Shown here: one piece after another, positions 1 through 64,000 of the stretch
Layout: every line of letters starts with the position of its first letter
Position numbering within the stretch: position 1 is the first letter of the stretch
DNA from: Geobacter sp. DSM 9736
GTDB lineage: Bacteria > Desulfobacterota > Desulfuromonadia > Geobacterales > Geobacteraceae
DNA: 64,000 nucleotides
Assembly: GCF_900187405.1 (NCBI RefSeq)
Contig: NZ_LT896716.1
Span: 930,001-994,000, forward strand
Reading direction: 5' to 3'
Notes under the pieces: generated by a model
The model's database searches: none
Seen by the model: only the letters and a program-made list of their open reading frames with translations
Told to the model about the DNA's origin: nothing
Program-made: the position numbers and the translations under genes

Positions 1-156
1 CCCTTCGCTCACAAGAAGCAGGGTCAGCAGTGTCCGCTGGTTTTTCAGTGCTACCGGGTCGATGCGCAGCACAAATACCTTCTCGTCGCTTGCATTGATA
101 CGGTAATGCTTGAGGAGTGCCGCCATAACATCCTTAATTATCTGAGATGACACCAT
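1..156 (-). CDS. Unknown ICE protein, N-terminal part only
   Basis: An open frame begins at an ATG (156) and runs off the left edge of the window, so only 52 codons are visible. The start MVSSQIIKDVM is preceded by a strong ribosome site (GAGGAGG) that lies inside the end of the upstream small membrane-protein gene. The start overlaps that gene's stop by 23 nt, which suggests translational coupling. The visible part is mixed helical with no signal peptide and no motif I recognise. It belongs to the leftward DNA-processing operon by position and orientation. Function unknown. Confidence 0.6.
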   Translation of the reverse strand, partial: MVSSQIIKDVMAALLKHYRINASDEKVFVLRIDPVALKNQRTLLTLLLVSEG

Positions 157-358
157 TCCATGCCTCCTCGCTCATTACCGGTGCCACGAACTTCGGCGCC
201 GTCAGGATCTCGGCCATGACCAAGCCGAAAGCAATGATTATCACCAGGGCAACCGCAGCTGCGATGGTAGCAATCAGTTCTCCAGTGTCGTCCGTGGCCT
301 TTACTGTTGAAGCAACAGGTGCTCTTTGATCTCTGAGTTGTTCGGTTTGCTGTCTCAT
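134..358 (-). CDS. Small single-pass membrane protein
   Basis: This 74-residue protein has one clear hydrophobic segment at about residues 25-48 and short polar ends. I start it at the ATG at 358 (MRQQTEQLRDQ) because it follows a GGAAAGGA ribosome site. A longer frame upstream would run through the structured leader and is unlikely to be translated. It sits between the Cas4-like nuclease gene and the partial gene at the window edge, in the same leftward operon. A second membrane peptide of similar size lies at 1558-1716, so this operon carries two tiny membrane proteins. No family is recognised. Confidence 0.6.
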   Translation of the reverse strand: MRQQTEQLRDQRAPVASTVKATDDTGELIATIAAAVALVIIIAFGLVMAEILTAPKFVAPVMSEEAWNGVISDN

Positions 359-449
359 AGTATTGTCCTTTCCGGGAGCGGATATACGTCTCCCGTGAAA
401 GGAGCAGTCCCCTTGTCGGGAGCGTATACGCCCCCTGTGGGGTGAGTTT
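359..449 (-). promoter_or_regulatory. Structured leader 1 (hairpin-rich 5' UTR)
   Basis: The whole gap between the nuclease stop and the small membrane-protein start is made of short GC hairpins. Read leftward, four units of the form CCC-loop-GGG follow each other, and the last includes the ribosome site. A perfect 10-bp palindrome GCGTATACGC lies at 422-431. The same architecture recurs before most genes of this operon. Role unknown; a translational or attenuation control element is the simplest reading. Confidence 0.6.
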
Positions 450-1469
450 TCAGGCCGCTTTGGCAAGCGGCGCCGGTGGCAGTTTTTTCACTTCCAGTTT
501 CGTGTAGGCAGCTTTTGTTTTCTTGCAGGCCTCGAACACGTCCGGATAATCTTTCTTCACTTTCTTCGAGTCGGCATATTCGGATGCGGCTACCGTGGTG
601 GTCGCCACCGCGATGCCGTCATCCGTGATCCCATGGAAGGACCTGCCGAAGAATGCAATCAGCTCGTTCTTCATCGGGTCCATCCGCTTTTCGAGGTCCT
701 TTTTCTGGCGGTCGAGGTTTTCATACTCGACAACCCGTTCAGTGATCTCCACCGGGACCTGCTCGTCCTTGTGGGATGAGCAACCGCCACGATAGGGACA
801 ATAGCCGCAAAGAATCCCCGGCATGGTTGCAGCCGGTATCCTCCCCGCCTTTGCCTCGACCAGCTCCAGCCCCTTCTCGACATAGAATTCGAAAAGGGTC
901 ATGTCCGGAGAAAAGGAGTTGAACTCCTGTTCCTCGCCGACGCTGAGGTCCGCGGCCAGAATGCTACCCCTGATTTCGACACCAGGGAATCCGACCGCCA
1001 TGAGTCCAAGCTGGATATGGAGCTGGCCGATCCAGTTGCCGTATGGTTCAACGGGTATCCCGTCGGTCGTCTTGCATTCGACGATATGGAGAGAGCCGTC
1101 TTTGTGCTTGATTGCAAAGTCGAGATGCGCGCCTATCGGGTGATCAGGATGCTCAAGAACAAGCTGGCGCGTGAAACAGGGCCCCGCGGCGGTCGGGAAT
1201 TCCTCCGGAGATACTTCCCGGAATCCCATTACTGAAAACCGCTCGGCCTGATCGATCTCGAATATGTGGCCCCTGCGTTTCTGGCGAAGCTCCCTGGCTG
1301 TCGGCCTTGTGGGTGTCGTCATCCTCAACGTCACCTTGCGGAAACAGCTGCAAATCTCAGAGGCGGTGGCCATCTGGTTGCGGGGGCGGGAAAAGTCGTC
1401 AAGGCTCCTGGTGTTGCTCTCTTCGAGCAGCAGAAGAGCCTGGGTGTTGAATGCTACGAGTTTACTCAT
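450..1469 (-). CDS. Cas4/RecB-like PD-(D/E)XK nuclease with likely Fe-S cluster
   Basis: The protein has 339 residues from the ATG at 1469 (MSKLVAFNTQ), chosen because it follows AAGGAG; the longer frame reads through leader 2. Nuclease motifs are visible: D117 in GAHLDF, E131 and K133 in ECK, and a Q149-xxx-Q153 motif. A Cas4-like cysteine set frames the domain: C41/C43 near the N terminus and C221, C224 and C230 in CGYCPYRGGC, which in Cas4 and AddB relatives bind a 4Fe-4S cluster. The C-terminal third is charged and probably a coiled coil. Next to a Sak4-like annealing ATPase and SSB, the likely role is the 5'-3' resecting exonuclease of a single-strand annealing system. It is not next to cas genes, so a CRISPR role is not supported. 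Confidence 0.75.
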   Translation of the reverse strand: MSKLVAFNTQALLLLEESNTRSLDDFSRPRNQMATASEICSCFRKVTLRMTTPTRPTARELRQKRRGHIFEIDQAERFSVMGFREVSPEEFPTAAGPCFTRQLVLEHPDHPIGAHLDFAIKHKDGSLHIVECKTTDGIPVEPYGNWIGQLHIQLGLMAVGFPGVEIRGSILAADLSVGEEQEFNSFSPDMTLFEFYVEKGLELVEAKAGRIPAATMPGILCGYCPYRGGCSSHKDEQVPVEITERVVEYENLDRQKKDLEKRMDPMKNELIAFFGRSFHGITDDGIAVATTTVAASEYADSKKVKKDYPDVFEACKKTKAAYTKLEVKKLPPAPLAKAA

Positions 1470-1557
1470 GGTCGTCTCCTTGTGGAATGTCCCGAAGGAG
1501 ACAAACGCCCCCTGGAGGGAGAGTTCGTCTCCTTGTCGGGGAATGGGTGATGGTTGT
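1470..1557 (-). promoter_or_regulatory. Structured leader 2 (hairpin-rich 5' UTR)
   Basis: This leader precedes the nuclease gene. Two 12-nt arms at 1495-1506 and 1523-1534 are complementary except for one position that forms a G-U pair in RNA. They enclose an inner CCC-loop-GGG hairpin. The ribosome site AAGGAGACGACC repeats the arm sequence AAGGAGACGAAC, so the downstream arm could pair with either copy. That offers a direct way to hide or expose the ribosome site. Confidence 0.65.
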
Positions 1558-1716
1558 CTATATGCAGGCGTAAGCGATGAATGCAGAGGCCAGAAGGGAT
1601 GTCCCAACCATGATCCCGGCGATGATGTTCTTGCACGAGATCTCGATGGATGCCTTCTCAGCTTTCACATAGGTTCTTTTGTTGGCGTATCTGATAGGAA
1701 CGGTTGCTGTTCTCAT
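1558..1716 (-). CDS. 52-residue membrane peptide
   Basis: A short frame from ATG 1716 (MRTATVPIRYAN) to TAG at 1558-1560 encodes 52 residues. A basic N-terminal half is followed by one hydrophobic segment ending in AYACI. The ribosome site AAAGGAG is well placed and the gene has its own structured leader, which argues that it is real despite its size. It lies between the methyltransferase-helicase gene and the nuclease gene. No family recognised; a membrane-anchored accessory or entry-exclusion peptide is possible but unsupported. Confidence 0.6.
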   Translation of the reverse strand: MRTATVPIRYANKRTYVKAEKASIEISCKNIIAGIMVGTSLLASAFIAYACI

Positions 1717-1810
1717 GGTGTGTCTCCTTTTAGGTTACCCTGAGAGGAGACACGTACCCCCTGGAAGGGAGACGTAATCTCCCCGTTGGGGTCGTTGAGT
1801 GTGGATAAGG
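1717..1810 (-). promoter_or_regulatory. Structured leader 3 (hairpin-rich 5' UTR)
   Basis: The gap between the methyltransferase-helicase stop and the 52-residue peptide start is again filled with CCC-loop-GGG hairpins. GGGAGA (1767-1772) and TCTCCC (1778-1783) form a compact stem. An alternative stem uses ACGTCTCCC with GGGGG-ACGT, so the element can be drawn in two mutually exclusive folds. Confidence 0.55.
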
Positions 1811-4800
1811 TTAAGCCCGCCTGCGCCTGTTGGGCCTCCCGGTAACGACGTAGGTGCCGAAAAGGGTTACTTCCAGCATCCCTTCGGTCAGGTACTCGTG
1901 GTACATGTCAGCCGGGATATGCCTTTCGACTTCGCGGCCATTTTCCAACATGATGACCTGAAAGGTTTCGGGAGCAGGGGAGGGTGATGGTTCGGGCTGC
2001 GGAAAAGGTATGACCTTGGCCGATGCCGGTGCGGGTGAAACAGCCTTGTTCTCGTCTCTCACTCTGGCGTTGTCGGAGCGGGTCATCTTCTTGAGCAGAG
2101 CGCTCGGGTCCTGGTAGTCGATGTTCCCTTCCTTGAGCGCCTTGGTGATGAGCGCGGAAAAAGACTGATTGCCGCTGGTGCATTCTGCGGGATCGATATC
2201 CGGTGTTTCCCCTTCCGCGAGCTTGGCGATCATTCTCTTTTCCAGGGTATAGGCCAACTGCGCCTCCTGGATTGGCGAAGAGGTGAGATACCAGTAACGG
2301 CAGGGACGGACTTCCCCATAGATCATTCTGTGTATGTCGGCGGTGTTGACGCGCCGGATTCTTCCTTCTCCCTGTTCGGCCATCCTGGTGTTGTCGGAAT
2401 AGTCGTACCAGCATAGGTTGTTGAACTGGGAAAGGTTGAGTCCGGTCGCCACCCGGTGATATGAGGCGATGACGATCTGGGCGGTGGTCTTTTCGAACCA
2501 CGCGACCAGGCGGTTTGGTGCAACCGAATCGGGGAGAACGTCGATGGATACGCCGGGGATGCTGGTGGCAATGATTCTTTCCAGCGGCCCGCGCATATCT
2601 ATCTTCTGCGTATTGCCGGTATATACCAGCAACCGCTCTCCCCAGTTCTCGACCATCCGGACGATATTGACCAGCTCGAGTTCCTTCTCGAGCAGTTCAT
2701 CGACCGGCCGTCTCGATAGCGTGCCGAGTAGTTCCCCACGCAGGCGGAGTTCGTCGTCAGCATGCCTGAAGGTGTCGGACACCCGCAGGAAAGCCGCCGT
2801 TCTGACGCTTGCGGAAGGCATCTTGTCCTCGATCGGCAGATCAGCGTCGTCGATTATCTTGTCTATTGTCCTCATGCAATCTTCGACTTCCGCATGAGGC
2901 GTGCATTTGATCATTTCCCGCTCGACCGGAGGGAGATCGTCGAAATCCTCCGAATCGACATTGATGAAGTTCGGCAAGGTATAGACCAGGGCGGCCGGTG
3001 AGATCCCCGCCGTGTCGTAGGTGGCAACCTTCTCCGACTCACGGTGGCGGTTTCTCTCATCGGTTTTCCTGACCTCCTTGAACGCGCCGTACTTTGCCTG
3101 GAAGTCGGTGGCGGATTTCATGTCCCATCCCGCTTCCCTCATCTGCACCGGGTTGATCCCCCAGAGCAGATTGTAGAGGCTCTTCGCCATGCCGTTTGTG
3201 ACGGTTGCGGTAAGACAGAGCACCTTTCTGGCGGAAGCCGCCAGGCGGATGAACGCGGCCCCCTGGTTACTCATCAGGTTGGCCGCGTTATGAGCCTCAT
3301 CGAATATGGCGAGGTCGAAGGGTATCCGCTTGAGAAAGCGGATGTACGGGAGCTGCTTGTTGTGTGATTTCACCTCAAGTGACGTGCCGTTCCGTTCGAT
3401 GTCGGCGATCCAGCGTTTGTAGCGCATGTAGGGCCGCTTGTTCTCCGGAATATAGGTGTAGAGGACATCTCCGCAGACGGGGCAGTGCTCCTTGCTTCCT
3501 CTGGAGATCCTCTTCACCTCGGCTGAGCAGTTGAGGCAGGCTTCTGTATATTTGATACCTTCCTTTGTTTTCACCCGGGTGGTGTGAGTTACGGGCACGA
3601 AGTCCGGGTGCATGCGCAGTCGGGTGTAGGCGATCAGGTAGAGCCCTTTCGGGCGGGTACGGGCAAGCTCCCGCAGCCGTTCCCAAGAGTCGATAACAAA
3701 GACATCGAAGCCCTCGTTCTCGTACTCCTTGACCATCTGGGAAACCAGGTGCGGTTCGGTCACCATGATCGACCTTTTCGCGCCGGTGATGTATTTCACC
3801 GCCTTCGCGATCCAGGTCTTGCCGGTGCCGGTGTTCGCCCGTATGCCTATTCCTTTCCTCCCGGAAGCATAGGCCTTCATGACGGCCTTCACCGCCTCCC
3901 GCTGGGGGGCCTTCAGGCCGATTTCCATCAGTTGGTCCGCCAGGTACTCTTCATCCCGGCCGATCTCGTGAAGGGGGTTGTAAAGGGTGGTGAGCTTCCT
4001 GAGGAGGATGGTGGACAGCTGTGAGTTGAGCTCGACATAGTCAAAACCCAGTTCACGTGCCGGCTTCACTTCGCCCGTCCTGTCCATGAGGAACGTTTCT
4101 ACGGTCGGTTTGTGAATGACGGTGGTCGTCTTCGTGCCGTCGCTGTAATCTTCGAAGGTCTCAGGCTTTTCGACGAGCATGTATTTGGCCAGGTAGAAGA
4201 CGCCGTTTATGGTGACGCTTTCGATCTGGGAGTTCATGGCGGCCAACTGGACCGCATGGGCCGTGCGGAGGGTGGAGGCAGGCTGAATGCTGGTGTCGTA
4301 GCTGGCAGGATATTCCTTGTCCAGCATCACTGTTATCGCCTTGTCCAGCCGCTCTTCGCATTCTCCATAGAAGCCGGAGAGGTCCCTGCTCTGGAGCATC
4401 GGCCTGGTCTTCGGCCTGCCGGCTTCGACCTCAATGTTTACGGTCGGGTTCTCGGCGTAGGTCAGGATCAGGTCCTTGTCTTTGTTGTCCAGGTTGTCGT
4501 AGTTGCGAAAGTAGGGGGAGCGGTAAGAAGTGGCTTCATTGCTGTCGCTCTTCCGCAGGAAGATAACTACCTGCCTGAATGCCGTGTACTCCTCCGATTT
4601 GTAGGCATACCGGTAGGTGAAGCTTCCGCGCAGGAATTCGATCATCTTCCCCTTGAGCTCGTATTCCGGAATGATCAGAACCATGACCCCACGTTTGGAA
4701 ACCATGGGGGCGGCCTTTTCGACCCAGGAGACGAGTTCTTTGCCGCTTCGGTTGTAAGGCGGATTGAGGAGAAGGATGTCGAAGGAACCGGTGTTGGTGG

Positions 4801-5146
4801 TGTCGAAAAATGATGAGTATATTTTGTGGTCGGTGCCACGGATCTTTTTGAAGCGATCCGCGTCCAGTTCCACGGCGAATGAGGCAACGGTTGTGTTCTT
4901 GGCGTTTGAGCTGCGGGCGGCCTGCTTTGCATGGCGGACCATGCCGGACAGGAATGCCCCTTCGCCGGCGCATGGATCGAAGAGTGTTACCATCTTCTCG
5001 TGAACGCTTTTCTGGTCCCAGCCGAAGCTGATCTTTACGACCTTCTTGACCAGATCCACGTCACGCGGGAAGGTGGGATAGAACCCCTTCGCCAGTTCGT
5101 TGCCTTTCACGCGGGAATGGTTGTTGACCCTGTCAATGAATTCCAT
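1811..5146 (-). CDS. N6-adenine methyltransferase / DEAH helicase fusion
   Basis: This very large protein (1111 residues) joins two enzymes. The N-terminal part is a gamma-type DNA methyltransferase: the AdoMet motif DPCAGEG at residues 57-63 and the catalytic NPPY at 128-131. The second part is an SF2 helicase: Walker A NTGTGKT near residue 440, DEAH near 615, an LTAT motif III and QGEGRIRR (motif VI) near 925. A four-cysteine zinc finger (CLNC...CPVC, about 538-560) is inserted between the helicase motifs. No nuclease motif is visible, so this is not a simple restriction enzyme. DarB of phage P1 is a known methyltransferase-helicase fusion with anti-restriction function and is one possible analogue. 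An alternative is a role in replicating or repairing the transferred strand. Family close to what is annotated as DUF6094, from memory. Confidence 0.8.
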   Translation of the reverse strand: MEFIDRVNNHSRVKGNELAKGFYPTFPRDVDLVKKVVKISFGWDQKSVHEKMVTLFDPCAGEGAFLSGMVRHAKQAARSSNAKNTTVASFAVELDADRFKKIRGTDHKIYSSFFDTTNTGSFDILLLNPPYNRSGKELVSWVEKAAPMVSKRGVMVLIIPEYELKGKMIEFLRGSFTYRYAYKSEEYTAFRQVVIFLRKSDSNEATSYRSPYFRNYDNLDNKDKDLILTYAENPTVNIEVEAGRPKTRPMLQSRDLSGFYGECEERLDKAITVMLDKEYPASYDTSIQPASTLRTAHAVQLAAMNSQIESVTINGVFYLAKYMLVEKPETFEDYSDGTKTTTVIHKPTVETFLMDRTGEVKPARELGFDYVELNSQLSTILLRKLTTLYNPLHEIGRDEEYLADQLMEIGLKAPQREAVKAVMKAYASGRKGIGIRANTGTGKTWIAKAVKYITGAKRSIMVTEPHLVSQMVKEYENEGFDVFVIDSWERLRELARTRPKGLYLIAYTRLRMHPDFVPVTHTTRVKTKEGIKYTEACLNCSAEVKRISRGSKEHCPVCGDVLYTYIPENKRPYMRYKRWIADIERNGTSLEVKSHNKQLPYIRFLKRIPFDLAIFDEAHNAANLMSNQGAAFIRLAASARKVLCLTATVTNGMAKSLYNLLWGINPVQMREAGWDMKSATDFQAKYGAFKEVRKTDERNRHRESEKVATYDTAGISPAALVYTLPNFINVDSEDFDDLPPVEREMIKCTPHAEVEDCMRTIDKIIDDADLPIEDKMPSASVRTAAFLRVSDTFRHADDELRLRGELLGTLSRRPVDELLEKELELVNIVRMVENWGERLLVYTGNTQKIDMRGPLERIIATSIPGVSIDVLPDSVAPNRLVAWFEKTTAQIVIASYHRVATGLNLSQFNNLCWYDYSDNTRMAEQGEGRIRRVNTADIHRMIYGEVRPCRYWYLTSSPIQEAQLAYTLEKRMIAKLAEGETPDIDPAECTSGNQSFSALITKALKEGNIDYQDPSALLKKMTRSDNARVRDENKAVSPAPASAKVIPFPQPEPSPSPAPETFQVIMLENGREVERHIPADMYHEYLTEGMLEVTLFGTYVVTGRPNRRRRA

Positions 5147-5244
5147 GTCTGCTCCTCGTGAAAGGGAGCAGGCGGAGAGAGGACTCCCCGGCCGGGGAGG
5201 TGGTGTGTTCCGCCTGCCCCGTGGGGTGGATGGTGATGCTTTGG
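5147..5244 (-). promoter_or_regulatory. Structured leader 4 (hairpin-rich 5' UTR)
   Basis: This leader precedes the methyltransferase-helicase gene. Perfect 9-nt arms GCAGGCGGA (5168-5176) and TCCGCCTGC (5209-5217) enclose a perfect 16-bp palindrome at 5184-5199 (CTCCCCGGCCGGGGAG). The layout, outer stem around an inner GC hairpin directly before the ribosome site, matches leaders 2, 6 and 7 although the sequences differ. Confidence 0.65.
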
Positions 5245-5787
5245 TTATCGCTGTTCCTGTTTTACCTCGACCGTAAGACTGGCTGTCGGCTTAGGGAAGG
5301 CGAACCCGCCGTGCTTGATGCGGTTTCTTACCTCCTCGGGAACATTGGCGATATACCGGTAGCACTTCTTGTTGCCGATCGCCGGGGAAAGTTCTTCTGC
5401 CATTTCAAACAGAGGCAGGTACCAGTCCCGGTGAACGAACTGTTGCTGGTCCAGGATCCGGGAGTAAATCCCGAGGCATTCCTCCCGGCTGTTCCCGACT
5501 ATGAGGCGACGCTTGCGGTCCGGAAGGATATACAGACCCGTGTAGCCGTTATCCATCTTGCCGATAAGGCTCACGTTGCCTCCTGCCGCTACGCGTTTAC
5601 TCTTTTTGTCGGGGAGTGTCAGAAGAGGAGCCTCCCTGTCGTAGAGGATCTGGGCGAACGCCCGTACCTCCTGGGAGGGTCCGAATGCCGACAACAGAAC
5701 GATGAGCCTGTCGTCATCCAGGATGAGGTTATTGCAGAAGATGGTTGCCGAGGCGCGCAGCCCCAGCAGGGAGATGGTTGGTTGCAT
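5245..5787 (-). CDS. Unknown ICE protein
   Basis: A 180-residue soluble protein with no signal peptide and no membrane segment. The start at 5787 (MQPTISLLGL) follows AAGGAGGA and lies 37 nt after the stop of the Sak4-like gene. It is the only gene of this operon without a long structured leader, so it is probably translated from the same unit as the Sak4-like gene. The middle is basic with several aromatic residues (YTGLYILPDRKRRLIVG), compatible with nucleic-acid binding, but this is only an impression. I do not recognise the family. Context suggests an accessory to annealing or replication of element DNA. Confidence 0.6.
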   Translation of the reverse strand: MQPTISLLGLRASATIFCNNLILDDDRLIVLLSAFGPSQEVRAFAQILYDREAPLLTLPDKKSKRVAAGGNVSLIGKMDNGYTGLYILPDRKRRLIVGNSREECLGIYSRILDQQQFVHRDWYLPLFEMAEELSPAIGNKKCYRYIANVPEEVRNRIKHGGFAFPKPTASLTVEVKQEQR

Positions 5788-5824
5788 CGTGGAATCCTCC
5801 TTCGGATGGGTCTGAACGAACTGC

Positions 5825-6928
5825 TCAGGCAGCCTGTTTGAAGACCCACGCCTTGTCGGAGGGATTCCACTTGAAGCCTTTCGCCTTCAGGAACTCCTTG
5901 GAAGAAGAATCCTGGTACGAAGGCTTGGCATGTACCTCGCCGGCTTCCTCGTTCAACTGGAAAGGAATGCGACGGGCAGCCAGTGCGGTGGTGATGTCGG
6001 TGACGTTAGATGATGTGCCCTCTTTTTTGGTTTTCGCTTCGAGGGCCTTTACTGCAGCGGCCATCCGTTCGGTGGGAATCTCTTCAAGTCTTTTGACTCC
6101 CATGAAACCGAGGAATTTCTTCCGGTCGGCTCCCACCTCGCTGATCTTCGCTTCCAGTTCCAGCACCTGATCGGGGCTGATGAACTGCAGTCCGGCAGGC
6201 TGGCCTTGTTCGGGTTTCGGGGCAGGTTGCTGCACGGGTTCTCCCGAGTCCAGCCATTCCCGGATCGATCTTCCGTGCTCCTCGGAGAGTTTTCCGAAGA
6301 AGCCGTCGAAGATCTCAGTCCGGTCCTTGCTGGAGGTGGCGATGTGCCGTTCCTGGTCGACATCGAACACGAGCGAAAACTCGTAGTCCATGCCTTCCCT
6401 TTGAACCGGCGCCATGCCTACTTTTTTCGGGACCTTCTTCCCTTTTTCATCCTCGACGAGGATGTACTCAGTCTTGCTGCGCATCGTGGCGATGATATGC
6501 ATCGGTGACTGCAGCATGGCATCGACCAGGGAGTTGTGCTTCGGAGTCGCCTCGCGCCATCCGGCAAACTTGTTTCCTTTGCCTTCGGCCTTGGCGTCCA
6601 CGAACTCCAGGATTCCACCGGTCCCTGCCCACGCATGGGAGAGGGAGTCGATGATGAGGAGGTCGTAGCCGAGTCTTTCCGCCTCCCTGATGCCGCCTAT
6701 GTACTTCTCCACGGTGAAGGGGGGCTTGATTACGTCAACATCATAGTCGCCCAGGTGAGCATACAGCGAGGCGCTTTCGTTTTCCGTATCTAGTAATGCG
6801 ATTCGTCCGCCCGGTCCGACGATCCCGAATGCCAGCTTGAGGGCTGACATCGTTTTGCCGGAACCTGCGGGGCCGCAGATGCCGATACGTGCTTTTGCTC
6901 TCTGTCTGACTGCTTTCTTGAATGCCAT
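5825..6928 (-). CDS. Sak4-like RecA-fold annealing ATPase
   Basis: The 367-residue protein has a P-loop ATPase core of RecA/RAD55 type near the N terminus: Walker A GPAGSGKT at residues 19-26, Walker B LLIID at about 90-94 and a sensor-like SLSHAW just after. Its length and layout fit phage Sak4 proteins, single-strand annealing ATPases that work with a cognate SSB. Here an ssb gene lies directly upstream and a Cas4-like exonuclease downstream, the classic trio of exonuclease, annealing protein and SSB. The C-terminal 60 residues (KPSYQDSSSKEFLKAKGFKW) look like a separate small domain also seen in phage relatives. Likely role: recombination of incoming element DNA or between related elements. 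Alternative: a DnaB-loader-like ATPase. Confidence 0.7.
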   Translation of the reverse strand: MAFKKAVRQRAKARIGICGPAGSGKTMSALKLAFGIVGPGGRIALLDTENESASLYAHLGDYDVDVIKPPFTVEKYIGGIREAERLGYDLLIIDSLSHAWAGTGGILEFVDAKAEGKGNKFAGWREATPKHNSLVDAMLQSPMHIIATMRSKTEYILVEDEKGKKVPKKVGMAPVQREGMDYEFSLVFDVDQERHIATSSKDRTEIFDGFFGKLSEEHGRSIREWLDSGEPVQQPAPKPEQGQPAGLQFISPDQVLELEAKISEVGADRKKFLGFMGVKRLEEIPTERMAAAVKALEAKTKKEGTSSNVTDITTALAARRIPFQLNEEAGEVHAKPSYQDSSSKEFLKAKGFKWNPSDKAWVFKQAA

Positions 6929-7041
6929 GGTCTATCTCCTTTCTGTCGGTGCTGCCCGGACAGAGGAGACGGACCACCCCGCAGGGGTTGGTGTCTCCCC
7001 TGTCGGGCACATTGTCTTTTGCGGTTACGAATGGTCAGGGC
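6929..7041 (-). promoter_or_regulatory. Structured leader 6 (hairpin-rich 5' UTR)
   Basis: Between ssb and the Sak4-like gene, long complementary arms at 6954-6970 (GCCCGGACAGAGGAGAC) and 6993-7008 (GTCTCCCCTGTCGGGC) close around an inner hairpin CCACCCC-gca-GGGGTTGG (6974-6991). It is the longest stem in the set, about 15 bp with one small bulge. The ribosome site AAAGGAG lies outside the stem, so the fold could act on transcription or RNA stability rather than by hiding the start. Confidence 0.65.
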
Positions 7042-7446
7042 TCAGAAGGGTATGTCGTCTCCCCCTGGCGAATGATAGAAGCTGTCCGGTTCTGGGTCGC
7101 CTTCGCGCCCTGAATCCTTCTTCGACAGCATCTGCATCTTTTCCCCGATGATCTCGGTGGTGAGACGGTCCTTTCCGTCCCTGTCCTGCCATTTTCTGGT
7201 CTGGAGCCTTCCTTCGAGGTACACCGTCCTTCCCTTTGCCAGGTATTCGCCGGCGATTTCCGCCAAGCGTCCCCAGAGGGTGACGTTGTGCCACTCGGTC
7301 CGCTCTTCCCAGTCTCCTCCTTTGTTCTTGAAGCGTTCCGATGTCGCCAGAGAAAAACTTGCGACCGCGGTTCCTGATGCCGTGTAACGGATCTCCGGGT
7401 CTTTTCCGAGGTTCCCTATGAGGAGAACCTTGTTCAGGCTGGCCAT
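7042..7446 (-). CDS. ssb: Single-stranded DNA-binding protein
   Basis: A 134-residue SSB with the OB-fold start [18 protein letters not shown], the family pattern [15 protein letters not shown] and the conserved acidic tail DDIPF that recruits partner proteins in bacterial SSBs. It binds single-stranded DNA in the cytoplasm. The ribosome site AAGGAGG precedes ATG 7446. It is the first clear gene of the leftward operon, upstream of the Sak4-like ATPase. Element-encoded SSBs are common on conjugative elements, where they protect the transferred strand; together with Sak4 they support annealing. The linker before the tail is short compared with housekeeping SSB (about 170-180 residues). Confidence 0.93.
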
Positions 7447-7546
7447 AACTGCCTCCTTGTGTTGTTTTCCCGATACGGAAGACAGTTCACCGTCCCGTTA
7501 GGGAAGATGTCGTCTCCCTGATCGGGATGCGATGAGTTGTCCGCCG
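7447..7546 (-). promoter_or_regulatory. Structured leader 7 (ssb 5' UTR)
   Basis: The ssb leader has perfect outer arms TCCCGAT (7468-7474) and ATCGGGA (7521-7527). The stem extends inward with GGAAGACA against GGAGACGACA (two bulged bases). An inner hairpin TCCC-gtta-GGGA lies at 7493-7504. The ribosome site AAGGAGG lies just outside. The arrangement parallels leaders 2, 4 and 6. Confidence 0.65.
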
Positions 7547-7576
7547 CTTATAAGGCTTGTCGCGGGTTGAGTACAA
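7547..7576 (-). promoter_or_regulatory. Promoter candidate for ssb operon
   Basis: Reading leftward, TTGTAC (7576-7571) and TATAAG (7552-7547) are separated by 18 nt. The predicted start near 7540 would begin just before leader 7. The -35 overlaps the T tract of the upstream terminator. Confidence 0.4.
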
Positions 7577-7609
7577 AAAAACCCGTTCCGGCAGATGCCG
7601 AAACAGGTT
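7574..7609 (-). terminator. Leftward intrinsic terminator A
   Basis: On the minus strand the arms AACCTGTTTCGGCA and TGCCGGAACGGGTT form a strong stem followed by a run of seven T. It faces the ssb operon and would stop transcripts coming from the promoter candidate at 7912-7940. Confidence 0.75.
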
Positions 7610-7626
7610 CTATAATGTTCCGAGAA

Positions 7627-7660
7627 TAAAAAAGGCGCAGTCCCGATTCAGGACGCACCT
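7627..7660 (-). terminator. Leftward intrinsic terminator B
   Basis: On the minus strand GGTGCGTCC-tgaatc-GGACTGCGCC-like arms (one bulged base) are followed by a run of six T. It lies about 20 nt upstream of terminator A, giving two tandem stops in the same direction. Confidence 0.65.
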
Positions 7661-7694
7661 CTGGTGGTGTATTTTATGTCGCCTCTGCCCGAGG

Positions 7695-7808
7695 TTACGA
7701 CAACTGTTGCTCGACCATATGCTGCGTCGAGCGATCGAGAGGATGTGCCATCTCGATGGTCACCGGGAAAGAGGCGAAAAGCGCGCCTGTCTCTCCCTGA
7801 ATTTTCAT
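7695..7808 (-). CDS. Possible 37-residue leader peptide
   Basis: A short frame starting MKIQGETGALFAS ends with QLS and a TAA at 7695-7697. It lies between the leftward promoter candidate and the two tandem terminators. A GGCAGGG sequence abuts the ATG, too close for a good ribosome site, so translation is doubtful. It has no similarity I recognise. If translated it would be placed like a leader peptide of an attenuator. Confidence 0.25.
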   Translation of the reverse strand: MKIQGETGALFASFPVTIEMAHPLDRSTQHMVEQQLS

Positions 7809-7911
7809 CCCTGCCGGGGCGTTAAGATCAGGGGCTATCCCTGAAATGCGCTCCGTGAGCAACGAGGCTCAAGCGGAGTCTCTTTCGGTGAAAGAGTGTA
7901 AATATTGGCAA

Positions 7912-7940
7912 TTTTTAGCATCTTCTCTGAACTATGTCAA
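7912..7940 (-). promoter_or_regulatory. Leftward promoter candidate
   Basis: TTGACA (7940-7935) and TAAAAA (7917-7912) are spaced by exactly 17 nt on the minus strand. The transcript would start near 7905, run through two hairpins and the 37-residue frame, and meet terminators B and A before ssb. Confidence 0.55.
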
Positions 7941-8047
7941 GATGTAAACTAACTTAACAAGGCGAAATTGCAGATGTTTCCTGTTGTTTCACTTCGATTC
8001 CGGAACGTGTGTCTGCAAATGTAGCTTGAACTGCTCAACAAAAAATC

Positions 8048-8076
8048 TTGACAAAAAAATTTTTCCACTTTACAAA
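8048..8076 (+). promoter_or_regulatory. Rightward promoter candidate
   Basis: TTGACA (8048-8053) and TACAAA (8071-8076) are spaced by 17 nt on the plus strand, in a very AT-rich stretch. It would read into the broken DUF3793 gene and the metal cargo. With the candidate at 7912-7940 it makes a divergent pair about 110 nt apart. Confidence 0.45.
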
Positions 8077-8250
8077 TGAAATACATTTTCAAATTCGTTT
8101 TCGATATATGAACAGGAGGGTGTGGTTCTACCTCAACTATCTCCTGCCTACTTAGCCTCCAATTAGTCTTCGAGGAACATACTGGCAATCGCTGCCAGCA
8201 ATAAACGGATGGTGCCAATGCATTCAAAGCCGGCGGGACTAAAAGCTCCT

Positions 8251-8915
8251 CCTCCGGCAAAGGCCGGAGTGGCAGGACATCTCGCCACTCTTCCCTGATG
8301 AGCAGGACTGTCTGCTCTCATTCCTCGTACTGGAGGCTGCGGAGGTTCTGGAAGGCGCGAAGCCTGCAAACCTGGTGAATGTTGTAAGCAGGCGGCGTCC
8401 GTGTGGACGAAATCTTTACGAGCTATGGAAGAAACATGGCAGCAATATTTTACAGCAAAGCGGCTTGGAGGTCGGGGAACTGGTAGATCGCGGAGACTCT
8501 GTCCTCCTTTTCCTCTATCGCTCAGATGCATTAAGGTCGTTGCTTGCCCTGAAAAGTGTCGGCACAATCCTGCTGAAAGCCGGGTATGCATCCTACTAAC
8601 TTGGAGAAAACACTTTCAGATCTCAAATCTCACCTTACAGGGAAGAGCTTTCCTCACGAGATCGGGATTTTCCTGGGTTATTCGCTTAAGGATGTGATTG
8701 GGTTCATGGGGTGGGCACCTCTGCCATTCACCTGCCAGGGTCCTTGGAAGATATTCGGTGACCCTTATCAGGTCTCAGGCTAGCAGAGATCCACCGGCGG
8801 TGTCGATGCAGGATTTCGCTGCAACTGGCTTTGGGCGACAACCCTCGTGAATGTCTCCTGGAAAATTTGCGAGGAAGTGTACCTGCAATACCGCAGCACC
8901 TTTTTCACCGTTGAA
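8251..8915 (+). pseudogene. DUF3793 family gene broken by two frameshifts
   Basis: Three frames in series read as one DUF3793 protein. The first piece gives PDEQDCLLSFLVLEAAEV, AKPANLVNV and NLYELWKKHGSNIL up to a stop at 8599. The second, shifted by one, gives FPHEIGIFLGYSLKDVIGF and PFTCQGPWKIFGDPY. The third, shifted again near 8770, gives LAEIHRRCRCRISLQLALGD and ends LFHR at the TGA at 8913-8915. No start codon is visible upstream of the first piece. DUF3793 proteins are often found next to iron or heme genes in anaerobes; the function is not known to me. Two independent shifts and the missing start point to decay rather than one sequencing error. Confidence 0.75.
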
Positions 8916-9049
8916 TGAAAAAGAAAATCAATATCCGGGTGCTGCGCATTTTGCCTGAAGTAATTCGATTAGAGCTTGGCGGAAGATTGCCGCCACTTTA
9001 TGCCACATCCCATTTAAAGAAACAACTGACTTGCGGTGAGGAGGAATCC

Positions 9050-9448
9050 ATGGCGCCTTTGAGTGTCCTGCCGGGAAGGGTACGATTCGAAACAAAATGC
9101 CTGATAGGGTGCAGAATGAAATGTCTCCACCTTGAAGAGGTTATGGGCTCCAAACAAGGGGTTATCGCGGTTTCGGCCAGTCATAGGACCGGTAGTGTCT
9201 TGGTGAAGTATGACGAAAGCCTCGTCTCTCGCAGTAATATCGAAGTATACGTTGGAGAGGCATTGGTAACAGTGTCTGCCGAGGGTAATACGGAGATGGT
9301 TCATCTTCCTGCCCTACGGAAACCTTCATTCGGAAGAGATTCAACCATTAATGCCGGACACATTGTTATGGAGTTTGCTCTCCACACTCTTCTCCCTGCT
9401 CCGCTGGACTTCCTGCTTCCCGCTGCAGCAAGCGTTCTGCGGAGATAA
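9050..9448 (+). CDS. HMA_2-type domain protein
   Basis: I start this gene at ATG 9050 (MAPLSVLPGRVRFE), which follows GAGGAGG; a longer frame from 8915 lacks a ribosome site. The 132-residue product has the pattern LPGRVRF...VMGSKQGVIAVSASHRTGSVLVKYD, typical of HMA_2 domains that precede P-type ATPases of the CtpC kind. It lacks the CxxC metal site of classical HMA domains. The C terminus has a hydrophobic stretch (VMEFALHTLLPAPLDFLLPAA) that could anchor it in the inner membrane. It opens a group of five genes ending in a P-type ATPase. Likely an ATPase partner that guides or senses metal. Confidence 0.65.
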   Translation: MAPLSVLPGRVRFETKCLIGCRMKCLHLEEVMGSKQGVIAVSASHRTGSVLVKYDESLVSRSNIEVYVGEALVTVSAEGNTEMVHLPALRKPSFGRDSTINAGHIVMEFALHTLLPAPLDFLLPAAASVLRR

Positions 9449-9530
9449 CAGCCTGGAAATCCTGAACTTGCGCATTCCATGCTGTTTGTTACAGTTTCAT
9501 TGAAAGTTACATTGACCAAAGGAGGGGACG

Positions 9531-9929
9531 ATGGGACATGAAGAATCGCACGAGCATCATGGGCGTGAAAAGAAGGGGGACGGCAGCATTGGAGGGATTC
9601 ATATCGGCCAGAGGGATCTCTGGTTGTTGGCCGGTGGAGCTCTGGGGGCTCTGGCGGCGCTGGGCCTCGGAAAGGCGTCGAAGAAGGTTCGCCCGGCGGC
9701 GGTAAGCGCAGTTCGTGAAGGGTATGCCTTCAAGGAATGGGTTGCAGGAAAGGCGGAAAAGTTGAAGGAAGACGTTGAGGATATCGTTGCCGAAGGGGTG
9801 CACCAGTACCAGGAAGGCTTGACCGCAACTGCCGACACGGTGAAGCGCGAGAAAGAGATCCTCGAGAAGATCGAGAAGGTGGTCGAGGAAAAACTTGCCA
9901 AGATGAAGTCCGGGCAGGGGGAGGGGTAG
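9531..9929 (+). CDS. Glycine-zipper membrane protein with coiled coil (PacL/YtxH-like)
   Basis: The 132-residue protein begins with a His-rich, charged segment (GHEESHEHHGREKK), then one Gly/Ala-rich membrane segment (LLAGGALGALAALGLG, about residues 29-44), then a long amphipathic coiled coil. AAAGGAGGGGACG precedes the ATG. This layout resembles the small membrane proteins, such as mycobacterial PacL, that scaffold and chaperone P1B-type ATPases, although there the metal site is C-terminal. The N-terminal histidines could bind metal. It lies upstream of an HMA_2 protein and an ATPase. Similarity is by architecture only. Confidence 0.6.
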   Translation: MGHEESHEHHGREKKGDGSIGGIHIGQRDLWLLAGGALGALAALGLGKASKKVRPAAVSAVREGYAFKEWVAGKAEKLKEDVEDIVAEGVHQYQEGLTATADTVKREKEILEKIEKVVEEKLAKMKSGQGEG

Positions 9930-9931
9930 CC

Positions 9932-10144
9932 ATGGAAAGAGAAAGGATGCGCAAGGGAATGAGTTATTTCAGCAACGCCCTGAAAGTCACTCTTGGCGCC
10001 GGGGCTGCCCTCGGTGGTGCGTATATCTTCTCCAGAATCGGAGAGAGGCAGGACACTGAGGCGAGTCTTTCCCGACTCGAACAGATGCTCGCGGAGCTGA
10101 CCGAATCCGAGGGAAAAGGAAAGAGCCAGGGCAACAGCAAATAA
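9932..10144 (+). CDS. Small membrane protein, PacL/YtxH-like
   Basis: A 70-residue protein starting two nt after the previous stop, with a GGGGAGGGG ribosome site inside that gene's end. One membrane segment with small residues (VTLGAGAALGGAYIF, about residues 18-33) is followed by a short charged helix. It looks like a shortened sister of the preceding protein. The pair probably forms a membrane scaffold for the ATPase encoded downstream. No enzyme motif is present. Confidence 0.55.
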   Translation: MERERMRKGMSYFSNALKVTLGAGAALGGAYIFSRIGERQDTEASLSRLEQMLAELTESEGKGKSQGNSK

Positions 10145-10166
10145 ACAGGACTGCTTGGAGGAAGTC

Positions 10167-10619
10167 ATGGTTATCGCAAGCCATTTCGGCGGAAGGGTCC
10201 GGATCAGGGACGATAGCCTGAAGCGGGAGCCGATGATCGCCAGGGCTAGTGAAGCGCTCATGAATATGCCGGGAGTCACCGGCGTGGAAGGAAATCCGCG
10301 GGTCGGAAGCCTTCTGGTGCTGTACTCGGCGGCTGTGACAGGGGTAGATAGGATAATCGAGGCCGCGGCCGACCTCTTGAGTTCTGGTGAGGTCGAAGGG
10401 GAGAGCACTGAGGCCGGCAGAGTTTCCTCCTGTGCCCTGTTTCGCATCCCCGCCAGGGTGAAGAGAAATATTGCGAATTTGGGGATGCTAGCCTCGCTTG
10501 TTCTCAGTGTTGCCGCTGCAATATTCGACCTGAAGAAGCTTCACATCCTCGCAGGAATTATTTTCCTAGCCCTCTTCGGGGTCCATGTTTTCGAGAGAAA
10601 AGAGTATGTATACGTATAG
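10167..10619 (+). CDS. HMA_2 domain membrane protein
   Basis: Start at ATG 10167 (MVIASHFGGRVRIRD), after GGAGGAAGTC. Residues 1-75 form an HMA_2-like domain (GGRVRI..., MPGVTGVEGNPRVGSLLVLY). Two C-terminal membrane segments (MLASLVLSVAAAIF and AGIIFLALFGVHVF) follow. The 150-residue product therefore presents a metal-type domain at the inner membrane. It lacks a CxxC site. The next gene starts about 20 nt later and carries its own HMA_2 fragment. Function inferred from context as an accessory to the P-type ATPase. Confidence 0.65.
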   Translation: MVIASHFGGRVRIRDDSLKREPMIARASEALMNMPGVTGVEGNPRVGSLLVLYSAAVTGVDRIIEAAADLLSSGEVEGESTEAGRVSSCALFRIPARVKRNIANLGMLASLVLSVAAAIFDLKKLHILAGIIFLALFGVHVFERKEYVYV

Positions 10620-10637
10620 GGCTAGTAAGGGGTAGGG

Positions 10638-10793
10638 GTGGATTTCCATATCGTGCAAGATATCCCGGGAAGGCTGAGGATCGCTCTCACTTTCCCCCGT
10701 TTTCCGGTTGTAGACTTTTGCGGGGTAGAGGCGCACTTCCGGGATGTCGCCGGGGTGGAGAAGGTCTCCTTTTCCGCGAGGACGGGAACTTGA
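10638..10793 (+). pseudogene. HMA_2 N-terminal piece of the P-type ATPase, out of frame
   Basis: From GTG 10638, with AAGGGG just upstream, a 51-residue frame reads VDFHIVQDIPGRLRI...FRDVAGVEKVSFSARTGT and stops at 10791-10793. This is the usual HMA_2 start of CtpC-like ATPases. The ATPase body continues in a different frame from about 10800. A single frameshift therefore seems to separate the metal-type domain from the pump. It could be a mutation, a sequencing error or programmed frameshifting. Confidence 0.55.
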
Positions 10794-12660
10794 AAGCGCG
10801 GCTGCGGCGGCGATCCCTCCGGTGCGCAGGCGCCGCCCCGAGACTGATCTGGAGCGTAAAAAGAAAACGGCGGTGCGGTCCGGTACGCTGTTGCTTGCCC
10901 GTCCCCTTATTCCTCCTCCGATCCGCCCCCTGGTGGCGATATATGGAGCGTTCCCCGTATTCAGGAAAGGGATAGCATCCCTGCGAAGGCGGGAACTTAA
11001 CGTGGACACGCTGGATGCATCGGCGATCGCTGCCGCGATGGCGACTCGCGATTTTCTCACCGCTTCCGTCATCACCTTTCTTCTGAAACTCGGCGAATAC
11101 CTGGAGGAGTGGACGCGGGGATATTCCCGCCGTCTATTGGCCGGGATGTTCCACACCGGGGAGGAGTGGGCCTGGGTTGAACGTGAAGGGGAAGAACTCC
11201 GGCTCCCGCTGGAGGAGGTGGTGGTCGGGGATGCGGTGATCGTGCGCACCGGGAGCCTTATCCCGGTGGACGGCGTGGTGCTCGACGGAGAAGCGCTCGT
11301 CAACCAGTCGAGCCTTAACGGAGAGAGCCTGCCGGTCTTGAAGGGGAAAGGGAGGACAGTCTATGCAGGAACTGCGGTGGAGGAGGGGCTCCTTCGGGTT
11401 CGGGCCAAGCTGGTTGGTGACGAGACCAAGGCCGCCCGTGTGGTGCGGGTTATAGAGGAGGCGGAAGCCCTCAAGGCTGAGAGCCAGAGCCATAGCGAGG
11501 CGATGGCGGAGCGGATTGTTCCGTATTCCTTTCTCGCCAGTGCCCTTACTTTCGCCGTGACCCGCAGCCCGGCGCGTGCCGCGTCCGTCCTGCTGGTGGA
11601 CTTCTCGTGCGCCATCAAGCTCTCCACCCCACTTGCGATCCTCTCCTCACTTGCACGGGCTGCCCGGCACCGGGTACTCATCAAGGGAGGAAAGTACCTG
11701 GAGCGGCTGGCTGTTGCCGACACGTTTGTCCTCGACAAGACAGGGACCCTGACCGAAGCGACGCCAAAGGTTTCCGAGGTGGTCGCCTTCAACGGCATCA
11801 GCCGCGATTACGTACTGCGGCAGACAGCCTGTGTGGAGGAGCACTTCCCGCACCCGGTTGCCTCTGCCGTTGTTCGACAGGCTGCGAGCGAGGGGCTTCG
11901 CCATGCAGAGGAGCACTCCGAAGTGGAGTACGTCGTGGCCCACGGAATTGCTTCCCGGATTCATGGAGACCGAATCGTGGTTGGCAGCCGTCACTTCGTT
12001 CATGAGGACGAGGGAGTCGATGTGGGACGGGGTGAGAAGTACGTCGACGCCTTTGCACGAAGAGGGGATTCGGTTCTCTACATGGCAGTCGGTGGCAAAC
12101 TCGCAGGCCTGATTGCGATCCATGATCCCGTGCGTGCTGAGGCGCGTGCCTTTGTCGAGGCGTTGAAGCAAAGCGGTATCAGGCGGATCGTCATGCTGAC
12201 CGGAGACAACCGGGCGACCGCCGCGACCATTGCAGCGCAGCTCGGAATCGATGAATTCCACGCTCAAGTCCTCCCTGACCAGAAAGTGGAACTGATCAAG
12301 GCGCTCCAGCGGGAGGGATGCACGGTTGCTATGGTAGGGGATGGGATAAACGATTCTCCGGCCTTGGCCTGTGCCGACGTGGGGATATCAATGCGGCACG
12401 GCGCCGATATAGCCAGGGAGGCGTGCGACATCCTCCTTATGGAGGGGACCCTGGCGGATATCCTTACGGCAAGGGAGGTTAGCAGGGAAGCGATGGAACT
12501 GATTCACCACAACTTCCGAACCATCGTTGCGGTCAATTCCGCTGCGCTCCTTCTTTCAGTCACCGGCGCCATGCCCCCCGTATTTTCCGCAACGCTGCAC
12601 AACCTGAGCACCATCCTCGTGGGGCTGCGGGCATTGCAGCCGCTCAGACGATCAGGCTGA
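10744..12660 (+). CDS. P-type ATPase, CtpC/HMA_2 type
   Basis: The open frame gives 638 residues, but the first 40 or so look like out-of-frame sequence; conserved ATPase sequence begins near VRSGTLLLARPLIPPPIRPL. Key motifs are NGES at residues 192-195 (usual family form TGES), the phosphorylated D331 in DKTGTLT, and GDGINDSPAL in the hinge. The membrane metal-site motif is SCAIKLSTP around C289, with no CPx proline. Transition-metal P-type ATPases export or load metals using ATP. The substrate cannot be told; CtpC relatives have been linked to manganese and zinc. It lies at the end of a group of HMA_2 and glycine-zipper proteins that probably form its complex. Confidence 0.75.
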   Translation: MSPGWRRSPFPRGRELESAAAAAIPPVRRRRPETDLERKKKTAVRSGTLLLARPLIPPPIRPLVAIYGAFPVFRKGIASLRRRELNVDTLDASAIAAAMATRDFLTASVITFLLKLGEYLEEWTRGYSRRLLAGMFHTGEEWAWVEREGEELRLPLEEVVVGDAVIVRTGSLIPVDGVVLDGEALVNQSSLNGESLPVLKGKGRTVYAGTAVEEGLLRVRAKLVGDETKAARVVRVIEEAEALKAESQSHSEAMAERIVPYSFLASALTFAVTRSPARAASVLLVDFSCAIKLSTPLAILSSLARAARHRVLIKGGKYLERLAVADTFVLDKTGTLTEATPKVSEVVAFNGISRDYVLRQTACVEEHFPHPVASAVVRQAASEGLRHAEEHSEVEYVVAHGIASRIHGDRIVVGSRHFVHEDEGVDVGRGEKYVDAFARRGDSVLYMAVGGKLAGLIAIHDPVRAEARAFVEALKQSGIRRIVMLTGDNRATAATIAAQLGIDEFHAQVLPDQKVELIKALQREGCTVAMVGDGINDSPALACADVGISMRHGADIAREACDILLMEGTLADILTAREVSREAMELIHHNFRTIVAVNSAALLLSVTGAMPPVFSATLHNLSTILVGLRALQPLRRSG

Positions 12661-12718
12661 CGATCTAACAATGCCGCAAACCTTAAATAAACATTAAGTA
12701 TCTAAAATGCAATTAGTG

Positions 12719-12747
12719 TTGACAAGAGTCTTTGTTTGCATTAAAAC
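12719..12747 (+). promoter_or_regulatory. Promoter of the Fur-family gene
   Basis: TTGACA (12719-12724), 17 nt, then TAAAAC (12742-12747). ATGCAA (12707-12712) and TTGCAT (12736-12741) form an inverted pair around the -35 and spacer and could be an operator. Confidence 0.6.
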
Positions 12748-12822
12748 GAAAACAACTTTCAAAATCAGCAGGTCCAAATGAAATCTATTGTACGTACGCA
12801 TTTTCATAACAGGAGGGACTCG

Positions 12823-13254
12823 TTGAACCGATCCACCAAGAGAACCTTCCACGGTTATATTTCCTTCAAGGGACTCAAATCAACCCGCCAGCGTGACATC
12901 ATTCTGGATGCTTTTCTATCTGCTGAACAGCACATAAGCAACGAAGAGCTTTATCAGAAGCTGCGTGCAAAGCATCCGAATATCGGCTACTCGACCGTTT
13001 ATCGAGCTTTGAGACTGTTCGTCGAATCGGGTATTGCTCGTGAAATCTGGTTTGGCGACGGTCAGACCCGGTATGAGCACGTGGTCGACGGGGCACATCA
13101 TGACCATTTGGTCTGCACCCGTTGCCGAGCCGTAACGGATTTCGAAAGCGAGGCGATTGAAACGCTTCAGAGCCAGATCGCTTCCTGCTACGGCTTTTTT
13201 GTCGAAACTCACAAGTTGGAGTTGTACGGGTTATGTTCCGGATGCCGTCAATAA
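12823..13254 (+). CDS. Fur-family metalloregulator
   Basis: I prefer the TTG start at 12823 because it follows AGGAGG at the right distance; an ATG at 12778 adds 15 residues with only a weak ribosome site. The 143-residue product has the Fur DNA-binding helix region (STRQRDIILDAF...GYSTVYRALRLFV), the metal-site pattern AHHDHLVCTRC and a second CSGC near the C terminus, the two CxxC pairs of a structural zinc site. Family members bind operators as Fe- or peroxide-sensing dimers. A Fur-box-like site lies 50 nt downstream, before the iron-uptake genes, which suggests that it controls this cargo. Fur versus PerR cannot be decided by eye. Confidence 0.88.
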   Translation: MNRSTKRTFHGYISFKGLKSTRQRDIILDAFLSAEQHISNEELYQKLRAKHPNIGYSTVYRALRLFVESGIAREIWFGDGQTRYEHVVDGAHHDHLVCTRCRAVTDFESEAIETLQSQIASCYGFFVETHKLELYGLCSGCRQ

Positions 13255-13302
13255 TTCTTCAATCGCCTTAAATCAACATTGTAAATTTTTTGCTCATTCG
13301 AT

Positions 13303-13321
13303 GAAAGTGAATGTCATTATA
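13303..13321 (+). promoter_or_regulatory. Fur-box-like operator
   Basis: GAAAGTGAATGTCATTATA matches 13 of 19 positions of the classical Fur box. It lies just before the first gene of the iron-uptake block and shortly after the Fur-family gene. Confidence 0.5.
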
Positions 13322-13332
13322 TGTGGGATACT

Positions 13333-13638
13333 ATGTGTGTTGCACTGATCGGAAAATTGGATGGTAACGAATGGAGCTGCCGAGAGGCTGCATGTCGTGC
13401 CGGTTTCGAAGTGTGGTTGCTTAGCGGGCAGGAAATCAACATCGCATCCAAGATAAGGGGCCTTGATGCCATGGTTATTTTCACGGATAAGATCTCGCCC
13501 GAGGAATTAGATGAGGCCGTGAATATAGCCAAGGAGAAGAATATTCCGGCAATCTGCACAGGTTGTGAAGGAGGCCCTCTTTTTGGAATCACAAAGGATT
13601 CTTCACGGCTGACGAGTGATAGTGATACCCATAATTAA
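13333..13638 (+). CDS. DUF2325-like protein
   Basis: A soluble protein of 101 residues from ATG 13333 (MCVALIGKLDG); an upstream in-frame ATG at 13321 overlaps the Fur-box-like site and is less likely. The pattern, with a beta strand ending in G, then LDAMVIFTDKISPEELDEAV, then KNIPAICTG, resembles DUF2325, a small Rossmann-like family of unknown function. The C-terminal 20 residues are polar. It is the first gene after the Fur-box-like site, so it is probably iron-regulated along with hemP and the uptake operon. Family assignment is tentative. Confidence 0.5.
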   Translation: MCVALIGKLDGNEWSCREAACRAGFEVWLLSGQEINIASKIRGLDAMVIFTDKISPEELDEAVNIAKEKNIPAICTGCEGGPLFGITKDSSRLTSDSDTHN

Positions 13639-13724
13639 CGGGAAGGCGGCAACGCGGCACCACCGCCGGGGTCCCGCGCGCAGAAGATGCCTTGTTAAGG
13701 CACCAAACGAGGAGGAAACAGGCG

Positions 13725-13988
13725 ATGATACCTTTAGGATTGTTAAATTCAGAAAAAGGGGGAAGGGGTACGGAGATGAAGGAGAGCATGGCCGGTTGTT
13801 CGTGTGCCGGACGTTGTTGCGGAGCGTCGCACCCAGGGTGCGGATGCCGGACTGGTGGAACGATGGCCGGGAATGCACGCAGCAGAAAACCCTCATCGGT
13901 CCCTCCCATGACGAGAAGTGGTCATCCGTCACCCGACGGGCAAAACGTGTCCAGACACGATCACCATACGAATTTTATCGGGGGGTAG
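13725..13988 (+). CDS. Cys-rich small protein (possibly a broken FeoA-like gene)
   Basis: From ATG 13725, after GAGGAGG, an 87-residue frame begins MIPLGLLNSEKGG and then has a dense cysteine cluster (CSCAGRCCGASHPGCGC, about residues 25-41). The rest is low in hydrophobic residues and looks like frame-shifted sequence. The beginning MIPLGLL and the CCG...GCGCR cluster recall FeoA-like proteins of Geobacter, whose later part I cannot find in this frame. It may be a truncated FeoA-type gene or a real small metal-binding protein. It ends two nt before hemP, so the two are translationally linked. Confidence 0.4.
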   Translation: MIPLGLLNSEKGGRGTEMKESMAGCSCAGRCCGASHPGCGCRTGGTMAGNARSRKPSSVPPMTRSGHPSPDGQNVSRHDHHTNFIGG

Positions 13989-13990
13989 GC

Positions 13991-14164
13991 ATGCAAACGG
14001 AACAGCAGATGCGAAATCTCCTGCCTTCAGATGAGAAAGCCACCTGCCGCATGGTTACCAGTCGGCAGCTCATGGAGTGCTGCCGTGAACTCATTATCGT
14101 CCATGCCGGTGAACAGTACCGTCTGCGCATTACCGCAAATAACAAGCTGATTCTTACTAAATAA
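13991..14164 (+). CDS. hemP: Hemin uptake protein HemP
   Basis: The 57-residue protein carries the HemP signature in its second half: VTSRQLMECCRELIIVHAGE, then YRLRITANNKLILTK at the C terminus. The ATG at 13991 comes two nt after the previous stop, with GGGGGG as a weak ribosome site. HemP proteins accompany heme or iron uptake genes and are usually Fur-regulated; in some bacteria they activate the heme receptor gene. Here the neighbour is an outer-membrane porin and an iron permease operon rather than a TonB receptor. A longer overlapping frame (from 13616) is discounted because it lacks a ribosome site. Confidence 0.8.
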   Translation: MQTEQQMRNLLPSDEKATCRMVTSRQLMECCRELIIVHAGEQYRLRITANNKLILTK

Positions 14165-14263
14165 ACCCACAATATCTTATATTTCATCCAAGCCAGCCAC
14201 GCGTACCCCTCACCACCACTGACGCCGCCAGCCAGGATATTCACAAAAAGGAGAAACCTGGCT

Positions 14264-15982
14264 ATGAGGCGTACTATCAGATTACCCCGAACTCTCTGGA
14301 AAGCAGCAACAACCCTGGCACTTATGGCCCTGACCGCTGGCACCGCCCTGGCTGCTCCGGCCGTGTACAGCCAGAATTCCGCGCTGGGAGATCCCTCGAA
14401 TGTAACCGGCAGCGACGGGGGAATTGTTCCCGATAGTGTTACCAAGGATCACTGGGCCTGCAAGGACGTTGCAGAACTTGGAGAGAAATACGGGGCTGGA
14501 ACGAAGCTTAACGAGGAACAGCCCGTTCCGAAGAATAAACTTGTGGATAATTTCATCGCTGCGCTGACCAAAATCGCTGAAACCTATGACAGGGAAGGTG
14601 GACAGGCGATTTCGCGGGATGACATGGAGGCCGCCCGTAGACTGATCGTGGCGCTGGAGGATGAACTCTTCGGCCAGTCGGCCTACCGAAACATTCGGGC
14701 TACCATCGAGCAACTCCTGACCCTGGTCGAGCCACCGGTTCCCTTCTTCAAATACAGAGTGGGCGTGAACGGCTTTCTGCGCGGTGAAGGAGCCGGAAAC
14801 TTCCGGCTGGCCGACCTGAGCTATGCGCCGGAAAAGGACGCGGGGCGCCTGCTCTACAGGGCCAAGCCCTTCGCCTACTGGCACCCGAACAACTACCTGG
14901 ATGTGCATGTTGAAGGCCAGGGCTACGGGTTTACCGGCCCAGGATCCAAAGACGCCACTGAGTTCAACCTCTATCAGGGGTTCATTGAGGCCAAGCTCCC
15001 TTCTAGCGATGCCCCCGGTAAAAATCTGCTGGCCCTCAAGGCCGGACGGCAGGAATTCAGTTACGGCAGCACCTTTATTCTCGGTTCTGACACCTTCTTC
15101 AATGGTCTGACCTTTGACGCGGTCAGACTCAGGGTGCAGCCCTCCTCGAACTGGTTCAACAATCTGACTGTGGACCTGCTGGGGGGTAGCTACGCCAAGC
15201 CCTTCTCGGACGGCCTGAAGGGGGACTTGCTGGGGGCCTATGCCAGCTACCAGCCAGCCGACGACAGTTCCATCGACGCCTACGCCTTCCGCGACACCGG
15301 CTACGAAAACAGGGGGTCGGGCGAGCACCGGAATACCTTCGGCTACCGCAGCACCAGCTCGGCGGGCATATTCAGTCTGGAACACGAATTCGCCTATCAG
15401 ACCGGCAAGATTTTCAACGAAGGAAACGGCATCAACGACAACATCGCAGCATATGGCGCCCATGTAGACCTGACCGGCGAGATTCCGATTAGATTAGACG
15501 GTAATATCTACAACAGTGCTGTATTTCTCAGTTTTGCCCTGGGATCGGGCGATCGCGATTTGGCCAACGGCAACGGCTCCGGCGCCAGGGAGTTCCGCAA
15601 CGGCAACAACGATACCCCTCTCGTGGGCGATATGAGCGTGATCGGCGACCTGTCCGGCTTCGACGTCGGCGATCAGCACGCCAGCGGCATCCAGGCCTAC
15701 ACCATCGGCTGGGGCATCGATCTCTCCAGGAAGCTGAACATCTCCGCCACCGGCCGCAAGTTCATGGCCGACAAGGTTGCCGACGGCATCAGCAGGGATA
15801 TCGGGATCGAAACCGACTTCACCATCACCTATATCCACAACAAGGACTACACGCTGCTTGTCGGCTACGACCATTTCTTCCCCGGCAAGTTCTTCCGCGA
15901 CGCCGGAGCCGGGGACAAGGATATCAACTACGCCTATGCCATGCTCCAGTTCAATTACGACTGGACCAAGCGCAGGCGGTAA
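14264..15982 (+). CDS. Outer-membrane porin with SLH-like N-terminal region
   Basis: The 572-residue protein has a signal peptide (cleavage near ALAAPAV). An SLH-like segment (VTKDHWACKDVAELGEKYG) and a helical stretch follow; such parts tether porins to peptidoglycan. From about residue 165 the sequence alternates in the way of a beta barrel, with many short aromatic strands, and ends in FNYDWTKRRR. The barrel resembles alginate-export or OprD-like porins. AAAGGAG precedes the ATG. As the gene before the FTR1 permease it is likely the outer-membrane route for the iron chelate or ferrous iron used by this operon. The cysteine in HWACKD is unusual for SLH segments. Confidence 0.75.
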   Translation: MRRTIRLPRTLWKAATTLALMALTAGTALAAPAVYSQNSALGDPSNVTGSDGGIVPDSVTKDHWACKDVAELGEKYGAGTKLNEEQPVPKNKLVDNFIAALTKIAETYDREGGQAISRDDMEAARRLIVALEDELFGQSAYRNIRATIEQLLTLVEPPVPFFKYRVGVNGFLRGEGAGNFRLADLSYAPEKDAGRLLYRAKPFAYWHPNNYLDVHVEGQGYGFTGPGSKDATEFNLYQGFIEAKLPSSDAPGKNLLALKAGRQEFSYGSTFILGSDTFFNGLTFDAVRLRVQPSSNWFNNLTVDLLGGSYAKPFSDGLKGDLLGAYASYQPADDSSIDAYAFRDTGYENRGSGEHRNTFGYRSTSSAGIFSLEHEFAYQTGKIFNEGNGINDNIAAYGAHVDLTGEIPIRLDGNIYNSAVFLSFALGSGDRDLANGNGSGAREFRNGNNDTPLVGDMSVIGDLSGFDVGDQHASGIQAYTIGWGIDLSRKLNISATGRKFMADKVADGISRDIGIETDFTITYIHNKDYTLLVGYDHFFPGKFFRDAGAGDKDINYAYAMLQFNYDWTKRRR

Positions 15983-16027
15983 CCGGGCCTACATGGCCAC
16001 AATCCATCTATTCGGAGAAAAGCGTTT

Positions 16028-17998
16028 ATGAAGAGGACCGATCAATTTATTAAAGCGCTGTGCATTGCGGTTGTTGCGGCGGTAATGGTCCTTGGTGCCA
16101 TTTCTGATGTGCATGCCAGGCCCGACTACAAGGGCATGGTCGAGGAAATCGGTACTTTTCTGAACGAAGCGCTCGTTCAGTACAAAAAGGGCAATGTTCA
16201 GGAGGCAAAGCAAAAGGCCCAGGGAGCATATTTCCAGGTTTACGAAAACCTGGAGGGGCCGATCCGGATCAACATTTCCGCCAAGTTGAACACCGAGATG
16301 GAGGGGGAATTCATAGATATACGGAAGATGATCGTGGCCAAGGAACCGGCTGCCGCCATTGAGAAGAGGATCAATGACTTCATGGCGAAACTCAGGGCGC
16401 TGGTACCCCAGCTTGAAGGCGGAGTAGTGATAGTCGCCGAATCCGGCGATGCCACCACGCAGAACCCGCCGGCAGAGGTGATGGAAGGTGGGGCAAATGT
16501 CGAACCGGTCTGGCTCCAGGCGGTCGACAACATCCAGTCGGGCCTGAAAAGCGCCCTGGAGACCCAAAAAAAGGGGGATGCCAAGGGTGCCGCAGAACAG
16601 GTGCAGCAGACCCAGTTCGATCATTATAAGAACAGCCTGCTAGAGACTGCGGTCCGGCGGTTCGTCTCCCAGAAGAAGGATTTTGAAAACAATTTCGGCT
16701 TTACCGAAATCATTGACATGATTAAGGGAGGAGCTGCGCCGGACAAGGTAGAGACGCGGACAACCACTTTGCTGGCCAGCCTGAAAAAGGACCTGCCCGG
16801 CCTGCCCCTTATTGAGGGGGCTGTTTCAAAAAGGGAGGCGGGGAAACTCGCCGAGGGGGGCGCGCCGGCTAAGGATTGGAGCAAAGTCACCGCCGAGCTG
16901 TTCGACGGCATCGACAGGGCGCTGGTGATCTATGAAAACGGTGATGTCAAGAGCGCGATCGTGGCCGTTCAGGATTCTTATTTCGATTTTTTCGAAGGGA
17001 GCGGGATGGAGTCCAAGCTGGGGGCGCGGGATGTGAATTTCAAGGCCCGCCTGGAGGGACACTTCAGCATGATCGTCGGCAAAATGAAAAGCGGCGCTGC
17101 CGGCGATGATATCCGAGCCACACTGGTGCCCATGCGGGCCGACTTCGACAAAGCGGCGGCCATGCTGGGCAAGGGGAAGGAGTCGGCCGCCACGCTGTTC
17201 TTCTATTCCCTGATGATAATCCTGCGCGAGGGGATCGAGGCGATCCTGATCATCTCCGCCATCATTGCCTATCTCGCCAAGACCGGCAACCGGGACAAGC
17301 TCAAGGTGATCTACAACGGCTGCATTTCGGCCCTTGCCCTGAGCGCGATAACAGCGGTCCTAGTGAAATGGGTTTTCAAAACCTCCGCAGCCAGCCAGGA
17401 AATTCTTGAAGGGGCAACCATGCTGCTGGCGGCGGCGGTGCTGTTCAGCGTCAGCTACTGGCTGGTCTCCAAGGCCAATGCGCAGAAATGGAGCGCCTAT
17501 ATCAAGGAGAAGGTCGGTAGTTCCATCTCGGCCAACTCGTTGCGGGCGCTCTGGGTGGCGGCCTTTCTGGCCGTATACCGCGAAGGAGCAGAAACTGTGC
17601 TGTTCTATCAGGCCCTAGCAGCAGATTCATCAAGCTCGTCCAGCCTGACCGCCATCACCGGCGGCTTCCTGGTTGGCTCCATCCTGCTGGTTGCCGTGTA
17701 TTTGGCCATGAGCCGCGGCGCCATGCAGCTTCCGATCAAGCCGTTTTTCCTTTTCACCGGGGCGCTGCTCTACTACATGGCGTTTGTTTTCACCGGCAAA
17801 GGTATGGCCGAGCTGATATCCGGCAAGGTGTTCGAGCCGGTCCTGATCCCCTGGATGCCAACAGTTGAACTCGTCGGGGTTTACCCCTATCTGCAGACCC
17901 TGGTCCCGCAGTTAGCCATCGTTCTGGCCGCCGCTGCCGGCATGTTGGTCATGGGTAAAAGAAAATGCGTCACAAGGGCGGAAACAACAAAAGTATAA
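16028..17998 (+). CDS. FTR1-family iron permease with three periplasmic repeats
   Basis: The 656-residue protein has a signal sequence and three related helical repeats of about 100-130 residues (each starting with a pattern like FLNEALVQYKKGN, GLKSALETQKKGD or GIDRALVIYENGD). A polytopic FTR1 domain follows. The two iron-binding motifs are REGIE at about residues 400-404 and REGAE near 518. FTR1 proteins move ferric iron across the inner membrane, usually after oxidation by a partner. In the Campylobacter p19 operon the homologue is Cj1658. The repeats presumably sit in the periplasm and deliver iron. The next gene encodes the P19-type partner. Confidence 0.9.
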   Translation: MKRTDQFIKALCIAVVAAVMVLGAISDVHARPDYKGMVEEIGTFLNEALVQYKKGNVQEAKQKAQGAYFQVYENLEGPIRINISAKLNTEMEGEFIDIRKMIVAKEPAAAIEKRINDFMAKLRALVPQLEGGVVIVAESGDATTQNPPAEVMEGGANVEPVWLQAVDNIQSGLKSALETQKKGDAKGAAEQVQQTQFDHYKNSLLETAVRRFVSQKKDFENNFGFTEIIDMIKGGAAPDKVETRTTTLLASLKKDLPGLPLIEGAVSKREAGKLAEGGAPAKDWSKVTAELFDGIDRALVIYENGDVKSAIVAVQDSYFDFFEGSGMESKLGARDVNFKARLEGHFSMIVGKMKSGAAGDDIRATLVPMRADFDKAAAMLGKGKESAATLFFYSLMIILREGIEAILIISAIIAYLAKTGNRDKLKVIYNGCISALALSAITAVLVKWVFKTSAASQEILEGATMLLAAAVLFSVSYWLVSKANAQKWSAYIKEKVGSSISANSLRALWVAAFLAVYREGAETVLFYQALAADSSSSSSLTAITGGFLVGSILLVAVYLAMSRGAMQLPIKPFFLFTGALLYYMAFVFTGKGMAELISGKVFEPVLIPWMPTVELVGVYPYLQTLVPQLAIVLAAAAGMLVMGKRKCVTRAETTKV

Positions 17999-18059
17999 AG
18001 ACGGAAACAAACCGGCATTGCCGGAACCTGAACCAAAAACGCAAACGGAGGAAGTCAGA

Positions 18060-18590
18060 ATGAAGAAGCTGATCGTATTTTGCGCAATTCTGGGCCTTTT
18101 GATGGCCAACGGGGCCATGGCTTATGAGGAAAAAATCAAAGAGTATCCGATAGATGTTGAAAAGATCGTCAACCGGATGAAGATCGCCGCCGTCTACCTG
18201 AAACCGATAGACATGGAACCAAGGGGTTCGGACCTGGCCGCATCCCAGGCCGATATCCATCTGGAGGCGGATATCCATGCCGCGCCTGGCAACCTGAACG
18301 GGTTCGGCGCCGGTGAGTGGATCCCCTACCTGACGGTCAGCTATAAGGTGGAAAACCTGGACACCGGCGCCAAGAAGGAAGGCAAGTTCATGACGATGGT
18401 GGCCAAGGACGGCCCCCATTACGGCAGCAACATCAAGATGATGGGGCCCGGGAACTACAAAGTTTCCTATACAATTGAACCACCAATCAAGCAGGGCTTT
18501 GGTCGCCATACCGATACCGCCACCGGCGTCGGCAAGTGGTTCCAGCCCTTTACCGTGGACTTCAAATTCAAGTATGTACCACTCAAGTAG
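18060..18590 (+). CDS. P19/Tp34 periplasmic iron-binding protein
   Basis: Start at ATG 18060 (MKKLIVFCAILG) after GGAGGAAGTC. A Sec signal peptide ends near ANGAMAYEE. The 176-residue product has the P19/Tp34 layout: MEPRGSDLAASQADIHLEADIHA with the conserved Glu/His metal ligands, then PYLTVSYKVEN and HYGSNIKMMGPGNY. Campylobacter P19 is a periplasmic dimer that binds copper and iron and feeds FTR1. It lies between the FTR1 and DUF2318 genes, the same order as in that operon. Named by family; no gene symbol is assigned because host names differ. Confidence 0.9.
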   Translation: MKKLIVFCAILGLLMANGAMAYEEKIKEYPIDVEKIVNRMKIAAVYLKPIDMEPRGSDLAASQADIHLEADIHAAPGNLNGFGAGEWIPYLTVSYKVENLDTGAKKEGKFMTMVAKDGPHYGSNIKMMGPGNYKVSYTIEPPIKQGFGRHTDTATGVGKWFQPFTVDFKFKYVPLK

Positions 18591-18600
18591 TGCGTAAGGA

Positions 18601-18660
18601 AATCCCTCTCGATCCCCCTTTCCATAAGGGGGACTTTATGCCGTTTTAACGGAGAAAAAG
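18601..18660 (+). other. Hairpin between P19 and DUF2318 genes
   Basis: CCCCCTT-tccat-AAGGGGG forms a clear hairpin without a following T run. It could stabilise the upstream mRNA end or reduce read-through into the downstream membrane-protein genes. Confidence 0.4.
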
Positions 18661-20115
18661 ATGCTTGCGTACCTTGTGAATTTCACCCACAACTTTATCC
18701 CGTTGTCGCTGATAACAGGGATGCTGATCGTCCTTGTCACCCCTGAAGGCGGAAAAAGGGCTTATCGCTCCTTTTTTATCGCCATTACCTGCGGACTTCT
18801 GGCCGGTTTCATCTGCCAGCCGATCGCCCTACGTTATGAGATGGCTACGGCAGTCCACACCGCCCTCCACGGCGTCGCGCTCATCGCAGCCTTACTCAGC
18901 GCGTCGCTGGTCGTGCTTTCTGGGGGGCGACCGCGGAAATGGCAAGGTTTGACACTAGGAGCAGCGCTGTTCTTCACCGCATCGCTGGCCGCCACGTCGG
19001 CTTGGGCCTTTTCAGTCTTCGTCACCGAACAATCTTTCACCAGCAGTTCAGTTCTGAACACGGAAGTCATCCTGAACGTGGGTGGGATTCTGGCCGGATT
19101 GAGCTTCATTTCGTTCCTGGCCCCCCTGACGGTCTACATGTGCGCCCGGAACCGGAGCCGGACTGTAATCGCAGTCCTGCTGTTCGTGACCGCGCTTTTC
19201 GTTTCGCGCTGGTCCTCTGACCTTCTGCTGGGAATGATGCGCCTGGAGATGATCGAGCTGACCAGCACCAGAGTGTCGATCGTCGCCAAGAGTGGCAAGT
19301 ATTCCGCCCTTTTCTCCTACATTCACCTGCTCTTGATCGCGCTTATGTCCCTGGCTTGTTTTTTGAAGCGGTCGCGGATCTCCGCTGCCGAACTATCGGA
19401 AATGGAGCCGGCCGTGCGGAGGAAGAAGTGCAGCGTGGTGATGCTGGAGATGCGCTGGTTTCGGGGGGCTTTTGCCTCGCTTCTGCTTTTTCCGACCCTG
19501 CTTTTGTATCAAGACCTCTACGCATCGCGTCCACCCAAGATAACCAAGCCGCTCCATCTGCAGCCAGACGCCCAGGGACTAATCAAGGTAAAGCTCGAAG
19601 AGCTTTCCGACGGCAACCTGCATCGCTATGCCTACGTAACCGACGACGGCCATGTTGTGCGCTTCTTTATGATCAACCACTCCGGCGGAAAAAAAATCGG
19701 CGTTGTCTACGATGCCTGCATGCTCTGTGGAGATATGGGCTATCTCCAAGACAAGAATGAGGTCATCTGCATCGCATGCAACGTGCGGATCTTCATCCCC
19801 TCCATTGGCAAGGCCGGCGGATGCAACCCGATTCCTCTCACCCACGTGATCGAAGGGGGACAAGTATCGGTGAGCATGGCTGAACTGGACAAGGGGGCTA
19901 GGTACTTCTCCGAGGTTGTAAGCGTTAAGGTCAAGGACCCGGTGACCGGCAAGGAGATGATCAGCCGCGATGCACCCCAGCGGGACGACTACAAGGGGCG
20001 GACTTATTTCTTTGAGTCGACGGAGTCGCTTGAGAAATTCAGGGCCAACCCGGAGAAGTACATCGGCGCCAAGGAATCGCGCTACAACAGAACACAAGGC
20101 TTCCAGGGGGCATAA
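18661..20115 (+). CDS. DUF2318 Fe-S membrane protein with YHS tail
   Basis: This 484-residue protein has about eight membrane segments in the first 300 residues. A periplasmic DUF2318 domain follows, with CMLC (about 351-354) and CIAC (about 369-372), four cysteines thought to hold a metal centre. The last 60 residues (DPVTGKEMISRDAP...YFFESTESLEKFRANPEKY) are a YHS domain, a small metal-associated module, fused to the usual architecture. The Campylobacter counterpart is Cj1660. A role in handling electrons or metal during iron uptake across the inner membrane is likely. The YHS extension is not something I recall for that protein. Confidence 0.8.
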   Translation: MLAYLVNFTHNFIPLSLITGMLIVLVTPEGGKRAYRSFFIAITCGLLAGFICQPIALRYEMATAVHTALHGVALIAALLSASLVVLSGGRPRKWQGLTLGAALFFTASLAATSAWAFSVFVTEQSFTSSSVLNTEVILNVGGILAGLSFISFLAPLTVYMCARNRSRTVIAVLLFVTALFVSRWSSDLLLGMMRLEMIELTSTRVSIVAKSGKYSALFSYIHLLLIALMSLACFLKRSRISAAELSEMEPAVRRKKCSVVMLEMRWFRGAFASLLLFPTLLLYQDLYASRPPKITKPLHLQPDAQGLIKVKLEELSDGNLHRYAYVTDDGHVVRFFMINHSGGKKIGVVYDACMLCGDMGYLQDKNEVICIACNVRIFIPSIGKAGGCNPIPLTHVIEGGQVSVSMAELDKGARYFSEVVSVKVKDPVTGKEMISRDAPQRDDYKGRTYFFESTESLEKFRANPEKYIGAKESRYNRTQGFQGA

Positions 20116-20119
20116 GACC

Positions 20120-21421
20120 ATGTTTTTTCGCATGTTGAGACAATCATTTTTCCGTGGCTGGCGGAGAAAAGCACTGGCAACCGCCACTATAGTCCTCTCG
20201 GCCAGCCTGATCACCGCACTGATGAACATCTCCATCGATGTGGGAGACAAGATGTCACGGGAGATGAAGTCCTACGGGGCCAACATAAACGTTGTACCCA
20301 AAAGCGAGGCCATTCCACTGGAAATCGGCGGAGTGGATTACAACCCGCTCAAGGACCGGGTCTTCATCAACGAGGCGGACCTGCCGAAAATCAAGGAGAT
20401 CTTCTGGCACAACAATATAGTAGGCTTCGCCCCCTTCCTGAAGACAGGAGTGATGATCGTCGGGCAGGAAAAAAAGCGGGTCAACATGATCGGCACCTGG
20501 TTCGACCGCCAGGTCCCCATCAACGGGGATAATGAGTACCGGACCGGCATAAAGCTGGTTTCCCCTTATTGGCAGGTACAGGGGGAATGGCCGGATGAAC
20601 AGAGGGCACAAGAGAATCAAGTTCTGGTCGGCGCGCTCCTGGCCCGAGACCTGAACCTGAAGGTCGGCGACCGGATGACTGCCAGGACCAGCGACACCTC
20701 TGGAGAAGAGAAATTCACCGTCACAGGAATACTTACTACCGGCGGAGCCGAAGAGAACGCTCTGGTAGCGCCCCTGGCGACGGTTCAGCGCCTGGCCGGA
20801 CTGGCCGGTAAGGTGCAGTCCGTAAGCGTCAGCGCACTGACCGTCCCCGAGGACCGGCTGTCGCGCAAGGCCCGGTACAGTTCCGACAGCCTGGATTCTG
20901 CGGAATACGACATCTGGTACTGCACCGCCTATGTCAGCTCTATATCCCTGCAGATCGAGGAGGCGATCCCGAACGTCACCTCCCGCCCGATATGGCAGGT
21001 GGCAGCCGGTGAAGGAGCGGTGGTCAACAAGATCCAGCTGTTGATGATCGTGGTGACGATCGCCGCCTTCATCGCCTCCGGCCTGGGGATCTCGTCCCTG
21101 ATGGTTACTACCATAATGGAACGGGCACGGGAAATCGGCCTGATGAAGGCGCTCGGGGCGGCAAACTGGGAAGTGTACCTGCTGTTTTTAAGCGAATCGG
21201 CGGTGGTCGGCGTCGTGGGGGGGCTGCTGGGATGCATTGCCGGGGCCGGTTTGTCACAGCTCATTGGTCTGTCCATATTCAGCTCCACCGTGGCCTTCAG
21301 CCCGATCGTCGTCCCGGTTAACATCGTCATTTCTGTACTGATCGCTCTTTCCGGCTCGCTCATGCCCTCCCGGCTGATAACGAAACTCTATCCAGCGGAG
21401 GTGCTCCATGGCAGGAGATAA
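20120..21421 (+). CDS. ABC permease, FtsX/MacB type (first)
   Basis: Start at ATG 20120 (MFFRMLRQSFFRGW), four nt after the upstream stop. The 433-residue protein has the MacB_PCD layout: one N-terminal membrane helix, a large periplasmic domain, and three C-terminal helices with the FtsX signature (ISSLMVTTIMERAREIGLMKALG). It pairs with the next permease and the ATPase. Related genes in the Campylobacter p19 operon are Cj1661 and Cj1662. FtsX-type transporters often do mechanical work on periplasmic parts rather than moving substrate; in iron uptake the role is unknown. Confidence 0.85.
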   Translation: MFFRMLRQSFFRGWRRKALATATIVLSASLITALMNISIDVGDKMSREMKSYGANINVVPKSEAIPLEIGGVDYNPLKDRVFINEADLPKIKEIFWHNNIVGFAPFLKTGVMIVGQEKKRVNMIGTWFDRQVPINGDNEYRTGIKLVSPYWQVQGEWPDEQRAQENQVLVGALLARDLNLKVGDRMTARTSDTSGEEKFTVTGILTTGGAEENALVAPLATVQRLAGLAGKVQSVSVSALTVPEDRLSRKARYSSDSLDSAEYDIWYCTAYVSSISLQIEEAIPNVTSRPIWQVAAGEGAVVNKIQLLMIVVTIAAFIASGLGISSLMVTTIMERAREIGLMKALGAANWEVYLLFLSESAVVGVVGGLLGCIAGAGLSQLIGLSIFSSTVAFSPIVVPVNIVISVLIALSGSLMPSRLITKLYPAEVLHGRR

Positions 21422-22574
21422 ACGACCCGATACTACCCAGACCACTATGTTCCTGCGTATCCTGTTCAAGTCTCTCAAGGTCCGCAAGAACCGGGTGTTC
21501 ATAACCTTTTTTTCGATCATGATCGGCGCGTCGATCATTACCGCCTTGGCCAGCGTCTACTTCGACATTTCCGCAAAGATGAGCCGGGAACTGCGGGCCT
21601 ATGGGGCGAACTTCTTCGTTGGACCCTCCGCCGCCAGTGGGGAGCGGAGCGTTGAAAGCGCGGTCATCGACAAGGCTATTGCCATGGTGCCAACCGATAA
21701 GCTGACCGGCGCTACCCCTTACAGCTACGGGGTGGTGCGGCTGGACCTGGGCAATGCAGTGCTGGCCGGGGTGGATTTCGTTGGCCTGAAAAGGCTCTCC
21801 CCATACTGGCAGGTGGAGGGAAAATGGATAACGGTTGATTTCGACGAGGACTCCTGCATGATCGGCAAAACCCTGGCCAAGAAAATGGAGCTGAAGGTCG
21901 ACGACTCGGTTAACGTGATCAGGAACGAGACCGGCTTCCAGAAGTCCCTCACTGTCAAGGGGATTGCCGAGACAGGGCAGGCCGAGGACGAGCAGATATT
22001 CGTCAACCTGTCCCTGGCCGACAGGATTCTGGGAAGCAACGGGCGGGTCAACCACGCCATGCTGAGCATCGTCACCGAGGGTACTGACATCGACGGCCTT
22101 GCATCACGGATGCAGCAGGACCTGCCGGGGCTGGACGCCAAGCCGATCCGCAAGCTTTCCTATTCAGAGGGCCGGATCCTTGACAAGATCAAGGGACTGA
22201 TGGCGATCATCGCGGTGATAATCCTCACTGTCACCACTCTGTGTGTCATGACGACTTTAATTACCGTGGTCTCGGAGCGGACCCGGGAGATAGGCCTGAT
22301 GAAAGCCATCGGCGCCGAGGACCGGGAAATTGTTACCCAGTTCCTGGCAGAAACACTGATCATCGGTCTGGCAGGAGTGGCAGCGGGTCTTGTTGCCGGG
22401 TTCGCACTCGCCCAGGTGTTGGGACACGCAGTCTTCGGGTCGGCAATTGCATTCCGCATGATCGTGCTACCGATGACGCTGGTCCCCTCGATCCTGGCTT
22501 CCTTGCTGGCGGCGGCCCTGCCGGTAAGGATGGCGGTGGGGATCGTGCCTGCCAAGGTGCTGAAGGAAGAATAA
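21408..22574 (+). CDS. ABC permease, FtsX/MacB type (second)
   Basis: The start codon at 21408 overlaps the previous gene by 14 nt, with GGAGG well placed. The 388-residue protein is a paralogue of the preceding permease: N-terminal helix, periplasmic domain, and a C-terminal triple helix with TTLITVVSERTREIGLMKAIG. Both begin with a similar SMYR-like motif (KSLKVRKNRVF here), suggesting a duplication. Together with the adjacent ATPase it would form a heterodimeric transporter. Overlap with its neighbour fits tight co-translation. Confidence 0.85.
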   Translation: MAGDKRPDTTQTTMFLRILFKSLKVRKNRVFITFFSIMIGASIITALASVYFDISAKMSRELRAYGANFFVGPSAASGERSVESAVIDKAIAMVPTDKLTGATPYSYGVVRLDLGNAVLAGVDFVGLKRLSPYWQVEGKWITVDFDEDSCMIGKTLAKKMELKVDDSVNVIRNETGFQKSLTVKGIAETGQAEDEQIFVNLSLADRILGSNGRVNHAMLSIVTEGTDIDGLASRMQQDLPGLDAKPIRKLSYSEGRILDKIKGLMAIIAVIILTVTTLCVMTTLITVVSERTREIGLMKAIGAEDREIVTQFLAETLIIGLAGVAAGLVAGFALAQVLGHAVFGSAIAFRMIVLPMTLVPSILASLLAAALPVRMAVGIVPAKVLKEE

Positions 22575-22612
22575 TTAAGCTTGAGTTTATCAATAGGCTA
22601 AGGAGAAGAATA

Positions 22613-23263
22613 ATGTCAAAGATAGTTCTAGAAACAAAAGGGCTGACCAAACGCTACGGCAGCGTCATCCCATTGGACAGCATCGACATGCAGGTACGCG
22701 AGGGGGAGTGGGTGTCAATCATGGGGCCGTCCGGTTCGGGAAAGACAACGATGCTGAACCTCCTTTCCTGTCTGGATGCCCCCAGCGAAGGGGAGTACAT
22801 CCTGGATGGGGTCGCAACCGCCACGCTGTCCGAGAAGCAGCGCGTGGCGGTGCGGCGCGAAAAGATTGGCCTGATCTTCCAGCAGTTTCACCTGGTCCCG
22901 TACCTGACGGCGCTGGAAAACGTCATGCTGGCCCAGTACTACCACAGCATGATCGACAGCAAGGATGCGGAACAGGCCCTGGTCCACGTGGGTCTCGGCC
23001 ACCGGATCGGGCATCTCCCCTCCCAGCTTTCCGGCGGCGAGCAGCAACGGGTCTGCATCGCCAGGGCGTTGATCAATCAGCCCGCCATCATCCTGGCAGA
23101 CGAACCCACCGGCAACCTGGACGAGGCGAATGAGGGGGTTGTTCTCGAACTCTTCAAGGAGCTTCACCGGGAAGGTAGGACGATCATCATGGTGACCCAT
23201 AACCCGGAGCTTGCCGAGTTCGCGGATCGGGTGGTGCTGCTCCACCACGGGAGGCTCGCGTGA
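22613..23263 (+). CDS. ABC transporter ATP-binding protein
   Basis: A 216-residue ATPase of the LolD/MacB type. Walker A GPSGSGKT, the Q-loop (LIFQQFHLVPYLTA), the signature LSGGEQQR, Walker B ILADEPTGNLD and the H-loop MVTHNP are all visible. I use ATG 22613 (MSKIVLETKGL) after AAGGAGAAGAAT; a much longer frame upstream is out of phase with the permease and is not real. It energises the two FtsX-type permeases. Equivalent to Cj1663 of Campylobacter. Confidence 0.92.
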   Translation: MSKIVLETKGLTKRYGSVIPLDSIDMQVREGEWVSIMGPSGSGKTTMLNLLSCLDAPSEGEYILDGVATATLSEKQRVAVRREKIGLIFQQFHLVPYLTALENVMLAQYYHSMIDSKDAEQALVHVGLGHRIGHLPSQLSGGEQQRVCIARALINQPAIILADEPTGNLDEANEGVVLELFKELHREGRTIIMVTHNPELAEFADRVVLLHHGRLA

Positions 23264-23754
23264 GACGGCCGGTCCCGGCAATTTTTGCACTCCTCCTCTG
23301 CGGGGCGCTCTTTTCCGGCTGCGCAAAGGAAGAGTCGTGGAAGATCGGTGCAAAGGCCCCCGAAATGAGCGTCCTCGACCTGAACGACAGGACGGTTAAA
23401 CTTTCAGATTACCGGGGAAAGCCGGTGGTCGTAAGGTTCTGGGCTACCGGCTGCCAGGCGTGCGTTGCCGCCATGCCGAAGCTGGACGAGCTCAGTAAAA
23501 AGTACCGGGACAAGGGCGCTGCGGTGCTCGCAGTCAACATGGGAAATCCGAAGGCGCTCGTGGAGGTCTTTGCGAAGGGGCTTAAGCTATCTTATCCTGT
23601 CTTTCTCGATCCTGCCTTGATAGCTGCGAATAAATACCGCGTAAAGTCTGTGCCGACTACCTTTTTTATCGACAGGAAGGGGATTGCAATAAAGGTTGTC
23701 GTAGGTGACGTTTCGAAGGAGGTGTTCGAGCAAACGGTGTCAGAACTGCTATAG
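23260..23754 (+). CDS. TlpA-type thioredoxin lipoprotein
   Basis: The GTG start at 23260 overlaps the ABC ATPase stop (GTGA). The 164-residue product has a lipoprotein signal (LLLCGALFSGC), then the TlpA/ResA thioredoxin fold with the active site CQAC at about residues 68-71 and the cis-proline region SVPTTFFID. It faces the periplasm. The Campylobacter operon also ends in thioredoxin-like genes (Cj1664 and Cj1665), so it may keep the DUF2318 cysteines or the iron site reduced. It closes the iron-uptake operon. Confidence 0.9.
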   Translation: MRRPVPAIFALLLCGALFSGCAKEESWKIGAKAPEMSVLDLNDRTVKLSDYRGKPVVVRFWATGCQACVAAMPKLDELSKKYRDKGAAVLAVNMGNPKALVEVFAKGLKLSYPVFLDPALIAANKYRVKSVPTTFFIDRKGIAIKVVVGDVSKEVFEQTVSELL

Positions 23755-23806
23755 CGATACCAGGTGAGATGACTGTTAGATCAAAACAACCCTATAGGAG
23801 GTTCAA

Positions 23807-24256
23807 GTGAAAAAGTTATATGCAATATTGGGTATTACAATGTTGATGTCAGTTGCTGCAAATGCGCAGGAAACAACTTGGAGCGGCAACATCAGGGATA
23901 TCGTAGAGAGAAAGTGCAATTCCTGCCACGGTGCTGAGTCTGCGCCCGAGTACCAGTTGTTCAAGAGGGAGAAGGACACGTGGCTGGCCAAAGGACAGGG
24001 AATGCGCATGGACAGCTATAGCCACCTGGTGTCCTTTGTCGGCTGGCCGAATACCGGAGCGCTTATGAGGAGACTCGACGACGGGAAGAGCTCAAAGGAG
24101 GGTAAAGCCGGCAATATGCACCAGTACCTCGGGGCGACAGAAGAGGAGCGACAAAAGAACCTGACCATCTTCAAGGCGTGGGTCGGCAATTGGTCGCTCA
24201 AGCGCTGGCCCGATTCGACGAAGGAAGAGCTCAACGGCATCAAGGTCAAGTACTGA
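23807..24256 (+). CDS. Monoheme c-type cytochrome
   Basis: GTG start at 23807 after ATAGGAGG. The 149-residue protein has a signal peptide (ending ANAQE) and a single heme site CNSCH at about residues 37-41, with candidate axial methionines GMRMD further on. GWPNTGALMRRLDDG is a pattern seen in cytochrome subunits of sulfur or Fe-S enzymes. It would sit in the periplasm and depend on the cytochrome c maturation proteins; ResB and CcsA are encoded later in the cargo. It follows the iron operon and precedes a NosL-like gene. Confidence 0.85.
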   Translation: MKKLYAILGITMLMSVAANAQETTWSGNIRDIVERKCNSCHGAESAPEYQLFKREKDTWLAKGQGMRMDSYSHLVSFVGWPNTGALMRRLDDGKSSKEGKAGNMHQYLGATEEERQKNLTIFKAWVGNWSLKRWPDSTKEELNGIKVKY

Positions 24257-24423
24257 AATGTTCCATCTGTACCTAGCTCCCTGCAGAAGAAAATCCATCT
24301 TCTGTCGTCCTCAATAAACCGTAGTGAAACTGCTTGCTGCCTGGCCTGCTACACCTCAGGCCAACATGCTTGGGACTACGAATGGCTTGTATAACAACCT
24401 GAGTTTTCCCGTGTGGAGCTGTC
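24257..24423 (+). other. Intergenic region with two weak hairpins
   Basis: AGAAGA-aaatcca-TCTTCT and TGGCCTG-ctacacct-CAGGCCA form two hairpins. Neither has a clear T run. No gene and no convincing promoter is seen. Confidence 0.4.
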
Positions 24424-24906
24424 ATGTTGAAATCTGCAATTTCTGTTGTTGGCTTTGTAGTGCTGGCTGTTGCCGTCACATGTGCTTTTGGCCTGGCGAC
24501 TCCCAGGGACCTGAAGATTCATCCCCAGTGCCTGCATTGCGGCATGAGCCGCAAAGAGTGTGCTCACACCCGTATTTCGGTTGAATACAGGGACGGGACA
24601 AAAGGGGGGGAGTGCAGCCTGCGCTGCCTTGTCGCTACTTTCATGGAGCAGCCTGGGAGGGAGCCGAAAAAAATTCTGGCCTCCGATTATAATGATAAAA
24701 CCCTTGCTCAGGCGGAAAAGAGCTGGTGGGTCCGCTACGACAATGCCGTTGAATGCCGGGGAAGCAAGGTGATGCTCGCCTTCCGGTCCGAGGAGGGAGC
24801 AGATAAGTTCATCGCTTCCTTTGGCGGAAGGAAGCTTAGTTTTGATGAGGCGCTTAAAATAACCTACTTCGAGATTGAAGAAGGGCGGCTTTCCGGTAAG
24901 GAATGA
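24424..24906 (+). CDS. NosL-like protein
   Basis: The 160-residue protein has an N-terminal hydrophobic signal or anchor, then the pattern HPQCLHCGMSRKECAHTRIS, which matches the metal-binding CxxCGM motif of NosL and related copper-chaperone proteins. It continues with a second cysteine pair (CSLRC) and a YND...WWVRYDNAVECRG segment where NosL proteins have their second half (the AFRSEEGADKFIASFGG pattern). NosL delivers copper to nitrous oxide reductase; no nos genes are visible here. A more general role in periplasmic metal loading in this metal cargo is likely. Confidence 0.75.
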   Translation: MLKSAISVVGFVVLAVAVTCAFGLATPRDLKIHPQCLHCGMSRKECAHTRISVEYRDGTKGGECSLRCLVATFMEQPGREPKKILASDYNDKTLAQAEKSWWVRYDNAVECRGSKVMLAFRSEEGADKFIASFGGRKLSFDEALKITYFEIEEGRLSGKE

Positions 24907-25043
24907 TGCCCGGCACTCCCTCTTGGCTTTTGGCAGTCGACCGGCAGACGGCATTAGGACAGACCATTGGATAGAGACAAATAAATTCAAGTCTTTTTTC
25001 AAATTGTCGAAACCAGTTTTATTATCTCTATTTCGGGGGCAAA

Positions 25044-25847
25044 ATGTTTTTTTTTCGATTATTGCCTGTCTTTCTGGCCATGTTCTTCATATGGAAACCG
25101 GTGCTTGCTGAGGAGACGAAGAAGATCCAGGACAACTCTTTCCTGCTGGAAGAGGCGTATAACCAGGAGGACGGAGTAATACAGCACATTCAGGCTTTTC
25201 AGTACATGAAGGGGGCTAAATGGGCATATACCTTCACTCAGGAATGGCCGGTCCCCAAGCAGACGCACCAGCTTTCCTATACTATCCCGATCTCGCGGAT
25301 GGAAGCGCCTGACCGTAAATCAGGGCTGGGTGATATCCTCATCAACTACCGCTATCAAGCTGTCATGAAAGGTAATATCGCCGCAAGTCCCCGGTTCTCC
25401 ATTGTTCTTCCGACTGGCAATTACAAAAAGGGACTCGGTACCGGCACCGTTGGTTATCAGGTCAATGTGCCGGTAAGCGTAGAATTGAGTGACAAGTTCG
25501 TGACTCACTGGAACCTGGGATGGACGTTTACGCCTCAGGCAAAAAACGAGGCAGGAGAAAAAGCCGACACCCTCGCCACCAACTACGGCGCAAGCCTGAT
25601 CTACCTTGCGACGGAGAACGTCAACCTGATGCTTGAGGCGGCGGGCAGCGCCGGCCAAGCCGTAGCGGGGCAGGGAGTCACGGAACCGGAAAACAGCTTT
25701 TTTATCAATCCCGGAATGAGGTTTGCCATCAATTGCGCCTCAGGCCTGCAAATTGTACCTGGGGTTTCCTTTCCGATCGGTATTGGACCATCGAAAGGTG
25801 AATACGGGGTGCTCACGTACCTCTCTTTTGAACATCCGTTTTTTTGA
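25044..25847 (+). CDS. Outer-membrane beta-barrel (phenol-MetA/transporter-like)
   Basis: The 267-residue protein has a signal peptide (VLAEE), then alternating short strands with conserved GLGDILINYRYQ and FSIVLPTGNYKKG, as in the MetA-pathway/transporter barrel family, and it ends with an aromatic residue (EHPFF), the usual barrel signature. It probably forms an outer-membrane pore or sensor. The cytochrome and NosL-like genes upstream read in the same direction. The ligand is unknown. Confidence 0.7.
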   Translation: MFFFRLLPVFLAMFFIWKPVLAEETKKIQDNSFLLEEAYNQEDGVIQHIQAFQYMKGAKWAYTFTQEWPVPKQTHQLSYTIPISRMEAPDRKSGLGDILINYRYQAVMKGNIAASPRFSIVLPTGNYKKGLGTGTVGYQVNVPVSVELSDKFVTHWNLGWTFTPQAKNEAGEKADTLATNYGASLIYLATENVNLMLEAAGSAGQAVAGQGVTEPENSFFINPGMRFAINCASGLQIVPGVSFPIGIGPSKGEYGVLTYLSFEHPFF

Positions 25848-25964
25848 TGGTTGCAGGCTGTTCTCGTGGCCTATGTAAATCAGGTGCACGGGCTGCCTGG
25901 TAACAAGACAACTGCTTGACTTTTTCCTAGCCTTCCTGATAGAGTTGTTGCAACTATCCTGTTA

Positions 25965-26342
25965 ATGAAATTGGGCATGAGACAAACATTTTTCTGTAAA
26001 TTCATATCTTTTGTCATGGCGGTCGTGCTCTTCGCGATTTCCGTGACCGGTTTTTGCCGAAGTGCCGACTCTTTTGAATTATCCGCCGACTCCCACAACG
26101 CCCAGACCGGCAGTTATCTCAGTGCTATCGAGAAATCCTGCCCCTGCAGTTCTACTGACGAAAATGCCGTGCCTGATCATTGCGATTCCTCCTGCAACTG
26201 CCCCTGCCATGCTCCACTGTCTGGGCAGCCTGTCCAACTGATTAGCTCACAACTTGTTGCCCCACTTGAGTTCCACGAGAATTTCCAGTACCTACCCGAA
26301 GTCTTTCTTTCCAGATTCATTCCCCCGCAAAATCACGCCTGA
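25965..26342 (+). CDS. Secreted Cys-rich protein 1
   Basis: A 125-residue protein with a signal peptide and a compact cysteine cluster in the middle (CPCSSTDENA, then CDSSCNCPCH), then a C-terminal segment ending FIPPQNHA. It is related in layout to proteins at 33389-33736 and about 36863-37213, which share a cysteine cluster and two of which share the PPQN end. It lies just before the CzcC-type gene of the efflux operon. No family recognised. The dense cysteine and histidine content suggests metal binding in the periplasm. A second in-frame ATG at 25977 is equally possible as start. Confidence 0.6.
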   Translation: MKLGMRQTFFCKFISFVMAVVLFAISVTGFCRSADSFELSADSHNAQTGSYLSAIEKSCPCSSTDENAVPDHCDSSCNCPCHAPLSGQPVQLISSQLVAPLEFHENFQYLPEVFLSRFIPPQNHA

Positions 26343-26461
26343 ATTGCATCGACGGGAGTAGTCTGTCCACACCTATGGACAACTTTATTTTCTCCTCGTC
26401 GTGTTGCGTCCAGAACAGTTTCAATCTCGAATCAAACAACTGAATATAGGAGGTAATCCCT

Positions 26462-27760
26462 TTGGCAACAACTGCATTTGCACGAGGAGCCTTGCTCCTT
26501 GTGCCGGGAATCGTATGTATTTTAACGTCAGCCCCCGTGCGGGCAGAGGAGCAAACGCTGCCACTGCCCCAGGTGATTGAGTATTCGCTGCAGAATAACG
26601 GCGATCTCAAGGCCTTTCGTGATGAAAAAGGCATCCGTGATGCCGGTAAGGTGAGAGCGGGACTTCTGCCGAATCCAACTCTTGATTTTGAAGCTGCTAC
26701 GGGTGCCTTGACAGGCAGCAGCTCCGAGAGCGCCCTGTCCCTCGGGATATCTCAGGAATTCCTGCTGGCCGGGAAACGAGACAAGCGATTGGCCATCGCA
26801 GAACGTGAACTGGAGATCTACAGATGGCAGTTGGCGGACAGGGAGCGGGTGATTCGTGAAGAGGTGAAGAGCGCATTCTACGATGTACTTCTGGCCGAAC
26901 AGCGGATAGCTTTGACAGACCGTTCCATCGCACTCAGCCGACAGCTCCTCGATATCACGAGGGAGCGGCTGGCGGCAGGGGACATTCCGGAGCTGGAGAT
27001 GAATCTGGCAAAAGTCGAACTGGCACGGAGTGAGGGCGCCAGAATTGAAAATGCGAAGGCTCTTAACCAGAATCAGTCCAAGCTCCTGAACCTAATGAGC
27101 CTTCCGACCGAAAAGCAGTTCGCCATCTCGGGAAACCTCGACTCTGCGACCAATTTGACGAAAACTCTGGCAGACCTGAAACAGCTTGCGCATGGTGAGC
27201 GCCCCGACGTGAAGGCGCTGGAGGCCGAGAAACGTAGGGGGGAAGCCGATAGCATCCTGGCTGAGGCCGAGGGGGTACCCAACCTGACGGCCGGGCTGGC
27301 AGTCAACCGCGAGGCGACCTCCATTGAAGTCGGTGGAATAGAGGCCAAGGATAAGGATTACATTATAGGCTTAAGGCTTTCAATGCCCATTCCTGTGTTC
27401 GACAGAAACCAGGCAGGCGTCCAGGAGGCCCGGGCTAAACGAAGCAGCGCCGAAAGCCGCTTGCTGGCTACCCGCAGGAATGTTAACCGGGAAGTCGAAA
27501 CGGCCTACGCCAGCTACCTGAACAGTGAAAAAATCCTGTCCATGTACAAGGCAGATATAATCCCCCAGCTTGAAGAAAATCTGAAACTTACCCAGGATGC
27601 CTACAGCCTTGGAGAGGTCGGCATTCTGGCAGTCATTCAGGAACAGAAGAAATTCTTCGAGGTCAGCGACGGCTACCTGACGGCGCTCCATGCCCGGCAG
27701 CTGGCACTCGTAAAACTCGAATCAGCAGTGGCGACAGAACTTACCGGAGGTGCGCAGTGA
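26462..27760 (+). CDS. Outer-membrane efflux protein, CzcC/CusC type
   Basis: The TTG start at 26462 follows TAGGAGG. The 432-residue protein has a signal sequence and the TolC-family helical repeats: conserved LPNPTLDFE, PELEMNLAKVELA and LSMPIPVFDRNQAG. In CzcC/CusC systems this trimeric duct spans the periplasm and outer membrane. It is followed with a 4-nt overlap by the fusion protein and then the RND pump. No lipobox is visible. The operon continues with a PII-like gene. Confidence 0.9.
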   Translation: MATTAFARGALLLVPGIVCILTSAPVRAEEQTLPLPQVIEYSLQNNGDLKAFRDEKGIRDAGKVRAGLLPNPTLDFEAATGALTGSSSESALSLGISQEFLLAGKRDKRLAIAERELEIYRWQLADRERVIREEVKSAFYDVLLAEQRIALTDRSIALSRQLLDITRERLAAGDIPELEMNLAKVELARSEGARIENAKALNQNQSKLLNLMSLPTEKQFAISGNLDSATNLTKTLADLKQLAHGERPDVKALEAEKRRGEADSILAEAEGVPNLTAGLAVNREATSIEVGGIEAKDKDYIIGLRLSMPIPVFDRNQAGVQEARAKRSSAESRLLATRRNVNREVETAYASYLNSEKILSMYKADIIPQLEENLKLTQDAYSLGEVGILAVIQEQKKFFEVSDGYLTALHARQLALVKLESAVATELTGGAQ

Positions 27761-29007
27761 ACAAGAAAGCAATCATCATCGGACTCATCCTGGCCCTGGC
27801 TCTCGGGGGCGGCGTTGCCTACCGGCTGACCCACTCCACCACCGGGGGCGGAGAAAAAGCCGAACATAACGAAGCCGGACATAAGGACGAAAAAGAGGGT
27901 CACGACGAGGGCAAGGAAAAGAAGGAAGGGCATGAAGGGCATGACGAGCACGGCGAGGAGAAACTCGTCAAGATGTCTGCCGAAGTTCAGAAGCAGAGCG
28001 GCGTGGTTGTTGCCCCGGCCAAAAAGCAGCGCCTTGCCGGCGTCATCAGCGCCACCGGCAAAGTGGAGGCAAATGCCGACCGAATCGCGCATGTTTCGCC
28101 CCGGATTTCCGGCAAGATCGTCAGCGTCAAGGCTTCCCTCGGCGACGCCGTCTCCGCCGGACAGCAGCTGGCGACCCTCGACAGCGTCGAACTCGGCGAG
28201 GCTCTGAGCCGCTACCACCAGTCGAAGACGAAGCTGGCCCTGGCCCAGTCCAACATGGACAGGATCAAGACCCTTGTGGAGAAGAAGATCGCGCCGCGCA
28301 AGGAGATCCTCCAGGCCGAGACCGATTACAAGACCGCACAGACGGAACTGCATACAGACGAAGAGCGTTTATTGTTGTATGGGGTTTCTGCCTCTGACCT
28401 TAAAGCAGACAGAAAACCACTCCTGCCCGTGCGCTCCCCCATCGGTGGTATCATCACCGAGAAACACGCCATTGTCGGTGAACTCTCAGATCCTTCCAAG
28501 AGCCTCTACACTGTGGCCGATCTCTCGTCGGTCTGGGTGCTGGTGGACATTCACGAAAAGGACCTGGCAAAAGTCCGGCGGGGCCAGCCTGCTACGGTTG
28601 TCGTTGGCGCATTTCCCGATCAGAAATTCCGTGGCCGGATTACCTATCTAGCCGATCTGGTTGACGAGGCTACCCGAACGGTCAAAGCACGGGTAGAGGT
28701 TGCCAATCCTGGACGCAAGCTGAAACCCGAGATGTTTGCCACCGTCGAGCTTGCAATAGCGTCAGATTCGCCGCCCGTCCTGGCAGTACCCGAAGATGCC
28801 GTGCAGGAACTGGACGGCAAGAAGCTGATCTTTGTCGCCGAGAAGGAGACCGAGTTCGAGCCGAGGGCCGTAGAGCTGGGGCGTGCTTCGGGCGGCATGG
28901 TGGAAGTGGTTTCCGGACTCAAGGAAGGTGAACGCTTCGCCGTCAAGGGCGCGTTCACACTGAAGTCGGAACTGAAGAAGGGTGAACTTGAGGGGCACGA
29001 ACACTGA
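27757..29007 (+). CDS. Membrane fusion protein, CzcB/CusB type, His-rich
   Basis: The 416-residue protein starts inside the end of the previous gene. An N-terminal membrane segment is followed by a His/Glu/Lys-rich linker at about residues 30-68 (for example EGHEGHDEHGEE) with about ten histidines, a likely metal sponge. The usual lipoyl-like, hairpin (QSNMDRIKTLVEKK) and barrel domains follow. It links the RND pump to the outer-membrane duct. In CusB metal binding opens the pump; the His-rich linker may do similar work here. Confidence 0.92.
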   Translation: MNKKAIIIGLILALALGGGVAYRLTHSTTGGGEKAEHNEAGHKDEKEGHDEGKEKKEGHEGHDEHGEEKLVKMSAEVQKQSGVVVAPAKKQRLAGVISATGKVEANADRIAHVSPRISGKIVSVKASLGDAVSAGQQLATLDSVELGEALSRYHQSKTKLALAQSNMDRIKTLVEKKIAPRKEILQAETDYKTAQTELHTDEERLLLYGVSASDLKADRKPLLPVRSPIGGIITEKHAIVGELSDPSKSLYTVADLSSVWVLVDIHEKDLAKVRRGQPATVVVGAFPDQKFRGRITYLADLVDEATRTVKARVEVANPGRKLKPEMFATVELAIASDSPPVLAVPEDAVQELDGKKLIFVAEKETEFEPRAVELGRASGGMVEVVSGLKEGERFAVKGAFTLKSELKKGELEGHEH

Positions 29008-29021
29008 GGAGATAACCACCC

Positions 29022-32000
29022 ATGCTAGAAAAACTCATTGCATACACATTGAAGCAGAAAGGGATGGTCATCTTCTTCGCGCTGGTGATCGTTGTTTTCG
29101 GCTTTTACTCTTACATCAAGCTGCCAATTGACGCCTTCCCGGATGTGACAAACATCCAGGTGGAGGTGGTCAGCCATGCCGACGGCCTGTCGGCGGTGGA
29201 AATCGAACGGAACGTCACGTACCCCATAGAAATGGCAATGCGCGGCCTGCCGGATATCGAGCAACTCCGGTCGGTGACCAAGTTCGGTCTCTCTATCGTC
29301 ACCGTAGTCTTCAAGGACAACGTGGACATCTACTTCGCCCGCCAGCTGGTTTTCGAACGCCTGGCCGAGGCACGGGAAAAGGTGCCGAATGGTGTTCAGG
29401 TTTCGATGGGCCCCATTGGCACTGCTATGGGGGAAATCTACCAGTACACCCTGGAAGGGAAAGTCCCCCAGGACCCGGAGCAGAAACGCGCCTACCTGAC
29501 CAACCTGCGCACCATGCAGGAATGGATCATCACCCCCCAGCTGAAGAGCGTCGCCGGGGTGAACGAAATCAACTCCTTCGGTGGCTATTTTAAGCAGTAC
29601 CAGGTTCTGGTGTCACCGGAGAAACTGGTGAAATTCGGTGTTACCGTGGATGACGTCTATAATGCCATTGGTAGCAACAACAGTAACGTCGGCGGCAATG
29701 TGCTGGAACGGGGGACGGACCAATACATTGTGCGTAGCGTCGGCCTGATCCAGTCGATCAGCGATATCGAATCAATTGTCCTCAAGTCTCAGGGGGGTAC
29801 TCCGACCTACCTGCGGGATGTAGCCCAGGTTAAGGTAGGCGAGGCGGTGCGTATGGGGGCTGCCACCAAGAACTCGGAAGAGGCGGTCGGCGGCATCGTC
29901 ATGATGCTGCGGGGCGAAAACAGCCGCGAGGTGGTAAAGCGGGTCGCTGCGAAGGTCAAGGAGATCAACGAGAGCAATATGCTGCCGGATGGGGTCAAGA
30001 TGGTCCCCTATTACGATCGGAGCGATATAGTCAAGGCCAGCGTCGGCACAGTCAACAAGGCGCTCATCGAAGGCTCGATACTGGTGCTGATCGTATTGTA
30101 CCTGCTCCTGAACAGCATCCGCGGGAGTATTGTGGTGCTCCTGGCGCTGCCTCTGTCGCTGCTGACAACCTTCATCGTCATGAAGCTGACCGGCATCACC
30201 GCCAACCTTATGTCTCTCGGCGGCCTTGCCATCTCCATCGGCATGATCATTGACACCACCATAATCCAGGTGGAGAACGTCCAGCGCCACCTGAGCGAAG
30301 AGGGGCATCTGCACCCCAAGCTCACCACGGTGCTCAGGGCGGTCATGGAGGTGCGCAAGCCGAGCATCTTCGGCGAGTTGATCATTGCCCTCACCTTTAT
30401 CCCGATCCTGACCCTGGAGGGGATCGAAGGAAAAATGTTCGGCCCGCTGGCGATTACGGTGGCCATCGCGCTGCTCTCCTCTCTGCTCCTTTCCATCTTC
30501 ATAATTCCGGTTCTTTGCAGTCTGTTTCTCAAGCCGGAGCAGGAAAAAGACAGCAGAATCATGGCATATGCGAAAAGCCAGTATTTGCCGATGCTGGAGT
30601 ACGCGCTGAATAGAAAAAAAGCGGTTCTCGGCGTTGCCGGGGGATTGCTGGTCGTCTCGCTGTTCCTGGTGACGAGGCTGGGGTCGGAGTTTATCCCGAT
30701 CATGGATGAAGGGTCGTTCGACATGGATATCGCCATGCTCCCCGGCGTCTCCCTGGCCAAGGCCATGGAAGTCAACCAGCAGGCTGCCGCGAAGCTGAAG
30801 AAGTTCGACGAACTGGATGTTGTCGTCGGCCGCACCGGACAGACCGGTGTCGCGCTTGATACCCGCGGCGTGGACAAAACCGGCTATGTGGGAGTCTTTA
30901 AACCGAAGGACGAATGGAAACGGGATATCTCCAAGGAAGAGCTGACAAACGAAATGCGCGAGGCGCTGGAGACCATCCCTGGGATCAGCTTCGGCTTCAG
31001 CCAGCCGATCCAGTGCCGCATCGACGAGTTGGTGGCGGGAACCCGGGCGCAGTTGATCGTCAAGCTGTTCGGCGATGATCTGGATGTTTTGCGTGATAAG
31101 TCAGCGGAAATTGCCAAGGTTCTCTCCACAGTCAGGGGTGGGACAGATTTGAATACGGAAAAAGTTTCGGGGCAACCCTATCTTACTGTCACCATCGACC
31201 GGGCAAAAATCGCACGCTATGGTCTGAATATCAGTGACGTGCAGAATGTCATCGAAGTAGCGGTGGCCGGCAAGGCGGCCTCTACCTTCTATGAAGTCAA
31301 CCGTGGCTTCGATATTACTGTCCGGCTGCCGGAGGAAAAAAGAAACTCTCTCGAAACCATTAGGAACCTGCTGATTACCACAAAATCGGGGATGAACATC
31401 CCGCTCGAACAATTGGCCGAGGTGAAGATGGTGGAAGGCCCGGTGCAAATCAGCCGTCAGGACGGCGTGAGAAGGATCGGCATTGAGATGAACGTAACTG
31501 GCCGGGACATGGGAAGTTTTGTGGCGGAAGCAAAACAGAAGATCAAGGAGCAGGTCCAACTGCCAGCGGGGTATTATCTCACCTGGGGCGGCCAATTCGA
31601 AAACCAGCAGCGGGCCATGAACAAACTGATGATCATCGGCCCGATAGCCATCGGCATGATCCTGCTGCTGCTCTACGTGACCTTCCGGTCGATCCGGCTG
31701 GCCCTGCTGGTCATATCCAACCTGCCGTTCGCCCTGATTGGAGGTATTTTCTCCCTTTTTCTCTCTGGGCAGTATCTCTCTGTCCCGGCGTCGGTCGGCT
31801 TTATCGTTCTGTTCGGTGTAGCGGTCCTCAACGGCCTGGTGCTGGTCTCCCGCATCTCCCAGCTGCGGGATGAGGGGCTTGAACTCGGGGAGGCAATCCG
31901 GAAGGGGGCCGTCGACCGGTTGCGGCCGGTGCTGATGACTGCGTCTATCGCCATCTTCAGCCTGATGCCGATGCTTCTTGCCTCAGGCACAGGTTCTGAG

Positions 32001-32123
32001 ATCCAGAAGCCGCTGGCAACGGTCGTTGTGGGCGGTTTGATTACCTCGACACTGCTTACCCTGCTGCTGATTCCGGCGGTGTACGGCTGGTTTGAGAAGA
32101 GGAAGGTTGAAGCGGAAATGTAG
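29022..32123 (+). CDS. Heavy-metal RND efflux pump, CzcA/CusA family
   Basis: A 1033-residue inner-membrane pump of full family length. The two-fold repeat of twelve membrane helices is visible. The proton-relay helix reads IGMIIDTTIIQVENV, with Asp and Glu in the expected places for the HME subfamily. The sequence near this motif does not clearly match either the Zn/Co/Ni (CzcA) or the Cu/Ag (CusA) signature, so the metal is not assigned. It lies in a CzcCBA-type operon with its His-rich fusion partner. Confidence 0.93.
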   Translation: MLEKLIAYTLKQKGMVIFFALVIVVFGFYSYIKLPIDAFPDVTNIQVEVVSHADGLSAVEIERNVTYPIEMAMRGLPDIEQLRSVTKFGLSIVTVVFKDNVDIYFARQLVFERLAEAREKVPNGVQVSMGPIGTAMGEIYQYTLEGKVPQDPEQKRAYLTNLRTMQEWIITPQLKSVAGVNEINSFGGYFKQYQVLVSPEKLVKFGVTVDDVYNAIGSNNSNVGGNVLERGTDQYIVRSVGLIQSISDIESIVLKSQGGTPTYLRDVAQVKVGEAVRMGAATKNSEEAVGGIVMMLRGENSREVVKRVAAKVKEINESNMLPDGVKMVPYYDRSDIVKASVGTVNKALIEGSILVLIVLYLLLNSIRGSIVVLLALPLSLLTTFIVMKLTGITANLMSLGGLAISIGMIIDTTIIQVENVQRHLSEEGHLHPKLTTVLRAVMEVRKPSIFGELIIALTFIPILTLEGIEGKMFGPLAITVAIALLSSLLLSIFIIPVLCSLFLKPEQEKDSRIMAYAKSQYLPMLEYALNRKKAVLGVAGGLLVVSLFLVTRLGSEFIPIMDEGSFDMDIAMLPGVSLAKAMEVNQQAAAKLKKFDELDVVVGRTGQTGVALDTRGVDKTGYVGVFKPKDEWKRDISKEELTNEMREALETIPGISFGFSQPIQCRIDELVAGTRAQLIVKLFGDDLDVLRDKSAEIAKVLSTVRGGTDLNTEKVSGQPYLTVTIDRAKIARYGLNISDVQNVIEVAVAGKAASTFYEVNRGFDITVRLPEEKRNSLETIRNLLITTKSGMNIPLEQLAEVKMVEGPVQISRQDGVRRIGIEMNVTGRDMGSFVAEAKQKIKEQVQLPAGYYLTWGGQFENQQRAMNKLMIIGPIAIGMILLLLYVTFRSIRLALLVISNLPFALIGGIFSLFLSGQYLSVPASVGFIVLFGVAVLNGLVLVSRISQLRDEGLELGEAIRKGAVDRLRPVLMTASIAIFSLMPMLLASGTGSEIQKPLATVVVGGLITSTLLTLLLIPAVYGWFEKRKVEAEM

Positions 32124-32155
32124 GTGCCTGTCAGACTAAATAAAGGAGAAAATAT

Positions 32156-32497
32156 ATGAAAGAAATAAAGGCGATAATAAGACCATTTAAGTTGTTGGAA
32201 GTGACGGAGGAGCTTCAACGAATTGCAGGATTGCCCGGCGTGACCATATCAGAAATTAAGGGATTCGGCAAAGGCAGGGCAAAGAACGCCGAGGATAAGG
32301 TAACTTATGAGATGGTTGAATTCATCCCGCGGATTCAACTCGAAGTCGTTGTCGATGACGAGATGGTAGCTGAAGTCGTCAACGTAATTCAGAAATATGC
32401 TCATACCGGGAATACCGGTGACGGAAAGATCTTCGTGTCGACTATTGATGACGTAATAAAGATCAGAACCAATGAAAGAGGAAGCACTGCGATTTAG
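32156..32497 (+). CDS. PII-like protein of the efflux operon (PII-NG type)
   Basis: A 113-residue protein with PII-fold patterns: MKEIKAIIRPFKLLEVTEEL at the start, GFGKG at the T-loop base, and GDGKIFVSTIDDVIKIRT near the end. The T-loop (about residues 38-53) is shortened and lacks the uridylylated tyrosine region of GlnB. PII relatives of this kind (PII-NG) are known from operons of heavy-metal RND pumps, so it probably acts as a regulator of the pump or as a nucleotide sensor. AAGGAG precedes the ATG; the gene lies 30 nt after the pump gene. Confidence 0.85.
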   Translation: MKEIKAIIRPFKLLEVTEELQRIAGLPGVTISEIKGFGKGRAKNAEDKVTYEMVEFIPRIQLEVVVDDEMVAEVVNVIQKYAHTGNTGDGKIFVSTIDDVIKIRTNERGSTAI

Positions 32498-32578
32498 CGT
32501 TTCAATAATTGGCTAGCTGTCCGACAGCGGAATCGAGAATTTTGGGCGAAACGACAGTATGAATTAAGGAGAAAATCA

Positions 32579-33172
32579 ATGAAGTTAATAAACAACCTGT
32601 TGTTGATTATTGTAGCTGTCTCACTGACAATAAGCGGCTGCGCAGAAAGTTCGGCATTGATCAGGAAATCGAGTGCCAGCATTCGTAACGATATCTTTCA
32701 GGAATTGGCAAACGGGGGACAGGTTCCGGCAGGTTATGCTGATTTGCGCATCACCTCTTCTCTTAAAACCCATAAGCCCGGAATCTATTCCGCAAACGAT
32801 ATCCACGGGACGCCTGACTACAAGTTGCTGCTGAACATCGGCGGGCAGGCAATTCAGTTGCAGGGCAAACTGCGTGAGGAAAACAGCGAATCCCAGGGGC
32901 TTCGTGATCCCGAGGCTGGCGACGGGGTCAGATACGAATTCACGTCCAATCTGCGCCTGAAGGCTGGAACCTATAAAGTTGTCATTGCCGTTCCTGCCGA
33001 TGACATTGCTATGGAGCAAGAAATTACTTTACGTGAAGGGAGCAACAATCTTGTGCTTGAACCGGTTTACAGGGCAACCTTAGGAAAGCGGCGGCTGGGC
33101 TTCTACGGATCGACAAGCTTTACTGAAGGCATTAAATGGTTCCGCGCGGTTCTGAACGGACAACCCTTGTAA
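32579..33172 (+). CDS. Unknown lipoprotein
   Basis: A 197-residue protein with a lipobox (SLTISGCAES) after a good signal sequence and AAGGAG upstream. The mature part is predicted to be mostly beta (YKVVIAVPADDIAMEQEITL), compatible with a small sandwich domain. No family recognised. It follows the PII-like gene and may be a periplasmic accessory of the efflux operon or a separate stress protein. Confidence 0.6.
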   Translation: MKLINNLLLIIVAVSLTISGCAESSALIRKSSASIRNDIFQELANGGQVPAGYADLRITSSLKTHKPGIYSANDIHGTPDYKLLLNIGGQAIQLQGKLREENSESQGLRDPEAGDGVRYEFTSNLRLKAGTYKVVIAVPADDIAMEQEITLREGSNNLVLEPVYRATLGKRRLGFYGSTSFTEGIKWFRAVLNGQPL

Positions 33173-33388
33173 CGACCATTGAGATAAGGTCCTGAGTATG
33201 ACGTTAAAAGGCTCAAACAGCAGATGATTTGCACTAAGGAACGATGATAATGTCAAGAGATGCCCGAGTTGTGAAAAGAGGCGGTGGGGAGATAGGATTG
33301 GCAACAAAATCGCTTATAAGGAAGCGGCCTGCAGATAGTAACTTTAGGCTGGGACGTCCTGCGCCGAGTTTTCTAACCTAACAAAGCT
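33173..33388 (+). other. Intergenic region before secreted Cys-rich protein 2
   Basis: No gene is seen in these 216 nt. It has no clear hairpin and no strong promoter. It may include the promoter of the next gene. Confidence 0.3.
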
Positions 33389-33736
33389 ATGAATTCAGCA
33401 GTTATCAAATATGTAATACTATTGATGATGGTGAGCTATTGTCTGCTAATCTCCATGCAAGCCTTTGCCCAAGTGCGTTTGCATGGTAATTCATCAGAAA
33501 ATAGTCAAATACATTGTAAAACGGTAGAAAGCGAAGGAGAGGATTGTCCCTGTAACAATGATCAACACGAGGAATGTGATGCTGTTTGTACATGCTGTCA
33601 CATTTCTACATCACTGCCGGAAAATGTAAATTTCAATTCCTCGCGAATCGCGGCCATTTTTTTGCCTGTTGAGCCGTTGTTTGTGATGCCCCAAGTCTAT
33701 ATCCCGATCTTTGTCCCTCCTCAGAACCGCTCCTGA
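33389..33736 (+). CDS. Secreted Cys-rich protein 2
   Basis: The 115-residue product has a signal peptide (MQAFAQVRLH), a cysteine cluster CPCNNDQHEECDAVCTCCH, and a C-terminal end IFVPPQNRS that resembles the end of Cys-rich protein 1. No ribosome site is obvious. It lies directly upstream of the ResB gene. It may bind metal or heme in the periplasm; the family is not recognised. Confidence 0.6.
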   Translation: MNSAVIKYVILLMMVSYCLLISMQAFAQVRLHGNSSENSQIHCKTVESEGEDCPCNNDQHEECDAVCTCCHISTSLPENVNFNSSRIAAIFLPVEPLFVMPQVYIPIFVPPQNRS

Positions 33737-33802
33737 ACGTAAACGTCATGCTTGTAGTCTGTTGTCTCACTGTGACAGTATTTACAGCCAAGGAGCGTTA
33801 TC

Positions 33803-35182
33803 ATGACAATAAATGAAAAAACAGTGTCCCGAGCACTATGGGACTTCTTCTGTTCACTTAAACTGACAATGTTTCTCCTTATTACGCTGGCAGGCATCTC
33901 CATAATAGGGACAGTAATTCCTCAAGGAGCGCCGCCCCCGGAATATCTGCAGACAATCAGTCAGAATAAACTGAAGCTCTACGAGGCTCTTGGCTTTTTC
34001 GACATGTACCACTCATGGTGGTTCATTCTGCTTCTTTGCATGCTATCGGTCAATCTGACCGCGTGCTCTGTAAAACGGCTCCCTCATATCTGGAAGACGA
34101 TTACCGAGCCAGTTTTGGTCATGGACGAAAAGTTCGAAAAAACTTTGTCTAACGTCACGGCCATCCCAATAAATGGTGATGCAAGAAAGCTCATGGAGGG
34201 TCTTGGTGCGGTTCTGAAGAATGAATTCGCTCAGCCTGTAATTACCGAAGTGGGTGAAACTTTCCATCTCTTTGCCGAAAAGGCCCCCTGGTCAAGGCTC
34301 GCCGTCTATGTCGTTCACCTGAGCGTGCTTGTCACATTCGTTGGTGCCATCATAGGCTCTCTGTTCGGCTATAAAGGATTTGTCAACATCCCTGAGGGGG
34401 AGAGTGCTGGCAAAGTCATGTCCCGCGCCGACAAAGAGATCGACCTCGGCTTTGCCGTCCGCTGCGAGAAGTTCAGTGTTGCACATTATCCCAACGGTGC
34501 TCCGAAAGAGTTCAAGAGTATCCTGACTGTACTGGAGAACGGCCAGCCTGTTCCAGGATTTGACCGTGTGCCGGTTATCGTTAACGATCCTCTGACGTAC
34601 AAGGGGATAACTTTCTACCAGTCCAGCTATGGCAAACTGGGAGAGCACTTTTTCACCATCAGCGAGCCCGACGGCAGCAAAACTCAGACACTGACGATAA
34701 AAAGTGGGGGCTCGGCAAAACTTCCTGGTGGCAATATCATCTGCCTGCAGGAGGCAACTGAGGATATCTCCCAATTTATGCCTGCGTTAACGGGGCCTGC
34801 AGCCCAAGTGGAAGTCCATCTACCAAATGGTGAGACTCAATCGTTCATCGTTTTTGGCAACAATCCTGCCATGAACAGGATGAACCTGTCCTATACCGGC
34901 GGCAAGCTCCTGCAGTACAGAGGAGGAGAGGAGTTCATGTACACCGGCTTGCAGGTGGCGAAAGATCCTGGCGTCTGGGTGGTCTGGCTCGGATGTACCC
35001 TGATGATTGCGGGGGTCTATTCTGCTTTCTTCATGTCGCACCGGAGGATCTGGGTGCGAATCGAGAATGGAATAGTCACCGTCGGTGGCAATGCCAGTAA
35101 AAATCAGGGAGGTTTTCAGATTTTCATGGAGCGGCTGGTGACAAAGATCAAGAAACAACTTACCTCGGAGGATGGCAAATGA
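33803..35182 (+). CDS. resB: Cytochrome c biogenesis protein ResB
   Basis: A 459-residue ResB-type protein: membrane helices at about residues 20-45, 70-90, 165-190 and near the C terminus, and a large periplasmic loop. Typical patterns are SLKLTMFLLITLAGISIIGT near the start and NVNPLTYKGITFYQSSYG-like VNDPLTYKGITFYQ later. In System II it forms with CcsA the complex that carries heme to apocytochromes. The next gene (ccsA) overlaps its stop by four nt. Its presence among the cargo fits the cytochrome gene at 23807. Confidence 0.92.
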   Translation: MTINEKTVSRALWDFFCSLKLTMFLLITLAGISIIGTVIPQGAPPPEYLQTISQNKLKLYEALGFFDMYHSWWFILLLCMLSVNLTACSVKRLPHIWKTITEPVLVMDEKFEKTLSNVTAIPINGDARKLMEGLGAVLKNEFAQPVITEVGETFHLFAEKAPWSRLAVYVVHLSVLVTFVGAIIGSLFGYKGFVNIPEGESAGKVMSRADKEIDLGFAVRCEKFSVAHYPNGAPKEFKSILTVLENGQPVPGFDRVPVIVNDPLTYKGITFYQSSYGKLGEHFFTISEPDGSKTQTLTIKSGGSAKLPGGNIICLQEATEDISQFMPALTGPAAQVEVHLPNGETQSFIVFGNNPAMNRMNLSYTGGKLLQYRGGEEFMYTGLQVAKDPGVWVVWLGCTLMIAGVYSAFFMSHRRIWVRIENGIVTVGGNASKNQGGFQIFMERLVTKIKKQLTSEDGK

Positions 35183-36027
35183 CCAGCTCCCTTCTGTTTA
35201 ACATAACCACCCTCGCTTATCTCGTTTCAATGCTCTGTTTCTTTGCCTTTGCCGCCAGCAGCCGTACGAAGATGCTCGGTGCAGCCGGCAGCTGCATTGC
35301 TTTCAGCGGCCTGGTACTGCAAACTATCGCGATCGGCCTGCGCTGGAAGGAATCTTATGCGCTCGGTATCGGCCATGCCCCGCTCTCAAATCTCTACGAG
35401 TCGGTCGTCTTCTTCTCCTGGACGATCGTTCTCATCTATGGACTGCTTGACCTGAAGTACAGGTACAAGATCATCGGCGCATTTGTCATGCCTTTTGCTC
35501 TACTGGGGATGGCTTGGGCTCAGCTCGGTCTTGACAGTGGCATCCAGCCTCTGGTGCCCGCCTTGCAGAGCAACTGGCTCCTCTACCATGTCATCACCTG
35601 CTTCCTGGGATATGCTGCATTTGCCATTGCGTGTGGCATCTCGATCATGTTTCTGATCCGCGAGATCCATGAACGCTCCATCCCTATCAACGAACAGAGC
35701 ATTGTTGCCACATTCCCAAGCGGCAGAGTCCTTGATGACCTGAACTACAAGTCGATTATGATCGGCTTTCCCCTGTTAACCCTGGGGATCGTCACTGGCG
35801 CTGCCTGGGCCAACTATGCCTGGGGAACTTACTGGAGCTGGGACCCGAAGGAGACGTGGTCGCTGATTGTCTGGTTCATCTACGCGGCCTTTCTTCACGC
35901 CCGGATTACCCGTGGCTGGGCAGGGCGCCGGGCAGCATGGCTTTCCATTGTCGGCTTTGCGGCTACCATATTTTGCTACCTGGGAGTTAATCTGCTTCTG
36001 TCTGGACTTCACAGTTACGGCGGATAA
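35179..36027 (+). CDS. ccsA: Cytochrome c biogenesis protein CcsA (ResC)
   Basis: The 282-residue protein has about eight membrane helices and the heme-handling WWD motif (WGTYWSWDPKETWSLIVW, about residues 214-231). ATG 35179 overlaps the ResB stop (ATGA). CcsA presents heme to the CXXCH motif of apocytochromes together with ResB. A Geobacter genome usually has several ResBC pairs; this one may serve cytochromes of the ICE. Confidence 0.94.
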   Translation: MTSSLLFNITTLAYLVSMLCFFAFAASSRTKMLGAAGSCIAFSGLVLQTIAIGLRWKESYALGIGHAPLSNLYESVVFFSWTIVLIYGLLDLKYRYKIIGAFVMPFALLGMAWAQLGLDSGIQPLVPALQSNWLLYHVITCFLGYAAFAIACGISIMFLIREIHERSIPINEQSIVATFPSGRVLDDLNYKSIMIGFPLLTLGIVTGAAWANYAWGTYWSWDPKETWSLIVWFIYAAFLHARITRGWAGRRAAWLSIVGFAATIFCYLGVNLLLSGLHSYGG

Positions 36028-36179
36028 AATTAACTGGTGGCATGTGGAAGTATCTCTAGCCTTTGTCCTGAGCACGACGAGATAAAAGGCTCGGTCTATC
36101 CTAGAAGAGGAAACACCTCGGGGAGATTGTGCAATAACATGGGTTCTTGCATTGATGCCAGCAATAAGGAGTTCTTTAT

Positions 36180-36386
36180 ATGTGGATGCATGATCACTAC
36201 ATGTGGGGGTTCTGGTGGATATTTCCATTATTTGTGATAACGTTTTTTGTGGTGCTTATTATCCTGCTGGTAAAGGTTTTCAGCGGCGGTGCTATTTCCG
36301 GTTCCCGGAACGAGGTAGAAGAGTTGCGGAAAGAGATACGGAACTTGAAAGAAGAAATCGAAACGCTGAAGAAACAGAGGAACTGA
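36180..36386 (+). CDS. Small membrane protein with coiled-coil tail
   Basis: A 68-residue protein: short His/Met/Trp-rich N terminus (MWMHDHYMWGFWW), one membrane segment (about residues 14-34), then a charged helix (EVEELRKEIRNLKEEIETLKK). AAGGAG precedes the ATG. Similar tiny proteins in metal operons often carry a His-rich head, as here. Function unknown; perhaps a metal-sensing or scaffold peptide. Confidence 0.65.
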   Translation: MWMHDHYMWGFWWIFPLFVITFFVVLIILLVKVFSGGAISGSRNEVEELRKEIRNLKEEIETLKKQRN

Positions 36387-36399
36387 GAAAGGACCGCCA

Positions 36400-36798
36400 A
36401 TGGAACTGAAAACAGCATATGCTTTCGGGAAAACAGTGGACATGCCATTTGCCCAAGCACAGCAGCGGGCACGTGAGGAACTGGCAAAGGAAGGATTTGG
36501 GGTGTTGACCGAAATCGACGTCAGGAAGAAGTTCGTCGAAAAGCTTCAGAAGGAGTTCCGTGATTACATCATCCTTGGCGCCTGCAATCCACAGCTAGCC
36601 TATGAAGCACTGAACCGGGAAATAAACCTTGGGACGCTTCTTCCCTGCAATGTCGTGGTCTATACGAGAGATGACGGCAAAACGGCCGTCATGGTGATGG
36701 ACCCAGTTGCGGCGCTGTCCATGATCGGCAACCCGGAGATCACGGAAATTGCGAAGCAGGTCGCTGAGAAGATGTGGCGTGTACTGGCGGCATTGTAA
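36400..36798 (+). CDS. DUF302 family protein
   Basis: The 132-residue soluble protein has the DUF302 pattern: the N-terminal fold with FGVLTEIDVRKKF, YIILGACNPQLAYEAL, LGTLLPCNVVVY and VMVMDPVAALSMIG. The start lies 13 nt after the previous stop. DUF302 proteins occur near metal-efflux and redox genes; the function is not settled. Cytosolic by sequence. Confidence 0.85.
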   Translation: MELKTAYAFGKTVDMPFAQAQQRAREELAKEGFGVLTEIDVRKKFVEKLQKEFRDYIILGACNPQLAYEALNREINLGTLLPCNVVVYTRDDGKTAVMVMDPVAALSMIGNPEITEIAKQVAEKMWRVLAAL

Positions 36799-36827
36799 AA
36801 ATAATATGAAAAATTGTAAAACAATGG

Positions 36828-36856
36828 TTGACAATTGTTCTGACTATTTATATTGT
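36828..36856 (+). promoter_or_regulatory. Promoter candidate, possibly leaderless
   Basis: TTGACA (36828-36833), 17 nt, TATTGT (36851-36856). The palindrome ACAATTGT (36831-36838) overlaps the -35. A start seven nt after the -10 falls on the A of the ATG at 36863. Confidence 0.5.
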
Positions 36857-36862
36857 GGACGC

Positions 36863-37213
36863 ATGCGATCAAGAACCCTTCGCACAATTTCTTTAGTAGT
36901 CCTCTTTGCAATGATTTCGATGGTTACTGGCCTCGGAAGCACTTATGCGGCAAGTGTCTCACAGTCTGAACAATGTTCCTGTGACTCTGCCGGACAGAAG
37001 GACGACGGGAAGCAGTGTCCTGATGAAGAAGGCCAATGCCCCACTCCCTGCAACAGTTCTTTCTGTCCCCTTTTCACCTGCATGGTCGCCGTTATCCCAT
37101 CATCGCTAGCTGTAGCTTCTCCCTTCCACGCAGTCTCTTTTTCTTCATTCACTCCTTCGTATGTCCCTGACCCCCCTGCAGGATCCATTTTTCACCCACC
37201 CTCACTCGTCTGA
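36863..37213 (+). CDS. Secreted Cys-rich protein 3
   Basis: Start taken at ATG 36863 (MRSRTLRTISLV) because a promoter lies directly upstream; earlier ATGs in frame overlap it. The 116-residue product has a signal peptide (STYAASV), cysteines in CSCDSAGQ, CPDEEGQCPTPCNSSFC and FTC, and a Pro-rich end (FHPPSLV). Overall layout is that of Cys-rich proteins 1 and 2. Possible periplasmic metal binder. Confidence 0.55.
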   Translation: MRSRTLRTISLVVLFAMISMVTGLGSTYAASVSQSEQCSCDSAGQKDDGKQCPDEEGQCPTPCNSSFCPLFTCMVAVIPSSLAVASPFHAVSFSSFTPSYVPDPPAGSIFHPPSLV

Positions 37214-37282
37214 AGCACCACAAATCCCCTTAATATTGTCGCGTAGCATCTGGGATTGACATCATGGCTGCTGTTTGGGAGC

Positions 37283-37318
37283 TGGTGTCGTTTTCCTCCT
37301 GAGCGTGTCGTTTTCATC
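37283..37318 (+). repeat. Two 16-nt direct repeats
   Basis: GTGTCGTTTTCCTCCT (37283-37298) and GTGTCGTTTTCATCCT (37303-37318) differ at one position and start 20 nt apart. Two-turn spacing is typical for paired binding sites of a response regulator. They lie about 70 nt upstream of the periplasmic protein gene. Confidence 0.55.
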
Positions 37319-37390
37319 CTCGAATGAACAAATGACCAGAGCATAGGTTTGCTTGCGGTAGTGTATCTAAACCAAAAAGGAGACAATTCC

Positions 37391-37705
37391 ATGAATTTTA
37401 AAACCATAACTGTTGCAGTAGCCGTATCACTGAGTGTCAGTAGCGTAGTCTATGCCGGTGGTACACATGTTGATCCATGTGTTGCAGCCAGCGCGGAAAC
37501 AGTGAAGCAGTTCAGGCAAAACACCTCTGAATTAAGGGGGCAGCTTTCCGTAAAAGAGCTGGAGTTGCGCCAGGAGTACGGTTACGAAGGCATAGATATG
37601 AGACGCGTTGAAGCTATTGAAGGTGAAATACGCGAAATCAAGGAGAAGATCAAGACAGTAGCAAAAAAATTAAACCTCGAGCCTGGGTCATGTTACCAGC
37701 TGTAG
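37391..37705 (+). CDS. Periplasmic helical protein, possible metal-stress type
   Basis: Start at ATG 37391 (MNFKTITVAVAVS) after AAAGGAGACA. The 104-residue product has a signal peptide (VVYAGG), then two long helices (ASAETVKQFRQNT..., VEAIEGEIREIKEKIKTV) with two cysteines at the ends (HVDPC and GSCYQL). The layout resembles Spy/CpxP/ZraP-like periplasmic proteins that sense or buffer metals, but the family motif LTxxQ is not clear. Confidence 0.55.
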   Translation: MNFKTITVAVAVSLSVSSVVYAGGTHVDPCVAASAETVKQFRQNTSELRGQLSVKELELRQEYGYEGIDMRRVEAIEGEIREIKEKIKTVAKKLNLEPGSCYQL

Positions 37706-37835
37706 TTCCTCTGTATCAAATAGGAAAAGTAAGTACTTTGTATTAACACACTTTCACAGGCAGGAGAGGAGCTATGTGCTCCTCTCCTGTGATTCAGAAT
37801 CTGAACTTACTTTCATTGCTGCTGGAGGAATCGTC

Positions 37836-38792
37836 ATGGGTAACTGGAGGTTAGCAGTTTTTTTGCCGTTTCTTTTTCTGCTCTCTGCCTGTGCAGGCGG
37901 CAAGACCGGTACTATTTCGCCGACAGATTACGTTGAGATAGATAATCCCGCTTTCACCATGTCAAAGGATGCCCCTGCCACAATCCTGGTTCCGAAAAGA
38001 TATGTTGAAACCGGGGTACCCCGTGGGGGGGAGTTACTGAAGAAGGGATATGAAGTCGTAAAACAGGAAACTGCCGGCAGTGAATCTGCTCATGCTGTTA
38101 CAGTCGGGGTTCCAGCAGATGCAACTACCTTCACTGTCAAAAACACAATCATCGCGCTTGAAGTCGGACGTAACGGACTTCTGCCATTGTTTCAGCAAAA
38201 ACTTAAAAACCTGTCCACTGGGATTCTTCTGGATTTCAACTTGGAGAGCTTTGCCCGCTACGGTTCAGCTTCCAGCCAGGTGGAAAGGCTTGCACTGTCC
38301 AAACGTCTATACCAGGACATCGGCAGCAACCTTGTCCTGTTTATCATAGCCGCTGAACAGTCTTCTCCTGCGGAAAGGATAATGGTCGAAATATACGACG
38401 GGATGGGGGGAGGGCTGCTCCGCCAATTTGCTGCAACGATTCCGGCTTACGATGTTGCAGACCCGTCTGCTCGTAACAAGGCGATTGCATCCGTTCTCGG
38501 CAGTGTAGCTGGAATGGTCAAGGAGGTTTCTACCCTTGTTCCGTGGTACGGCAGGATCATATCTGTTGATGGAGAGAAGGTTTATATCAACGCTGGCAAA
38601 GAAGCTGGCGTGAGACTCGGGCAGCAAATGAAAATTTACCGGGAGGGCAAGTTTGTCGCATCGCTTGGGTTCGCTCCTGGAGAAGCTGCCGGCAGACTTG
38701 AGATAAAGGGCTTTGTAGGTCCCAACGGCGCCTATGGCACCGTTACCGACGGTCTAGAAGTTCGTCTAACAGATGTTGTAGGCATCGAATGA
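37836..38792 (+). CDS. Lipoprotein with FlgT-like C-terminal domain
   Basis: Start at ATG 37836 (MGNWRLAVFLPF) after GGAGGAATC. A lipobox (LLSACAGG) follows the signal. The middle part resembles CsgG/LpoB-type periplasmic domains, and the C terminus (GRIISVDGEKVYINAGKEAGVRLGQQMKIY) resembles the FlgT C-terminal SH3-like domain. The 318-residue product would sit in the outer membrane facing the periplasm. A secretion or envelope role is likely; the exact partner is unknown. Confidence 0.6.
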   Translation: MGNWRLAVFLPFLFLLSACAGGKTGTISPTDYVEIDNPAFTMSKDAPATILVPKRYVETGVPRGGELLKKGYEVVKQETAGSESAHAVTVGVPADATTFTVKNTIIALEVGRNGLLPLFQQKLKNLSTGILLDFNLESFARYGSASSQVERLALSKRLYQDIGSNLVLFIIAAEQSSPAERIMVEIYDGMGGGLLRQFAATIPAYDVADPSARNKAIASVLGSVAGMVKEVSTLVPWYGRIISVDGEKVYINAGKEAGVRLGQQMKIYREGKFVASLGFAPGEAAGRLEIKGFVGPNGAYGTVTDGLEVRLTDVVGIE

Positions 38793-38833
38793 AGTAGCGG
38801 CATGTATCCATAGGATACAAACAGCAGCAGCAA

Positions 38834-38925
38834 AGGCACAAAAAGCTTTGTGCCTCCTTCATATGGGGGGCTTTGATCCCCCAATTTTTCCAACAACAGA
38901 CCTGCTCTGTAGGTCTTTTGATGTA
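38834..38925 (+). terminator. Stacked hairpins and terminator
   Basis: GGCACAAA-aagc-TTTGTGCC (about 38835-38853) is followed by TGGGGGG-ctttgat-CCCCCAATTTTT and then AGACCT-gctctgt-AGGTCTTTT. The second has a good T run and would end the lipoprotein transcript. Confidence 0.65.
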
Positions 38926-39032
38926 AAGCAAGGATATGGTGGATGAAAGGAGGGTGAACCGAACAAAGGAAGAGAGACTGGTTTTGGGGTTTGTGTGTGT
39001 TTGTAGCTGAATTATCCATCAAGGAGGAACGC

Positions 39033-40382
39033 ATGAAAAAAACGGCCTTAGGATTAATTGCTGTAAGTCTGACAATGGGAATCCCTGCTGCTATGGCTCA
39101 GGAGGTACCACAAGCTACTGCGCCGGCCTATAACTGTGACTTCGAGCCGTCCTGTGAGGTCGCTCCCGGCATCTATGGCAAGCTGGCGTCTCCTGTTACG
39201 AGCAAGTTCAATCTATCCATTGGTGGGTTCGTCAAGCTCGACTACGCCTACAACTCGGTCGACTTTGGTCCCAGCGGAGGACTTGCACCCGCAAGCGGAG
39301 CAATCCCCAAATCCTCATCAGCTGAAGGCCAGCGGGACCAGTCGATTCTGACCGCGCGCCAGTCACGCTTCTGGCTTAAGGTCGCCGGTCCGCCCCTGCT
39401 CGGAGCAAAGACAAATGGCCTTATTGAAGTTGATTTCTATGGCGATCCGGCAGCTGCAAGCGAAAGTCCGCAACTGCGTATGCGCCAGGCTTGGGGCTCA
39501 ATGGACTGGGCAAACACCCAGGTTCTTTTCGGCCAGGCTTATGACATCTTCGGGCCGATGATTGCCTCCACGGTTGACTTCCGGTCGGGCGCTCCGTTCG
39601 GCACTCCCAACAACCCGCGTGTTCCCCAGATCAGGCTTACCCAGAAGGTGAACCTGAACGCGGATAACTCCCTGAAATTGGTATTTGGGGTCCAGGACCC
39701 GAATCAGAACGGCAACAACAATAACGCCTCAGGTGCCACCTTCGGCAACATGGTGAACACGGCAGGACAGGCAATGTTCGTCAGCAAGGCCCTTGGCGTC
39801 GCTCCCGGTTACTTCGGAATGTCGATGAACTCTCTGACCGCCGGTTTCTTTGGCTTGTACGGTTATGAGAAAGTCAGGACCAGTGGCCGGACGGTCGACT
39901 CTTACGGCTATGGCTTTTATACTTTTGTTCCGATCCTCAAATCCAAAGACGGTAAGAATCGAGCAATGACTCTTTCCTTCGAAGGACAGGCTTACCAAGC
40001 GGCGAACATGGCATTCAATGCCGCAACCGCGGGCACCACGGTTGGGACGGCTGGGAATGAAACAGCTGCCAAGGGATACGGTCTGGCAGGACAGGCGATC
40101 TATTATCCGACTCAGAACCTTGGGATAACAGCCGGCTACGGCAGGCGAAATGCCTATAACTACGCTAGCTACAGCGGTATAAGCAATTTTCAGAAATCCA
40201 GTTCCGAGCTTTACGCAAACGTAGCATATGATTTGAACGCTGCTATCAGGGTGGCGGTTGAGTACCAGAACCTTAACACCAAGTATGGAAATGTAACGAG
40301 TGCGACGACAGCTGGCCTGGGCGGCACAGCCGGCACCGGCTCAGCAAATGTTGCACGTCTGGCAGCTTTCTACTTTTTCTAG
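39033..40382 (+). CDS. Outer-membrane porin 2
   Basis: Start at ATG 39033 (MKKTALGLIAV) after AAGGAGGAACGC. The 449-residue protein has a signal peptide (AMAQEVP), an N-terminal periplasmic segment with a cysteine pair (CDFEPSC), then alternating strands (FNLSIGGFVKLDYAYN, SRFWLKVAGPPL) of a DcaP-like barrel, and ends AAFYFF with the terminal aromatic. It is followed by a second porin. Substrate unknown. Confidence 0.75.
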   Translation: MKKTALGLIAVSLTMGIPAAMAQEVPQATAPAYNCDFEPSCEVAPGIYGKLASPVTSKFNLSIGGFVKLDYAYNSVDFGPSGGLAPASGAIPKSSSAEGQRDQSILTARQSRFWLKVAGPPLLGAKTNGLIEVDFYGDPAAASESPQLRMRQAWGSMDWANTQVLFGQAYDIFGPMIASTVDFRSGAPFGTPNNPRVPQIRLTQKVNLNADNSLKLVFGVQDPNQNGNNNNASGATFGNMVNTAGQAMFVSKALGVAPGYFGMSMNSLTAGFFGLYGYEKVRTSGRTVDSYGYGFYTFVPILKSKDGKNRAMTLSFEGQAYQAANMAFNAATAGTTVGTAGNETAAKGYGLAGQAIYYPTQNLGITAGYGRRNAYNYASYSGISNFQKSSSELYANVAYDLNAAIRVAVEYQNLNTKYGNVTSATTAGLGGTAGTGSANVARLAAFYFF

Positions 40383-40403
40383 AACTGTCTCACTTAGCAG
40401 GCC

Positions 40404-40442
40404 AATGGCGGCGCACCTCCGAATTCCGGGGGTGCGCCATCT
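40404..40442 (+). terminator. Terminator-like hairpin
   Basis: ATGGCGGCGCACC and GGTGCGCCAT arms surround a short loop. A weak T-containing tail follows. It lies just after the porin gene stop. Confidence 0.55.
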
Positions 40443-40579
40443 TGTAGGCATTCAACGGGCCAGAAAGATTTACACATCTTTTTCTCAAATGTGACCCTGA
40501 TGCAATATTGCATGTCTACCTTGTGGTGGAAACATCGATTGCACCCGGAGCCAACATCACCACAAGGAGGAGGAACAAG

Positions 40580-41800
40580 TTGAAAATCCAATTGGCAGCA
40601 GCAGTTGCTCTGGCCGCCACACTTGCCGGACACAATGCGTTTGCGAAGACTCTTGAGGACATTCTGAGGGAAAAAGGAGTTATCACCGAGGAAGACTACA
40701 GGTCTGTGACGAAGAGCAGGCCGCTCGATTACAAGCTCGGCAAAGGGTTTACCTTTACCGCTCCAGACGAGAAGTTCCAGCTATCTCTTGGAGCCCGTCT
40801 CCAGAGCAGGTATACCTTTACCGACAACGAAACCGGTCAGGACGCCTCGGAATTCCGTGTGCGTAGGATGAAACTCTTTCTGAGCGGCTATGCCTACACG
40901 AAAGACCTGACGTACAAGCTCCAGGTGAATTTTGCCGATTCCTCAAGGACCTTTGAGGATGCATGGCTGAACTACCGGCTGAGGGACGAGGCCCAAGTCC
41001 TGTTCGGGCAGGAGAAGGTCCAGTTCGCCAGGCAGGAGATTACCTCCTCCGGCGCACTGCAGTTCGTAGACCGAGCTAACGCAACTGATACCTTCAAGGT
41101 GGGACGCGATACAGGCCTGATGCTCCATGGCAAGGTTGCCAAAGGTCTGCTGAACTACAACATGGGAGTTTACGGCGGTGTTGGGCAGAATACGCTGCGC
41201 AGCACCAATAACAACGCTCTTGGCGCCAGGGTCGCTTTCAATCCCTTGGGTGAGATGCCTTATTCCGAGGCGGATCTGGAGCACAGCGAGAAGCCGCTTG
41301 TTTCCATCGGCGCCAACTATTTCATGGATACCCTGAGGAAAACGAGCGCCACGACATTCGAGACCAATAACCTGACCTTCGCCGGCTCCAACGGGTGGCT
41401 CGGAAGAGGGCTGTCCAGTTTCGGCGCAACGGAAAAAGTGGACATAGATACATTCGGCTTTGACGCCGCTTTTAAATGGAGGGGGTTTTCAGCCCAAGGC
41501 GAGTATTTCGCAGGTCAGGCTGATGGACAAACATCCAATAATACACTGCGTGCCCACGGCTTCTATGCCCAGGCGGGCTATTTCGTCATTCCGAAGCAGT
41601 TGGAGGTCGCTACCCGCTATTCCTATGTCGATCCCAACCGTGACAGCGCCAATGACCTTCGGACGGAGACTTCAGGGGCTGTTTCCTATTACTTCAACAA
41701 ACACAACCTGAAGCTCCAAGCTGACGCGACAAACATCCATCGGCAGCCTGCCCGTTCGGACGACATGCAGTATCGCGTGCAGGCTCAGATCATCTTCTGA
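40580..41800 (+). CDS. Phosphate-selective porin OprP/OprO type
   Basis: The TTG start at 40580 (LKIQLAAAVALA in translation, first residue Met) follows AGGAGGAGGAAC; an upstream in-frame ATG is too far from a ribosome site. The 406-residue product has a signal peptide (NAFAKTL), the OprP-type start ILREKGVITEEDYRSV, then the barrel pattern FQLSLGARLQSRYTFTD and EFRVRRMKLFLSGYAYTKDL. It ends QAQIIF. The family carries phosphate, polyphosphate or related anions; the arrangement here suggests an oxyanion or phosphate route. Confidence 0.85.
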   Translation: MKIQLAAAVALAATLAGHNAFAKTLEDILREKGVITEEDYRSVTKSRPLDYKLGKGFTFTAPDEKFQLSLGARLQSRYTFTDNETGQDASEFRVRRMKLFLSGYAYTKDLTYKLQVNFADSSRTFEDAWLNYRLRDEAQVLFGQEKVQFARQEITSSGALQFVDRANATDTFKVGRDTGLMLHGKVAKGLLNYNMGVYGGVGQNTLRSTNNNALGARVAFNPLGEMPYSEADLEHSEKPLVSIGANYFMDTLRKTSATTFETNNLTFAGSNGWLGRGLSSFGATEKVDIDTFGFDAAFKWRGFSAQGEYFAGQADGQTSNNTLRAHGFYAQAGYFVIPKQLEVATRYSYVDPNRDSANDLRTETSGAVSYYFNKHNLKLQADATNIHRQPARSDDMQYRVQAQIIF

Positions 41801-41838
41801 TTATGTCGGGGCAAAGATGCTACACCTGCGTTTCATTT

Positions 41839-41873
41839 GCGCCCTGCTGTTTCTTCAGCAGGGCGCAGTTTTC
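41839..41873 (+). terminator. Intrinsic terminator after the OprP-type porin
   Basis: GCGCCCTGCTG-tttctt-CAGCAGGGCGC is a perfect stem, followed by AGTTTT. Confidence 0.9.
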
Positions 41874-41959
41874 ACATGATGAGAATTCTCTTTGAAAATA
41901 GTTTATCCTGAAAAGGTTGCAGTTCACTTGATTGGACGAGTCAATTGAGGGGTCAAATT

Positions 41960-44065
41960 ATGAATGAAAGAGATCTCCAATTTGAACGAGTTGAGGTTAG
42001 CGTCACTGGTCTGGACTGCGCCGATTGTGCACGGCATGTCAAGGATGCAATCGAAGCGATCCCCGGTGTATTGGAGGTGGAGATTCTCTTTTCTGCCCAG
42101 AAGGCCGCTGTCATCCTTGATCCCGCGAAAGCTGGACTGGAGGATATACGGAGGGCCGTGAAAGATGCGGGTTATTCCATTAGGAAGCCCGAAGAAGGGA
42201 TTGCAGCAAAAGCAACCTTTGGCGGTAAATTCACCCGGCAAATCCTGACCCTCTTTGGAATGGTGTTTGGCGTCGTCCTCTTTGCTGCCATGGTCGGAGA
42301 ATGGCTCGGCCTTTTCGAGGTTGCCACGAAACTGGTGCCGTGGCCTGCCTGGCTTGCCGTCATCCTTGCAGGCGGCTGGCCGGTATTCTGGAATGTCGTC
42401 AGGGCGACCGCCAAGGGAAGGATCACCTCCCATACCCTTATGACCATAGGAATGCTTGCCGCAGTTGCCGTCGGCGAATGGGCCGCCGCCATACTGGTCG
42501 TCTTCTTCATGCGGATTGGGGACTACGTGGAGACTTTCACCGCCGAGCGTGCCCGCCGAGCTTTGAAAGACCTCACCGCCATGGCTCCCCAAACCGCACG
42601 TGTGGAGCGTGATGGCGCGGAGGTCGAGGTTTCTGTCACAGAGGTGATGGTGGGTGAAACGGTGATCGTCCGTCCGGGAGAAAAAATACCGGTGGACGGC
42701 GAGGTTGTCGCAGGGCAAGCCACTGTAGACCAGGCAACGATCACCGGCGAGTCCATGCCGGTCGAGGCGGGAACAGGAGCTAAAGTTTTTGCGGCGACAA
42801 TCGCACGTTTTGGCAGCATCCGCATCCGTACGCTCAAGGTCGGGGCGGACACCACTTTCGGAAAAGTAATAAAACTTGTAGAGCAAGCCGAAGCAAGCCA
42901 GGGGGAAGTGCAGCGTCTGGCTGACAAATTCTCGGGTTATTACCTCCCCGTTGTCGCCGTCATTGCCATACTCACCTTTCTCATAGGACGAAATCCGCTC
43001 GCCACAGCGGCTGTTCTCGTCGTCGTCTGCTCCTGCTCATTCGCCCTTGCCACCCCGCTTGCCATGATAGCCTCCATAGGCGCCGGAGCAAAAAGGGGGC
43101 TCCTCATCAAGGGAGGAAAATACCTGGAAGCGCTCAACCGCGCCGATATCCTCCTTCTTGACAAGACTGGCACTCTTACACTTGGTCAACCGAAGATTAC
43201 CGATATAGTCGTCTATGGATCCTTTTCAGAAACTGAGGTGATAGCACTGGCGGCCTCGGTGGAACGTTACTCTGAACACCCATTGGCAGAAGCGGTGCGT
43301 TCCAGAGCCAAAGAGGACAATATACCTCTCCTGGACCCGGAGGAGTTCAAGGCTATTCCGGGTCAGGGGGTAAGGGCTGTCGTGAATGGCCGTGTGATAG
43401 CAGTCGGGAGCCGCAGGATGCTTTCCGACACTAATTTCGTACAATCAGCTGATCAGCTTGAGGCTCAAGGCAAATCCATCCTTTATGTTGTCTGTGACGG
43501 AAAAGTCGCCGGCGTTCTCGCGGCAGCCGATACCTTGCGGCCGGAGGTGCCGTCTGCCCTTGCGGAGATAAGAAATCTCGGTATACAAACCATTGAACTC
43601 CTCACTGGGGATAACGAACGCGTTGCCGCTCCTCTCGCGAAAAAACTTGACCTGCAATACCGCGCCGATCTTCTGCCGGAAGACAAGATCGCCATAGTCA
43701 GAGATTACCAGTCAAAGGGGAATGTGGTTGTCATGGTGGGGGATGGTGTTAACGACGCGCCGGCCCTTGCCCAGGCGGACGTCGGCATCGCCATGGGGGC
43801 GGCTGGCAGCGACATCGCCATCGAAGCGGCGCATGTTGCGCTGATGCGGGAGGACTGGGCTCTTGTTCCAGAGATTTTTCAAATTGCCCGGCGCACCATG
43901 GGAGTGGTGAAACTGAATCTTGTTTTTACGGCGCTCTACAATGTTGCCGGGATGTCGCTGGCCGCTCTGGGCCTATTGCCCCTGACTCTGGCCGCAGCAC
44001 TTCAGTCATTACCTGACATTGGAATTCTTGCCAATTCGTCCCGATTGCTGCGGCGGAAAATTTAA
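41960..44065 (+). CDS. P1B-type heavy-metal ATPase with HMA domain
   Basis: Start at ATG 41960 (MNERDLQFERVEV) after a GAGGGG site. The 701-residue pump has an N-terminal HMA domain with the metal site GLDCADCA at about residues 16-23, the actuator TGES, the phosphorylated D401 in DKTGTLT, the HP motif SEHPL and the hinge GDGVNDAPAL. The membrane metal-site motif reads CSCSFALATP at about residues 357-366 where CPC or SPC is usual. It would export a soft metal such as Zn, Cd, Pb or Cu. The CSC variant makes the substrate uncertain. Confidence 0.9.
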   Translation: MNERDLQFERVEVSVTGLDCADCARHVKDAIEAIPGVLEVEILFSAQKAAVILDPAKAGLEDIRRAVKDAGYSIRKPEEGIAAKATFGGKFTRQILTLFGMVFGVVLFAAMVGEWLGLFEVATKLVPWPAWLAVILAGGWPVFWNVVRATAKGRITSHTLMTIGMLAAVAVGEWAAAILVVFFMRIGDYVETFTAERARRALKDLTAMAPQTARVERDGAEVEVSVTEVMVGETVIVRPGEKIPVDGEVVAGQATVDQATITGESMPVEAGTGAKVFAATIARFGSIRIRTLKVGADTTFGKVIKLVEQAEASQGEVQRLADKFSGYYLPVVAVIAILTFLIGRNPLATAAVLVVVCSCSFALATPLAMIASIGAGAKRGLLIKGGKYLEALNRADILLLDKTGTLTLGQPKITDIVVYGSFSETEVIALAASVERYSEHPLAEAVRSRAKEDNIPLLDPEEFKAIPGQGVRAVVNGRVIAVGSRRMLSDTNFVQSADQLEAQGKSILYVVCDGKVAGVLAAADTLRPEVPSALAEIRNLGIQTIELLTGDNERVAAPLAKKLDLQYRADLLPEDKIAIVRDYQSKGNVVVMVGDGVNDAPALAQADVGIAMGAAGSDIAIEAAHVALMREDWALVPEIFQIARRTMGVVKLNLVFTALYNVAGMSLAALGLLPLTLAAALQSLPDIGILANSSRLLRRKI

Positions 44066-44217
44066 ATCGGCTTGCCCACTTATGTTGTATTTTATTTAGC
44101 TTACGTTGATTGAAAAGAACCTCCTGTATTTAGGATAGTTACAGGAAATTTTTTCTAGGCCAGCTTTCTGCGGAGAGATAACAGGAAGGGCGCAAGTCTG
44201 ACAGAACGGAGCAATGT
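44066..44217 (+). other. Intergenic region with a hairpin
   Basis: CCTGT-atttaggatagtt-ACAGG is followed by AAATTTTTT and could end the ATPase transcript. Nothing else is seen. Confidence 0.4.
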
Positions 44218-44589
44218 GTGAAAAATATCCTGGTTGTAGACGATAATGAAGATTGCCTGTCTCTCGTAAAGATTTTGCTGGAAAGTGAAGGAATGACTGC
44301 TGAGTGTGCTGAGAGTGGTGAAGACGCTCTCCGTGAATTAAGTGCAAAGGCCTTTCACCTCATGGTAACCGACCTCAATTTGCCAGGTATTGACGGATTT
44401 GCCATCGTCCAGCAGGCCATGGAAATTGCGCCAGGTATGCCTATTATCATGATGACAGGTGAAACATCTCCGGACATCACACGACTGGCAGTGGAATTGG
44501 GAATCGTTAAGGTGATTTTCAAGCCCTTCACCTCGCATGAAATGGTGACTACAATCCGGGATGTGCTGAAAACCTGGACAAAATTGTGA
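44218..44589 (+). CDS. Single-domain response regulator
   Basis: The GTG start at 44218 follows GGAGCAAT. The 123-residue product is a CheY-like receiver: the acidic pair in VVDDNEDC, the phospho-acceptor aspartate in VTDLNLPG (about residue 47-54), the switch threonine in MMTGE, and the lysine in VIFKPF. No output domain is present and no partner kinase gene is next to it. It may act through a protein partner. It is the last cargo gene before the transfer genes. Confidence 0.92.
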   Translation: MKNILVVDDNEDCLSLVKILLESEGMTAECAESGEDALRELSAKAFHLMVTDLNLPGIDGFAIVQQAMEIAPGMPIIMMTGETSPDITRLAVELGIVKVIFKPFTSHEMVTTIRDVLKTWTKL

Positions 44590-44651
44590 GCACAATGGCA
44601 AAGTAGCTCTATCATTGAAGATGTCGAACGGTTATTGAAACGGTGCAGGAA

Positions 44652-44678
44652 AAATGCACCTGCCCACGAAGGCAGGTG
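44652..44678 (-). terminator. Leftward terminator of the transfer operon
   Basis: On the minus strand CACCTGCC-ttcgtg-GGCAGGTG is followed by CATTTTT. It closes the tra operon that comes from the right. Confidence 0.7.
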
Positions 44679-44803
44679 ATCTCCCGCTACAACCAACTTC
44701 TGAAACCCAAAAATCCATTTGAACAACGCTCTCTACATACATAAGCGGGAACAGAAACGGCCAAGGACCGGGGGGGGCGAGCTCCTGTCCCTGATTGATT
44801 GCC

Positions 44804-45241
44804 TCAAACTGTCGAAATCGCAGTTTCCGGTTTTTCTGCTTTGGTTGCCTTGCCTTCAGTGTTGCTCTTTTTGTCCTTTCCCTCCGCTTCCCCCAACGGA
44901 TTGGAGAAACCTCTGGGCGGATTGTAATCCCACCCCATCAACAGGCACATCTCTGCGTTCAGTAGATTAATCTCCTCTTTAATGCTCTGACTCCGCTCGA
45001 TAAATTCCTGTGCCTTTTCAAAGTTGATGTTTTTGCTGCGTCCCATGTTCATCCTAAGCTGATACAGGGCGTTGTCGAGGGTGTTTAGCATACCGATGAA
45101 ATCACCTTGATCCATTGTGCGTCGGGAGATAACATCGTAGTCATCCCGATTGACCTTCTCAAGCTTCCGTTCCTGCCACGTTTTTCCAGAACGCTTCTTG
45201 CTTCCCTGCTCTTCGCTGTCTTTCTTAGTTTTGTCTGCCAT
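44804..45241 (-). CDS. Unknown ICE transfer-region protein
   Basis: Start at ATG 45241 (MADKTKKDSEEQG) after AAGGAGCGAAT. The 145-residue product has charged, disordered ends and a helical middle (MDQGDFIGMLNTLDNALYQLRMN, then a second helix with YIERSQ-like FIERSQSIKEEINLL). No signal peptide. It is the last gene of the leftward transfer operon, downstream of traH. No family recognised; a cytoplasmic accessory of conjugation is likely by position. Confidence 0.55.
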   Translation of the reverse strand: MADKTKKDSEEQGSKKRSGKTWQERKLEKVNRDDYDVISRRTMDQGDFIGMLNTLDNALYQLRMNMGRSKNINFEKAQEFIERSQSIKEEINLLNAEMCLLMGWDYNPPRGFSNPLGEAEGKDKKSNTEGKATKAEKPETAISTV

Positions 45242-45258
45242 ATTCGCTCCTTTTCTGG

Positions 45259-46746
45259 TCAACTTCTTCCGGTGACCCTGCGTGCCAGGCCTGTACCGAA
45301 TCGTCCCGACAGTTCTGAAAAAACAGTGTCGTCAAATCTTTTCATGGTGAGGACAAGCATCTCGATTGCATTCATCTCATTTACCACATTGGCGTAACCC
45401 TGCTGTGCCGTAGTCAGGAGCGCCCGTGTCCTGTTGGCCAACTGCTCTACGTTCTTCATTCCATCGAACAGCAGCGCGAGCTGGCAGCTGTTCGGGCTTG
45501 CCCCGGCCTTGTTGTCCTTGTTCTGCGACTGGATCTGGGCCGATAGATTCTGCAACTGAGTCGCTTCCTGCAATAGATCAAGTAGCATGTAGTAGGCGAA
45601 AGCCCTTGCGGTCACGGCGGAAAGCTTGCCGATTACCTCTTCCTCGGTGTTGGTGGCAATGGCCGTTTTGAGCACGAGACTGATGGAGAGGGGGGTGGAA
45701 TTGAGGAACGGCACGTCGCTTGTCGTGTTGAGTGCCTGTTTCGCTTTCATCTTTGCCGAAACCGCCTGCATGCGGGTCGACACATACTGCATAAGATTGG
45801 CGTTTGCGTCGGTAATGGCGCTGCAGGCTCCGGCGGAATTCTTGCCTTGTGCTGTCCCGTCGAGGAATGCATCGAAATCGGTATTCTTGTCGCAGGGAGG
45901 AATGTAGCTGGCAACATAGGTGCTGTTTGTCGTGGTGGGGGATTGGACAACTACATCGCCGATGAATCCTCTGATCAGCTTCACGTACTCGGCGTTCATC
46001 GATTTTTTCGCGGCCAGATTATCGAGGACCGACCCGCCGCCGAAGATATCGGTGATGTCGCTGGGACAGCCTGCTGTGCCACCCTGCGATGCCTGAGCGA
46101 CAACATTGCCGGCCGGTGGCGTGTTTCCCATGGTCGAGTTCATCACTGCAGTAAGATTGGTTTTTGAGGTCTGATACATGTCATTGATGCCGCTGGACAC
46201 CATAAAGTCGTTCATGGAGTTGCTCATTTCATTCTTTACGCTGTTGCTCATGATTGGCGAGAAGGGCTCTGACGCCACGGCCACCAAGGCCTTTGCAGCC
46301 TTGCAGTCATTGAGTTGGATGTTGTTCAGCCTGTCTGCAATGGCCTCCAGCGATTTGACAGTGTCGGCAACCTGCGGTGCGAGCGTCTTCATGGCGATGT
46401 CGAAGGCCGCTGCCGGCGCCGATGAAAGGATGCGCTGCAGCTTCTGGACAAGGTAGTCCACGTTCATGAAGCTGAAGCCCCCGAGAAACGCGTCGATTCC
46501 GCCGCAGCCTGACTTTATCGAGGGGAGGGTAACGGTAACGGGGTAGTCCGTGCCGTTGGGCCACCGGGCGGAAAATGTACCGCCGCTATAGTAGCCGCGC
46601 TTGGCTCCTTCGTAGTAGCTGGGGGATGTCGAGGTCTTCTGGGTCATCCAGTCATCGACCCAGCCGCTCCACGAAAGAGCCGGCATTGCGGCAACCGCGA
46701 CGGCAAGTGTTGCTGCGGTCATCTGTTTTGCAGAATTTCGTGCCAC
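45259..46746 (-). CDS. traH: Conjugal transfer protein TraH
   Basis: The GTG start at 46746 (VARNSAKQMTAA) follows AGGAGGTGAACG. The 495-residue product has a signal peptide (ALSWSGWVD), the TraH patterns WPNGTDYPVTV, SGCGGIDAFLGGFSFMN and a long helical C-terminal part. TraH is a periplasmic protein of F-type (TraF/TraW/TraU group) type IV secretion systems needed for pilus assembly. It is followed by a smaller unknown gene and preceded by TraF. Confidence 0.9.
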   Translation of the reverse strand: MARNSAKQMTAATLAVAVAAMPALSWSGWVDDWMTQKTSTSPSYYEGAKRGYYSGGTFSARWPNGTDYPVTVTLPSIKSGCGGIDAFLGGFSFMNVDYLVQKLQRILSSAPAAAFDIAMKTLAPQVADTVKSLEAIADRLNNIQLNDCKAAKALVAVASEPFSPIMSNSVKNEMSNSMNDFMVSSGINDMYQTSKTNLTAVMNSTMGNTPPAGNVVAQASQGGTAGCPSDITDIFGGGSVLDNLAAKKSMNAEYVKLIRGFIGDVVVQSPTTTNSTYVASYIPPCDKNTDFDAFLDGTAQGKNSAGACSAITDANANLMQYVSTRMQAVSAKMKAKQALNTTSDVPFLNSTPLSISLVLKTAIATNTEEEVIGKLSAVTARAFAYYMLLDLLQEATQLQNLSAQIQSQNKDNKAGASPNSCQLALLFDGMKNVEQLANRTRALLTTAQQGYANVVNEMNAIEMLVLTMKRFDDTVFSELSGRFGTGLARRVTGRS

Positions 46747-46753
46747 AGCTCGT

Positions 46754-47617
46754 TCACCTCCTTTCATCGTCGTTACTGGTCCCTTCAATCCTATCGAGGT
46801 CCGAGGGCCTCTTCCTGACATCGAATCCGCCTCCACGCTGGAAGTCATACAGGCTGAATTCCTCCGGTGTGATCTCACCTTTCAGGAGGCGCACCGCCCG
46901 GTACGTCTTGTCTTCAATTTCCTCAGCCGTTATCAGTCCGCTTGAGACAGGGAAGAAGTCTTTGTTACCTTTCTGGATCAGGATCATTGCCGGTGTTTGG
47001 TCGATACCGAACCTTCCTCCCATGCCGGGATTGTCCTCGATATTGATCGTTTTCACCTGCCATCCCGTGGACCTGGTGAACCAGTCGATGATGGGCTGCT
47101 GTTGTTGACAGTACCCGCAGTCAGTCTTGTAGAAATAGACGAGCGCAAACTCCTCCTTGGTGTCCCGGAGCTTCCTGTTCTTTTCCTCCTGGATCTGACT
47201 TACGCGACTGAGATTGCCGGGGGTGGCGATTGGATAATCCCTTGCGGTAGTGAGGTCCGGGTATTTCTGCCAGACGTACTGGGCGACGTTCGTGAATGCC
47301 AGGGCCTTTTTCCGGGCAATCTCCTGGACCTCATAGTAGTCTTTGACGTTTTCTTCGGACGGGTTCTGGACCGCCTTCTTCTTCAGGCTCTCGGCGAACT
47401 TCTCGAAGTCATCCGGATGCATGTTCCAGATCCCTTCATAGGAGTAATCCTGGAGAGAAGGAAGCTTCCTGATATTTGTCTTCTTCGGCTCCTTCTCTTT
47501 TACCTCCGGCTCCTTCTGGTACCACCACCATCCCTTCGCCGAGTCGGAGTAATAATCGGCACCGGCCGCAGTGGCAGCAGAGGAAGCGAGCACAAAGGCA
47601 GCAATCAGATGACGCAC
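46754..47617 (-). CDS. traF: Conjugal transfer protein TraF (thioredoxin fold)
   Basis: GTG start at 47617 overlapping the end of the HD-domain gene. The 287-residue product has a signal peptide, a WWWYQKEPE-type N-terminal segment typical for TraF, and a thioredoxin-like domain with the active site CGYC at about residues 167-170 and a cis-Pro TPAMIL. TraF assists disulfide formation in F-type pilus assembly; most classical TraF proteins lack the CxxC, whereas related TrbB carries it. Here the motif is present. Confidence 0.9.
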   Translation of the reverse strand: MRHLIAAFVLASSAATAAGADYYSDSAKGWWWYQKEPEVKEKEPKKTNIRKLPSLQDYSYEGIWNMHPDDFEKFAESLKKKAVQNPSEENVKDYYEVQEIARKKALAFTNVAQYVWQKYPDLTTARDYPIATPGNLSRVSQIQEEKNRKLRDTKEEFALVYFYKTDCGYCQQQQPIIDWFTRSTGWQVKTINIEDNPGMGGRFGIDQTPAMILIQKGNKDFFPVSSGLITAEEIEDKTYRAVRLLKGEITPEEFSLYDFQRGGGFDVRKRPSDLDRIEGTSNDDERR

Positions 47618-49047
47618 TTCTCGGTCTCCTTCAGTTTCGGCCGGATATCCTTGACCATCTTTTTCAGCAGTGGAGGTTTCAATTCCTCAAGCGCCGATAC
47701 CGTTTCAGCAAAGGTTTCCGCCCTGAATGGAATGAGAAAGGCCGTGTAGCCTTTGCCGCTCCCGGTCAGAACAGTGACCTGGGTGGTGTAGTATTGCGGG
47801 GTGATGAGTTCCTTTGCGATGGCATCCCGCGTTCTGCTCAATTCCCATATTACGGTGAAGAGCAGATTTCTTTTGGCTTCTTCATTGGCGTCGGATGCAA
47901 GGATAGCCGGGTCGTTGCCGCTTATCTCGCGGATTGCAGCCCAGACTCCTTCAGGTTGCGCATAGACAATCCCACTGCCGGTGGATACTGCGTCCCATCG
48001 TTGCCCCTCTGCTGTCGTGTCCAGGCGGTTGATCCTTTTCTTAAGTGCACCCAGAATTGCATCCGCATCAAACCAAACCGGCAGTGCCTGGGTGACAGGA
48101 TGGAAGTTCTCCTTCGCTACAGTCTCTCCAACGGGATGCTCGCGTTCTTCTCCCGGTGGAACCTTCTGAAGCTTCGGCATCACGGTGACGGTGTTTGCAC
48201 CTGCCGGATTCTGGATGCCTGCCTGCAGGTATTCCGGTTTCTGCTGACGATTCCGCTCCTTCGCCTCGACAAGTAATGTCGCCAACTCCTGCTGGCGGGC
48301 ATCATGGTCGCACTGCTTTAGCATGTCCGTCAGGGCACTGTCAGTCTTCAAAAGGTGGTGCCCCTTGATGATCTTGTCGAGATCGGTTCGACTGGGCAAG
48401 GAGGCGTATTCAGTGATTCCATTGACGATGAGCGCAGAAAGGAGAGGGTGATCGCCCGAGGTATACATCTTGTTCTGGTGAGACGGTATCTTTCCCAGGT
48501 CATGAGCAAGTGATACGATCATAAAATCCGCCAGCATGAAATCCTGGCCGATTTTTGCCGCACATCTCCTGGCAACGTTGAGCGTGTGTTGGTAAAGCGG
48601 GATCGTGGCCAGCATGGCAAAAGTATCATCCGTCAGCTTTGCTTCTGCTTCCAGTGGGTTCATCCTTACGACTGACGGGCAGTCCCCCTCCTCATCGAGC
48701 ATTTGGAGAAGCTGCACGATCACGCTCCTGCGCGCTCCCTCAATGGCGACTTCGTTCTCCACCATCTCTGCGTAAAACCGGTCTATCTCCTGGTGCTTGA
48801 ACGCAGGGCGGGGGAGGGGAGGGCATTTTCGTGCCTTGGCTTTACGCCACAGTTCCGACAGATTCTGAATATGGAACACTTCGCCGGCCCACATTTCGCT
48901 GACATCGGACAGCTTCACTTCCTCCGGTTCTCCCTGTGGAATGTCCTGAGCTGACGGCAGATTGCCGGTTCGATTGAGCATGTTCGCGACTGAATAGATC
49001 AGGAGCCCTCCCCCGGCAAGGGCTATCGTCAGAAATACTTCCTTCAT
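47605..49047 (-). CDS. Membrane-anchored HD-domain protein (possible MobH relaxase relative)
   Basis: The 480-residue protein has one N-terminal membrane segment (about residues 5-25). An HD domain at about 155-260 contains YQHTLNVARRCA, SLAHDLGKIPS and SGDHPLLSA, and a C-terminal basic part follows. MobH-type relaxases (TraI_2 domain) of SXT-like elements have HD-like motifs and lie beside TraD, exactly the position here. However, the membrane anchor and short length differ from TraI of those elements, so an HD phosphohydrolase accessory is also possible. It is followed by TraF with an overlap. Confidence 0.6.
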   Translation of the reverse strand: MKEVFLTIALAGGGLLIYSVANMLNRTGNLPSAQDIPQGEPEEVKLSDVSEMWAGEVFHIQNLSELWRKAKARKCPPLPRPAFKHQEIDRFYAEMVENEVAIEGARRSVIVQLLQMLDEEGDCPSVVRMNPLEAEAKLTDDTFAMLATIPLYQHTLNVARRCAAKIGQDFMLADFMIVSLAHDLGKIPSHQNKMYTSGDHPLLSALIVNGITEYASLPSRTDLDKIIKGHHLLKTDSALTDMLKQCDHDARQQELATLLVEAKERNRQQKPEYLQAGIQNPAGANTVTVMPKLQKVPPGEEREHPVGETVAKENFHPVTQALPVWFDADAILGALKKRINRLDTTAEGQRWDAVSTGSGIVYAQPEGVWAAIREISGNDPAILASDANEEAKRNLLFTVIWELSRTRDAIAKELITPQYYTTQVTVLTGSGKGYTAFLIPFRAETFAETVSALEELKPPLLKKMVKDIRPKLKETEKCVI

Positions 49048-50432
49048 GGATCTGGCTTCTCCTCGGGAGGAGCACTGGCAACGAGGGATGAGACGACGGA
49101 AGGGGCATCCGGAAAAATTATCTTTACGCCGGGCTTTCGGGCTTCCAGAGTAGCGCCCTTGAATCTTCCCGAATACGTGAGCATGTAGAACTCCCGTGGC
49201 TGAAGCCCTAGAACATCCTGCACTTTCAGAATATCCTGCTCGACTTCCCGGGTCGTGACCTGATTCGACCCGTAGATGCCGGTGAGAACGTTGCGGACGC
49301 CGAAGTGTTTCGTGACGTATTCGCTTGTCTCAGCATCGGAGCAGCGCATGAAGATCTTCGTGTTGGTGTTGTCGAGGATGCTCTTGCCGAATTCCTCTCC
49401 CAGGACCGCATACACCTGGTTCACCGACTGCGCGAAGGCAGTCACCATCACATCTGCGGACCCCGCCTTGGCAAAAAGCTCCTCTACCCCTTGGTACAAA
49501 ATGCTCTGCGCCTCATCGATAAATACGGACAACGGAGGATCGAGTCTCTGCTTGTTGGACAGGTAGATCCGGCCGATGAATGACTGGATCATTGAAAGGA
49601 TGACTTTGCCAAGAGTGGCGGCTGCCTCGCGGGTGATCATTGAGCCGGTGTGGATTACCAGAATGACCCGTTTCCCTTCTTCGAGATCGCTTATGAAGCG
49701 GTTCGATCCGGCCTGGCCGATAATTTTCCCGATGTTGCCGGAGGAGAGCTCCATCAGTGCCGTGCGGAGCGTGGAAGAAACCTTGGCGTAATACTCCATT
49801 GGCGACTTCAGGATGTCTTCCAGCATACCGGCAGTAAGTTCCGCTTCCCGGTTGCCGATACCGCGCAGGGCGAGCATTGTCTTCTCCAGGGCTTCGCGGC
49901 GGATGCTTTGCCGTATTTTGTCGATGTTCATGATCGGCAGGCGGTTCTCGTGGTTGGCAAGAAGGATATTGGCAGTGATGACGGCAGTGGTGATTTCCTT
50001 TGCGATATTGCGATAGAAAGGCTCTCGTCCTCCCTGGATGCCGGATATGATGTGGCCGACCAGTTCGTCCACCATGAAGTAGTGTGCCATAGGGTCCACC
50101 ACGGCAGAGTACTCGGGAAAGATGGGGGTGATCAGCATCAGCTCTTCGTGACGGTTTGCCTTCCGCGCCACATCGAAAACCTTGGCGAAGATCTCCTGAT
50201 CCCCTTTGGGATCGAAATAGACGACGGAATACCCTTTGAGGATGTCCTGCTCGATCATGTTTTCGCACAGCCTGGTCTTTCCGACTCCTGTCGTGCCAAA
50301 CACGAATGTGTGACGCTTCCGGTAAGAATCGGGTATGGAGAGGGGGACGATCTTCGTAGGGCGCTGCATGTTGACCCCTGTTCCCAGGTGTGTAACCGGC
50401 TCATGGTTAAACAGCTTGTTCCACAAAGACAT
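49044..50432 (-). CDS. traD: Coupling ATPase, TraD/TraG type
   Basis: A 462-residue P-loop ATPase: Walker A GTTGVGKT at about residues 46-53, Walker B LSVFIDEAQSIL near 305-315, and the family pattern YFDPKGDQEIF. Coupling proteins dock the relaxosome to the secretion channel and pump DNA. There is no long N-terminal membrane domain; the family form without it exists in ICEs of this kind. The stop overlaps the next gene start by four nt. Confidence 0.85.
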   Translation of the reverse strand: MSLWNKLFNHEPVTHLGTGVNMQRPTKIVPLSIPDSYRKRHTFVFGTTGVGKTRLCENMIEQDILKGYSVVYFDPKGDQEIFAKVFDVARKANRHEELMLITPIFPEYSAVVDPMAHYFMVDELVGHIISGIQGGREPFYRNIAKEITTAVITANILLANHENRLPIMNIDKIRQSIRREALEKTMLALRGIGNREAELTAGMLEDILKSPMEYYAKVSSTLRTALMELSSGNIGKIIGQAGSNRFISDLEEGKRVILVIHTGSMITREAAATLGKVILSMIQSFIGRIYLSNKQRLDPPLSVFIDEAQSILYQGVEELFAKAGSADVMVTAFAQSVNQVYAVLGEEFGKSILDNTNTKIFMRCSDAETSEYVTKHFGVRNVLTGIYGSNQVTTREVEQDILKVQDVLGLQPREFYMLTYSGRFKGATLEARKPGVKIIFPDAPSVVSSLVASAPPEEKPDP

Positions 50433-51123
50433 TCAGGTGCTCTCCCAGTTCTTTTCCGACAGCTACGATTGCTTCCTTCGGGATACGAGCAGTGCTTACT
50501 ATGTCGCTGAAGGCTCCCGCGATGCGGCGCCTGCATGAAATTCCGTTGATCCCGGTTCGTTCCCGCAGGAGTCTTGCCGGCAGATCCCTGGCTGTCCGGC
50601 TGAGACGGATATGCACCCTGGCAGACCAATGCCCGGCAGCGATCGCGACAACCTTTGTGACGTAAAACTCCAGCACTTGCCCGATCCGGTAGAGTCCTCT
50701 CTCCCGGGGAGGCTGAAAAGGTACCTGACACTCCCCCGAGAGAATGAGGCAGCGGAAGAGGTCCGCAATCTCCAATGTCACCACCAGAGTTCCATCGATG
50801 AGAATTCGGGAGATTTGCCCTGTTACATTTACCCCTCGGAGTTGCTTAAGTTGCTCGGCTTCGAACAATGCCTGCCGCTTCTGAAGTTCCAGTTCAACCT
50901 GATAACGGACATGGCGAAACAACTTCTTGTTAATCGCTTCCGCGGGGATGACAGCCGGTTTGCCATGGGTGTGAAAGGCTGTGATTTCCAATTTTCCATC
51001 GTATTTGACGCTGAAGCTGATTTGCATCTCTCGGGTCAGAGTACGGGCGATGGCAACCTCGATGGCTGACCGGGCTTGTTCCTCAGGCAGGCTATATTTG
51101 CTCAGGAGTTCAGCGGTGATCAT
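50407..51123 (-). CDS. NusA-like S1/KH RNA-binding protein
   Basis: Start at ATG 51123 (MITAELLSKYSLP), which overlaps the lytic transglycosylase stop. The 238-residue product resembles the first part of NusA: an N-terminal domain with VAIARTLTREMQISFSVK, an S1-like barrel (GQISRILIDGTLVVTLEIAD ... GLYRIGQVLEFYVTKV), the LSRTARDLPARLL turn where NusA has LSRTHPEFL, then a KH-like segment ending NVFVEQAV. NusA controls pausing, termination and antitermination. An element-encoded copy may adjust transcription of the transfer or recombination genes. Annotation is by pattern and should be confirmed. Confidence 0.55.
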   Translation of the reverse strand: MITAELLSKYSLPEEQARSAIEVAIARTLTREMQISFSVKYDGKLEITAFHTHGKPAVIPAEAINKKLFRHVRYQVELELQKRQALFEAEQLKQLRGVNVTGQISRILIDGTLVVTLEIADLFRCLILSGECQVPFQPPRERGLYRIGQVLEFYVTKVVAIAAGHWSARVHIRLSRTARDLPARLLRERTGINGISCRRRIAGAFSDIVSTARIPKEAIVAVGKELGEHLNVFVEQAV

Positions 51124-51634
51124 TACCAAAGACTGTTTTCCATGGCGTTTCCGGAAGGGGCTCATTGGCGGCAACTTCCAGTTGTTTCTGTGCAGCAGCC
51201 TGCACTGTCGTCGTCTGCTGTTGCATTATCCGGGCAATTCTCGTCGCATATATATTCCGCTTAGACGGTGTCCGGGAGTTGTAGCATCCGACAGCGGCCC
51301 ATCCGTACCCATAGTCGCGGATGCATTGCGCAAGCACCCAGGCTCCCACTTTGACATTGGTGCACGGATCTGCCAATGCATCCCACTGGATGCCGATCTT
51401 CCGCAGAGCTGGCGCCCATACCGAGTTAACCTGCATCACGCCGAAGTCGTAACTGCCGTTGGTGTTGTAGTTGATTGCAACAGGGTTGAAGTTGCTCTCC
51501 TGTTTGGCGATGCTCCAGAGGATTCTTGGAGAGACCCGGTAAATTGTCCCTGCCTCCTCGAAGCAGAAAGAATGGGCGACCCCATTGGGACAGGCTGCAA
51601 CGCCGAGCAATAGGGTAAGGATGTACCTCCGCAT
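51110..51634 (-). CDS. Lytic transglycosylase
   Basis: Start at ATG 51634 (MRRYILTLLLGVA) after GGAGGG. The 174-residue product has a signal peptide, then the SLT fold: the catalytic glutamate in SIAKQESNFNP, then GSYDFGVMQVN and AVGCYNS. It cuts peptidoglycan locally to let the conjugation channel pass, as VirB1-type enzymes do. It is the first transfer-operon gene in this part of the window and overlaps the NusA-like gene. Confidence 0.92.
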   Translation of the reverse strand: MRRYILTLLLGVAACPNGVAHSFCFEEAGTIYRVSPRILWSIAKQESNFNPVAINYNTNGSYDFGVMQVNSVWAPALRKIGIQWDALADPCTNVKVGAWVLAQCIRDYGYGWAAVGCYNSRTPSKRNIYATRIARIMQQQTTTVQAAAQKQLEVAANEPLPETPWKTVFGNDHR

Positions 51635-51810
51635 TAACCCTCCATACCATAATCTATAAGGGGGGAAGGTTGTTGAGGCGGAATTGAGAGGCGGGCTTTG
51701 GCAGGTGTCTCTAAGAGGAGTACGCTTTGATAATTTGAACGCCAAAGTAGGGTAGTCTAGAAAAGTAAAATAAGAGCAAAAGCGAAGGGGCAGGGAAAGA
51801 AGGCAACAAT

Positions 51811-53073
51811 CTAAACATTGTGTTTTTGTTCCTGTGTAGTCATCTCCTTTTTTAGTTTTTCCAGATGATTAGACCATTTGGTCAGAGCCGCTTTTTTTTC
51901 CTTGTCATAATGGTGGCGGTCGTAGATTTTCTTTACCCCCTCCAGACTGTGATTCAATACTGCTTCCGCATGGCGCTCAGGAACCTTTAACGCCGCCATT
52001 CCGGTCCGTGCCGTCCGTCTCAGATCATGGGGGGTCCAGCGGGGGAGACCAAAATAATTGGGATTATAGTGCTGGATATGATGCGCCAGGGTATTGGTTC
52101 TTACTGGGCCCTCGGCACTTCGGCTGGCCGGGTAGATGAAATCTTTCGAAGGTAGAATAAGAGATTTTGCAAATGGAGTCAGAAACACCCGGTGATCGCG
52201 TGGATTTTTCTTTCCCTTCCGGCATTCCGTTTTTATTCGCTGCCAAGGAATGGTCCACCAATCGCCGTCGATTTCGCTAACATGCATGCCCGCCACTTCT
52301 CCAGGACGCTGAGCAGTAACCAGAATGAACATCAAGGCGTTTTTCACAATGGTGTTCCCGCCAGGAGAGAGGAGATAGGGGAGAACAACCTTTTTTAGCT
52401 CATCATCACTTAATGTCCGTTCCCTGTCATTTGGAGTTGCTGCCGGAACAGCAAGTCCCACTTCCGAAAAAGGATTGTATTCCACCATCTCCCGGCGAAG
52501 GGCGTACGTGAACATGGCTCTGGCTGCCAAAAGGACATTTCGCGCTGCTCCCGGCTTTTTCGCTGCTATTGTTTCGATCAGATCTATCGCGTCCCGCCTG
52601 CGGATACCCGATACTGCCCGCTCACCCCAAACCGGTATCAAATGTTTTTCAAGGCGTTCATCCTGGTGCTTTACCGATCTCTCGACCAGATGAGTTTTGA
52701 TATGGGCAACATATTTCGACTTCAGCTTCTCCACCGACAATTTTTCAGGCTCCGGGGGAGTTGGTTCCGGTTCTGGGGCTGGAGCTTGTGGATCGACACC
52801 TGATTTGACCAGTGCATATGCCTCAGCATATTTCTGCCGGGCATCAGCCAGTGGTGTGTCGGGAAGAGGACCGTACACCCCCAAGTTGAGGAAACGTCGC
52901 TTGTCGTCGAAGCGATACATGTAAAAAAAGGTAATTATCCCCGTCTTGCGGACGCGGATTCCAAAACCATGACCTTCTCGAAGATCATATTCTTTCGGAG
53001 GTGGGTTTTTGGTTGCCTGAGACTTTAATGCCTTAAGGTAAACATCAGTGAATTTGCCTTTGAACTCTGGCAT
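51811..53073 (-). CDS. Tyrosine integrase of the ICE
   Basis: The 420-residue protein has a P4/DUF4102-type arm-binding N-terminal domain (YDLREGHGFGIRVRKTG), a core-binding domain and the catalytic domain with the arginine of TAQRPGEVAGM, the HDLRR box, the late histidine in LNHSL and the tyrosine in KKIYDRHHY. ATG 53073 has a weak ribosome site. It recombines the element with the 3' end of a tRNA gene; a tRNA-Cys 3' fragment lies 180 nt upstream. Three 11-bp repeats lie between them. Confidence 0.95.
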   Translation of the reverse strand: MPEFKGKFTDVYLKALKSQATKNPPPKEYDLREGHGFGIRVRKTGIITFFYMYRFDDKRRFLNLGVYGPLPDTPLADARQKYAEAYALVKSGVDPQAPAPEPEPTPPEPEKLSVEKLKSKYVAHIKTHLVERSVKHQDERLEKHLIPVWGERAVSGIRRRDAIDLIETIAAKKPGAARNVLLAARAMFTYALRREMVEYNPFSEVGLAVPAATPNDRERTLSDDELKKVVLPYLLSPGGNTIVKNALMFILVTAQRPGEVAGMHVSEIDGDWWTIPWQRIKTECRKGKKNPRDHRVFLTPFAKSLILPSKDFIYPASRSAEGPVRTNTLAHHIQHYNPNYFGLPRWTPHDLRRTARTGMAALKVPERHAEAVLNHSLEGVKKIYDRHHYDKEKKAALTKWSNHLEKLKKEMTTQEQKHNV

Positions 53074-53088
53074 AATTTAGGTGACTCC

Positions 53089-53120
53089 CGCGTGGCCTCG
53101 CGTGGCTTCCGCGTGGCCTC
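53089..53120. repeat. Three adjacent 11-bp direct repeats
   Basis: CGCGTGGCCTC (53089-53099), CGCGTGGCTTC (53099-53109) and CGCGTGGCCTC (53110-53120) follow one another at about one helical turn. They lie just upstream of the integrase start. They are good candidates for integrase or excisionase arm-binding sites, or for autoregulation. Confidence 0.7.
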
Positions 53121-53255
53121 TTTTTGATTGGCAAACAGAAAAACAGCCCTAAACAGCGTGAGACACAACATAGGTTAAAAAGACATAAACGTCAATAAGA
53201 ATAAATGGTTAGGTGTGCATGAAGAGACACACTGAAACATCGGGAAAAAGCCTCA

Positions 53256-53307
53256 GAAGGGTCTGCAAAACCTTTATTCAGCGGTTCAAATCCGCTCGCC
53301 GCCTCCA
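53256..53307 (+). other. att site: 3' fragment of tRNA-Cys (ICE right end)
   Basis: The sequence contains the anticodon loop CTGCAAA in an anticodon stem, the T arm AGCGG-TTCAAAT-CCGCT, the acceptor strand CGCCGCC and TCCA. The 5' half (D arm and 5' acceptor strand) is not present upstream. This is the signature of a tRNA-Cys 3' end left by integration. The intact tRNA-Cys should lie at the other end of the element, outside the window on the left. Confidence 0.85.
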
Positions 53308-53316
53308 CAAACAATC

Positions 53317-53352
53317 AAAGGAACTGGTCAAACTGACCAGTTCCTTTTTTTA
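53317..53352 (+). terminator. Terminator after the tRNA fragment
   Basis: AAAGGAACTGGTCA-aac-TGACCAGTTCCTTT forms a near-perfect stem followed by a T run. It is the former tRNA terminator and also lies at the 3' end of the leftward helicase gene. Confidence 0.9.
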
Positions 53353-55749
53353 TTCTGAGCCCCCAACATCCTTCCAGAAGTCGGCTACGTCAGCCAGAAT
53401 CTTCTCTGAAACAAGCTCGGTAACCTTTGAATCGTACCAGTCTGCCGGCATCGATCCGGCATAAGTCGCTTCCGTAAATCTGCGGTCCATTAGGATGATG
53501 AGCCCACGATCAGTTTCGGAACGGATGATCCTTCCCGCAGCCTGAACCGCTTTTGCCATTGCGGGAATCGTGTACGCGTAGTCAAACCCCGCTCCATATG
53601 TACGCTCGTAATATTCCCTCATCTGTTCCCGTTCCAGATCGTAGTTCGGAAGCGGCGGTCCGACTACGAAGGCTCCAATTGCCATTTCCCCCGGATAATC
53701 GATTCCTTCGGAAAAGGAGCCTCCCTGCACCGCAAATACGATTGTCGGAATCTCCCCCTTTAGCTGTTCCAGGATCGTCTGAATTTCCTGCGGTTTCATG
53801 CTCCGCCCCTGTCTTGCGACGGTGAATCCTGTGGCCGGTTTGAAAAGAGCAGCCACCCTTTCCAGGAAGTCGAAACTAGGAAGGAAAACAAGGTAGTTGC
53901 CGCGGCGCAAAGCCGTTATCCGCTGCACTGCCTGAGCAATTTTGGCGTAATTCCGCTCCCGAAGCGAGTACTTGGTGGATACCTGCGGTATGATGAGGAG
54001 CTTGCGCCGATCCTTCGGGAAGGGGCTCAGGAACTCGGCGGTGTTAGTTGTCTCCGTGTCCAGTCCCGACAGCCTCATGTAGTATTCAAAGGGCTTGAGC
54101 GTCGCAGAAAAGGCAACCACTTGACGATAATCCCTGTAACGTTCCCTGAGCATTTGTGATGGATCGCAGCAAGTGATCTTTACAGTTCCGCCGGGACCGT
54201 GAGGATAAAATGTGGTGAAGAATTCTTTTCTTTCCGTGTCGGCAGCATAGTCAAGGGCTTCCGTGAACTCGGACCAGTAGAGTGCGAGCTGCAGGACAGG
54301 GTCCTGCCGCCCTATTTCGGTGTCAGACTCCAGGTAGCGGGAAAGGAGCATCCGGAGACGTGCGTCCTGCTCGGTGAAGAGTCTGACTGGTGGATCGATA
54401 ACCGTCGGTGCGGCACCTCGGCCTTCGCCACAAGACCTTATCGTCTCGATGCAGCCGTCTAAAACAGATTCGGTCTCATGCCTAAGGCGGGGCGGAAGCC
54501 TCCCGAGTTCGCTCCGCATCTTCTCAAGGACAACCGAAGAGAGCGCCGGCGAATAGCTCTCCATGGCCCTGGAGGGCAGGTTATGAGCTTCATCTATTAT
54601 GAGGTTCGGCTTCCCTGTGTTGTCAATGCGGATTTCCGCCCCGCGCCACAGTGCCGAGCGGGAACCGAAGACATAGTTGTAGTCGCAGATGACGACATCC
54701 GCTTCTCGCACCACTTCAATCTGCAGTTCGAATGGGCATACCTCGTACCGCTCGCCTATCTGTCGAAAGATGCGTGCTTTCAGGCGCCGTTTCTTTGAGA
54801 GGAGAGCGGCGATTCCTTGCTCGTGGAACTTCGTGTAGTAGTCCCGGGCATACTCGCAGTACTCGGGGTTGCAAAGCGGCTCGTTCTTGAAGCATATCTT
54901 ACCTTTAGCGGTAATGGTAAGGGCTTTCACCCTGGAGCCGGTTTGGTGGAAACGGCTTATTGCGTCCTCGGCGACGGAGTGCTGGCTGTTCTTCGGGGTG
55001 ACATAGATGACGTTATGGCCCCGGCTCAATGCCTCTCTCAGTACGGGATGAAGTACGCCGACTGTCTTTCCGAGACCCGTCGGGGCTTGAATGAGCATCG
55101 GTTTTGCTTTCATCATCCCCATCTCGATCTCTTGCATGAGTTCGATCTGCCCAGGTCTCGCATGGCCGAAGGGGAATTCGAGACCCGCTGCTGTTTTCCG
55201 GCGACGTGCAGCACGTTTTTCGGCCTGCTGTGTCTCAGCGAGCAGCTCGTCGAGGCGACGGTCGAGCCAGCTTTCATAGTGAGAAATATCGAGCGACAGT
55301 TCGAGGTCGTACGACTCCGCGCTCCTCGACGAAACGAGATGGAAAGAGAGGGTGGGTAGCACCTTATTTTCCCGCCAGTGGAAGTAGCCGTATGAAAGTA
55401 GCTGAAGGCCGTAGGGGTGAGACATCGGGTCGTCTTCGAGCCTGCGCCGAAGTTCCCGGATGTTGAAGCTGCTTTTGATCTCTTCTATTTTAGGCGGGTC
55501 GTGCCGGAATATTCCATCCATACGACCTTCGATGCGGAACGAGTAGCCGCGGCGCTCAAAGGAGGCGGTCACGGCGACTTCGGCCTGGTAAAGACAATCA
55601 AGCCTCTTGCGTTCCCTCTGGATGCGGGCGTGTATCTCCTGCCCTTCAGCGGCAGATCGTCCGTACCCGGAGTGCGGCTCTATGCTACCCCGGCGGGGGG
55701 AGGGGACGGCGAAGGTGCGAAGCGGCAGAACGACTTCTATGAAAGCCAC
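53350..55749 (-). CDS. Nuclease-XPD-type helicase fusion
   Basis: The 799-residue protein has an N-terminal PD-(D/E)XK domain (RMDGIFRHDPPKIEEIKSS with D and E-x-K) and a C-terminal XPD/DinG-like SF2 helicase. Walker A is APTGLGKT, the four Fe-S cysteines are in ICFKNEPLCNPEYCEY and VCPFELQ, DEAH is in IIDEAHNLPS, and motif VI is AAGRIIRSETDRG. Related helicases act in DNA repair on 5'-3' substrates. The nuclease domain would cut after unwinding. The GTG start at 55749 has a weak ribosome site. This is the first chromosomal gene beyond the element. Confidence 0.8.
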   Translation of the reverse strand: MAFIEVVLPLRTFAVPSPRRGSIEPHSGYGRSAAEGQEIHARIQRERKRLDCLYQAEVAVTASFERRGYSFRIEGRMDGIFRHDPPKIEEIKSSFNIRELRRRLEDDPMSHPYGLQLLSYGYFHWRENKVLPTLSFHLVSSRSAESYDLELSLDISHYESWLDRRLDELLAETQQAEKRAARRRKTAAGLEFPFGHARPGQIELMQEIEMGMMKAKPMLIQAPTGLGKTVGVLHPVLREALSRGHNVIYVTPKNSQHSVAEDAISRFHQTGSRVKALTITAKGKICFKNEPLCNPEYCEYARDYYTKFHEQGIAALLSKKRRLKARIFRQIGERYEVCPFELQIEVVREADVVICDYNYVFGSRSALWRGAEIRIDNTGKPNLIIDEAHNLPSRAMESYSPALSSVVLEKMRSELGRLPPRLRHETESVLDGCIETIRSCGEGRGAAPTVIDPPVRLFTEQDARLRMLLSRYLESDTEIGRQDPVLQLALYWSEFTEALDYAADTERKEFFTTFYPHGPGGTVKITCCDPSQMLRERYRDYRQVVAFSATLKPFEYYMRLSGLDTETTNTAEFLSPFPKDRRKLLIIPQVSTKYSLRERNYAKIAQAVQRITALRRGNYLVFLPSFDFLERVAALFKPATGFTVARQGRSMKPQEIQTILEQLKGEIPTIVFAVQGGSFSEGIDYPGEMAIGAFVVGPPLPNYDLEREQMREYYERTYGAGFDYAYTIPAMAKAVQAAGRIIRSETDRGLIILMDRRFTEATYAGSMPADWYDSKVTELVSEKILADVADFWKDVGGSE

Positions 55750-55971
55750 ATGAACCCCGGGATGATATGCGCATTACCTGCCGCATGAGGGAAGGTGAAC
55801 ATCGAATCTTTGCAGTACAGCTGAGTTATAAATGGAAAGTTTGAATATGGAGGAGACGAATGTATCAGCATTGCCTGGACAAGTCCAGGGTCGTAGGAAT
55901 GACCCGGAGAGTGGGCGCGGCGGGGTCCCGCTTTGTGTTTTATGACGGTGGTGGACGGTATTCGCCTCTGC

Positions 55972-56205
55972 CTAGAAGTCTTCCGGAATTGTCCTGACGT
56001 CTTTCGCAGTCAGGTAAAGGTCCAGTTCCGCCTCATAGCTTCCCTCGAAGGCATGGTTGATCCTCTTCCGCTGCCACTCTTCGACGAAATAATCGTGCCC
56101 CGAAGAGCAGACAAGAGGCTCGTCGCTTCGCAATTTCGAATCAAGGCAGTGTTTCTGTTCTCCGCACTGTGGGCACTGATAATGAACACAAACCATCGTC
56201 TGCAT
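55972..56205 (-). CDS. Small zinc-ribbon protein
   Basis: A 77-residue protein starting MQTMVCVHYQCPQCGEQ, with CPQC, CSSGHDYF and a short helical C-terminal part (YLTAKDVRTIPEDF). GGAGG precedes the start at 56205. The Cys4 or Cys3-His arrangement suggests a zinc ribbon. Function unknown; perhaps a transcription-linked or regulatory protein. Confidence 0.6.
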   Translation of the reverse strand: MQTMVCVHYQCPQCGEQKHCLDSKLRSDEPLVCSSGHDYFVEEWQRKRINHAFEGSYEAELDLYLTAKDVRTIPEDF

Positions 56206-56410
56206 TAGTACCTCCTGAAGGACGAGGAGAGCTACTGGTCTGGAAAATGGATAACGTCGTAATTATATCATCCCGGCGACACGCTTGCGGTAGTTCTCCC
56301 TTTACTGTCTCATGCTGAACTGTTTTTCCTGGACAACTGTGGCGAAAGCGGGTATACCGCAAACTTCCTTCCCGGTTGAATTCTCCTCCGCCGCTACGGA
56401 GATGCACCTC
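56206..56410 (+). other. Divergent intergenic region
   Basis: About 200 nt between the zinc-ribbon gene (left) and fxsA (right). No strong hairpin is seen. It presumably carries both promoters. Confidence 0.3.
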
Positions 56411-56803
56411 ATGCTGACAAGACTCTTTATTGTATTTGCCGTAGTTCCGGTAGTGGAACTCTATGTGCTGATAAAAATCGGAAAAGTTATCGGCGCCTGG
56501 GAGACTGTTGCCATCCTTCTGGCGGTGAGCTTCGTGGGAGCGTGGCTCGTGAAACACCAGGGTTTTGCAATTATCTCCCGGATTCAAGCAGAACTGGCCT
56601 TCGGTCGGCTTCCTGCCGCCGAATTGCTGGAGGGTTTCCTGATTCTGGTCGGTGGCATCCTTCTCCTCACCCCCGGCTTCCTTACCGATTTACTCGGTAT
56701 CTTCTGCATCCTTCCTGCCGGAAGGCATATCCTAAAGCGAAACCTGAGGCGTTGGCTTGAGCAACGGCTTGACCGGGGCGCACTTGTAATCCGCCGTTAT
56801 TGA
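56411..56803 (+). CDS. fxsA: FxsA family membrane protein
   Basis: Start at ATG 56411 (MLTRLFIVFAVVP); a nearby ATG at 56402 adds three residues. The 130-residue protein has the FxsA pattern: VVELYVLIKIGKVIGAWETV, GRLPAAELLEGFLILVGG and LLTPGFLTDLLGIF. Three or four membrane segments are predicted. In E. coli FxsA affects exclusion of phage T7 by F plasmids; its physiological role is unknown. Confidence 0.9.
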   Translation: MLTRLFIVFAVVPVVELYVLIKIGKVIGAWETVAILLAVSFVGAWLVKHQGFAIISRIQAELAFGRLPAAELLEGFLILVGGILLLTPGFLTDLLGIFCILPAGRHILKRNLRRWLEQRLDRGALVIRRY

Positions 56804-56900
56804 TCTTATATACCTGACGCGTAACAGGTACCAAGAGGCTGAATCAGTCATGGTGTCCTACGGAGCGATCGCAGCATGACTGGAGTCTGGAGAAAAAAGG

Positions 56901-56928
56901 TTGACAAAACCCCATACGGATGTATCAT
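56901..56928 (+). promoter_or_regulatory. Promoter of the riboswitch operon
   Basis: TTGACA (56901-56906), 16 nt, TATCAT (56923-56928). The transcript would start near 56935, just before the first riboswitch. Confidence 0.7.
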
Positions 56929-56947
56929 TCAAAAAAATTTAAGAGAT

Positions 56948-57030
56948 AGACGATAATACTCAACCATCCGCGAGGATGGGGCGGAAAGCCTATAGGGTCT
57001 CTCAGAGACAGCCGGGTTGCCGAAATATCG
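56948..57030 (+). ncRNA. GEMM-I riboswitch 1, cGAMP type
   Basis: The aptamer has the GEMM-I layout: P1b CCATCC-gcga-GGATGG with a GNRA tetraloop, the core GGGGCGGAAAGCC, a second stem GGGTCTC...GAGAC, and GCCGGGTTGCCGAA. The sequence is very close to the Geobacter GM0970-type cGAMP (GEMM-Ib) riboswitch as I remember it. The 3' strand is shared with the following terminator, so ligand binding should prevent termination. Confidence 0.8.
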
Positions 57031-57056
57031 CAAGGATATTCGGCCCCGGCTTTTTT
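57011..57056 (+). terminator. Terminator of riboswitch 1
   Basis: GCCGGG-tt-GCCGAAATATC-gcaa-GGATATTCGGC-c-CCGGC followed by TTTTTT. The left arm is part of the aptamer. Confidence 0.9.
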
Positions 57057-57157
57057 GTTATCTTGATTTTTTAAATTGGAGGGCCTTAAAGCAGGGGGTA
57101 GTCCCCGTATCCTGCCAGACGGGTGAGCCTGAAGGGCATCCCAAACAATTGGTGTTA

Positions 57158-57238
57158 CACGATAATACTTAACCATTCGCGAGGATGGGGCGGAAAGCCT
57201 ATAGGGTCTCCCTGAGACAGCCGGGTTGCCGAATGTCA
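57158..57238 (+). ncRNA. GEMM-I riboswitch 2, cGAMP type
   Basis: A near-identical copy of the first riboswitch, differing at a few positions (CCATTC-gcga-GGATGG uses a wobble pair; GGGTCTCCCTGAGAC in the second stem). Conserved: GGGGCGGAAAGCC and CCGGGTTGCCGAA. The copy lies about 210 nt after the first and its terminator lies before the LysM/L,D-transpeptidase gene. Confidence 0.8.
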
Positions 57239-57264
57239 CCTTGTCAGTCGGTCCCGGCTTTTTT
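57220..57264 (+). terminator. Terminator of riboswitch 2
   Basis: GCCGGG-tt-GCCGA...TCGG-tc-CCGGC followed by TTTTTT. It is the last barrier before the gene at 57350. Confidence 0.85.
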
Positions 57265-57349
57265 GCGTCAGGAGAAGTCAACATTCTTAAGAAATGCAGC
57301 TAAAAGTCGCCCTCGTTAGTATCAGTCAATCAACAAGAAAGGCTCTGTA

Positions 57350-58660
57350 TTGCCCATGCGCAGAACCGTTGAACTGTCTTCCCTTAATCGGGTCTATCTT
57401 CAAGTTTTGATTATGTTATTCCTATTCCTTAATGGATGCGCCGTTACAAGCAGTGTCAAAGAGCAGATATCATTTGTCCCAACCTACCCTGAAAGCGCTA
57501 TAGAACGAAACCGCTTTTCAGTTGAAAAAGGTGACGACCTGATCGGCAGGTTAGCGATCATGAGGGTAGAAAAGGGAGATACTCTGCCGGATATAGCAAG
57601 GCACTTCAGCCTCGGGATAAACGCTATCAGTGCTGCCAATCCGGGGGTGGACGTATGGGTGCCCGAGGCAGGAGAACGCATCATCCTGCCCCTGAGCTTC
57701 ATCCTGCCGAATGCCCCTCGTAAAGGTATTGTCGTGAACCTCGCCAGCATGAGGCTCTTTCAATATAAAGGGAACGGTGCAGTTTCCACTTACCCGGCCG
57801 GTGTCGGGACCAGGGAACGACCCACACCTACCGGTCAGATGCATGTGAAGCGCAAGGTATCCCGGCCTACCTGGTACGTGCCGGCTTCAATTGCCGAAGA
57901 TTACCGAAAGAAGGGAGATCCCCTGCCGGCGGAAGTCCCGCCGGGACCTATGAACCCGTTGGGAGAATGCGCTCTCTATCTGAGTAAGTCGAGTTATCTG
58001 ATCCACGGTACCAACAAGCCTGCAAGCATCGGGCTTAAAGCTACCAACGGCTGCCTGAGGCTCTATCCGGAAAACGTGAAGACACTTTACGATGAGACTC
58101 CTCTGAATACGCCTGTAGTCATTGTGAATCAGCCATACCTCATAGGTCAGCGCGGTGGAGTCCTGTATATGGAGGCCCATGCACCCCTGGAAGATTCGGG
58201 AGCTTCCGAACTGGACAAAATATTTTCAAAGCTGAGAGAGCTTGAGAAGAAAACGGGACAGACGCTGGACTGGAAAAAGGTTAACGAAGTGAAAGCGGAG
58301 GCCCGAGGGATTCCAGTTCCGATCCTGAATTTAAACGGAGCAAGTGAAACAGAGGCTGAGACTATAGAAATCAAGCACCCGGAGAAGTTGTACGGCAGCC
58401 CTGAAATCCCTGAACTGAAGCTGGAGGGTTGGTATGTTCTCGCTGCCGATGTGCGGGACGAGATCGAGGCTCGGAGAACTGCCGCCATAATCAACCACCA
58501 GGGACCGCCTATCCCGGCAAGGGTGTTGTCGAAGAGCAACGGCTACCGCGTGCTTGCCGGTCCTTTCAATGACATGAATGGAGCCAAGGACGCTATGAAA
58601 CGTTTGAAGATCGATCTGGGAATAGAGGGTATTCTTGTTGAACCGGTAAGTAGCTTATAA
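57350..58660 (+). CDS. LysM / L,D-transpeptidase lipoprotein
   Basis: The TTG start at 57350 (LPMRRTVELSS, first residue Met) follows AAAGG; an ATG at 57356 is the alternative. The 436-residue product has a lipobox (FLNGCAVT), a LysM-like segment (VEKGDTLPDIARHF), then a YkuD L,D-transpeptidase domain with RPTPTGQMHV, LIHGTNKPASIG and the active-site ATNGCLRLYPENVK (Cys about residue 236). A C-terminal SPOR-like segment (GWYVLAADVRDEIEA...RVLAGPFNDMNGAKDAM) follows. It would cross-link peptidoglycan or attach proteins to it at the outer membrane. Confidence 0.9.
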   Translation: MPMRRTVELSSLNRVYLQVLIMLFLFLNGCAVTSSVKEQISFVPTYPESAIERNRFSVEKGDDLIGRLAIMRVEKGDTLPDIARHFSLGINAISAANPGVDVWVPEAGERIILPLSFILPNAPRKGIVVNLASMRLFQYKGNGAVSTYPAGVGTRERPTPTGQMHVKRKVSRPTWYVPASIAEDYRKKGDPLPAEVPPGPMNPLGECALYLSKSSYLIHGTNKPASIGLKATNGCLRLYPENVKTLYDETPLNTPVVIVNQPYLIGQRGGVLYMEAHAPLEDSGASELDKIFSKLRELEKKTGQTLDWKKVNEVKAEARGIPVPILNLNGASETEAETIEIKHPEKLYGSPEIPELKLEGWYVLAADVRDEIEARRTAAIINHQGPPIPARVLSKSNGYRVLAGPFNDMNGAKDAMKRLKIDLGIEGILVEPVSSL

Positions 58661-58759
58661 GCAGGTTTGCAGGGCAATACGAGCGGAAGGGGGTGATTGA
58701 AGAGGGAGAAGTGCTTGTGGTGAACTAAAGACAGAAATTTACAAAAGGAGGAATGAGAG

Positions 58760-59101
58760 ATGAAGAAATGTCTGCTGGTGATTTCTATGCTGCTTGTTTT
58801 GGCTGCCATGACGGGTTGTGCAACTTCTCGTGAACTTGAAAGGGTACAGGCGCAGGAGCAACTGATCGATGCGAAAGCTGAGCGGGCGTTGCAGGATGCA
58901 CAGGCGGCCAAGGCGGCAGCTGATGCGGCGAAGTTGCAGGCAGATGCTGCCGTTGCCCGTGCCGACGATGTTGTGAAGTTGGCGGAGGAAAGGGAAAGAA
59001 TTGCAGCTGAAAAGGAAAGAGTCGCGGCGGAAAAGGAAAGAGTTGCAGAGGAAAAGGCGGCCAAAGCTGAAGCTGCTTTCCGGAAATCGATGCAGAAGTA
59101 G
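58760..59101 (+). CDS. Lpp-like alanine-rich coiled-coil lipoprotein
   Basis: A 113-residue protein with a lipobox (AAMTGCATS) then a continuous Ala-rich coiled coil (heptad pattern from residue 25 on, with EKERVAAEKERVAEEKA). The C terminus is FRKSMQK, ending in lysine as in Braun's lipoprotein, whose terminal lysine is joined to peptidoglycan by L,D-transpeptidases. AAGGAGG precedes the ATG. It lies between two L,D-transpeptidase genes, so it is a natural substrate. It is longer than Lpp (78 residues) and would give a wider periplasmic gap. Confidence 0.8.
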   Translation: MKKCLLVISMLLVLAAMTGCATSRELERVQAQEQLIDAKAERALQDAQAAKAAADAAKLQADAAVARADDVVKLAEERERIAAEKERVAAEKERVAEEKAAKAEAAFRKSMQK

Positions 59102-59122
59102 GCCCTTTGGTGCTGATGATGT

Positions 59123-59143
59123 GGCAGGGTCGCGAGCCCTGCC
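59123..59143 (+). terminator. Hairpin after the Lpp-like gene
   Basis: GGCAGGG-tcgcgag-CCCTGCC lies 20 nt after the stop. No T run follows, so it may be an mRNA-stabilising hairpin, which would raise the level of this protein over its neighbours. Confidence 0.55.
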
Positions 59144-59246
59144 ATATCATCATCCACCAGTCGTATGTCCGGGCATTGTGAATTGCTGCGTTTCTCTAGG
59201 TCAGGCGGATCGTACAACAATATGATCCTTCTCAAGGAATTAGTAG

Positions 59247-60281
59247 ATGAGGAAACCAACAGTATCTCAAGATGCTTTATGCTGCAGAGTCAGGACATCT
59301 TGGGCATGTAGGGGAAAAATAGGGAAAAGGCTAAGCCGACATCTTTTCATGTTCTTTACCTGGGGCCTGATGGCACTTGTCTTTCTGTCGGGGTGCAGCC
59401 GGCTGCAGACCAAACCGCTCTTTCAGGAAGCGAACGACCTCTTCAGTAAGGGAAGCTATCAGGCTTCCCTCGACAAATACGGGGAAATCAGCCGGAAAGA
59501 TCCCGCTGCGGGTGACAGAGTTCTGTTCGAGATGGGCATGATTCACGCGCATCCGAAGAACGAGCGGAAAGACTACCAGAGAGCCTTCGAGTGCTTCGAA
59601 AAAATAGTGATGGATTACCCTGAGAGCGGGTACAGAAAAGATAGCGAAATGATGATGTTTTACATCAACACTGTCACTGTCAGGGACAAGACCATTGCGG
59701 AGCAGGAAAAATTTATTGCTTCACAACAGGCGAGAATTGAGGCCCTTCAGCAGGAGTTAAAGCGCAAGAAGATTGAAGCGGAGAATGAAATACAGAAGCT
59801 GCGGGAGGATATCAAAGCGCTAGAGCAGAAGCGGCTTGCATTCATACTTGCGAACGGGTCAGCTGACAGAATCCAGATTGAAAAAAAGGAACGGCGATTG
59901 ACCTTGTACTCAAAGGGTGAGGTCATCAAAGCTTACAGGATAGCTTTGGGGGGGAATCCGAATGGTCCGAAAGAAAGGCAAGGTGATAACAAAACCCCGG
60001 AGGGGACTTACTACATCGCATCGAGAAACAGGGACAGCCAATATCACCTGTCGCTTCATATTTCCTATCCAAACGAGACGGACAAAAAGCGTGCAAAAGA
60101 ACTGGGTGTTTCACCCGGGGGGAACATCATGATCCACGGGATCAAGAAAGGTTTCTCCTGGGTCGGAGATATGCATACAGGGCTTGATTGGACCAAGGGC
60201 TGCATTGCCGTAACGGACGAGGAGATAGAGGAAATCGCCAAGCTGGCGTCGAACGGGACGGTGGTCGAGATAAAGCCTTAG
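59247..60281 (+). CDS. L,D-transpeptidase with coiled coil
   Basis: The 344-residue product starts with an N-terminal signal with a lipobox-like LSGCSRL (about residues 48-54). A TPR-like helical part (FQEANDLFSKGSYQASLDKYGEI) and a coiled coil follow. The C-terminal YkuD domain has the catalytic histidine in IMIHGIKKG and the cysteine in WTKGCIAVTDEE. It resembles YafK-type enzymes, which in E. coli are the relatives that detach Lpp (DpaA) or cross-link. The neighbour is the Lpp-like lipoprotein. The first 30 residues may not be translated; a start further in is possible. Confidence 0.85.
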   Translation: MRKPTVSQDALCCRVRTSWACRGKIGKRLSRHLFMFFTWGLMALVFLSGCSRLQTKPLFQEANDLFSKGSYQASLDKYGEISRKDPAAGDRVLFEMGMIHAHPKNERKDYQRAFECFEKIVMDYPESGYRKDSEMMMFYINTVTVRDKTIAEQEKFIASQQARIEALQQELKRKKIEAENEIQKLREDIKALEQKRLAFILANGSADRIQIEKKERRLTLYSKGEVIKAYRIALGGNPNGPKERQGDNKTPEGTYYIASRNRDSQYHLSLHISYPNETDKKRAKELGVSPGGNIMIHGIKKGFSWVGDMHTGLDWTKGCIAVTDEEIEEIAKLASNGTVVEIKP

Positions 60282-60388
60282 AGGTGAGCATTACTCCCGA
60301 ACTGCATCCCTCCTCATCTTGCGAATTGGATTTATGCCACTGAGTCCAGATCTGGGGGGTGAAGATGAATCAAGGTGAAGGTCGTTTT

Positions 60389-62845
60389 TTATGCCAGGTG
60401 GCGTTGTAGGGCTCTCCTCAGGTCAGACAGGTTGTACGGCTTCTGAATAAAGGTCGTAAGTTCTTCATCGACTATCTGCTGCATTACTTCCTGTCCGTCA
60501 TACCCGCTGGTCATTATCACTTTCTGGGTTGGATTCAGTTTTCGCAACTCGCGCAGGCACTCCTCGCCGTCCATGTTTGGCATTGTGAGATCGAGAAGAA
60601 CGATGCTGATCTCATCTGGAGAATAGAGTTTAAGCGCCTGCTCTCCGTCTTCGGCGACTACCACATGAAACCCCAGCTCGACAAGCATTTCCGTTGCTAC
60701 ACTTCTCACAGTCACCTCGTCTTCCACCAAAAGGATTGTTCCCTCTCCTTTCCAGTGCAGAGGGCTTTCGTTCAGTCTGCTTTCTTTCCCTGAATGACCG
60801 GATTGCGGCAGGATTACCCTGAAGGTGCTTCCCTTACCCATCTCGCTGTCGACCAAGATTGCTCCTTTGTGGCTTCGTACGATACCCAGGACAGCCGCCA
60901 TACCCAATCCGCGGCCTGTAAACTTGGTCGTGAAGAACGGGTCGAACAGTTTGGCAACAACTTCTTCACTCATACCGCAGCCGGTGTCCGAAACCTCTAT
61001 GAACACGCACTCCCCCTCCGGAAGCTGCTCCCCCGGCACCTGATTTTTATGAGAAGCCTCGGAACAATTCATGGTTCCGGTTCTAATGGCGATGAATCCG
61101 CCTTCTTCGCCTATTGCCTCAGACGCATTGATCACGAGGTTCATGATTACCTGCCTGATCTGTGTAGCGTCCACCGTGACCTGGGGAAGGGGCTGGTGCA
61201 GCTTGCAGCGCAGTTTTGTCTTCTTGGTTATGGAGACTTCGAGGATGTTCATCATTTCCTCGACTATACTGTTAATGTCCACATCTTCGATTACGAACCG
61301 CCCTTTACCCGAGTAGGCAAGCATCTGGCGGCAGAGGTCGGCTGCTCTGGCAGCAGCCTTCTGAGTTCTTTGCAGGCATTCGTTAGCGGGCGAGTCAGAG
61401 GGGAGTCGTTTCTGAGCCAGCTCGGCATTCGCAATGATCGCCGTCAAAATATTGTTGAAGTCGTGTGCAATTCCTCCCGCCAGGACGCCGAGACTTTCAA
61501 GCTTCTGGGCATGAAGGATCTGCATCTCAAGTTTCAGCCGCTCTTCCTCCGACTTTTTCCGGTGAGTGATGTCGGTTGCCGACCAGACGACCGTGGTGGG
61601 AGACAGGGGAGACACGTTTGCAGCATGCCAGACCTCCCTTCCCTCAAAAGGCAGCGGGTAGTCGACCGATACAAGACCGCCGGACGAAAGGCAATTCCTG
61701 ATTGTGGACAGAAACAGTTCCGCTTTTTCCGGAGGCAGCACCTCAGCAAGCATCTTTCCGGACATTTCCTTTACGGAGGATGATAGTTCAGAGCTCGTAG
61801 GCGCAACTTCGAGGATGCACCCATTCTCATCGAGGATCAGAAGTATGTCGGTCAGGGATGAGAAGATAGACCGAAGCTTATTTTCAGATGCTTTGAGCGC
61901 CTCCTCTGCAATGACTCGTTCCGTTATTTCAGACTGGAGCCTCTCGTTCGCCTCCGTAAGCTCGATTGTCCTGTCGTCCACCATCTTCTGGAGAACTATC
62001 GGCTGCCGTACTAGCCACCACACCGCGAGGGCAGCAAATGTACTCAGAAGAAGCACGGCGAGAGCTTCCACCAAAATGAGGTGAAGCGAGAACCATCCAC
62101 CTGCGGGTTCGACCGATAAAATCCACTGGCCATTTGGAACCTGGATTACCTGGCTGACTGGGTTCTTCAGGGTTCCGCCAGTTGAAGAGAAAACATCCTT
62201 TTCTCCCGTGTCAGGATGTATGCGGTATAGCTCGTAGCTGCATCCTTTTTCGGAGAGCCGCTGTATCCTGGCTTCTCTCAAAAAGTCCTCGGCTTTCATC
62301 AGGACGGCACTGAATCCCCAGAAGTATTCCGACCCGCTGTGGTCCCTTAGGAATATGGGTAAGCGTCCGACGGCGCCTTTCCCCCCCTGCACGAGCTCGA
62401 ACGGACCCGCGAGGGTGAGTGCCCGTGTGTGCAGCGCAAGCAGGGCTTCTTTGTTGCGTCGTGTGTCTTCTAGGACATTATGCCCTATGGCCTTTTCGTT
62501 TCCGTTCAGGGGAACGATGTCGGAAATTATGCCGTTTGGAGCGATCTGGAGGCTGCTGATGCTGCGGTATACCGCAAGGATGTCTCTCCCAAGCTGCTTA
62601 AAGTTGGGGATCTTGCCGTTGCTCTGGCGGATTACCGCGGCGAGGGTATAGGTGGTGGAAAGAGAATGGTAAAGGTAGTCTCGAATGTCGCCGGAAACCT
62701 GATTCGTCATATCCGCGACAGCCGCACGTCGTTTGTCCCTGCGGTTGGATTCGAGAACCCAGACCGATGTCCCCAGGACGAGCATCACAATGACAAAAGA
62801 CCCGACAATTGGTGCTGTCGACTTGATCAGCCTGAATTTAGACAT
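60389..62845 (-). CDS. Hybrid histidine kinase
   Basis: The 818-residue protein has an N-terminal membrane segment, a periplasmic sensor region (about residues 35-265), a second membrane segment, and a PAS domain (about 310-430). The HisKA/HATPase core follows with the phospho-acceptor histidine in GGIAHDFNN near residue 458 and GRGLGMAAV. The C-terminal receiver has its aspartate in LLDLTMPNMDG near residue 751 and the lysine in IQKPYN. It senses an unknown periplasmic signal. No separate partner regulator is adjacent. Confidence 0.92.
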   Translation of the reverse strand: MSKFRLIKSTAPIVGSFVIVMLVLGTSVWVLESNRRDKRRAAVADMTNQVSGDIRDYLYHSLSTTYTLAAVIRQSNGKIPNFKQLGRDILAVYRSISSLQIAPNGIISDIVPLNGNEKAIGHNVLEDTRRNKEALLALHTRALTLAGPFELVQGGKGAVGRLPIFLRDHSGSEYFWGFSAVLMKAEDFLREARIQRLSEKGCSYELYRIHPDTGEKDVFSSTGGTLKNPVSQVIQVPNGQWILSVEPAGGWFSLHLILVEALAVLLLSTFAALAVWWLVRQPIVLQKMVDDRTIELTEANERLQSEITERVIAEEALKASENKLRSIFSSLTDILLILDENGCILEVAPTSSELSSSVKEMSGKMLAEVLPPEKAELFLSTIRNCLSSGGLVSVDYPLPFEGREVWHAANVSPLSPTTVVWSATDITHRKKSEEERLKLEMQILHAQKLESLGVLAGGIAHDFNNILTAIIANAELAQKRLPSDSPANECLQRTQKAAARAADLCRQMLAYSGKGRFVIEDVDINSIVEEMMNILEVSITKKTKLRCKLHQPLPQVTVDATQIRQVIMNLVINASEAIGEEGGFIAIRTGTMNCSEASHKNQVPGEQLPEGECVFIEVSDTGCGMSEEVVAKLFDPFFTTKFTGRGLGMAAVLGIVRSHKGAILVDSEMGKGSTFRVILPQSGHSGKESRLNESPLHWKGEGTILLVEDEVTVRSVATEMLVELGFHVVVAEDGEQALKLYSPDEISIVLLDLTMPNMDGEECLRELRKLNPTQKVIMTSGYDGQEVMQQIVDEELTTFIQKPYNLSDLRRALQRHLA

Positions 62846-63183
62846 ACGTTAAAATCCGGAGCTCTTGGTGCATGCTATACAGCTTCCTACCTCTTGAGTA
62901 CACTATCCTATATTTTTCTCCAAAGCCAACCTGAAGTTTATTAAAATATACCCCCTGAGATGATCAGTTTTCCTGTCGGATGGGACTGTTTGTCGAATAA
63001 AAGAGGCAGCTGAACCGATTTTCACTGTAGAGCAGTCGGCAGGTCCTTCTTCTGTGTAAATAGCAAGGCAGATAAGGTGTTCTCAGGAATTGTGGGAGGC
63101 CCGTAGGTACAGAAACGGAGAAGGGGACAGGCAAATGCTGTCCCCTTCTTAGTTAAAACCCATCCAATCAGGTTTTCGAGCTG
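62846..63183. other. Intergenic region without a clear gene
   Basis: About 340 nt. It has the promoter side of the kinase gene (AT-rich, about 62880-62950) and a strong hairpin at 63118-63151. Nothing coding is seen. Confidence 0.5.
63118..63151. terminator. Bidirectional terminator hairpin
   Basis: GAAGGGGACAG-gcaaatg-CTGTCCCCTTC, followed by TTAGTT. It would end transcripts from both sides, including the small membrane-protein gene. Confidence 0.75.
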
Positions 63184-63312
63184 TCAGTCTTCTCCTTCAT
63201 CTCCCGCCATCATGTCCACCGGATGCATGCCTCGATGACCGGTGTATCCCATGAATCCGAATCCCAGACCCAAGAGAGACATAAGGCTGAACAGTACGAT
63301 GAATGTTGTCAT
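63184..63312 (-). CDS. 42-residue membrane protein
   Basis: A short frame from ATG 63312 (MTTFIVLFSLMSL) to TGA at 63184-63186. A single hydrophobic segment (about residues 4-22) is followed by GYTGHRGMHPVDMMAGDEGED. AAAGGAGGGATTGGTC is a strong ribosome site. The small protein has a His- and Met-rich tail that might bind metal. No family recognised. Confidence 0.6.
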   Translation of the reverse strand: MTTFIVLFSLMSLLGLGFGFMGYTGHRGMHPVDMMAGDEGED

Positions 63313-63469
63313 GACCAATCCCTCCTTTCATACTGCGTCCTGCTTTAATTAAATTATAGCACTTCTGCAGGAAATGGGGAGAGTGAATCATGCCAAACTC
63401 ACCTTGACACCCCTTGCTTTTCTCACTATCGTGATGCCCTTAGAAAAAACCCATAAGGGAGGAACCAGA

Positions 63470-63979
63470 ATGAGGAAATTTGTCGTGACGGGGACCGTGA
63501 TTGCGCTGCTTGCAGGAGGTACTGCCTACGCCGAGTTTGAGGGATTGAAGGCGCTTGGAAAGGAAGCGGGCAAATCGGTGGTTTCGGGGGCCAAGGAAAA
63601 TGTGCTGAACCAGGTTACCAAAAAACTGAAAAAAGTGCAGAACGAAAAAGGGCCGATCAAGTTCAAGACCGGAAAGGCCGAAGTGGACCCGGCCTGTGAT
63701 AAAACCATGACGTCCATCGCTGCGATAATGGCAGATTATCCTGGTTTCCATGTACAGGTGGACGGCCACACCGACAATGTCGGGAGGCCGGAGGCAAACC
63801 TCAAGCTGTCCCAGGAACGTGCCGAGGCGGTGGTATCATACCTTGTGGAGAAAAAAGGTGTAGAGGCAAAGCGGCTTTCGGCAAAAGGATTCGGAGACAC
63901 CCAACCCATTGCCGATAACAAGACGAAAAAGGGGCAGGCAAAAAACCGCAGGGTCGATTTTACCGTAACCAAGCTGTAG
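63470..63979 (+). CDS. OmpA-family protein
   Basis: Start at ATG 63470 (MRKFVVTGTVIALL) after GGGAGGAACC. The 169-residue product has a signal peptide (TAYAEFE), a helical linker and a complete OmpA C-terminal domain with the peptidoglycan-binding residues in VQVDGHTDNVGRPEANLKLSQERAEAVVSYL and NRRVDF. It anchors to peptidoglycan by its diaminopimelate site. The N-terminal part is too short for a barrel, so it is a periplasmic or lipid-free anchor. Confidence 0.9.
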   Translation: MRKFVVTGTVIALLAGGTAYAEFEGLKALGKEAGKSVVSGAKENVLNQVTKKLKKVQNEKGPIKFKTGKAEVDPACDKTMTSIAAIMADYPGFHVQVDGHTDNVGRPEANLKLSQERAEAVVSYLVEKKGVEAKRLSAKGFGDTQPIADNKTKKGQAKNRRVDFTVTKL

Positions 63980-64000
63980 CCCACCACCATCCAAACTTCC

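Follow-up and report, generated by a model that had tools for sequence, protein, structure and literature searches.

The window analysed here is a 64,000-nucleotide stretch of the Geobacter sp. DSM 9736 genome. It carries three neighbouring genes, ldt, lpp and yku (genes 1 to 3), downstream of a leader with two tandem riboswitch aptamers (Table 1). The genes lie where the sequence-only reading of this DNA had placed them. That reading also named a riboswitch, and two aptamers do exist upstream, but the region it delimited (57350-60281) leaves them out.

Table 1. Features of the ldt-lpp-yku locus, numbered from the first nucleotide of the window
Feature	Position	Strand	Remarks
Sigma-70-like promoter, TTGACA-16-TATCAT	56901..56928	+	Consensus match only (11/12); ends some 20 nt upstream of aptamer 1
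GEMM-I aptamer 1, GEMM-Ib type	56948..57024	+	Rfam RF01051, 42.1 bits (cut-off 35); A at Vc2-G20 position
Intrinsic terminator 1	57010..57056	+	Stem uses the 3' strand of aptamer 1, then 6 T
GEMM-I aptamer 2, GEMM-Ib type	57157..57233	+	RF01051, 40.9 bits (cut-off 35); A at Vc2-G20 position
Intrinsic terminator 2	57220..57264	+	Arranged like terminator 1 (stem from aptamer 3' strand); z -2.0
ldt	57350..58660	+	Lipoprotein L,D-transpeptidase, LysM + YkuD (HGTN...TNGCLR) + SPOR; ATG 57356 is the probable true start
lpp	58760..59101	+	Long Lpp/OprI-type alanine-zipper lipoprotein; mature form 94 aa; C-terminus ..KSMQK
Hairpin	59114..59152	+	Strong, with 17 pairs and no U-run; follows lpp and precedes yku; z -5.6
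yku (third gene)	59247..60281	+	Lipoprotein: BamD-like TPR, helix of about 73 residues, YafK/DpaA-like YkuD domain (HG...TKGCIAV)

We searched 58 genomes, among them the window's own, and found the three genes adjacent in 29, which excludes a chance grouping of three reading frames. The 29 include one genome (G028) whose ldt and lpp are broken; in a 30th (G031), lpp and yku lie at the end of a contig. A scan of genome contigs found relatives with an alignment as query and none with a single protein. The complete set was present in 46 of 80 named loci, in the order ldt-lpp-yku in 36 and yku-ldt-lpp in 10. Certain named loci come from the same organism as genomes of the other set, and identical Lpp-plus-Yku sets were counted once. 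The broken locus of G028 (L071) and one at a contig end (L072) were excluded from the protein alignments of the sampled set; the ldt alignment covers 15 and the yku alignment 23 of the 28 sequences, and residue counts cover all 28. Genomes with the labels Syntrophales, Nitrospirae and Desulfobacterales also keep the genes together, in either of two orders. This persistence of the set in two orders beyond the riboswitch-bearing lineage is new here.

In the leader, each of the tandem aptamers overlaps its own terminator. Aptamer 1 and terminator 1 fold together with an MFE of -50 kcal/mol (z -5.0), and terminator 1 was absent from the output of a simple terminator scan. Promoter-like sites in the region numbered 4, against a mean of 2.6 in shuffles. 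The Vc2-G20 position, located by counting back from AACC, holds A and not G in both aptamers, on which ground we rejected the c-di-GMP type for them; A at this position is what we take to mark the cGAMP type of GEMM-I. The genome does contain a G-type GEMM-I aptamer at another place. Of the 29 loci fetched from 28 related genomes (two come from G018, one of them cut by a contig end), every one had at least one GEMM-I aptamer upstream of gene 1, and the position was A in 49 and G in 2 of the 51 aptamers upstream of orthologous operons. A crude terminator scan was negative for 5 of these 51 (L045, both of L047, one of L058 and one of L063), and the L060 aptamer was an additional case without a clear T-run. 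In PMC9262584, the Vc2 G20 position is called a selectivity factor, and the pilM cGAMP riboswitch is described as an ON switch with mutually exclusive aptamer and terminator. Among the 20 GGDEF hits of the genome there was one clear Hypr-type cyclase (L180, with GGDEY and Ser at the 348 equivalent); 17 others have Asp, L181 gave no motif match and L185 matched poorly and out of register. The A in both aptamers and the single Hypr-type cyclase support the control by cGAMP that had been proposed, and the two aptamers read as a cGAMP-type riboswitch with predicted ON control. No riboswitch was found with the three-gene set in the genomes labelled Syntrophales, Nitrospirae and Desulfobacterales; cGAMP control of the set thus looks like a lineage-specific addition.

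Two YkuD proteins had been proposed to flank the Lpp-like protein, and Pfam recognised the domain in both (85.6 bits in gene 1, 71.8 in gene 3). Gene 1 also scored for SPOR (38.2) and LysM (21.8), all over the cut-offs, and has a lipobox, ..LNGC. Its start is more likely ATG 57356, since orthologues align from 'PM[CR]R'. It shares the defining features of the LdtA/B/C/E group, a YkuD domain with LysM and HGTN...GC[IVL]R, but is not an LdtE equivalog (170.8 bits against the NF047955 cut-off of 480).

The product of lpp has 113 residues, a lipobox and a C-terminal Lys. It matched the NCBIfam model of Lpp/OprI alanine-zipper lipoproteins, NF040598, with 51 bits (43.1 in the genome search; cut-off 43), and fell narrowly under the gathering score of Pfam Alanine_zipper PF11839 (22.9 against 23.1). 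The lipobox Cys, the terminal K and a C-terminal F-x-[KR]-S-M-x-K were each found in 28/28 intact sampled proteins, and Lys was the last residue in 48/48 of the named set, counting the broken gene of L133. The claim of an Lpp-like protein ending in lysine therefore stands, with the lysine invariant. Mature length leaves a remainder of 3 on division by 7 in 58 of 63 cases, so that it mostly shifts in heptads; this and the shared C-terminal motif are new here. The protein was predicted as a single continuous helix, and its 94 mature residues would span about 14 nm if fully helical. The Lpp of E. coli has 58 residues and is about 8.7 nm long. A second Lpp in the genome was excluded: the protein search gave one Lpp, and there was just a 30.8-bit, below-cut-off match in a 282-aa frame. 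Loci with Nitrospirae, Syntrophaceae or Desulfobacterales in their titles also encode long Lpp proteins.

The third gene has a lipobox, LSGC, and an uncertain start. Its best NCBIfam match was DpaA/YafK (NF040599), with 53.8 bits against an equivalog cut-off of 365. The YafK likeness noticed from the sequence thus holds as a likeness and not as equivalence, and filing the gene as DpaA was rejected as an over-claim. The equivalents of DpaA Lys83, Met133, Ala145 and Cys143 were each present in 28/28 orthologues, and the cleft residues Lys130 and Tyr131 in 0/28; the HG-to-GC stretch has 19 residues in all 28, against 5 in DpaA. Sequence matches included 8ikr (2e-10), whose matched stretch is E. 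coli DpaA sequence, and 7o21 (Bd1075; 5e-4), Pgp2 (7e-4) and Csd6 (0.01). In the AF2 model the catalytic loop is weak, with low confidence, and the best YkuD matches listed by Foldseek were ordinary L,D-transpeptidases. VIA-align gave Z 13.4 for B. subtilis YkuD and Z 13.3 for Bdellovibrio Bd1075 (122 residues, 25% identity), level with others. We did not count as evidence against a DpaA likeness that 8ikr was not among the best 50 Foldseek or best 50 VIA-align matches.

The weak sequence matches to Bd1075, Pgp2 and Csd6 and the structural match to Bd1075, which is named among L,D-carboxypeptidases (PMC10653827), would also suit an enzyme of that kind, shortening tetrapeptides to tripeptides and so removing Lpp donor sites without cleaving the Lpp-DAP bond. 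Lys83 is said to line the mDAP pocket both of DpaA and of Csd6/Pgp2/Bd1075-type enzymes, and the long HG-GC stretch resembles that of aligned Pgp2. However, the D-Ala pocket Trp158 of Csd6, equated with DpaA Met133 (PMC10653827), is replaced by Met in 28/28 gene 3 orthologues, and the sequence scores favour DpaA, so we regard a carboxypeptidase as unlikely. Instead of detaching Lpp, the gene 3 enzyme may act on peptidoglycan itself, by trimming or cross-linking it.

It could also be that the two YkuD enzymes mainly form 3-3 cross-links or anchor other proteins, leaving the rod as a free OprI-like brace between the layers. The closest NCBIfam models of gene 1 (LdtE 170.8 bits, PRK10190 167.8, PRK10260 152.8, all far below their own cut-offs) and the generic L,D-transpeptidases from Foldseek for gene 3 are compatible with such a free rod. 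On the other hand, the F..SM.K end is invariant in the intact sampled orthologues while the middle of the rod varies in length, rod and enzymes are neighbours in two gene orders, and at the position of DpaA Ala145, occupied by Arg in many L,D-transpeptidases, gene 3 keeps Ala (28/28). We consider a free rod distinctly improbable.

The longer the Lpp rod, the longer the coiled-coil arm of the gene 3 protein tends to be (contrast r 0.65 over 62-63 sets). This co-variation is missing for five control lengths and is new here. Lengths were anchored to alignments, which replaced a regex-based measure (gross errors in certain rows; Spearman 0.68, Pearson 0.23). We measured 65 non-identical three-gene sets, of which 62 passed the anchor check (L053 has S for P; L093 and L110 are incomplete); L053 was restored for the control lengths (63 sets), and L133, from the same broken genome as L071, was excluded. 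A by-product is conceivable, in which coiled coils drift with envelope size or lineage-wide expansion and arm and rod have no direct functional contact. Correlation is no proof of contact, relatives were sampled unevenly, removal of the 10 largest contrast products lowered the contrast r to 0.32-0.41, and the rule has exceptions: a rod of 87 goes with an arm of 75 in four lineages, a rod of 80 with an arm of 85 in four others, and L062 combines 94 and 77. Against this, the tree-based contrasts stayed at 0.65-0.70 on three trees, and for the five other lengths in the same proteins the contrast r never exceeded 0.16 in absolute value. Two of these controls had 31 usable rows each, and truncated contigs produced outliers; one control, the Cys-LysM spacing of gene 1, had a raw Spearman of 0.37 (contrast r 0.03), and the mature length of gene 1 gave r -0.04 (sign-flip p 0.065). 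We lean against the by-product while granting it real weight.

The hairpin after lpp recurs in most relatives examined, which is likewise new: 59 of 66 post-lpp regions beat all 30 of their mononucleotide shuffles, and 7 did not, one of these being a tie. The hairpin-core pattern occurred once in the genome, as did its backwards control, which is chance level; the core is therefore no repeated element. The hairpin probably shields the lpp message, which would yield more rod than enzyme.

Taken together, the features that the sequence itself shows (which genes are present, their motifs, the class of the aptamers and their overlap with terminators, the conservation of the set and the co-varying lengths) make it probable that the locus is a self-contained operon for an outer-membrane-to-peptidoglycan tether under cGAMP ON control, with a YkuD enzyme matched to it in reach. 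Transcription from the promoter at 56901 would pass the two aptamer/terminator units; cGAMP would keep the 3' strand of each aptamer in the binding fold, leaving the terminator incomplete, and the three genes would be made. The Lpp-type protein would be lipidated and stand as an upright helical rod, covalently linked to peptidoglycan by the LysM/YkuD/SPOR lipoprotein, which would join its C-terminal Lys to meso-DAP. The TPR base and long helical arm of the gene 3 lipoprotein would place its YkuD domain at wall height, where it would most likely edit the Lpp linkage, by release as DpaA does, or the surrounding stem peptides. The direction of each enzyme's reaction and an effect on periplasm width are what we infer from these features.

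E. coli has comparable parts: LdtA/B/C attach Lpp and DpaA/YafK releases it. The locus resembles E. coli in its lipidated alanine-zipper rod with C-terminal Lys, its LdtABCE-type LysM/YkuD enzyme and its YafK-like enzyme, and in K-12 lpp adjoins ldtE. Unlike E. coli, it has all the genes in one predicted riboswitch operon, its attaching-type enzyme is a lipoprotein in its own right and carries a SPOR domain, its YafK-like enzyme combines a lipobox with a TPR base and a long arm, and its rod has 94 residues instead of 58. The pgcA and omcAHG cGAMP riboswitches are likewise GEMM-Ib, in certain cases tandem, with terminator-based ON control, but they control cytochromes, whereas that of the window would control an envelope tether.

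The earlier reading knew of no description of such a system, which proved too sweeping. In G. sulfurreducens, to which the "operon" wording of PMC6456294 applies, the riboswitch operon GSU0181-0183 is down 16-fold when the cGAMP synthase GacA is missing, and the genes are called "uncharacterized lipoprotein transpeptidases", with no tether reading in the part of that paper available to us (Hallberg et al. 2019, PMC6456294). As in the window, a GEMM-Ib riboswitch precedes lipoprotein transpeptidase genes that enclose the gene of a "murein lipoprotein", the annotation given to GSU0182; we equate the two sets from annotation and context rather than from aligned sequences. A Geobacter Lpp of 99 or more residues is also on record, and in the accessible text no connection is drawn to cGAMP or neighbouring enzymes, and Geobacter periplasm width is said never to have been measured directly (Mandela et al. 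2022, PMC8824477). For this operon, the literature searches made did not find covalent attachment, an attaching or detaching enzyme, or an effect on periplasm width.

Lpp is usually viewed as a constitutive strut of fixed length, and cGAMP is needed by Geobacter for growth on iron oxide particles. We tentatively suggest, and hold as possible rather than probable, that cGAMP sets the spacing between outer membrane and wall, a long tether having co-evolved in heptad steps with an enzyme arm that reaches its attached end; such proteins would be periplasm rulers of 69 to 101 residues across several phyla, one lineage of which would be under cGAMP. At this locus a long Lpp, accompanied by dedicated enzymes, would be governed by an RNA switch answering a messenger tied to iron-oxide respiration in Geobacter. 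The system would allow direct tests of whether cells tune the distance between outer membrane and wall for electron transfer, and its natural heptad length series with matched enzyme arms may serve as a ready set for studying how envelope enzymes find the wall.

The coordinates and gene calls proposed for the three genes in the sequence-only reading stand; the window covers 930001-994000 of a genome of 3.96 Mb in one contig. The product of gene 1 (ldt) is a lipoprotein carrying a LysM, a YkuD and a SPOR domain. Gene 2 (lpp) encodes an Lpp/OprI-type alanine zipper. Gene 3 (yku) codes for another lipoprotein, in which a part resembling the TPR of BamD is combined with a long helix and a YkuD domain. 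The Lpp-like lipoprotein flanked by two YkuD proteins is real, with stronger support than was available from the sequence alone.

Positions of operon features and of features in fetched loci (L) or the window's own genome (G000)
Feature	Position	Strand	Remark
Sigma-70-like promoter	window 56901	+	upstream of two GEMM-I aptamers and three genes
ldt	window 57350-58660	+	gene 1
lpp	window 58760-59101	+	gene 2
yku	window 59247-60281	+	gene 3
Decayed GEMM aptamer	L075:825-911		52 bits, mainly 3' half left
Lpp-type gene	L139:404-664		Methylobacter MAG
GEMM-type match	L099:9520-9596		about 3.2 kb past gene 1 end
GEMM-type match	L087:5211-5291		about 1.8 kb past gene 1 end
Aptamer	L063:4902-4979		G at selectivity position
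Aptamer	L066:4-80		G at selectivity position
Tandem aptamers	L007 1501-1577, L001 1501-1589 (G000:C1:1681420-1681668)		A-type (cGAMP-like), then G-type (c-di-GMP-like)
Tandem aptamers	L008/L009 (G000:C1:232085-232353)		both A-type

Gene 1 aligned with E. coli LdtA, B, C and E, HGTN...GC-x-R included, and differs from them by a lipobox and an additional SPOR domain; judged by homology, attachment of Lpp is its expected activity. For gene 3 the comparison was made with DpaA, the E. coli enzyme that releases Lpp. Lys83, Met133, Cys143 and Ala145 of DpaA were each retained in 28 of 28 gene 3 orthologues, Tyr109 in 26, Gln86 in 23 and Arg108 in 17 (Gln in the window copy), and Lys130 and Tyr131 in none. 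Because Ala145 and Met133 are retained, which PMC10653827 contrasts with Arg in many L,D-transpeptidases and Trp in D-Ala carboxypeptidases, respectively, we favour editing of the Lpp linkage as the probable role of gene 3. We did not file the protein as DpaA, since it is without Lys130 and Tyr131 and its HG-to-GC stretch spans 19 residues, compared with 5 in DpaA. Fold searches with gene 3 pointed to no single activity, B. subtilis YkuD (Z 13.4) and the L,D-carboxypeptidase Bd1075 (Z 13.3) matching about equally well.

The lpp product is hereafter called the rod. All 28 intact rods sampled ended in F-x-[KR]-S-M-x-K, and lysine was the last residue in all 48 Lpp sequences of a named set of loci described below (among the matches listed). 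Mature rods measured 69, 73, 76, 80, 87, 90, 94 or 101 residues over 63 sets, leaving a remainder of 3 on division by 7 in 58 sets and of 6 in 5. Both ends are constant, with mostly whole heptads gained or lost in the middle, as would fit a rod anchored at both ends. An AF2 model gave a single helix over residues 2-112 (mean pLDDT 89). At 0.15 nm per residue, the 94 residues of the window rod compute to 14.1 nm, compared with 8.7 nm for the 58 of E. coli Lpp. According to Mandela et al. (2022, PMC8824477), Geobacter has Lpp of at least 99 residues, and its periplasm width had not been directly measured.

In the model of gene 3, TPR helices are followed by one helix (101-173 in the 315-residue query) and then by the YkuD domain. 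We took the length of this arm as the residues from YPxS, the end of the TPR part, to IEKK, the start of the YkuD domain, and found that it (70-92) tracks the rod (69-101) across 62 distinct three-gene sets (Pearson 0.68). When a tree was built from gene 1 together with the catalytic domain of gene 3, independent contrasts over these 62 sets gave r 0.65; 28 of 33 non-zero contrast pairs had the same sign, and none of 20000 sign flips was as high. With 63 sets, r was 0.66 on the gene 1 tree and 0.70 on the tree of the gene 3 catalytic part, falling to 0.32-0.41 without the ten largest contrast products. For five control lengths (TPR part, catalytic domain, and the gene 1 mature length, YkuD-SPOR spacing and Cys-LysM spacing), the absolute value of the contrast r did not exceed 0.16. 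In several pairs of sister loci both lengths moved in the same direction: rod and arm were 73 and 70 in L060 vs 80 and 77 in L063, 80 and 82 in L076 vs 94 and 89 in L083, and 80 and 82 in L103 vs 94 and 89 in L088. Exceptions were L062 (94 and 77), a clade of four (80 and 85) and four Desulfobacterales-type loci (87 and 75). Rod and arm may have adapted together to envelope size with no direct contact; the simplest reading of the correlated lengths is that the enzyme has to extend as far as the rod's end at the wall.

A hairpin lies 3' of the lpp stop codon, with 17 pairs in the window (z -5.6). It was found again in most relatives examined, its core often near GTGGCAGGG...CCCTGCCAC, and 59 of 66 distinct regions downstream of lpp exceeded all their 30 shuffles. 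The core occurs once in the window's genome, no more than a backwards control. Since no T-run stands behind the window hairpin, stabilisation of the lpp message seems more likely than full termination. T-runs do follow the hairpin in some loci with lpp last, such as L110 and L137.

Among 58 genomes, own included, gene 1 had matches in 53 (many being paralogues), gene 2 in 30 and gene 3 in 44; the three were adjacent in 29, one of these broken. At least one GEMM-I aptamer preceded gene 1 in 29 of 29 fetched loci (28 relatives). In Geotalea toluenoxydans (L071/L133), ldt and lpp are broken, with no single-frame read-through in the assembly. The named set comprised 80 loci kept among the matches listed for the gene 1 profile, Geobacteraceae included; within these matches, 48 also had an Lpp-type gene and 46 all three genes (36 ldt-lpp-yku, 10 yku-ldt-lpp). 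In a covariance-model search of 54 of the 80, gene 1 was preceded by a complete aptamer in 22 loci, which include 21 of the 46 three-gene loci among the matches listed; the decayed aptamer of L075 precedes an intact module. The search gave no aptamer in the other 24 three-gene loci (titles include Nitrospirae, Syntrophaceae, Desulfobacterales and Deltaproteobacteria). Upstream sequence is short in four of these 24: L109 has none before gene 1, L110 almost none before its first gene, and L076 and L096 no more than a few hundred bases each. When 32 loci from beyond the riboswitch set, three-gene loci only in part, were scanned with Rfam, there were no matches. On these results, the three-gene module appears to be older, or more widespread, than the riboswitch. 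The GEMM-type matches in L099 and L087 lie just downstream of the module. Loci with gene 1 and no Lpp-type match were, among the matches listed, mostly titled Methylococcaceae or related methanotrophs. The Lpp-type gene of L139 ends in FKKSMMK, lies upstream of a gene 1 relative and has a hairpin with a T-run behind it.

Both window aptamers carry A at the position of G20 in the Vc2 c-di-GMP riboswitch, which, going by papers of 2015, we take to be the mark of the cGAMP class. A was present in 49 of 51 aptamers upstream of the operon (2 from the window, 49 from relatives) and G in two; the position is described as a ligand-selectivity factor in PMC9262584. Another aptamer of the same genome, L001, has G there, so the contrast is internal to the genome. 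The 3' strand of each window aptamer (GCCGGGTTGCCG) is shared with a terminator, whose 5' half it forms and which has six T; the pilM ON switch is described as built in this way (PMC9262584). One GGDEF protein, L180, combines GGDEY with Ser at the position equivalent to 348, given as the Hypr cyclase signature in PMC6456294, and is the sole clear case among 20 matches in the genome; 17 of the 20 have Asp, one has no motif match and one matches poorly.

The G-bearing aptamers of L063 and L066 precede the orthologous operon and are otherwise GEMM-Ib-like; in L063 the other member of the pair has A. The L007/L001 tandem, possibly a two-messenger leader, precedes a gene whose product looks fibronectin-III-like by eye. 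The L008/L009 tandem lies upstream of a lipoprotein with a CxxCH motif, perhaps a PgcA-type cytochrome.

Contrary to the sequence-only reading, which knew of no description, the cGAMP link of the corresponding G. sulfurreducens operon has been published (Hallberg et al. 2019, PMC6456294), and this was the only relevant open-licence title on riboswitches and transpeptidases in Geobacter. There the riboswitch operon GSU0181-0183, described as "uncharacterized lipoprotein transpeptidases", goes down 16-fold when the cGAMP synthase GacA is missing. In PMC11934962 and PMC7962754, the expression tables annotate GSU0182 as "Murein lipoprotein"; beyond the papers cited here, we found no GSU0181, GSU0182 or GSU0183 locus tags in the open-licence literature. 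Nor did we find there a paper joining riboswitch and murein lipoprotein in Geobacter, or Lpp, coiled-coil, transpeptidase and Geobacter. Searches on cGAMP, Geobacter, periplasm and peptidoglycan returned only cyclic-dinucleotide and phage-defence titles, and for Lpp, periplasm width and length coevolution only Mandela et al. was relevant by title among the open-licence matches listed. What is new here is the reading of the operon as a tether, with comparative support, together with the spread of the module beyond loci that have the switch and the match of rod and arm in heptad lengths.
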